Shown here: piece by piece, positions 1 to 36,027 of the stretch
Position numbering within the stretch: position 1 is the stretch's first letter
Layout: each line of letters begins with the position of its first letter
DNA from: Fragilariopsis cylindrus CCMP1102
Lineage: Eukaryota > Bacillariophyta > Bacillariophyceae > Bacillariales > Bacillariaceae
Direction of reading: 5' to 3'
NCBI GenBank assembly: GCA_900095095.1
Contig: FMBT01000611.1
Span: 1 to 36,027 of the forward strand
Length of the DNA: 36,027 nt
The notes under the pieces: generated by a model
The model's input: the letters and a program-made list of their open reading frames with translations, nothing else
Told to the model about the DNA's origin: nothing
The model's database searches: none
Translations under genes and position numbers: made by a program

Positions 1-728
1 TTATTAATATAATCGAAAAATGTTTACTAATACTAACTAACTAGTCTTGCTTACACTACTATTCTTTATATCATCCATCTAGGACGTACCGTAAATACTA
101 TAATTAAAGTAGGGTTAGGTATGAAGCAAGCATGCAGTCAAATAAATATTAAATCGTACTACTGTAGAAGCTACTACCGGTATGGCGGAATTTGCGAAGA
201 AAGATTTTTTTCATGCGTGCTATTTTTCATTAGGTTTAGAGCCATTTCGTTTTTAGGACTGATTTTAAAGCAAATATGAAAACACAAAAAGCCAAGACCG
301 AAGTAGTTTTATTTTCTATTATTCTTGCTTTCTTCAGTCGTAGATCAAACCAGGATCAAACACAATTCAAGATTATGTATCGTGGCACGATGAAATAATG
401 ATACTACACGGGAACTAAAAAAGATCGTTTACGAGGATCACAAAGCCGATACAGGCTTGGCATGGCACAACTAACGATTTTCATAACGAGATTCATTCAT
501 TCAGACACTTTCACACACTTCTTGTAAAACTATTGTTTACGAACTGACTATTACCGGAGTAGACTTAATTACTGTAGACGTCTCGGAAGTAAACAATACA
601 CACACACGTAACACTATAATACTGAAGTAATGACACCACAAAAACAAATACCAATCTCATTTATAATATAATATGATATAACATAATACCAAGACGAGAC
701 GAGATTGATTGCCTACTGTATTATCATT
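1..728. other. Intergenic, no gene seen
   Basis: AT-rich DNA with no convincing open frame on either strand. It has short homopolymer runs and AT-rich stretches near 660-700 just upstream of the next possible gene. No RNA gene, repeat family or promoter element could be assigned. Confidence 0.6.
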
Positions 729-1513
729 ATGACGATCCGAACTAATACTAATAATAATAATAGTAATCAGAAATCATTTGTATCAACATCAGCGCCATCA
801 ACAGAAGAAGAATAGATGCAGTAGCTTTAATGTGAACGCTGATGTCTTCAATGAAGGTAATATTTCATTTGCACACGCCACAAGTGTAACATCAACAGAT
901 ACAACTGGTGGATACGGACAACTAAATAATAATAATAATAATAATAGTGCAACAACAACTAATGCTGATAATAACACTGCTCATCAGACGACCCCCATTG
1001 CTTATTCTACTGGAAAACCACCACAACCGCCACAGACACAGCCACGGTCATCATCATCATCTGTTGCTGTTGCGACAGGTGCACCAACAGCAACACCAAC
1101 ATTACGACGACTCAAACTACTTCTACCAGTACTACTACCCAGTACTACTCGAGGTAATAATTCACAATGCTGTACAGGTACCTGTACAACAGTCCAACGT
1201 TGGATTGTTGTGGAATTACTTCTACTGTACTATTAAGTATATTTCTTTGTTGTATATACCATTCATTTTAATAGCAATTTCAATTGGATCAGCAGCGAAC
1301 AGTAAAGGGGTTGATTATTATTATGATGATGACTATTGGAACGATTTCTATAATAATACTTACGATCTTAATGAAAACAACTTATTATACGTCATTGACG
1401 ATATTTATAATAATGAGATGAAAACGGAGAGCGGTTCAATCTCATCCGACTCAGACTCCTCAGATTCCTCTGACTCTTCAGATTCCTCATCCGATGAAGA
1501 TGAAGATGAATGA
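729..1513 (+). CDS. Possible spliced low-complexity protein (uncertain model)
   Basis: Function not recognised. Two overlapping open frames look partly coding. Frame 1 is open from about 733 to 1236 and is rich in Asn, Thr, Ser, Pro and Gln, like other proteins here. Another frame, ending at TGA 1511-1513, gives an Asp/Tyr-rich stretch and a Ser-Asp-Glu tail. A GT-AG intron at 1154-1274 (121 nt, starting GTAATA and ending TTTTAATAG) would join them in phase. Without it, the second frame would read a hydrophobic segment around 1234-1290. An ATG at 729 lies in a third frame; a further intron, for example 763-898, would bring it into phase, but this is a guess. The tail runs into a GATGAA microsatellite. 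It may be a real but fast-evolving gene, or low-complexity DNA that happens to be open. Confidence 0.35.
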
Positions 1514-1551
1514 ATGAAGATGAAGATGAAGATGAAGATGAAGATGAAGAT
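1493..1551 (+). repeat. GATGAA hexanucleotide microsatellite
   Basis: About nine GATGAA units with one short interruption near 1510. The array covers the Asp-Glu tail and stop codon of the possible gene ending at 1513, so slippage here would change the length of the C-terminus. Confidence 0.85.
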
Positions 1552-3014
1552 TAATGACTACTATTGGAAACCAAAATGGAAAAAAAAAAATCATCGTTCC
1601 ATCATTTGTGATTGTGTGTATGGCGAGATATTACTATGATACATCGCAAAACAATATCACATCACATCGCATCAAACCAATTAATAATATTATACTGATA
1701 CTATTACGCAAACTGTATGATTGATGAATCAGTTGTATTAAAGTATACTGCTATGCTATTATACATAAGTTTAGCTATTACATTATTAGTTACATACTGT
1801 ATTTTACTTAGATTAAATCTTCTTCTTCTTGTTCTTCTAGAAACGCGAAAACGTAATATCCTACTAGGTAATAGTAATTTTTTTTTAAAAACCGTGTATT
1901 ATATATAATATAGGATATACTATTTTAACATTGTTTTAGTTTTACCGTGTAATATATAATGACTCGACTCAGGTCTTTGAATTGGAATTGAATTGAATTG
2001 AATTTGAATTTGAATTTGAATTTGGATTTGGATTTTGAATCTTGAATTGAATCAATTTCTTAGATCTCTCGTCTTTCGTCTCTTTCGTCTTTCTGGACAT
2101 CATCAATCGATTCGATTCGATCAATGGCAAAGATGAGATGAGATGAGATGAGATGAGATGAGATGAATGAAATGAAATGAAATGAAATGAAATGAAATGA
2201 AATGAGAATTCGATTGATTAATTGCAACGTCGTCGAGATAGAGAGAGAATGACATGACACCGCATCAATAAACAATGCATGACAGCTACATTATATATAG
2301 ATATATTATAGTGTGAAAGAGCCAAAAAAGAAAACGCTCAAATAAAACGTCCCTATTACTGTACTTCCATAATAATGCACTGCTATCATATTCGAATTTG
2401 AATACTAGTACTGAAATGCTAATTAACTACAGTAGAAACAAAAAGGAACAATCTAAACGATCATAGTAATCCTCATCTCAATATAGAAAATCATTGTTTT
2501 ATTTTTTTCCATTACTATATTATTTTATTTTCTGTTTCTCAGATGTATTTTCAAAACATCAAAGAAAAAAAAACATACCTTGAGTAACGTTACTAGCACC
2601 GTAGGCGTAAAGAGGTAGTTTCCGCACGCACCATACATGCAGGCTGGCATAACTATCATCGTAAAGACTCATACATAAAGACTCATACATACACGTACGT
2701 GGAACACGTACGTGAACACTTCTTTGAAGAAACGACTACTATTATTTTACCGTACCTCACACTTCTAGTTTGTTAATTATTACAGGACTAGACTAGACTA
2801 GACTCAGACGTATACAAATATACACTTAGCTATATAACCACACCGTGTAATGAATTTGAACTTGAATTTGAACTTGAACTTCGTCCGTTTGCATCTTCTG
2901 TTTAACTTATTTCTTTTCTAACAAATCTTAGTTTCTTTTTATTGTTTACTATTATATTACTTCTTACTGATGTGCACATTAGTTATTGATGTACCATATA
3001 TGCTTTGCTAGAAC
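1552..3014. other. Intergenic with simple repeats
   Basis: No convincing gene. It holds a TTGAAT-type array at about 1984-2040, a GATGA array at 2132-2166 that passes directly into an AATGA array to about 2205, and short TTGAA(C/T) runs near 2850-2880. A 63-codon open frame at 1717-1908 is AT-rich and has no supporting features. The right end is the 3' flank of the minus-strand gene that stops at 3015. Confidence 0.6.
2132..2205. repeat. Adjacent GATGA and AATGA pentanucleotide arrays
   Basis: Seven or so GATGA units are followed without a gap by about eight AATGA units. The two differ at one base, which suggests that a point change spread by slippage. Confidence 0.85.
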
Positions 3015-4553
3015 TTACATTTTCTTGGATTTCTTCTTGAGTTGTTTCTTTGTTTTCTTGGTACTCTTTTTCTTTTGACTCTTTGTAGTTGGTGAATTTG
3101 TGGGTACATCAGTTGGCCTGCTGCTTGGGAGATCAGATGGCTGCTGAGACGGCTCAAAACCAGGAGCAAAACATCCCTGTGTATAGTTTTGACACCATGG
3201 TCCAAGGGTTGCATTTGGACTTCTTATACCATTAGGACAATCAGTACCAGACAACATAAAAGATGTATCCACAGTACCAGATGTCTTTCCAGCCCATGTG
3301 GAAAGACATTGATTAAAAACACTTGAACCAGAGAAACTAAAAAACATAGAATCCATAGTCCTTACCTGAGAGACATCCCATGAGTCAATAGTTTGGTTGA
3401 ATTTTATTGCATTAGCAAACATTGAATCCATATACTCTACTTGTGAGGTGTTCCAATAACCAATAGGTTGGTCGAAAGATTTTGCACTACGAAACATATA
3501 TCTCATATCCTTTACCTGAGAGACATCCCATGAGCCAATCAGTTGGTTGAAATATGTTGCCCCATTAAACACACCAAGCATTGATGTAACCTGTCCAACA
3601 TTCCAGCACTCTAATGGAGCATTAAAAAAACTATCCTCAAATGCATAAGACATATTAGTAATGCCTGCTGTATTCCAGCAACTAATTTCTTCATACATCG
3701 ATGGACAATCTCCATCTTCGTATGTACATCGATAAATTAGATCTTGGAAGGATTCATCATCATTAACAAAAGCAGAAAGGTCCAGACGTGTATCAGAGCA
3801 GAAAGAAGTGCAATTCAACGACGAATCAAGTTGACGGTGATGGTGGTCATATTGTGGGTGATTATGGTAGTAGGAGTCAGTCATTTCCTCCCCTTTATTG
3901 AATTCTTCTCTATCAATGAGGGACATAGTAGTAGTAGCACCATTCTTGTATTTCATATCTTCTTGAGCAGAAAGTGGAACACAATATCCACTAGATGCAT
4001 AGGATGCATCTTCTGGTTCAAAAAAGGCACCATTTTCTCCAATTGCTTTGTTTTGAGGAACACAAGCATCATTAGGGGACGAGCAGGTACCTCGTTTTAG
4101 ATGACCATAGTCCATCTTCTTAATACTTTCTTTATCCAAAGAGATTTCCCTCTTCATTAAAGAATTATCATCAGAAGTAGCAGTAGCAGTAGTAGCAGCA
4201 ACAGTAGTGGTAGTAGTAGTAGGAAAAATATTGCATTCCTCCAATGATTTTCCTTCTTGATGTTGCTGATGGTCTACTAGATGATGACGCATTTCCTTCT
4301 TCTGCATGATATCACCTTTATCATCAGCAAGGTCTACATCATTTGCTTTGTTAGGACGACCATCAATGCTATTTTGAATCTTCAATGGCTCAAGACGAGA
4401 CTTTTTGCTCTTGTATTTGACTTCGATTAATTCTTCAAGGATTGATTCTGTGACATCATGTAGGACAGAGTCATGGGGTTCTTCCATAGCCATTACAACC
4501 GAAGTCGTCGGAAGGCTTGAAAGGAATGGAATTAACACAGAGGAAAATCTCAT
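3015..4553 (-). CDS. Secreted BspA-like (DUF285) repeat protein
   Basis: An intact single-exon 512-residue protein. Residues 1-22 are a hydrophobic, signal-like N-terminus. Residues about 27-290 are low-complexity, with Thr, His and Asp/Glu stretches. Residues about 293-420 hold five roughly 25-residue repeats of the form (C/S/Y)W(N/D)xxxVxxMxxMFxxAxxFNQ, which is the BspA/DUF285 leucine-rich-like pattern (for example SWDVSQVKDMRYMF). A Cys-containing block follows. The end (about 468-512) is a PSxxPT-type Pro-Ser-Thr segment and a strongly Lys-rich tail. In diatoms this family is large and mostly secreted or cell-surface. The Pro-Ser and Lys segments suggest wall or matrix association, but that is inference. 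The start at 4553 gives the signal-like N-terminus. The downstream Mets at residues 21 and 23 would lose it. Confidence 0.9.
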   Translation of the reverse strand: MRFSSVLIPFLSSLPTTSVVMAMEEPHDSVLHDVTESILEELIEVKYKSKKSRLEPLKIQNSIDGRPNKANDVDLADDKGDIMQKKEMRHHLVDHQQHQEGKSLEECNIFPTTTTTTVAATTATATSDDNSLMKREISLDKESIKKMDYGHLKRGTCSSPNDACVPQNKAIGENGAFFEPEDASYASSGYCVPLSAQEDMKYKNGATTTMSLIDREEFNKGEEMTDSYYHNHPQYDHHHRQLDSSLNCTSFCSDTRLDLSAFVNDDESFQDLIYRCTYEDGDCPSMYEEISCWNTAGITNMSYAFEDSFFNAPLECWNVGQVTSMLGVFNGATYFNQLIGSWDVSQVKDMRYMFRSAKSFDQPIGYWNTSQVEYMDSMFANAIKFNQTIDSWDVSQVRTMDSMFFSFSGSSVFNQCLSTWAGKTSGTVDTSFMLSGTDCPNGIRSPNATLGPWCQNYTQGCFAPGFEPSQQPSDLPSSRPTDVPTNSPTTKSQKKKSTKKTKKQLKKKSKKM

Positions 4554-5087
4554 TGTTGATTGGGAGATTTTTGATGATTGGAAAACAATTGGATGTTATA
4601 TTATGATTTTCTTCTTCTTCTTCTTCTTTTTTGTGATATTGAAATTATGTGCTTTTTGAAGTAAAAAAAGAAAAAAAAGAAAAAAAAGAAAAAAAAAAAC
4701 AATACTACTGTATAATAACGCGTGATGACTGAATAAAGAGAAAAAAATCTTCGGTCAAGCGAAAACATTGTTACGAGCTATTAGCCAGTGTCGTATTTCA
4801 TGACTCTGCAAATGTCGTGCATGAACATTATTTACTAAATTCATTTTTCACTACTTCTTCTCTTTCAAATCTTCTCATTCCTATTTCGCCCTTTCAGTTT
4901 AGAGCGAAAACAAAACTATTTCGCGCTACCAGTTTAAAGCGAAAAAGAAGCCGTTGTTTCTAACTTAAATTATCTATTTTTACCACTTTCTGTATATTTA
5001 GTAGTAGCCACTAAAGAATATTTCGCTCGTGTTCTTTTTACCTTTATTCTTCATAATTATAGACACGTCGGTGGTGATAGTATGTTG
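4554..5087. other. Intergenic, T- and A-rich tracts
   Basis: Upstream flank of the DUF285 gene. It contains a TTC/T-rich tract at about 4607-4632 and A-rich tracts at about 4662-4700, which mirror each other and could pair. Near 4885-4945 the motif TTTCGC and its complement GCGAAA recur several times. No open frame of note. Confidence 0.55.
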
Positions 5088-5735
5088 TGTCTAGAAAAGA
5101 ATATCCGTGTGTTGCGTGTATATTGTATTTGTTTTGAAAAGAATGTCCTTGTGTTGCATATACAAAGGAATAATAAATCAGAAATAAATAATAATTAATC
5201 AAAGCAATTGCCAAAGCTAGGTTTCAATAATTAAAAATTTCTTCTCAAAGATGTCGATGCATGACAATGCATGTTGTAACTTAAAAAGATTATCCGTGTC
5301 TTGCATGTATGATATATATGTTTTGAAAAGAATGTCCGTGTGCTGCCTATACTAAGGAATTATAAGTCAGAAATAAATAATAATTAATCAAAGCAATTGC
5401 CAAAGCTAGGTTTCAATAATTAAAAATTTCTTCTCAAAGATGTCGATGCATGACAATGCATGTTGTGACTTAAAAAGATTATCCGTGTCTTGCATGTATG
5501 ATATATATGTTTTGAAAAGAATGTCCGTGTGCTGCCTATACTAAGGAATTATAAGTCAGATAAATAATAATTAATCAGAGCAATTGCCAAAGCTAGGTTC
5601 CAATATCTAAAATAAATCTCATCAAAGATGTCGATGCATTTAATGTGAAAATGTTTTGTCTTGAAAAGAATATCCGTGTTTTAGATGTGTATTGTATATG
5701 TCTTGAAAAGAATGTCCGCGCATATTCCCAAAGGG
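5088..5735. repeat. 189-bp tandem repeat, three units plus partial
   Basis: Three successive units of about 187-189 bp plus a partial fourth. Landmark: GCAATTGCCAAAGCTAGG recurs at about 5203, 5392 and 5579, and TTAAAAAGATTATCCGTGTC recurs at 5281 and 5470. Each unit itself contains two versions of a GAAAAGAAT(A/G)TCCGTGT motif. A decayed piece (ATTGCCAAAGCTA) reappears near 6016. Noncoding; no transposase or LTR features. Confidence 0.9.
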
Positions 5736-6521
5736 ACAAAACTTTTTTATACAATTTATGCCAGATAATTTTTAAATGGGAGGGATTAAAGAATTAACAA
5801 TGGGAGGATTAGAAAGGATTATCTTGTGTTCTTCTTCTATATATTATTTGTTGTCAACCCGCTAATAATACACTAGAAGAATTCCAAGGATCCAGCTGTT
5901 AGAGACGTGCATTCATTATAACGTTCGATTCTCTATTATTAAAAAGGAATAATAAAAATCAAACTACAGTAATGTACATGCATGACAGTACAGTAATAAT
6001 AATTAATTATACAACTATTGCCAAAGCTATTTCTTCTTTTACTAGTACGATTACATTATTATGTGCATTCTTTATCTGCGACGACCACAGAATCTTTAAA
6101 ATCAATTTTTATAGTTTCGCACGGCATGTTCAACTAAATTCCCATATGGATGACGTCAAAAGAATACTCAAAGAATTTGCAAAGAACGTATTCTTTATGT
6201 ATTCCTCGCTCCACAGGCAATTACATTTTTTATCTTTATACGTACTCCAAGCAGTACTAGTACGCGTTTTGCTATTTCTTCAACAAACAAACAGCACTCC
6301 TTTTACATCCGCAAAGCATTATCAGCACAATCTCTCATCACAACTTCACTACAGTACAACTTCGCTACATCATTGCACTAGTTGTTCCACTTATTCATTT
6401 AACGGTAAACGCCTCTTCATTCTTAAACTACGCTGATATAACTCATCTCACAATAAATTCTCTCCATTCGTATTAAGAAAAAAAAAAAAAACCCAACCTC
6501 GTCACAATAATAACGCCAACG
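5736..6521. other. Intergenic upstream of the HSF-like gene
   Basis: Contains a decayed fragment of the 189-bp repeat (about 5945-6030) and an A-run at about 6478-6490. A 154-codon open frame at 5972-6436 overlaps the decayed repeat and shows no domain or compositional support, so it is not called. The last 100 bases are the likely 5' leader of the gene at 6522. Confidence 0.5.
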
Positions 6522-7570
6522 ATGAACAGTAGCAACAACAACACAATTGCGAACAAACTGATCGCAGTTGACGAATCTACTACTACTACTACTACTACTA
6601 CTACAATGATCAATATTACTTCGAATAATCCGTCGTCGCAATCAGCTTTCAATAATAATAATAGTAATAAAAACAAGAAACGTAAGATGATGACTCATCA
6701 TTATCATCAAGAAGTAGAAGAAGAAGAAGAGGACAGTGATACTACGACCTATACTACTACTACTACTACACGTACACTACAGTGTTGTAATCATCCAACG
6801 CTACTCCTATTACACCACCAAAACCTCCTGTAGCTCTTTTATTACCATTCCCATCATTGAAACAAGAAGGAGAGGAGGAGGAAGAAGAAGAAGAAGGCAG
6901 TGGCAGTGATATTAATAGTGGCAATAATAATAATGTTCGAGATTATCTTCGTGAACAACTTGTGACGTCATTTCCATCGACATTACATTTAATTCTTCGA
7001 TTTGAATCATTCTCTGCTACAGATGATGATAATATTGATAATGATGATATTGACTATGAAGATTATGATGAATTTGATGGTAACGACGTCGACGACGACG
7101 ACGACGACGACAGTGATATTGTACACCCCATTGAAGAAGACGATAATGATGAAATTGAAATTGATAACACCACTACTGTCTCAATAAATGAAATTAAACA
7201 GAACGAAACAATTCCGTTACTACTACCAGTAATTGGATGGTGCAAAGATGGAAAATCATTTCTAATTTATGATGAAGAACGTTTTGTCAATGAAATGATG
7301 TCCCAGTATTTTTTATGTGGTTATAATAGTGCTGATCAAAATTTTCAAACATTTCAACAAATGTTAGATCTATGGGGATTTACTATTACTACGACTACGA
7401 CTACTACTAGTACTCATCACACATGTTGTGATGTTATTGTTATTGTTGATGATTATGATCCTATTCAAGAAGTAGAAGAAGAAGAAGTTGCAGTACAGCA
7501 TATCTGTAGTCATCCCTTATTTATCAGAGATAATCCTGATGCAATTCAACAAATGAAATTTTTCATGTAA
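6522..7570 (+). CDS. HSF-type DNA-binding domain protein, divergent
   Basis: Predicted transcription factor of the heat-shock-factor family, which is strongly expanded in diatoms. The ATG at 6522 opens a Thr/Asn-rich N-terminus with a basic patch (KNKKRK). The frame then changes. A GT-AG intron ending at 6833 and starting at 6772, 6784 or 6787 restores phase, and all three donors give the same downstream frame. Exon 2 carries the domain: a helix-1-like FPSTLHLILRFE, then WCKDGKSFLIYDEERF, then SQYF, then the recognition-helix region ending in LWGF, and finally HPLFIRDNPDAIQQMK. These match the HSF order (W..dGksF, YF, YGF, HP.F.Rg). Oddities: an Asp/Glu-rich insert of about 60 residues between helix 1 and the Trp, a Thr run after LWGF, and QQML where most HSFs have RQLN. 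The protein ends right after the domain, with no oligomerisation region seen. Confidence 0.75.
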
Positions 7571-8141
7571 AAATAGTAGAATAATTTTTACACGAAAAAA
7601 TTAAATAGTAAATCTTGAACATCACATCATCATCAACAATTCGAATCAATCGAAGAATCTTTTAAAAGATTTTCAATCATCGTTCAATCACAAGACTTAC
7701 TTCAAAGTTCTTTGTCATCAGATCGGCATTTCACATAGTGCCCACTGTACTCAGGTTTTGTCGTCCTCCAGAAATAGTTTATACAATAGATGCAATGTGT
7801 GTGAATAGTACGTGTACGTGTATGTGTACGTGTACGTGTACGTTCGTATGCTTGTGTTCTATTCTGTGAGCTCATTACATCCCTCTATTGTTTTGTAAGT
7901 CTAGCTATAACAAAATGCAAAATCGTTGTTGTTTTTAAATTATTAATTTATTTTACAAATTACTGTACCGTACTAACTACTACTCTTTTATCTTATTTGC
8001 CCTTCTTTTCTTTCTTTTTCTTTTCATATTCTCATTACATCAATCAACCATTCGATTCAATTAGAATTAATGTAATGTAATGTAATGTAATGCAATGGTT
8101 GTGTTTCGTTTCTGACTCTGTTGTTTCTGTTTTCTGTTTTA
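7571..8141. other. Intergenic between convergent genes
   Basis: 3' flanks of the HSF-like gene (+) and the ShK-domain gene (-). Holds a GTGTAC/GTACGT array at about 7804-7845 and a TAATG array at about 8069-8095. No gene seen. Confidence 0.6.
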
Positions 8142-10051
8142 TTAACATTGATCATAAATATAAGATTGTTCAGATGATACATCCGAATGTGAAGCATCGA
8201 CTGATGCATCAGTATCACTACCACTATGACGACTGCCAGTAGATTGTGACTTTACAACTTCTTCTATAATTCCATCCTGTCGTAGTTGTTTTTGTTGTTT
8301 AGTTTCATTATTTTGATCTACTAGTAGTACTGTATTTACTGACCTTACTGAGGCAGTACTATTACTATTTTTATTTTTATTATTATTTTTCTGAATATCA
8401 TCATAGGAATCAAAACTCATAATACCTTGACGTTGTTTGGATTCACATACAACGCAATATGCTGACGTGCATTGATGAACATCAGTGGTGGTAAAATAAT
8501 CAACGAATCGACGTCCGAAACCAAATCTATTTCTACTACCCTTCGAAGAATCTGTACTTGTATTACCAACAATAATTTCTATTTCCTTCTCCGTCTCCGC
8601 TGCTGCTGCTTGTTTTTTTCGTTTTAGTTTACGATAATAGGAGTATGTACAACATAATAATAATAGTAAAAGAAGTAGTACAATACCAGCTGCAATAGCA
8701 ACAGTCTCAAATGTACTAAAAAGTGGTTCATCATCGTCGTCGTCTACATTTGATTCTTTTGCATCAGTAACAAAAATAATAGCCGTAGTAGTAACGTTGT
8801 TTGATTCTAATTCTTCTTCCATTTCTTCCTCTTCCAATAATGCTGCTGCTGCTGCTGCTAATTCTGCTGCTGCTGCTGCCGCCGCCTCCGCTTCCGCTTC
8901 GCACGGATTCCCAAACTCACCCTCTTCCAAAATAAGTTCGTGTGGTCTTACTGTAGAATCAGTAGTAGGATCACGATCAGTATTATGCTTTTTACGACGA
9001 TTACAAGGACATGTTGGTTTTGCAGTTGGTACATTACTACTACTGATAATGATGGTGTCATTGATGGTTCAGATAGTTCTTCTTCTGGTACCATCGCTAC
9101 TACTGATGATGATGATGGTGCCATTGATGGTTCAAATATTTCTTCTTCTCCTACTGTTGATGATGATGATGATGATGTTGATGATGATGATGATGTTGAT
9201 GTTGATGTTGATGTTGATGAAGACAATACTGTCGATTCATCTGATGGTGATGATGTAGATTCATCTGCGTCTTCTGCTAATAATGCAGCACCATCAACAC
9301 CATCAATATCAGTACTAGCACTAGTAGTACCACCACCACACATACCACAGGATAATGGACAATAATCATATAATTTTGCACCTTTCGGTGTCGGATTATC
9401 CAGATCATTATTCCAACGTAATTGACAACGTTGATTTGGTTTTTCTTGGACCCAATCACATTCTTTTGGTCGACCACGTTTCGTACTATTATATTTATAG
9501 ACTGGTAAATATTCCATATGTGGAAAATCAACACAAGAAGATAGTACTACTACAGATGATTCAGAGGATGATGATTCATCTAATACTACTACTACCTCTT
9601 CTTCTGGTGTACATATTTTACATGCTATTGGACATAAATCTTTCAATAATAAATTATCAGAATCTTCTGAGGTATGAGTTAATTGACAACGTTCTTCCCA
9701 ATCTTCACTCACCCAGGTACATGATTCTTTCCGTCGTTTACTATTACTATAAGCAACTCTTTCACTTTCATATTGTAAATTAGGATGATCCATACAGATA
9801 TTTAATTCAGTATAATGGGCAATAATAACTGGGACAGCAATTCTTAAATTTCGTGCTGTATCGTCAACTGCGTTTGCTGCTGTTGCTGATCCTCCTCGAA
9901 TGAACGATGATGATGATGATGATGATGATACTGTGGTCACGTCGTTTGTAGTAGCAGTAGCAGTAGTTACTCCCGAACTAATCATAAGCATCATCATCAT
10001 CATAAGGGCAATCGCCAGGATTGAAGACGTCATCGTTATCGTTATAGTCAT
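8142..10051 (-). CDS. Type I membrane protein with two ShK-like domains
   Basis: Two open frames (10051-8948 and 8930-8142) read as one protein. The start at 10051 gives a hydrophobic, Met-rich signal peptide (MTITITMTSSILAIAL...). Two six-Cys modules follow, each with the pattern C..C(T/D)WV....(R)CQL....CP(I/L)(A/S)C.(I/M)C (NIC to KIC, and SSC to MCGG), as in ShK-like extracellular domains common in diatoms. A Ser/Thr/Asp linker follows. In the second frame come a Cys-Pro-Cys basic stretch, an Ala/Glu-rich run, a single membrane helix (FETVAIAAGIVLLLLLLLLC), a basic stop-transfer KLKRKK, and a Ser/Asn-rich cytosolic tail of about 150 residues. The frame change near 9017-9043 could be a short intron (9043 down to 8988, or a donor 3 or 6 nt further in) or a one-base indel. 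The candidate intron has no pyrimidine tract and is itself open. Likely surface adhesion or sensing; the ligand is unknown. Confidence 0.8.
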
Positions 10052-11070
10052 AGTACTGCAAGTCTTCGTGATAGTCGTCGTCGTTTGTGTTTCTATTCTA
10101 TTCTAGTCTTGTTGTTAATACAGAGAAGTCGGTTTTGAAGTTTGGTTGGGGTAGGATGATGCTGTATAATATGCTGTTTTTGTACTAATTGTACGTTGTA
10201 TTGAAACTATATAGGAGCAAGATTGAATACTGATAGGTTCAGTTATGCATCTTTTTCATCAATACAAAATTGTTGTGTGTGAAAAAAATCAAAAGAAAGT
10301 GAGATATGGGCGAGAGCGAGGCACGCTACAGTACGTAAGTATGTATTGTTAGATAGGATTTGTAAGAATTGAAGATCATATAACATTATTGCCTTATGCT
10401 TCGCTTTATTTTCCGTTGAATACAAGGACAGTTAAATTACCTATACAAAAATTACAAGGGGCAGTATACCTATAATTATTTTTAACGGAACTTAACACAT
10501 ACATTCCAAAAAGGTTCGTACAAGTAAATAGACACTTTTTGAAAAAAAATCAGCGATTTCAATCATTGTTATCATTGATAGTATTTTTATTTTGCATATG
10601 CCTTCAACTTTGATTAACTTAGCGCTAAGTTAGTTATGCAAAAAGAAGCAAGCGAAGAAGAATTGAAAATCAAATCAATTCACATTCGCTTTAATAAAAA
10701 TTAAATCACGAGTTGTAAAAATAATGATGTATTGACAACACATCACACATCATCAGTAGGTCAAATTATTGATTATTGCGTTGCAAAATCGTTCATCGGC
10801 ACAAGCAAGATGATAAAAACGCAACCACCATCACAACCACAACCACCAAAAAAGAGGAGCGACTTATAATAGAGTACTGTTACTGTTACTGTTACTGTAC
10901 TATAACATTGATAGATCAAATCAACTCAAATCAAATCAAATCAGATCAGATAGAACACAAAGAGACGAAAGACCGAAAGACGAAATAGAATATCCTTATA
11001 CTGTGCTCTTCGTTGAGACGAACGACGGCGAGAGTATATAGTATAGTATAGTAGTGTCGTGTCGGTTGTG
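10052..11070. promoter_or_regulatory. Divergent intergenic region (shared promoter candidate)
   Basis: About 1 kb separates the start of the ShK-domain gene (-) from that of the RavA-like gene (+), so both promoters must lie here. Visible structures are an 18-bp perfect palindrome at 10615-10632, TTACTG repeats at about 10876-10900, an ATCAA-type run at about 10914-10950, and a TATATAG-rich patch about 35-40 bp before the RavA-like ATG. No gene is supported inside. Confidence 0.55.
10615..10632. promoter_or_regulatory. 18-bp perfect palindrome
   Basis: TAACTTAGCGCTAAGTTA equals its own reverse complement and is centred on GCGC. It lies inside the divergent intergenic region, about 440 bp from one start codon and 560 bp from the other. 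A binding site for a dimeric factor is possible. There is no loop, so it is not a terminator. Confidence 0.6.
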
Positions 11071-11536
11071 ATGAGGATGAGGATGATGATGATGATGATG
11101 ACAACGGGATGGTGTTGGTGTTTATTTGTCAACTACTACTGTTCTCATTATTCTGTCGTAGTCGACGGATTTGCTACTACTACTACTACTACCACTACTA
11201 CTACTACTACTACACTAATATCACCATGTTCACATTCACTTCTTCCTCCTCATTCATTCACAAGAATTTATACCAAAAGAAGAAAATACAATAGCGATGA
11301 CGACGACGATGATAATGATGATTATAGAAACAGGAACAACAATAGCAACAGCAAAAAGAAGAAGTATAATCGAAACAATAATAATAATCCACGAAATAAC
11401 AGAAACCGTAACTATAATGATGTTGACGAAGTAGATGAACACCAAGAACAAGAAGAACAAGAACAAGAACAAGAAATATATAATGGCAGCACTATTATTG
11501 CTGTTGCTGAAGCTGACACTGATGTTGACGAGAATG

Positions 11537-11567
<31 letters not shown>

Positions 11568-14017
11568 AACTTCTTCTGTTGTGGAAAAAATCTTATTCAA
11601 AATGAAAAATATTGCTGCTATTACTGTGGCTGCAAATACGAATACATTCCTAGACAATAATAATGAAAGACAACAACAACAACAACAACAACATTCACAA
11701 CAAGACGACGACGATGACACTGACAATACTGCTACTGCTACAGTAGTACCATTATCATTAGTATCAAAACAACAAATACATGATTCGATCAATAATGCTA
11801 TAGCAATTCTATCCAATGGATTAATTGAACGGAAGGAAGATGCAAAACTAGTGGTATTAGCATTTATAGCAAATGAACATATCTTATTGGTACGTACCGT
11901 ACATACTGTAATATAGTCATGTCATGTCATGCCATCTATCACCCTACCTACCTACCCGCAAGGCAGCAACCCTGGAATTTAATTCCTGCCCTCTTCCTTC
12001 CTTCCTGGTTTGATTTGATTTGATTTGATTTGATTTGATTTGAAGGGAAGGAAGGGGAGGAAGATTTTGCGGACGCTCTACCACCTACTGTGCTTGCTTT
12101 ATGTTTAGGGTTGTTAGGATCAGTTCATTGCATTGCTCCGGGGTTGGATTGGTTTTGTTATTATGTTCCGACGAAGCAAAGTTCATCTTTCACTTACTTA
12201 CGCACTTACTTATTTATTTATTTTATCTGTGTTATATTTCTCACTCTTTCTCTCTTTTTTTTTTTTACAATACAATATAATACAATACAATACAACAGCT
12301 AGGGAAACCTGGTACTGGTAAATCTGTATTAGGATTACGACTATCTAAATTACTTGCTTCATCTACCGGTAGTGGATCATCATCATCATCATTATCCGAC
12401 AACAACAACAATGGCAGCAACAACACACAAACACAAAGACAAACACAAACACAAACACCACAAATTTTCTTCCAACGATTGTTAACAAAATTTACAACAC
12501 CCGAAGAATTATTTGGTCCATTAAGTTTAAAAGCATTAGAAAATGATATCTATCGAAGAAATACTGTGGGGTATTTACCAACCTGTCAAATTGCCTTTTT
12601 AGATGAAATATTTAAAGCCAATTCCAGTATCTTAAATACATTATTAACAATATTAAATGAAAGAAAATTTGATAATGGTATACCAATACCATTGGAAGAT
12701 GCAGATGACGATAATACTGATAATACTGTGAATGTGATGGCTGGTGGTGGTGGTACAATAAGAGAACATTGTCCAATACGTACTGTGGTGGGTGCCTCTA
12801 ATGAACTTGGAAATGATAGTGATGAATTAATTGCATTATATGATCGATTCCTGATCAGAAAAGAAGTATTACCAGTATCCGATGAGAATATAATACAATT
12901 ACTACAATTGCAACAACAATCGCAAACTCAATCCCATCAATCACAGTCGCAACAATCACAACAAGAAAGTGAAAATGAAAATGAAATCGACGATGATAAT
13001 AATAATAATAGCAATAACCCTGATTTAGTAGAATTAGATGATGTAATCAAATATTTATCAAGTACTGTAGATGATTCCAATTCAATAATCATAGATCATG
13101 ATGCATGTCTGATATTAAAAAATCTACGGATCTATTTAAGAGACAATCACGATATTACTATAAGTGATCGTCGATTAGTGAAAATTGTCAAATTAGTAAA
13201 ATTAAGTGCAGCCTGTGATTTACGAACTCAAGTCGATCCAATTATTGATTTTATAAGTATATTACAACATTGTTTATGGAATATACCATCGGAACGTATT
13301 ATTATTAGAGATTGGTTATGGGATAATATAACACCATTAGACTACAGCAATAATGGGGATGGTGGAAATAATATTACACCAAATCAATTGCGATTTTTAC
13401 TTCAAAATCTTCGACAAGAAATTTTAGATATATTAAAGAATAAAACAAATGGATGTATTGAGACTGGAGGAGCAGTAGCTCAAATAGTAAAACAAGATGA
13501 TATAAAAGTACTGGATAGTTTACGAATAGAACTAGAAAATATTATGGTAATTGCACAAACTAAAATGAATAGTTTAGTACGACATATAGCATTAATACAT
13601 CGATTGGAATTGAAAGAAGCAGACACTAAAGGCAATACTGATAATAATAATACTAACAATTTTGCAGTATGGATGGATCCAGACGATGTGAGTACCATCC
13701 AACAACTACTATTACCACGTGCCGAATTATTATTACCAGAAATAAAATCAATTGTGGAAGATGCAGAGGTATTACAACAAGCAATTTCAATTTCATCTAT
13801 TCCAATTATTCCAAGTAATTATCTTCGTATAGATATAATTGAAATGATATGGGATTTAGATGTAGATGAAGACAATAATAGTAACGACAACAACAGAGAT
13901 TTTACATCCAATGAACTTCAAATGACTAGTAAAGAAGCACAATCGAAATATGATTTAGAGACATTCCGTCGATGGAAAAGAGCAATTAAAAAACAAAAAC
14001 AAAAAAAGAAGAGATAA
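11071..14017 (+). CDS. RavA/MoxR-family AAA+ ATPase, probable plastid targeting
   Basis: Two exons, 11071-11889 and 12299-14017, joined in phase 0 across a 409-nt GT-AG intron (GTACGT...ACAACAG), giving about 845 residues. The MoxR motifs run in order: [20 protein letters not shown] and ANEHILL at the end of exon 1, Walker [10 protein letters not shown] starting exon 2 (residues 274-282), [32 protein letters not shown] (Walker B), [13 protein letters not shown], the sensor-1 region VGASNE, then [11 protein letters not shown] and the lid region ISDRRLVK. This is the RavA branch, and such ATPases act as chaperones or metal-centre assembly factors with a VWA partner. No VWA gene is in the window. 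The N-terminus is hydrophobic and ends VVVDG-FATT, resembling the diatom signal-transit junction with Phe at +1. A long acidic/Asn/Gln-rich stretch precedes the core. The first in-frame ATG (11071) was chosen over the GTG 12 nt upstream. Confidence 0.93.
11890..12298 (+). other. Intron of the RavA-like gene
   Basis: The boundaries are fixed by protein homology: exon 1 ends EHILL and exon 2 begins LGKPGTGKS. Donor GTACGT, acceptor CAACAG. Inside are a TTTGA array (about 12008-12043), a T-run (about 12254-12266) and an ATACA run just before the acceptor. At 409 nt it is the longest intron seen in the window. Confidence 0.9.
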
Positions 14018-14277
14018 ATAAATGAATAAATAGAAATAACAAAAGAAAGCTACGATTACTTGTATTTATATTTTATCATAATAGTTGCATTCTGTTATGT
14101 GTGTGAATATCATATATATATATATGCATAATCATGCCATGTACGTGTGTGAATTGAATTGAATTGAATTGAACGCGTACATACAGTTACGTGGTCGCAT
14201 CGCGTCCTTCGCAAACGCGCGGAAAGATAGGATCCACTCCGGTTATGATATACACGAAAACGTAGTAGTCGTTCTGT
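14018..14277. other. Short intergenic gap between convergent genes
   Basis: 260 bp between the RavA-like stop and the nitrite reductase stop on the other strand. It has a TA dinucleotide run (about 14113-14125) and a GAATT repeat (about 14152-14173). Polyadenylation signals of both genes must lie here or overlap. Confidence 0.5.
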
Positions 14278-17107
14278 TCATCGCCTCTTTGCAATAACAT
14301 CTCGTACCGAATCAGCAAGATATTTTATTTCAAATTCATCGTATGACATAGATTTATCTGAAGAATGCTCAAATGCTAATTTAGCTGTTGCCATATATGG
14401 TATTGAAACATCGATTGCTTCATCGATGACAATTTCTTTTTTCGATTCTTCATGATGATGAATCAATTGTTCCTTGGAAGCAGTTGATGATCGATTTGCA
14501 TGATCCATAATAACTTGAAGGGTTAGCATCAGGTCTTCGTCGTGAGAGATAGATACGACGGGTGCTGCCTTCTTCGTTTCTTCTTGTTTCGCAACGGGTG
14601 CTACCGGTGCTGCTGGTGCCGGTGCTGTCTTCTTTTCTTCTATTTTGGCAACGACGGGTGCTGGTGCTGCCTTCTTTTCTTCTTTTTTATTGGCTTCTGG
14701 AGCAGGAACAGGTTCTTTCTTCACCTTCACTTCTGCTTTCGGTGCTGCTGGTGGTGCCACCTCCGCTTGCACAGCAGGTGCAGCTTCTTCTTCCTCCTCT
14801 TCCTTTGGTTCAAGAGCTTTCGCCGCCATAAAGGCAGCAAGTGCTGTTGCTTCGGGAGTACGTGGTATTGTGGTAAAGGAAATATCATCTCCGGCACGAT
14901 CTACACCCTTGTATTCTTCCTTGAGGATCTGAATCAGGAGAGGAATTAATTCTTCATCTTCGAGTGGAATGCCTTTGTAGGTCGGTTCGAGAGCTAAATG
15001 AGCATCTTCCCCAATCCGTCCACCCACAAATATTTTACATCCCGGCACGGCCATCTTTTCCCATCGACCATTTTCTTAGCAGGTGCACCCATAATACCAA
15101 TATCAGCTACTTGGACTTGTCCACACGAATTAGGACATCCCGTCCAATGGATACGCACCGGTTGTGGTGTCACTACCAGTTCTTCGAGCAGTTTCGCCAC
15201 ACGTTCAGCATTGTGTTTCGTTTCGACCATCGCAAAACCACAAAATTCAGCACCGGTACAGGACACTACACCCCCTTCGATTTTACCAGGATTGGCCTTC
15301 ATGCGTGTATTGACACCATTGATGGATGGTTCCGCTAACAATAAAGGAACATCAGCCTCTAAGACATTCGGCAACAAAACATTTTGTTCTACGGTACAAC
15401 GTACTTCACTGTTGGAATACCGTTCGGCTAAATCCGCGAGTTGACGACATTCGGTGGCACTCAATCGTCCGACCGGTACCAGGATGCCTACTCGGTACAA
15501 CCCTTTTTGTTTTTGTTCGTGGACACCCAACAAATCACGTCGTTCAAACGGTTCGGTAGGTTTTGGTTGTGTCTCTTCAACGACGACACCACGATCATAG
15601 GAATTAATTTCTTCAATAATTTTAGCTTTGTAATCATCAACACCATATTTCTCCACCAACCACATCAAGCGTGCCTTTTGACGATCTTTGCGTTCACCTT
15701 CATCACGGAAAACTCGTAGAATTGCTTCACACAACGTATTGACACTATTAAGATCCGCCTTGACCCACATTTTCGAATCAATCGAATGTGCGACACGTTT
15801 AATCGACATATAGCCACCCAATACTAAATTAAATCCCATTTCACCCGTGACAGCATGTGGACACGGTTGTAAGCCAATATCATTAATATCAGTATGAGCA
15901 AAATCATCTCGTGATCCCGACACCGCAATATTAAATTTTCGTGGCAAGTTTCCCCATTGTGGATTACCACGTGTACCGGTAGCAGGATCTAAGGTAATTA
16001 AATCATTCAAGATATTGCAATACGGACGAGTGTCGACCATTTCCAATGGATCAATACCGGCCAATGGTGAACCGACCATATTCCGTACATTATCTAAGGC
16101 ACTTTGAAAAGATGTTTGATTCCGAGCATGCAAGCCATCAATGACACTATCGGCATCTTCCAGTTTAATACCACGCATTTGCATATTTTGTCGTGTCGTA
16201 ATATCGACGACCCCAAAATCGGTACCATATTTTTCAACACTATCGGCATAAAACCGCAATTGATCAGAATTGACAATACCATTCGGAACTTTGAGACGCA
16301 TTAAAAATTGTCCCGGTGTACGTTTACCACGATGAATCATCCCTACCCATTTCAATCTCTAATAAATATATTGATATTGAAGTGTGTGTGGTATGAAATT
16401 GAATGAATGTGTGAAGAGAGTGTAAAGAAGGGAAAAGAGAGTGAGAGTATGAGTCTACAATGTTAGAGAAGGAGGACAAAACAAGGCAAGGCAAAAAGAA
16501 GAAGAAGAGAGAGTAGCAAATACACGCACACACAATACGCACAACACAACGAACTTAAAGACACTATCACTATTCAAATACAAATACAAATACAAATATA
16601 TATACGTACCGTTTCTAAATCTGCCTTTTCGACTTCCTTCCAGGTCATTTCACCTTCACGGATTTTACGTGCAAATTCATACACATCCACATAGGCACTA
16701 CCGGGATCACCCGTTAATTTTGCTTTCTCAACGGGGGATCCTTTTGCTAATCGTGCTACTGTTTCTTCCGGTAAGAAGGAGGTCCCAGTCACCTTCCCCG
16801 CATGTAATTTGATTTCTTCGGCACGATTGTGATGGTGTGCGTGTTGTTCATGTTCAATCTCGGACGATGTGGTTGTTGCAGTATCGACATCTGCATCTTC
16901 ATCCACAACAGCCGAATTTAAATGAAAGGAGGACGTTCTAATTGCTGATCTTGCTGCTGCTCTTGTGATAGTTGTGGATGATGCTTTAATTGTTGGTGTA
17001 CATGATACTTTCGGTGTTGTTGGTACGACAACGAATGACGAAGCGAACGTAATAGAGGCTGTTGCTATTAGAAGCAACAGAAAGTTTCTCATATCGAATA
17101 TCATCAT
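14278..17107 (-). CDS. NIR: Ferredoxin-nitrite reductase, plastid, with C-terminal extension
   Basis: Reduces nitrite to ammonium in the plastid with six electrons from ferredoxin. Exon 1 is 17107-16610 (166 residues) and exon 2 starts at 16358. The 251-nt GT-AG intron (16609-16359) joins KADLET to RLKWVG in phase 0. The N-terminus (MRNFLLLLIATASITFASSF) ends in an ASSF junction typical of diatom plastid preproteins. Catalytic signatures are intact: GNPQWGNLPRKFNIAVSG, then the [4Fe-4S]/siroheme cysteines in SCTGAEFC and GCPNSCGQ. The frame breaks at 15056-15059, where the coding strand has four A's; a fifth A would restore DGKKMAVPGCKIF. Both sides are well conserved, so an assembly or sequencing indel is likely. 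The family normally ends near ILKEEYKG. Here about 208 more residues follow: a Lys/Glu/Ala/Pro linker, then a compact helical-looking block ending SVRDVIAKRR. GC content is visibly higher than in the neighbours, fitting high expression. Confidence 0.96.
16359..16609 (-). other. Intron of nitrite reductase
   Basis: A 251-nt intron with donor GTACGT and acceptor ATTAG on the minus strand. It is supported by continuity of the nitrite reductase protein on both sides (WKEVEKADLET then RLKWVGMIHRG). Confidence 0.9.
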
Positions 17108-18218
17108 CCTCTTAATTTAATATTAATATATATTTCCTCAATCTATTATTTATATTTGTATTGTATTGTATATTCTTTCAATTATTATTATTAATAATTA
17201 ATTTTCTTTTATTTGCCTTCCTTCTTGTTTTTGTTTTTGTCGTTGTCGTTGTTCGCCGCTGCAGCTCTTTGTCTTCTTGTCCTTCTTGTCCATCATCGTC
17301 ATCATCACAGATGATTATCATGAAAAAAGAACAAAGAAAAAAATTGTCGCGAATTAAAGAGGTAAAGTGTACTAGAAGAAGTAGCTAGCTAGTAGTAGTA
17401 GTGCCTGCCAGTCAAGACTTCCAAATAAACTTCCAGAGTCAAATAAGAGCCACGTAATACTGTTCTTACTAAAAGTCCGGAAGTAACAAGTATTTTACTA
17501 AATGTGATTGAAAAAGATTTCACGACTTGACTTCTTGACTTGATTATTTCAGGCAGCATAGCACGCGTTTTGCATGATATTGATCTTCGATTCATTCATT
17601 TTATTTTATTCACTAGCAAGAAAATCGTGAGGAGATCTAGGCGACAATTGATGCAGTAAATTTGATTTGTTCAAACTATGATTCTTTCTTTCTGTATTTT
17701 TGATTTGTACGCAATGGTTGGGTCTTACCATAGAGATTAGCGATTCATTCGATCCATTCGATTCAACGATCGTTCGATATTTGGGGCATATCAAAGATTC
17801 AAAACTGTACACTACAGTACTACGTTCTTTTTTCGTGAATAACTACTTGAAGTACGGTAGTGTATCATAATAAAAATATCATTCATTCATTCATTCCTCA
17901 TGATTTTTAATAAAATTTAAAACAAAAATGGAACAACTGCCAGATTTATTTTGCTTGTTATTGTATCGTATTCGTATCGTATCGTATCATCATCACAAAA
18001 CATATCATCATCATTTCAACATGACGAATCATATCATATCACTAGTAACTTACCCTACTGTTTATTATGTTCGTCTTGATAACAATAGCAGTTATGGATG
18101 TCTTAGCTGTACATGGTGAATGCTATTTCTGTTGCTGATTGATTCCGCTACTACTACTACTACTACTACTACATACTACTATTGATGATGGAACAATAAC
18201 ACTTTATGAACGTAGTTT
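17108..18218. other. Intergenic upstream of nitrite reductase
   Basis: The nitrite reductase promoter should lie in the first few hundred bases. T-rich sequence at about 17160-17240, an ATTC run at about 17880-17897, TCGTATCGTATC runs near 17965-17990, and a CTA triplet array at about 18149-18178. Short open frames here have no supporting features. Confidence 0.55.
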
Positions 18219-18690
18219 TCAAAAAGGAGAACAGTCCACAATAAGTACGACACAGTCCGAGGTTTGACCGCAGTCTCGTCCAATCGGAATTGCACCAACG
18301 TCGACCATGGCGGTACCAACACGTGGACCGCCACGATGATGATACTCTCCGACATAGAACACTAGTCCAAGCAGAAGGATGGCGGTTGATACCGTCACCA
18401 ATAACGTTGCTCATCCTTTGTTATGTTTCCCACCGTCGTCTTTACGGGAGGCGATGAGGGATTGGTGGCACCAACACGTGGACTGCCACGATGATGATAC
18501 TCTCCGACATAGAACACTAGTCCAAGCAGAAGGATGGCGGTAGATACCATCACCAATAACGTTGCTAATCCTTTCTTCTGTTTCCCACCGTCGTCTTTAC
18601 GGGCAGCGATGAGGGATTGGTTCTCAATGATAATGTTGCTTGATGACTTACGTTTTCTTTGGGAATGGTATCAATGTATTGATTGTCACG
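18219..18690 (-). pseudogene. Broken single-TM membrane protein, internally duplicated
   Basis: Read on the minus strand, the right-hand copy encodes a charged juxtamembrane stretch (ENQSLIAARKDDGGKQKKG), then a membrane helix (LATLLVMVSTAILLLGLVFY) and VGEYHHRG. A 155-bp tandem duplication repeats this piece. Because 155 is not a multiple of three, the second copy is entered out of frame, and it also carries TGA where the first has TTA (KKGL versus NKG-stop). After the second copy the frame continues to SDCVVLIVDCSPF and stops. No start codon precedes the first copy in frame. This looks like the remnant of a gene of the type 'cytosolic segment, one TM helix, outer domain'. Family not recognised. 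Confidence 0.6.
18316..18625. repeat. 155-bp direct tandem duplication
   Basis: Unit 1 starts at 18316 (CCAACACGTGGAC) and unit 2 at 18471. They differ at a small number of positions, so the duplication is fairly recent. It lies wholly inside the broken membrane-protein remnant. Confidence 0.9.
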
Positions 18691-19371
18691 CAAGTACTGG
18701 ACTATTTTAGTATTATACTCGTGATGCTTCTTCGAACGTATTCTGTAGTAATCGACAAACAATAACAACAGAAATATTGTGCGGGTATAATACGTAAAGA
18801 AATCAATAATACTTGAGGCGAATAAGGTAGTTGCAAAACAACGTGCGTGGGTGTAGCACGTGGCCGAACTTTAGAAGAAAACTTCACAAACGCGAGTGAA
18901 TGTGCGCTATACAAAAACTGTCATGCATTGAAAAGATAGACTGAAGGCCATGACTACAGCTAGTAGATAGTATCGTCGCGTATTGTATCATATCATATCA
19001 CAACTTTCAAGATTTTATATCATCCAGTGCATATGATGGCACTACATTATAGCTACTAGCTAGAAGCTACAACATGTAGATAATATTACAAAGCCTCAAT
19101 TTCATTTTTAAAACAGATTGCTTTATATGTTTTTAATATTTAAATTATGTTATTTGATAATTATTTATATATATATATATATATGTATATGTATATGAGT
19201 GTACACATTACTATTTGAACGAATCTTGTTTCTGTGTGCTTTGCCTGTTGTTACTCATTAATTGATTGATTATTATATAGTTGTATAGTTGATACTTTCA
19301 CTTCATTATTAGTACTTACTTATACCTGGATTTTGTGGTTGTCTTTTTTCGTCTGTGGTATTATTTTACTT
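18691..19371. other. Intergenic
   Basis: A minus-strand open frame reaches from 18768 into the remnant and contains a canonical-looking donor (GTAAGT near 18650), so an upstream exon of the broken gene may lie here; it could not be resolved. Contains a TA run at about 19166-19185. Nothing else seen. Confidence 0.45.
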
Positions 19372-20746
19372 CTAAGGTGCAATAGGAAGAGGCATGTTTG
19401 AATTGATAGAGATAGTTTGGACGATCAAACCAAGCTTGGTAACACCAAGTGTTTCAATTTGTAGACGGCGGTCCCCGTTATCATCAATTGGAAGACGGAC
19501 CTCTCCTTCTTCTTCTTCTTCTTCTTGAGAAAGATCACGTTTACGAACATCAGGTAAAATAATTGGACCAGTTGTACCACAGATTGTTGCAATATCCACA
19601 GTTCCTTCGATCCCTTCAAAGCTTTAATAAAGGAAAATGGAATGGAATAAAATAGAATTGAAAGGCAACATTTTATATTTTAGTGAAATGGTATGATAAA
19701 ATGCATTTTTGTATCATCATATTATACTTTGAACTGGACATACCTTCCTGTACCTCCAATAATTGTGGCAGGAAATGGTGGTGGAAGAGAAGGTGCAGGA
19801 TACTGTAGAAATAACACCCCTACCTGCTGTCCAACATTGAAGACAAATGAGCTGCCAGCATAAAATGCAATGCAATTAAAGCCACCACCACCTAAACAAA
19901 TATTTAATTTGCACGAATGCGATGATACTGTAGCAATACCAGAAGAAGAAGTTGCAACACATAGTCCATGATAGAGGTATGCTGAATCACCAGGTGGGAT
20001 TGGTTGTTTTGGCTGACGGCCACCAGCAAATCTGAAATGTTATCAAAAGAAGTCGATGATAAAAGCAAAGAAGAAAATGAGTAACAATGCAAAAGAAGGC
20101 GAGAAAATATCGCAAAATGACTTACGGAACACCAACTAAAAGACTTAAGACTTCCTCTTTGGAAGGCACACGTTCGAAAGCTACAATGAAATCATTGATG
20201 ACTTCATCCGTTATCTCATTCTCATCAACACCATTGAATCTATTAACAATTGCAATATCAGCAGGATCATAAATTTTCCCTTCAAGTATAACGAACGACC
20301 GAACGAACAAGCAAGCAAAGTGAGTAATTCAATATTGACATCAGCTATAATCATATGAAACTTGCACTTGCACTTGCACCCTCTTGCATGCATGTGCATG
20401 TATATATGCGCAATTATTCATACTACGTACCGTTTAAAATGGTGGAAGATCCTTGTAACTGAAAATCGTTAATAAATGCCTCATCAATCTCAGGTTCAGA
20501 AATTCCTCTACCATTTGGGAAAAGGCTTACAAAGTTTCTGGGTTCAATAATAGCAACATAGTTACGATGATAGTTATAACCCTTTGACGAGGATGATGCC
20601 AACATTCTCTCATTGTTGCTGCCACCTACCATAGTAGCAGTAGCAGTATCATCACCCATACCTCCTTTCTTACAAAGAACAGAAGGAACGTAACAATACG
20701 AGGTATGTGCAAAGATGATGAACTTTACGGCTGTCGAGAGTCTCAT
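19372..20746 (-). CDS. Four-exon secreted protein, dirigent/AOC-like motif
   Basis: Exons on the minus strand are 20746-20431, 20279-20126, 20031-19744 and 19621-19372. The introns of 151, 94 and 122 nt all have GT-AG ends (donors GTACGT, GTAAGT, GTATGT) and every junction keeps phase, giving 335 residues. The N-terminus (MRLSTAVKFIIFAHTSYCYV) is signal-like. The central part (FAGGRQPKQPIPPGDSAYLY, then GLCVATSSSG, and VGQQVGVLFLQYP) leads to FPATIIGGTGSFEGIEGTVD. That segment resembles the GGTG(x)F(x)(x)A/E(x)G turn of dirigent and allene oxide cyclase barrels. An acidic EEEEEEGE loop and a final TLGVTKLGLIVQTISI strand follow. The fold assignment is tentative and the substrate is unknown. 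Confidence 0.85.
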
Positions 20747-21206
20747 GATTGATGATGATTATATTTTTGTTGTCTATTTGCGTTTGTTGTGACTAGATAT
20801 TGTGATACTGTACAGTACACTTGTATTACAGCTTGTGTTGTTAGGATATGAAACAAGTTAAGATGCTTTTTTTTTGGAAAAAATATGGATAACGTTACTA
20901 CGTAGCAGTGCATGTGTGTGAGAGTTACAACCAAGTAGAAACATATAGTAAGAACGTTAGTTTGCATGTACAGTAACAATGCTTTTTAGATTGACAGACC
21001 GAGTAGGACCTATGTCATCGCTCGGAGTATCTAAAAATTCGTTTGGTTCTGAGGAACTGTTTATGTGAGAAACATAATATGTTGGCATGAGCTAATTCCA
21101 ATCCAAACCGAAAGCGAACGCGGAATGTCCCCAGTCCCACACTGAACTCGCGGAGGATCTCTTCCAAAAGGGATTGAAACAATGACTCTACAATGATCAT
21201 AGTATG
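20747..21206. other. Intergenic upstream of the four-exon gene
   Basis: Promoter side of the minus-strand gene starting at 20746. It has a T/A-rich patch at about 20868-20885. Short open frames have no support. Confidence 0.5.
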
Positions 21207-21428
21207 TTCCTCCAGCGAACGCAAAGTTCCTACGCGCTATTTATTTCAAAATTAACGAACACTAAGGCGCAGAGACCTCTTAAAATCGGTGCTAAAATCT
21301 ACCCAATCGACAGGAAATTGAAAAATAAAATGATGATTTTGAAGGTTTCGAATAACACTTTACAAGTTTATTTTATGAAAATTCCTCACAATAGCACGCA
21401 CGTACGAACTTTGCGTTCTCTGGAGGAA
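21207..21428. mobile_element. MITE-like element with 28-bp terminal inverted repeats
   Basis: The ends at 21207-21234 and 21401-21428 are inverted copies of each other over 28 bp with two mismatches (TTCCTCCAG.GAACGCAAAG core). The 222-bp element has an AT-rich interior and no transposase. No clear target-site duplication is visible in the flanks, so classification as a non-autonomous DNA transposon is tentative; it could also be a structured noncoding locus. Confidence 0.55.
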
Positions 21429-21525
21429 GTTATAATATATGTAATACTTAAGGTTCTCTTTTTTAGACATATAATATTATGATATTATGTAAAAAGCCGA
21501 TTTGTTTTAAGGTTATTCCGAAAGA

Positions 21526-21650
21526 ACATGAATTACGGTTCTTCGAAAGAACATGAATTACGGTTCTTCGAAGGAACATGAATTACGGTTCTTAGAAAGA
21601 ACATGAACTACGGTTCTTAGAAAGAACATGAACTACGGTTCTTAGAAAGC
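21526..21650. repeat. 25-bp tandem repeat, five units
   Basis: ACATGAA(T/C)TACGGTTCTT recurs at exactly 21526, 21551, 21576, 21601 and 21626. Each junction contains a near-palindrome GGTTCTTCGAAAGAAC, so the array can form serial small hairpins. Noncoding. Confidence 0.92.
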
Positions 21651-21703
21651 CCAAAAGTTCTCCCGAAGCTTTCCTTACGTAAAGCATTATTTAGGTTATA
21701 AAC

Positions 21704-22060
21704 GATAGTTTAATATGCTATTTAGAGGTTCTCTATCAAAAGAACAGTATTCAATGGGGAGCCAGAATGTCACGATAGAATGTAGTCGATCGTTCGGTCG
21801 ATTGTTGCGAGGTTGTTATATGTAGTAAGGAAAAATCACACGACTTTTAAAGTCGCTTTAAAAGTACGAAAGCAATTACAATAGCATCTTTATCTCAGAT
21901 AGTTTAATATGCTATTTAGAGGTTCTTTGTCAAAAGAACAGTATTCAATGGGGAGCCAGAATGTCACGATAGAATGTGGTCGATTGAAATTAACATTTAT
22001 TACACGACTTTAAAACTCGCTTTAAAGTACGAGAGCAATTACAATGGCATCTTTATCTCG
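21704..22060. repeat. 194-bp direct repeat upstream of small membrane gene
   Basis: Unit 1 (21704-21897) and unit 2 (21898 to about 22060) share long blocks such as GATAGTTTAATATGCTATTT and AGTATTCAATGGGGAGCCAG. Unit 2 has an internal deletion of about 30 bp. Both end with a CGACTTT(T)AAA.(C)TCG near-palindrome and a shared AGCAATTACAAT(A/G)GCATC. The repeat lies directly before the gene at 22162, so it may duplicate its promoter. Confidence 0.88.
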
Positions 22061-22161
22061 CAAGATCAAGGATCAAACACCCAAAAAAAAAGACTACACA
22101 ACAAAGCATTACAAAGCATTACAATCTAAAGCAAACTAATACAAAATAAAAAGGTATCACA

Positions 22162-22617
22162 ATGTCGTTGAATGAAGATGACACAACGGTCACGATCACG
22201 GATAAACAAAACACATCATCTGATAAAAATGACAGCGATGATCCAAACGATGGTACAAACGAAGCAATGGAAGTAACAATCAAGGATTTGTTGCTGTATT
22301 TTTTCTTGGGAGCAACCACACTCCTTCTTAAAGGATTATCGCTCACACCATCATTTACTAAAGCAATCGGTGTTCAAAACACTGAAGTACCGTCGGCAGG
22401 TCTAGCCTTTGTTCTCGGAGCTTTGCTTGGAATCGTAATTGTTACAACATTATATCCGAAGCTCCGTCCTAAGATGAGAGTAGGCATAAGTGCGACGTCA
22501 ATTCTTGCTTTCCTCAACCACACAGACAATAAACCTGATCGATGTTCTTTTTCTGGGGCATATAGAGTAGCACGAATTTTGCCGAACCCTGAAGGAGTTA
22601 TATTACATAAGTGGTGA
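22162..22617 (+). CDS. Small two-TM hypothetical protein
   Basis: A 151-residue single-exon frame with no family recognised. The first 35 residues are hydrophilic and rich in Asp, Asn, Ser and Thr. Two membrane helices follow, around IKDLLLYFFLGATTLLLKGL (about 40-59) and AGLAFVLGALLGIVIVTTLY (about 79-98). A basic region (PKLRPKMR) and a short soluble tail come last. The ATG is preceded by an A-rich leader. It ends a few bases before the stop of the decayed minus-strand gene at 22629. Composition is less repetitive than in neighbouring genes. Real expression is likely but unproven; an additional exon is possible. Confidence 0.55.
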   Translation: MSLNEDDTTVTITDKQNTSSDKNDSDDPNDGTNEAMEVTIKDLLLYFFLGATTLLLKGLSLTPSFTKAIGVQNTEVPSAGLAFVLGALLGIVIVTTLYPKLRPKMRVGISATSILAFLNHTDNKPDRCSFSGAYRVARILPNPEGVILHKW

Positions 22618-22628
22618 TACCATCTTCT

Positions 22629-24474
22629 TCAACGCCAAAAATTCTTTGTTCTGGTGTCGTTGTGAAACTTCTCGTAGTCAGCGGAGCCTTCGCAATTGTC
22701 ATCATCATTAGTATCGTATATTTCGGAATCATCGATGAGTTTACGTTTTCCAGTATTAGCCTTGCTTTGTGTACGAATAACCTCTTTAATCCAGTGCTTC
22801 GGAATAATCTGCACGACTTCGTCTATATCAAACCAAATAGAAAGTAAATTTTCCTTTTTCTTCCACGATCGTTCCGATCCCTCCTCCATTGATGCATTCC
22901 ACCTTCTTATTGTTCCCGCCTCTATAATAAGTGTCAACGCGATCTCCGACCTCGATAGAATATGACTCGATAATATAATAGCCAGGAACATTAGATTGTC
23001 CTATGTCATTTTCGAAAGTAATGTTTCTGGTTCCTGTTGATATATCAACAGATTTGACAATGACGTTACAAGGATAACTTGACTTTTTGTTGTCGTCTTT
23101 GAAATGAGATTCTATTAAATCCCCTCGCATCACAACACAACTACAACTTGTGATCCATCCACATGGAATTTTTTGTATGGAGTCGTTATCGAATCGGATC
23201 CTGTTGTACCCGTCGCCTCCACCGGATAATATATTTCCACTACAGTGATTCGAGGAGCGTTCGTCAGCATCGTCTTTAAAATGTGCCGAGACGATAGATC
23301 CTGGTGCAGCACCTGAAGTCCATGCAGAAAGATGGACGATCTCCCATGTCCAGGCTAGGGGTATCCTATTTTGTAAGGATCCGTTGTCGAACATAATGTT
23401 CATTGTAGTCGAATTGTTGGGAATATTTATCCACAATGGTTCCATCGCATTCGCTATCCTCGTCGTTTTTTCCCAGAATCAGAACGAAAACGACAATGGA
23501 TTCTATCTCCGGCACGAAGAGACTGACTCTTAGTCACCCAATAGGCCGGTACAACATCTTCTACATCGTTTGTAAATCTGATCTGAATATTTCCGTCTTT
23601 ACGAAGCTCAGTCACTGCACCAGTATAAGAAGAACTCGACCGCTTGTTGTCATCATCTTTAAAGTATAGAGTAATAACTAAGTCGCCTTTTCCAACCGAG
23701 TTCGTCAGTTGTGATATCCAACCTATCGGAACTGTATCTTGGATGACGTCGTTATCAAAACGAATCCTTGCAAACCCTGTACTAACTGATAACACTACCC
23801 CTTCGGCTGCGTTTTCACTTCTTTAGTTATCGTCGTTTTTAAAATGTGACTCCACAATAGTACACCTAAAGGTCAAGCCTTGTTTCCATCCCCCTGATTC
23901 TACTAGCTTGTTGATCCAATTATGATCCACAGACTGGCTTGCGCCATCATCGAAGTAGACGGTTATTTTTCTTCCCCGCTCACTACCAGAAAAATCCTGT
24001 GATGATACATACCCAAGAAATCGTCATACTTCGGATTTCTAACTATTCCCCTCATCAGCAGTGAAGTAACTTCGTACACGGTCGCCAATTGCAAGATTCT
24101 GAGCAGAAACATCCCACCAAGCTGTTACATTTTGTATTACATCGTTCGAAATTCAGGCTCACAGTTTGCAGTATTCGTGTTGACACTTGTTACCGTTACT
24201 TGTATTCCGATGGCACTGATGATTTTTTGTCGTTACCTTTATAAAATACGACAAAAAACTAGATTATATTATCGGTCTTGATCACACAAATTATTTCATT
24301 CAACCCATCCAGTGGGAATGGAATAAGTTGATCGATACCATTACTACATTTAAATCGCACCATTCCATTGCTATGTATTGTCCCTGTTTTCAGTACAACT
24401 CCGAGACAGCTGTTGGAGCTACCTACGACCTGCATCATCGTCGTCGCCTTGACTGAAGAAGGCTCTCGCAACAA
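22629..24474 (-). pseudogene. Decayed tandem Tudor/SH3-like repeat gene
   Basis: About nine modules of roughly 60 residues run along the minus strand. Each has the pattern GD.(V/I)...(F/Y)..(D)DDNK(K/R)SS....G.V.....G...I(R/T)F(D)ND.IQ..VP..W(I/V). This resembles Tudor-like small barrels of the 'DGtY.I.yDDGD.E..V' type, so a peptide- or nucleic-acid-binding scaffold is possible. The best blocks are 23795-23454 and 23445-22828, followed by the C-terminal part 22991-22629 (DEVVQIIPKHWIKEV, then an acidic tail ending NFWR). Breaks: in-frame stops at 24039-24041, 24024-24026 and 23823-23825, frame changes near 23450 and 22835, and further decay between about 24030 and 24260. The 5' end is not found; it may extend past 24474. 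The number of independent lesions argues for true loss, not sequencing error. Confidence 0.7.
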
Positions 24475-24854
24475 CCAATCCTGTTTGAATTAATTGTCGG
24501 TTTTAGAGAAAGAAAGACATCCCTCGCGTCCACCCACAATTTCCCCCGTTCCTCGAATCAGGATATAGGCCCCTTTCGCAATCTCTAGTAAATCGCCTTT
24601 CGCTCAAAGCTGTTAGTGTTGAATAACCGAACTGAAATATTGAAACAGATTCCAAACTGCCTGCGCTTGTGCTGAAATACAGCAAGCCGTCGGTTTGTTC
24701 CTACAGAATAGATTTCCATTCCGAATTACAACATCACAGTAGGAATATCCCCGACGCTTGTAAATTATTTCCAGTTGCGTTACGTTGAAGCAAAGGTATG
24801 CTTCTGTTTCCTCCTACACCCTCTGCTACCACCTTCTATATCACCTTCTATCGC
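24475..24854. other. Undefined flank of the decayed repeat gene
   Basis: The upstream end of the Tudor-like pseudogene may lie here. A 60-codon minus-strand frame at 24685-24503 shows no module of the repeat and no signal peptide. Near 24800-24850 a short imperfect CACCTTCTATATC-type repeat is seen. Confidence 0.35.
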
Positions 24855-24925
24855 TGCCCCGCAACCAACTCGAACCACCGACCTCAAACTATTATTAGCA
24901 CTATTTACCACTACACTAGGCTGCC
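24855..24925 (-). other. tRNA-like sequence (possible SINE head or tRNA relic)
   Basis: On the minus strand, TAGTGTAGTGG (24918-24908) resembles a Pol III A box, and GGTTCGAGTTGG (24876-24865) resembles a B box, at a tRNA-like spacing of about 42 bp. The segment GAGGTCGGTGGTTCGAGT matches the usual variable-loop to T-loop sequence of tRNAs. The T stem does not pair well on its 3' side and no clean anticodon arm is seen, so this is not a functional tRNA. A tRNA-derived retroposon or a decayed tRNA fits best. Confidence 0.45.
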
Positions 24926-24934
24926 GAAATTTAA

Positions 24935-25079
24935 AACTGACGAAAGGCCCAGCAAAAAAAGACAACCGGGGACAAATCAGGACAAAGGGGGACTCGGCCC
25001 ATTTTTTTTAGGGGGAATTTGTCCCCTTTTGTCCTGATTTGTCCCCGGTTGTCTTTTTTGCTGGGCCTTCCGTCAGTTG
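24935..25079. repeat. Long fold-back (about 58-bp arms)
   Basis: The left arm (24935-24993) and right arm (about 25017-25079) are near-perfect inverted copies. They share the landmarks AACTGACG, AGGCCCAGC, GACAACCGGGGACAAATCAG and GGACAAA. The loop is about 23 nt and includes a T-run. Differences are one substitution and small length changes in A and G runs. Transcribed, this would form a long hairpin. It may be a fold-back transposon or small-RNA precursor; no coding capacity. Confidence 0.88.
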
Positions 25080-25758
25080 AATCTCTTGGAAAATAAAAAA
25101 AAGTTTAGAACCTTATGGATGTTGATATATGAAATCTGTGTAGAATAATAGTTTAGATGGAACCTACAAATTTTGAAAAAAATTGTTTATTGATACAGTT
25201 GCACACAGTTGAATGATGAATAGTTTTACTAGTATTTGCTAGTTATTTTTGGGCATTATTTAGTTTTTTGAGTGATAGGTGTTAATAGCAGGCTAAATTT
25301 TCGGCTGATAGCGCGCGTGAAGTTACGGACCGAAGGATACAGTGCCGGTACAGTAAGTTATTAGAACTAAAATGTTGTTTTTAACATTTCCAAAAATGTA
25401 CAATGTTAAAAACAAAACTTTGCAGTAGATTGTATTTTTATTATTTTACAGACGAGAAAGAAGTACAGTACAGTACAGTACAGTACTTTAACGAGAAATG
25501 AGACAGTAAAAACACATAATGTAAGACGCCAAACCAACAATCAAATAAATAAAATAATGATTGTTTGTGCATTTAAAATAGGACGATTATGTGCATCCTC
25601 ATCACATCTAAGATTTATTGTTTGTGTTTAGCTCCTACGGTACCGATCGAACTTGTAGTAGAAAATAGAGAGATCAGAAGGTAATATAAATCGAAATCCA
25701 TATACAATACAATACAATACATTCAAATTCAAACTTTAAAAAAGTCAAAACTTGTACT
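25080..25758. other. Intergenic with hairpin and TACAG array
   Basis: Contains a perfect 14-bp inverted repeat (25375-25388 with 25402-25415, 13-nt loop) and a TACAG array at about 25464-25485. The promoter of the gene at 25759 should lie near 25650-25750. No gene seen. Confidence 0.6.
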
Positions 25759-26710
25759 ATGATACTACCCCCAATCGTCGTGAATGTCGTGAATACACTT
25801 GCTGCAGCAGTTGTGTTGACACTTGCTAGTCAATCTGGAAGGAATATGATTCAAACGTATAGAATTATTAATAATACTAAAAATCCTTTATTGTCGAAGA
25901 CAACGACAAATTTAATATCGTTGCCATTATCGGATAAGAACGGCGTGACGGACGATGATGATGATGTCGAACTATTAATAGTGGAACAACTAAAAAAATT
26001 AACTCCGTGAACAACTATTACAATTATTTATATCTGAACATTGTGTGGCACCACCTGAATTATCTGAACTAGAATTATCGGGTAGTGAATGGAATGGTTG
26101 TTTATTAGATAATAATAGTAAAATTATGACACAGGTCTCCAATATTATGACACATCAGTTATTTTCTGGTTCCTTTAGTTTATTCGGCGGTAGCGGTGGC
26201 GGTAGAAATAATAACCACAACAACAACAACAACAACAACAACCACAACAACATGAAGAAGAAGAAAACAAAAACAGTATGGAATGGTAAAGCATTTCTTC
26301 CAGGAAGTAGAGGAAGTAATCGGTTTTCAATAATTGAGCAGCGTGAGAAGCCTGGGTTAGTATCATCGATATCGATATTCCAAAAACATGATTTTGATTA
26401 TTCAGTAAAAAAATCAAAATTTGTGAAACATAATGATGAAACAGAAACAGAAACAGAATCAAAATCGAGTATCTGTTTGAACTATTCAAACTATCAATCC
26501 TCACCCTATACATCATTATGGTATACAATGACCGATGAATTACGATATATTACAGTACCTACTACTACTACTACTGGCGACGACGAGGAGGATGGTGAAG
26601 AAAGATCATCCTGCATAAATAAAAATATCTTAATTGGATTAGGATCGATGTCATGGTCCGGTGGATATTTTAATTGTTCACCATTTGTGTTATGGCGTAC
26701 AAGTACATAA
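25759..26710 (+). CDS. Uncharacterised WNGKxF protein with one frame break
   Basis: Two frames read as one protein of about 317 residues. The first (ATG 25759) gives a hydrophobic N-terminus (PPIVVNVVNTLAAAVVLTLA) and ends ...LLIVEQLKKL. The second resumes LREQLLQLFISEHC, then LSELELSGSEWNG, an Asn-run insert, VWNGKAF, NRFSIIEQREKPG, SLWYTMTDELRYITV and a C-terminal GLGSMSWSGGYFNCSPFVLW. Skipping one base at 26002, next to an A7 run, joins them. No GT-AG intron in phase was found. The order 'G.WNG ... W.GK.F ... DELR ... lG.G.m' recalls small lipocalin-like domains such as the GXWXG/DUF4334 group, but this is only a resemblance. Function unknown; the N-terminus may be a membrane anchor or targeting signal. 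Confidence 0.65.
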
Positions 26711-28314
26711 GATATGTAGATAGTGCTGCACTTTTGCATCCTGTACAGTACAGTAATCATGATAATATGGTGGTGCATACTGTATTACTGTATAAAATAG
26801 TACATAATAATGTAACTTTATTATATTGCTACGTATATATTAGATAATTTTTTCGTTACTTCTGTCTCTGTTTCTCGTTTCTGAAAGAAGAAAAATCACT
26901 ACTACTAGCAAGCTAGAGGATAGGAATAAAGAGATATATTTGTCTCGTCGATACAGTTGTACCACAAGTCCTTTTTCGGGGTAATTCATTCGACCATCCC
27001 CCGTAGTATTAACAGGGTAGTCAGTCACTCGGATCTAATCTAATTTGTACTCTAATTGTAATGTACAGTACTTGTTTGCTATAATCTTCAGGAACAATAC
27101 ACCCTCTCGGACGTTTTGTTGTACAGTAACAAAAAAAATCACCACTGTAGAGTACGGGGCGAGAGGATAGGAGCGAAGAGAGGATAGTGGATAGTGGGGG
27201 GGGGGGGGGGATACTGTAATTTATTTCTCACGTGATTTTTTTCTCGGTGTGGGTTTTTAACGTCGGTCAATCCCACCACACACCCACAAAAGTTCGCGAT
27301 TATTTTTAAGGGAAACCAAACCGCGAAGAGAAGCGACTTGGTGCACTGATTTGATAAGCAGTTTTGAGAAAAACCTCAATATACTAGTACTTGTATATCA
27401 AGACGTATACAAGCCAGCTTTTCTCGTCGCGCCCAAAAAGAATGCATACGGTAGGGAAATACAGTACGTGCATTACCGTACAGTTTCAAAATAGAATGCA
27501 TCATGATACGGTACTTGTATTTATTTATCAACTGATTTTTCTCTCGATATATGGTTTGCACGTCGTACAGTACTACCGTATCGGTAAAAAGCATAAGATA
27601 TTTTTAGAGCTTAAAAAGCGCCTAGTACATTAATTGTACATATACGTACTCTAGTATTTCCAAGCAGTGTTGATGCACAACCTCAATAAATATATACAAG
27701 CCAGTTTTTTGCGTCGCGCACAAATAAATATAAGCCTTTATTTTCTTTTAAGGGAAAATTGTATACAGTATGACCGCAAGTTCAAATCAAACGAAGAAGC
27801 GAATGAATCAAGAATCACATCCTCAATCAATCAATAATAATTACTGTACAATTACTGTACTACTGTAGAGAATTTCCAAGCAGTTTTGATACACTATCCC
27901 AATATATATACCAGCCAGCGTTTCTCGTCGCGCACAAACAATATAAGCCTTTATTTTCTCTTAAGGGAAATACGCTACTTTATTGCATACAATTCTCAAT
28001 ACAATATTCATGATTATGATATCATGAATCACATTATGACCGCACGCAAGTTCAAAACGACGAAGGAATGAAGAAATCAAGAATCAATCAATCCATATCA
28101 ATAATACCACAGAGTTGTAAATCAATGTACTGGTAATAAAGCAGTTTCTTCTACAAATAACTCGTCGATTGATCGGATACTTTGTCTCTCTACTACTGTA
28201 TTAAAATAGTACTGTAGAACAATAATTAATTGTATTAGCCTACTACTGTAGTTACCCGAACACGAGAACACGAGCACAGCACGACCACGGACACACGAAA
28301 CACGAAACACGAAC
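26711..28314. promoter_or_regulatory. Upstream region of receptor copy 1, repeat-rich
   Basis: From about 26909 the sequence is homologous to 30375-31207, upstream of the second receptor gene (shared blocks include TCTCGTCGAT, TTGTACCACAAGTC and TATTAACAGGGTAGTCA). It has a 15-G run at 27196-27210 and three copies of a roughly 100-bp motif with CCAAGCAG, CAAGCCAG and TCGTCGCGC landmarks (near 27355-27440, 27658-27765 and 27873-27970). Just before the ATG is a CACGAA-type run. No gene seen. Confidence 0.7.
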
Positions 28315-30374
28315 ATGCAGCTACTACAGTATGATGATCATGACATGACAAACTATTCCTCCGTCGCCGCTGCCGATTCAACATCCTTGTACTATTTGCA
28401 CTCATCAATCAAAAGATTCACAGAAGAAGTAATAGAACAAGTATCAGAACAAGCAGATGAATCAAATGATGGATTCGGTTTAACTTCAAGTGAACAGACA
28501 TTGAATGCATGGGTACCACGAGTTGGAGGTGTAATTACATGCCTCTGTGCATTGTGTATGCTAGTAATGGCATGGAAAAGACGTAATGGATTATTTCATC
28601 GTCTAGTACTGGGTACGTAACGTAACACTGTTACTGTTTTTTTCTTTTTTGAATTTTAAATTTAAATGGTGTGCTGTCCGTCTACTAGTACGGATGGTAC
28701 TGGTACTGCTCTGTTCTTTACTAGCACATCTAGCTACGTAGTAGTTTCTGACTGATTATTTTATTTTATTTTCTAGTTTATTTATCTACCTTTCCATATC
28801 GCACTAACATCACACTACTTATCTACTCTATTTTCTATTCCATCTCATTTTCATGCAGGCATGTCAATACATCTTTTTGTGAAGGGTATATTTTCAATGA
28901 TTGGTATGGCAGCAATGCCTATCGGTGAAATTAATGCTATTGGTAATGTAGGAAATATAACAACATGTTCTATACAAGGCTTTGTTATATATGTATGTAG
29001 TATGACAGCAGTGTTCTATTATTGCAGTTTCTCAATATATAGTTTCGTTGGCATACTCAATAATTTTGATTTCACAACAAGAAATAAGAATAAAATCGGT
29101 TGGATAGAAAAATATATCCATGTATTAGTACATGTATATCCTATAGGGTCAGCATTGTACCTACTGAGTAAGCAATCCTTCAATGCTCATACATATGGTT
29201 TTTGTTTTATAGGAAGTGCTCCTATGGGATGCGTATATGATGATGATGATATATCTTGTGAACGTGGACCAACAACATATGATGAATTAAAACAATCTTA
29301 TTTATTATTTTGGATGGGTCCACTAGTAGTGCAATTGATCTTTCCTACTACTGTTATGGTACTATTATATTACATGATCAAACAACGGCAGGATAAGATA
29401 TTTATGAACGCTGCGATTTTTAGAAAGCAGGCGGTACGTAAGGGAGAAGAGAATGTCTTTATTGTGAATGAATCGAATCGAATCGAATCAACAAGTACAG
29501 TAATTATGTTCCTTCTGTTTTGATAAATATATTGTCGCATGTAATGATACTTACCTATGTAAATTCTTTCTTTACCGTTACTGTTTCTTCCCAATTTATT
29601 AATCTATGTGCCATGCCAGATGATTTATTTATTCGCTCTGTACTGGACCATACTACCTTTCCTTGTCGTAGCAGTATTGGTTTCAACAGCACCCAATGAA
29701 AAGGACATGATGCTTTCCGTATTTGCCTCTGCACATTTGAATTTTTCTCTTTTTGCATTGTGGGCTATGTTATCTTATTTCTTCTTTTCTTTTACTAAAA
29801 AATCAACAAATGTACCATCAAATAAAACAACACACACAAACGCCACTGGCAATACTGATACTGATACTGCTACTAATATGACAACTGCATCAGTAGTGAA
29901 TAATACAACGAACGATGTCCCTACTAATACAGAACAAAGAAAAAGCAGTAATTTCCTATTTAGTAGCGAAGAATTCATCATCGAAGAACCATCACCATCA
30001 ACAACAACAACAACAACAGTACCACATGAACAACAACAACGCAGGTTAGAAATATATAGTTTTAATATATTTGATGGAACTAATGCATCGAGTGCATTTG
30101 CTGAATTTGTTCATGATGGTGATTCAGATGATGAAAATGATGATCAGGAAGAAACTGAAAGATGGGCTGCTGTTCAAGATCATATTTAAAGAAAAACTAA
30201 AATTAGCTTTTTATATCTCTTTTACTTTTTCGCTCTCTCGATCATGTCCATCAATTCTGCATGGTTGGTTCGGATTCAACTTTCAGTACAGTAGTACTGT
30301 AGGACAGTATTTTGCCGTTATCTTATCATTATCATTGTACTGTACTGTACTGTACTGTACTGTACTCGTCTACT
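26909..30374. repeat. Segmental tandem duplication, copy A
   Basis: Covers the upstream region, receptor gene 1 and its 3' flank. It directly abuts copy B (30375 to about 32990). Homology is seen in the upstream blocks, both exons, intron 1 (CGTCTA(C/G)TAGTACGGATGG) and the 3' flank (ATTTTGCCGTTATCT). Copy A is longer because it holds two more upstream motif units and a second intron. Confidence 0.85.
28315..30189 (+). CDS. Seven-TM GPCR-like receptor, cAMP-receptor type (copy 1)
   Basis: Three exons, 28315-28612, 28859-29433 and 29620-30189, with GT-AG introns of 246 and 186 nt in phase, giving 480 residues. Seven hydrophobic helices are visible at about 66-87, 95-120, 138-166, 183-203, 247-272, 292-317 and 325-350. 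A Cys at the top of TM3 in TTCSIQGF and Cys in the second outer loop (GFCFIGSAPMGC) could form the usual GPCR disulfide. The CSIQGF segment after TM2 and the overall layout resemble the Dictyostelium cAMP-receptor-like class. The N-terminus is short and Ser/Tyr-rich. The cytosolic tail is Thr/Asn-rich, then strongly conserved with copy 2 (SEEFIIEEP, YSFNIFDGTNASSAFA, FVHDGDSDDEN, AVQDHI), so the tail end probably has a function. Ligand unknown. Confidence 0.9.
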
Positions 30375-31207
30375 GCTAGAGGATAGAAAAAGATTTGTTT
30401 GTCTCGTCGATAGTTGTACCACAAGTCGTTTTTTCGTGTCATTCGACTATCCCCATCGTATTAACAGGGTAGTCACTCGGATCTAATTAGTACTCTAATT
30501 GTACAGTGCTTGTTTGTTATAATCTTCAAGAACAATAATAATACACCTTTCGGACGTTTTATTTTTGTATCGAAACCGACCCAAGTTGAAACAATTTCAT
30601 TTTTCACTAGGGGCGAGAGGGTAGTGGGGTGGGGGGGGGGGGGGTACTGTAATTTATTTTTCACGTGATTTTTTCTCGATGTGGTGTTGTTCACGTCGTA
30701 CAGTAATACCGTTGTAATCGCGAAAATGCAAAAGATATTTTTAGAGCAGAGCCTACATTATTATTATTTTTTGTACCTTGTACATGATGTACGTGCAACA
30801 TCATGTACTCGGGTATTTCCAAGCAGTTTTGATAACAAAACAACCTCATACAGTATGTATATACAAGCCAGCATTTTCTCGTCGCGCACAAAAAATATAA
30901 GCTTTATTTTTTTCTTTAGGGAAATATTCACTACATTACCTGATGATTAAATATCAAAAGTCACATTATGACAGCAAGATCAAAACGACGAAGGAATGTA
31001 AATCAAGAATCAATCAATCACAAGTTATACAGTACATTAATGTAATAAAGCAGTAGTTACTTGCGATTGGATACTTTGGTGTAGAAGAATAAATTAATTG
31101 TATTACTACTGTAGTTACCCGAACACGAGCACAAGCACGAGCACGAACACGAACACTAACACGAACACGAACACGAGCACGAACACGAACACGAACACGA
31201 ACATATA
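30190..31207. promoter_or_regulatory. 3' flank of receptor 1 and upstream region of receptor 2
   Basis: A GTACT array at about 30337-30366 ends copy A. From 30375 the sequence repeats the upstream region of copy 1: a 14-G run at 30631-30644, one CCAAGCAG/CAAGCCAG/TCGTCGCGC motif unit at about 30812-30925, and a long CACGAA/CACGAG array at about 31122-31202 ending five bases before the ATG at 31208. No gene seen. Confidence 0.7.
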
Positions 31208-32990
31208 ATGCAGCTACAACAGCAGTATGATGATATGACACACTATTCATCCGTCGCTGCCGATTCATCATCCTTGTACTACTTGAACTCATCAATTGAA
31301 AGATTCACTGAAGAAGTAATAGAACAAAATTATTCCTCCGTCGCTGCGTATAATGCCGATACACCAACATCCTTGTTCGTGTTGACTTCCAGTCAAAAGA
31401 CATTGAATGCATGCGTACCACGAATTGGAGGTATAATTACATGTTTATGTGCATTATGTATGCTAATAATGGCATGGAAAAGACGTAATAGATTATTTCA
31501 TCGTCTAGTATTGGGTACGTTAATAATAAAGACAGAACAAGACTGCTACTGCTGTCCGTCTAGTAGTACGGATGGTACTGTTCTTTACTGTACATCTATT
31601 TAGCTTCGTAGTAGTTTCTGATTGATTTTTCTTTAATTCTAATTTATTTATCTACCTTTCCATATATCGCACTACTAACGTCGCACTACCTATCTACTCT
31701 ATTCTATATTTTCATTTCCTTTCCATTTTTATGCAGGCATGTCCATACATCTGTTATTGAAGGGAATATTTTCAATAATTGGTATGGCAGCAATTCCTAT
31801 TGGTGAAATTAATGCTATTGGAAATATAGGGAATATAACACGTGTTCTATACAAGGTTTTGTGATATATGTCTGTAGTATGACATCATTGTTTTATTATT
31901 GCAGTTTTTCGATTTATAGTTTTGTGGGCGTTTTGCATAACTTTGAGAAAGAAAAATATATGTGGGTCGAGAAATATATTCATGCAATAGTACATATATA
32001 TCCAATAGGGTCAGCATTGTACATACTTAGAAAACAATCCTTCAATGCTATGACGTATGGTTTTTGTTTTATAGGAAATGCTCCGATGGGATGCGTATAT
32101 AGTGATGATATACCTTGTGAACGTGGACCGACAACATTTGGTAAATTAAGACGATTGTATTTATTTTGGATGGTTCCACTAGTATTAGAACTGGTTTTTC
32201 CTGCTACGGTTATGATGATGCTCTATTACATGATCAGACAACGACAAGATAAGATATTTATGAACGTTACGATCTTTAAAAAGCAGGCGATGATTTACTT
32301 ATTCGCTCTGTACTGGACTGTACTACCTTTCCTCCTCATAACGTTATTACATGCAACAGCACCCGATAAAAAGGATACATTCTTCTCCTTATTTGCATTT
32401 GCACAATTAAATATCTCTCTTTTTGCATTGTGGGCTATGTTATCTTATTTTTACTTTTCTTTTAAGAGAAAATTAAAAGATGTACCATCAAGTACAACCA
32501 ACACAAACGCCACAACTACATCAGTAGAAAATAATACAACGAATGATGTCGTTCCTACTACTAATATAGAACAAAGAAGAAACAAGGATTTTCTATTTCG
32601 TAGCGAAGAATTCATCATCGAAGAACCACCACCAACAACAACAACAGACGGAATAATAACAACAGCAGCAATACCACATGAACAACAACAACGCAAGTAT
32701 AGTTTTAATATCTTTGATGGGACTAATGCATCTAGTGCATTTGCTGACTTTGTTCATGATGGTGATTCAGATGATGAAAATTATGATCAGGAAATAACAG
32801 ACCATTGGTCTGCTGTTCAAGATCATATTTAAAGGAAAATCTCTTTTACTTCGCTCTCTCTATCATGTCCATCAATCTATCTGCATGGTTGATGGTTCGG
32901 ATTCAACTTTACGTACAGTAGGTAGTACTGTAGTACAGTATTTTGCCGTTATCTATCATTAACATTGTACAGTACTGTATACTCGTCTGA
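30375..32990. repeat. Segmental tandem duplication, copy B
   Basis: Head-to-tail partner of copy A, carrying receptor gene 2. The right edge is near 32990, where the match to the 3' flank of copy 1 (ATTTTGCCGTTATCT, then TACTCGTCT) ends. Divergence is moderate in noncoding DNA, and many amino-acid changes are conservative, so the duplication is not brand new. Confidence 0.85.
31208..32832 (+). CDS. Seven-TM GPCR-like receptor (copy 2), one frame break
   Basis: Tandem paralogue of the receptor at 28315. Exon 1 is 31208-31514 and exon 2 is 31737-32832 (intron 222 nt, donor GTACGT, acceptor TGCAG). Intron 2 of copy 1 is absent: KKQA runs straight into MIYLFALYW. At about 31838-31842 copy 2 has ACACGTGT where copy 1 has ACAACATGT, one base fewer. 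Read as is, the protein stops at 31861-31863 after TM2; with one more base it continues TCSIQGFVIYVCSMT through TM3-TM7 and the conserved tail (IFDGTNASSAFADFVHDGD, AVQDHI). All seven helices and the loop cysteines are otherwise kept and the rest of the frame is open, so either a single-base assembly error or a recent inactivation is possible. Confidence 0.82.
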
Positions 32991-33212
32991 ATACAACAGT
33001 AGAAAGATTAAGTAATAGTATAATCACGTATTAAAATATCTTTAATTTTTGCGTTGCGCCATTCTAACTTGATTTTATAAACGTACTGTACTGTAGATCT
33101 CTTTTGTTCTCTCTGCCATCCACTTCGTCGATTTGTCTTTTAAAGTTATATTTAGAGTATCTTCATCGCACTCGAAAGTCAAATAAATACTTCCTTTATT
33201 TTGACTGTAATA
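32833..33212. other. 3' flank of receptor 2
   Basis: End of the duplicated segment, then unique AT-rich DNA. It has several TACAGTA/TACTGTA motifs. No gene seen. Confidence 0.55.
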
Positions 33213-33506
33213 TTATGCACTGTAATATGGGTTATAACCACGCGTAGCTCCCCAGCTATTCTGCATAATCCAGGACTCTCCAACAACCATAGGTGACATC
33301 CCTTCAACATCACATGGGTTCACATCGTCATCCGGTACCGGCTCAGTTACAGGGCATTCTCCCCATCCAATAACAACTACACCATGATCTGGAGCGGTAG
33401 AGGTAGGAACATTCAATTGAGTCCAGTAATGAAGGAAGTCAGTGGCTCCGTTCCATAAGCTGTTGGTTGTTCTAGTGGAAGGCAGAGAGTTTCGACTATT
33501 TACCAT
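33213..33506 (-). pseudogene. Papain-family (C1A) protease, C-terminal fragment
   Basis: A 97-codon frame encodes the last part of a papain-like cysteine protease: DHGVVVIGWG carries the catalytic His region (family pattern NHAV..VGYG), and ESWIMQNSWGATRGYNPYY carries the catalytic Asn block (W..KNSWG..WG). An insert with ECPVTEPVPDDDVNPCD lies between them. The N-terminal half with the catalytic Cys is missing: no GSCW-like motif is seen upstream on this strand to about 33720, and the frame closes just before the possible ATG. It is either the final exon of a gene with a distant 5' part or, more likely, a truncated relic. Confidence 0.7.
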
Positions 33507-34580
33507 CAGGATATATGACAGTACTAAATCAAAAATTTACATGCTTTGAAATTGATGGGAGATAAAGCGTTTCGATGGGTTTTACTTTTTGGAATACTGA
33601 ATGATACTAGACTTTCGCTGGTTGAGTATTTTTTGTGCTGCTAGTTATTATTATATCTTTGTTGCTTTTTGTTTGCTTGCTTTTTCATTTCTTGTGAAAA
33701 GGAATGTTTCATAATTTAATAGATGGACACATGGCTGAACAAGGAAAATTCTGGTTCGTCCTTCCTGCCATCGCTTCGCTGGAATGCTTTGCTCTGTTTG
33801 ATGGGAATAGTCGTAACGGTCCTAATGTCAGCGGTTACTGTTGGAATAAATATGTGGTGATTGCACGAGGGGAAAACGTGAAAGATCGAAGAAGAATCAA
33901 TCAATCAATCGAATGAATGAATCATCGATCTGTACCGTACAGATTTGGGGGACTTCCTGAGAACTAGTCACTAGCACCACTTTGGTGCGTTACACCCCTC
34001 AAACAGACATCATTCTTTTAAATTTTCGCGCCGGGGGACCTGTCGAAAGCACTGAATAAATCTCCGCATGGTGTTAGTAATTAATATAAAAACTAAATCA
34101 TGCCCAAATTTTACTAGTATTTGTAAGTCTAGTATATAATAACAACTTTAGCATCAAATATATACACCTAAAAAGTCATTTTTTTGGGAAAACAAGGTAT
34201 AAAATTTATATTTGACCAATTGGATGGAGCACTGTTATATACCTTATTCTCCTAAGCCTACTGGTATCTCATAATGTAGGCTCACACACAGCACACATCA
34301 AATAACCCCCAAAAATAGCCAGTTTGCAGTGTTTTATGGACATACAGTACACTCAAAAAGGTGAATCATCCCAAAATATATGGATGGGGTGCACCATATA
34401 GACCAAAGGGAACTTAATCTTGGTGCTTTGTGTGGATGATCAAGCTTAGGTGCACACAAAAGTGGAAAACACTGTTTTGGGGCCTAAATTGCCCATTTTG
34501 TGGTTAATGCAACCCTATACCTTCATAACCTCCATAGAAACCTAGGCATTATGAGGAACTTGTAAGTATGGGTATGATAG
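33507..34580. other. Intergenic
   Basis: No convincing gene. A small GCACCA/TGGTGC hairpin lies near 33974-33989. A 70-codon plus-strand frame at 33704-33916 has no supporting features. From about 34350 the sequence begins to resemble words of the following satellite (GGTGC, TGTGTGGATG). Confidence 0.5.
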
Positions 34581-35235
34581 ATGCTAGTGCACCCAACCCA
34601 TCTGGTGCTATCCTCTGAAACCCTTTCAAATGACATATTTTGTTGTTCATTTTGATCAAAAATCATGTTGTTTTTGTTTTGTGCCTTCCACACCAGCAAA
34701 ATGAATTTCATCCTGCAACCACACATACAGAAAAGTGGTAGGAGGCAAACACAGTACTCTAGTACTCTATGAGGATGCTAGTGCACCCAACCCATCTGGT
34801 GCTGTCCTCTGCGGCCCTTTCAAATGAGATATTTTGTTGTTCATTTTGATCAAAAATCATGTTGTTTTTGTTTTGTGCCTTCCACACCAGCAAAATGAAT
34901 TTCATCCTGCAACCACACATACAAAAAAGTTCTAGGAGGCAAACACAATGCTCTAGTACTCTATGAGGATGCTAGTGCACCCAACCCATCTGGTGCTGTC
35001 CTCTGCAACCCTTTCAAATGAGATGTTTTGTTGTTCATTTTGATCAAAAAACATGTTTTTTGCATGCCTTCCTCAATAGCAAAATGAATATCATTCCCAA
35101 CCACAAGTAAAGAAAAGTTCTAGGAGGCAAACACAATGTTCTAGTACTCTGTGTGGATGCTAGTGCACCCAACCCATCTGGTGCTGTCCTCTGCAACCCT
35201 TTCAAATGAGATATTTTGTATTCATTTCTGATCAA
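34581..35235. repeat. Satellite-like tandem array, about 190-bp units
   Basis: Four units start with ATGCTAGTGCACCCAACCCA at 34581, 34776, 34969 and 35157 (spacings 195, 193 and 188). Shared landmarks include CATCTGGTGCT, CCCTTTCAAATGA and TTCATTTTGATCAAAAA. The last unit is truncated and decays after about 35235. No coding capacity is conserved between units. Confidence 0.92.
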
Positions 35236-36027
35236 AAATCAAAAATTGTATGGTGCAAAATACATACATTTCATTATTTAAACATACCACCAGGTGAATC
35301 AGAACACAGAATTGATTCACTGTCCTCACCAGGACATATTACTTGTGAATGGGAAGCATCACCTTCCCAACCCACCATTATTTTGGATGTAATTTCAGTA
35401 TACCCCTGTTTTCCAAAATTACTCATTAAAAAACCAATCAAGGACCGTACTTAAAATAGTTACTTTTGGTTGGAAAATGATCCCACACCAATTTTGACAG
35501 GAGCATCCACACAAATAATCATGAGATAAACTAACCCACCTAGAGCCCCCATTAGCAATAGAGCACAAGGAATGCACATATCATATATAAACAAGAACAA
35601 GAAGGTACAAGAAAAATCAAAGACGCGCAAGCATAAAACCTCACACATATCTCATAAAAAGATGTAGCAATGTGAGAGCACTCTGCAAATAATCCTCCTC
35701 CTGATTTAAATGTTGTATATGAACACAAATATTAACATCGCCAGCAAAAACACTGTCAGAGTGGTAAAGAAGTGACAGCACTATGGTTTTATTATACATG
35801 ATGAAGTAGGCCAATTGTGCAGGTATACCTTAGATTGCTTCCTTCCTTGTAGTAGAACTGTTGCTGTTAACAGTAAACAAGCAACAAACACAGAGGCATA
35901 CACACACATAGCAAAAGAAAAGAGCAGCAACAATATTCTAACAATCTAGATATAACATTTAGTAGCTAGTTGATCACAGTGTGTAGTTTTATGGGTGGAG
36001 CAGGTAATTTCTTCCCTGGAACTAAAC
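35236..36027. other. Intergenic to window end
   Basis: No gene, RNA or clear repeat recognised. Short frames on both strands lack any domain or compositional support. The DNA lacks the triplet microsatellites seen elsewhere, and it may belong to a repeat-rich or transposon-derived tract continuing beyond the window. Confidence 0.45.

Follow-up and report, generated by a model that had tools for sequence, protein, structure and literature searches.

A C-terminal extension of plastid nitrite reductase in Fragilariopsis cylindrus ends in a two-unit module found in other gene families and is a candidate docking tail

Introduction

Does the nitrite reductase (NiR) of Fragilariopsis cylindrus CCMP1102 continue for about 208 residues beyond the end of the enzyme, and if so, what could the additional part be for? 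The question was raised by a first-pass annotation of the window, by which we mean the whole stretch of DNA analysed here (36,027 nucleotides, contig C695; the assembly has 818 contigs and 67.9 Mb). It described a frame running on past the usual end of NiR into a Lys/Glu/Ala/Pro linker and an end block of about 90 residues, and suggested a tethered partner-binding or redox-docking module.

Results

The nitrite reductase gene and its reading frame

The gene is located on the minus strand. Its predicted parts, with exon boundaries set by eye from the sequence, are as follows:

16610..17107, minus strand: exon 1 of NiR with 166 codons, encoding a plastid-type presequence (MMIFDMRNFLLLLIATASITFASSFVVVP...) and the beginning of the mature enzyme
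16359..16609, minus strand: intron of 251 nt, GT...AG, phase 0, splice read from the sequence
16358-14278, minus strand: whole of exon 2, NiR body and tail
14905..16358, minus strand: exon-2 part encoding the catalytic body of NiR, with the domains NIR_SIR and NIR_SIR_ferr; the frame is broken at 15059-15056
15056..15059, minus strand: run of A that lacks one base relative to the second gene copy (C460) and switches the frame
14812..14904, minus strand: neck, 31 residues
14554..14811, minus strand: tether, 86 residues, 80% Lys/Glu/Ala/Pro
14419..14553, minus strand: unit A (SISHDEDLMLTLQVIMDHANRSSTASKEQLI...), 45 residues
14281..14412, minus strand: unit B (DVSIPYMATAKLAFEHSSDKSMSYDEFEIKYLADSVRDVIAKRR), 44 residues
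14278..14280, minus strand: stop codon TGA

Exon 1 is an open frame from the ATG at 17107 to the donor site. Here and below, presequence types were assigned by eye from familiar motifs; the ASAFAP-type motif marks plastid presequences. With the second copy of the gene (contig C460) as the query, the Pfam domains NIR_SIR and NIR_SIR_ferr were matched at E = 7.8e-48 and 3.8e-37, and a solved NiR in the PDB at E = 1.5e-131. The NiR translation contains CTGAEFC and CPNSC, which we take to be the cluster-cysteine motif of NiR, and thus the four cysteines for the 4Fe-4S/siroheme centre. Judging from domains and homology, the enzyme is a plastid ferredoxin-type nitrite reductase.

Plant chloroplast NiR (chain 2akj, presumably from spinach, and 3b0g/3b0h, presumably from tobacco) is homologous across the body encoded by exon 2, whose start aligns to residue 136 of 2akj. 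Residues 136-605 of this chain (608 aa) align to residues 1-490 of the C460 query, which has 691 aa counted from the start of exon 2. The solved chains stop near the start of the extension, and the 2akj match ends six residues inside it and goes no further. A search of PDB sequences gave no match to the A/B module, a further difference from the plant enzymes.

As the annotation had proposed, positions 14904-14278 of the minus strand encode 208 residues and a stop codon, and they share their frame with the final portion of NiR. Its claim of a continuous frame from the enzyme into the extension stood only in part: the last NiR codons are in the frame of the tail and the second copy is unbroken, but the frame of the window is broken within NiR. 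Since the window is one base short in the run of A at 15059-15056, the NiR body and the tail are in different frames, with most of the exon-2 body in ORF 16358-14994 and the last NiR codons and the tail in ORF 15075-14278. The C460 copy, which is 94.8% identical to the window in DNA over a 2,266-position piece containing exon 2, has one extra A in the run. A single open frame of 747 codons, beginning with 55 codons of intron read-through, spans body and tail in this copy. The copy also has a matching, open exon 1 with a FASAFVVVP presequence, and the in-frame GC3 of its NiR body is 0.35. The missing base may be an assembly error or indicate a broken allele; we lean towards an error, because frame breaks also occur in members of the gene families described below (C511, C516, C66, and C413).

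The difference between the body and tail frames in the window could also mean that the tail is a separate neighbouring gene, which we had joined to NiR by eye. However, in C460 there is one open frame with no stop between body and tail, and even in the window the final residues of NiR share the frame of the tail. The artefact is thus close to refuted, chiefly by the second copy, and we regard it as extremely improbable; by the same evidence, the C-terminal extension of NiR is real. The assembly also contains another NiR gene, on contig C69. It has a plastid-type SAFVP presequence, shows 70.6% identity across the 316 residues that were compared, and ends without a tail.

Several other features of the window and the assembly were recorded. 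The tail-to-tail neighbour of NiR (12281-14017, plus strand) encodes a MoxR-like AAA ATPase (bpMoxR 1.2e-32, AAA_lid_8 1.1e-11), and the same arrangement of the two genes is kept in C460. The window further contains a 512-aa ORF with a DUF285 match (3015-4553, minus strand, 2.7e-51) and a 237-aa ORF with an HSF-type DNA-binding domain (6857-7570, plus strand, 5.8e-10). A total of 104 matches to the light-harvesting family PF00504, counting fragments, occur in the genome; for two of these genes compared with the PDB, the top matches were multi-domain LHCI chains of 9vfj, and fucoxanthin-protein chains (6ly5, 8z11; 8iwh) ranked lower. Taken with the phenylalanine-type presequences, this is consistent with a diatom or another ochrophyte, without being specific to one lineage. 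No gene for the Rubisco large subunit was found in the assembly, from which the plastid genome therefore seems to be absent.

Anatomy and conservation of the tail

The Lys/Glu/Ala/Pro linker and the end block of about 90 residues were found where the annotation had placed them, and the end block could be divided into units A and B, separated by two residues. The parts of the gene differ in how they changed between the window and C460. We counted 59 synonymous and 5 nonsynonymous changes in the NiR body, 4 and 2 in the neck, 3 and 7 in the tether, together with one three-base indel, and 3 and 0 in A+B. Fisher's test gave p = 0.0097 for synonymous versus nonsynonymous changes in A+B, where counts are small (3 synonymous), and 0.0052 for nonsynonymous changes in the tether versus A+B. 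As read from the two copies, the tether drifts whereas the A+B end is conserved.

The extension contains neither Cys nor Trp in its 208 residues; lacking Cys, it is no redox centre in its own right. There was no convincing match of the tail to a known domain in Pfam, NCBIfam or PDB sequences. In Pfam, the extension matched only one family at E<=1 (BKRF4, 0.35); this match and the NCBIfam match to DNA polymerase III gamma/tau (0.0085; 14.8 bits against a cut-off of 875) both overlap the low-complexity tether and were rejected. Short segments of the tail are helix-prone, with hydrophobic moments up to about 0.35. The FoldIndex charge-hydropathy values were borderline for the module (-0.10 for A, 0.08 for B, -0.01 for A+B) and -0.01 for the tether, so that the index does not separate the module from its tether.

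We also considered an EF-hand origin of the units, as S-T-V-S-K-E-Q-F and D-K-S-M-S-Y-D-E-F are EF-like. The profiles were not supportive: hhalign against calmodulin units gave probabilities of 1.03% for A and 0.37% for B, from tiny alignments and without a positive control, no EF-hand family was found in Pfam at E<=1, and the copy of B in C66 (see below) lacks the acidic loop. This origin was set aside.

The linker had been likened to those of acyltransferase E2 subunits, in which a mobile linker rich in Ala, Pro, Lys and Glu lies ahead of a small domain. The likeness was seen in the composition of the tether only; the extension has no match to the lipoyl or peripheral-subunit-binding domains of Pfam.

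The module recurs in other gene families

Searches of this genome's own assembly indicated that A and B are not specific to NiR: they recur in four other gene families, a number to be read as a lower bound because only the best candidates were scored. The NiR tail matched other loci at E = 6.3e-28 (the C523 family), and 12 of the 13 matches of this search fell in NiR or the four families, the remaining one being the NiR body of C69. Further searches within the genome placed 13/13, 6/7, 13/13 and 7/7 matches in the same set. Consensus-like peptide queries gave 14/15 and 7/7, but as these peptides were made up, their matches are no independent proof. Unit A recurs at C523/C516 (1.7e-10) and more weakly at C98/C657 (0.005; 0.003 in reverse). 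Unit B recurs at C523 (five in tandem), C516, C504/C413 (two each) and, more weakly, C66 (one). Weak matches at C411 (E 0.15) and C265 (E 0.11) were left out of the family count. No relatives were confirmed in viral contigs, prokaryote genomes or plasmids, the contig scans each relying on a few short peptide words. No paper describing this tail or module was among the literature matches listed, as judged from titles and abstract starts.

C523 encodes a small, 311-aa protein with a GAFAPS presequence followed by A and five tandem B units with a 44-residue period; C516 is a cut, frame-broken copy of this gene at a contig end. Units B2-B5 are mutually 95-100% identical, and B1 is 60-63% identical to them. 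The mature part is acidic (pI 4.7) and has no Trp, and the FoldIndex-type value for the repeats was 0.15. Several family matches of this protein were rejected: Rep3_C (1.6e-7; 31.9 bits, above the cut-off of 21.1) and NCBIfam E492_microcin (1.4e-7), each with 0 stretches passing alone, NCBIfam NucT (4e-7; 3 stretches, 29.8 bits against 297), and NCBIfam PRK11864.1 (0.54; 1 stretch) and others. We read such matches as sums over repeated segments.

The NiR tail and the A, spacer and B1 part of the repeat protein form a single alignment block with 62-64% identity and a dS of about 1.2. For A+B versus A+B1 we obtained 63.6% identity over 88 codons, dN 0.22 and dS 1.17, so that substitutions between the two genes are biased towards synonymous ones. 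The one-block alignment suggests that the module was acquired whole, and NiR probably gained A+B as a unit, long ago.

The cold-shock family (C504 and C413) has two B units, a Val/Glu/Lys-rich stretch and a cold-shock domain (3.3e-10, scanned on C504). The upstream part of this gene is in different frames in C504:38000-47900 and C413. Over 289 nt, the B1-B2 segment of C504/C413 and that of C523 share 98.6% DNA identity (dS 0.04), which implies a recent movement of the module between genes. By sequence it is a recent copy between the cold-shock gene and the repeat-protein gene, in either direction, and this near-identical pair of B units demonstrates, in one case, the copying of coding segments between genes.

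The other two families are softer members, given their modest scores against the repeat protein (E 1e-3 to 6e-5). C66 (C66:14845-15006) has a plastid-type presequence and one diverged B, and was matched with C523 at E 7.6e-4 and 1.5e-4 in the two directions; an acidic stretch (SDDDASDAEDDENEVED) follows B in another frame. C98 and C657 have a plastid-type presequence, then A, then a further region with no significant Pfam and no PDB match; this family was matched with C523 at E 7.9e-4 and 5.9e-5 in the two directions and with NiR at 0.003-0.005. A 42-residue stretch with unit A, chosen by its shared peptide, is identical in protein between C98 and C657 with 5 synonymous differences, and C511 (C511:30829-30918) is a third copy of this A-bearing gene, with frame breaks. 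Plastid-type presequences were thus recognised by eye in both NiR copies, the repeat protein, C66 and C98, and three of the four other carrier families are apparently plastid proteins.

Discussion

What the extension is for can be approached from the company its module keeps. We give about even weight to the reading that it is a C-terminal targeting or docking tail of plastid NiR that carries a stromal docking module. The tethered module that had been proposed fits the drifting tether and the conserved, separable end, which recurs in mostly plastid-type proteins and once in tandem; the partner binding stays putative. A protein with tandem units together with single tethered copies on an enzyme suggests a hub-and-clients layout. 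In such a layout, B (and A) would attach to one another or to a partner shared in the stroma, the repeat protein would be the multivalent hub of a stromal assembly, and NiR would be a client held near the hub by its flexible tether with the active site unhindered. Nitrite would accordingly be reduced at a single stromal site, with the tail-less NiR remaining free.

Systems of related logic are known. The Chlamydomonas EPYC1 system combines a tandem-repeat plastid protein with single motif copies on other proteins, as described in parts of PMC10473226. The likeness to this Rubisco-binding-motif system, taken from the description, is in logic only, and the present repeat protein is acidic. PYCO1, the Rubisco linker of the diatom Phaeodactylum, is built of repeats about 80 residues long, carries KWSP stickers and has a pI of 10.03, according to passages of PMC10288592. 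It is likewise a tandem-repeat protein of a red-lineage plastid, but in the protein described here the repeats are 44 residues long, the mature part lacks Trp, and the pI is acidic. As to a PYCO1-type sticker, the one exact codon pattern tried (KWSPRGG, which does not cover KWSPQ or split motifs) was absent from the genome. A spacing of 20-120 residues between repeats is among the criteria for Rubisco linkers given in sections of PMC11570498; the five B units of C523, with their 44-residue period, fall within this range, but the protein is neither strongly basic nor a carrier of KWSP. Because it is acidic and has no PYCO1 sticker, we do not claim that it belongs to the Rubisco linkers.

A bolder form of the docking reading, with a condensate or the pyrenoid as the site, is less likely. 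Much as the Rubisco-binding motif brings Chlamydomonas proteins into the pyrenoid, A and B may act as stickers in a hitherto undescribed assembly of the stroma, which the tandem-B protein would build and to which NiR and other plastid proteins would be recruited as clients through the one copy they carry. This would give nitrite reduction a spatial organisation, perhaps in or near the pyrenoid, alongside the free NiR. It speaks against the pyrenoid that nitrite has 0 occurrences in the main text of the Chlamydomonas pyrenoid proteome paper (PMC10473203); the main texts of two reviews also have 0.

Other functions of the tail have to be weighed against docking in the stroma. The A+B end could attach to a membrane surface (thylakoid or envelope), to a chaperone or to a protease, and set the amount or place of NiR without any scaffold. 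The helix-prone segments with their hydrophobic moments are in line with this idea, as is the occurrence of a single unit in C66 (B) and C98 (A), but it leaves unexplained a protein that consists of almost only A and tandem B, and we consider it unlikely. We see even less reason to favour the redox docking suggested by the annotation, in which the tail would recruit ferredoxin or ferredoxin-NADP reductase and raise the local concentration of the electron donor. NiR of this type accepts electrons from ferredoxin, which a tethered domain could present, and cyanobacteria have NiRs to which a ferredoxin domain is fused at the C-terminus, although no paper on such a fusion was among the literature matches listed. 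A fused ferredoxin would carry the four Cys of the 2Fe-2S centre; the present extension has none and no ferredoxin-like or other domain match in Pfam or the PDB. In addition, the other carriers of A/B (the repeat protein, the cold-shock-domain protein, and two proteins without a detected domain) are neither recognisable ferredoxin enzymes nor known redox partners. The redox part of the annotation is thus improbable.

The module might also be a functionless passenger, a mobile coding segment spreading between genes. The recent 289-nt copy in the cold-shock-domain gene and the tandem amplification in the repeat protein are what such a segment would leave behind. However, change is biased towards synonymous substitutions both between copies and between genes, and the stretch with unit A is protein-identical in C98 and C657 despite its synonymous differences, which makes a neutral passenger very unlikely.

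Should the module prove to be a docking tag, it would offer a handle on how a red-lineage alga places enzymes within its chloroplast, and nitrate assimilation would be coupled to the organisation of the chloroplast. The presence of a tandem-B protein and a tail-less NiR in one genome makes the docking idea directly testable.
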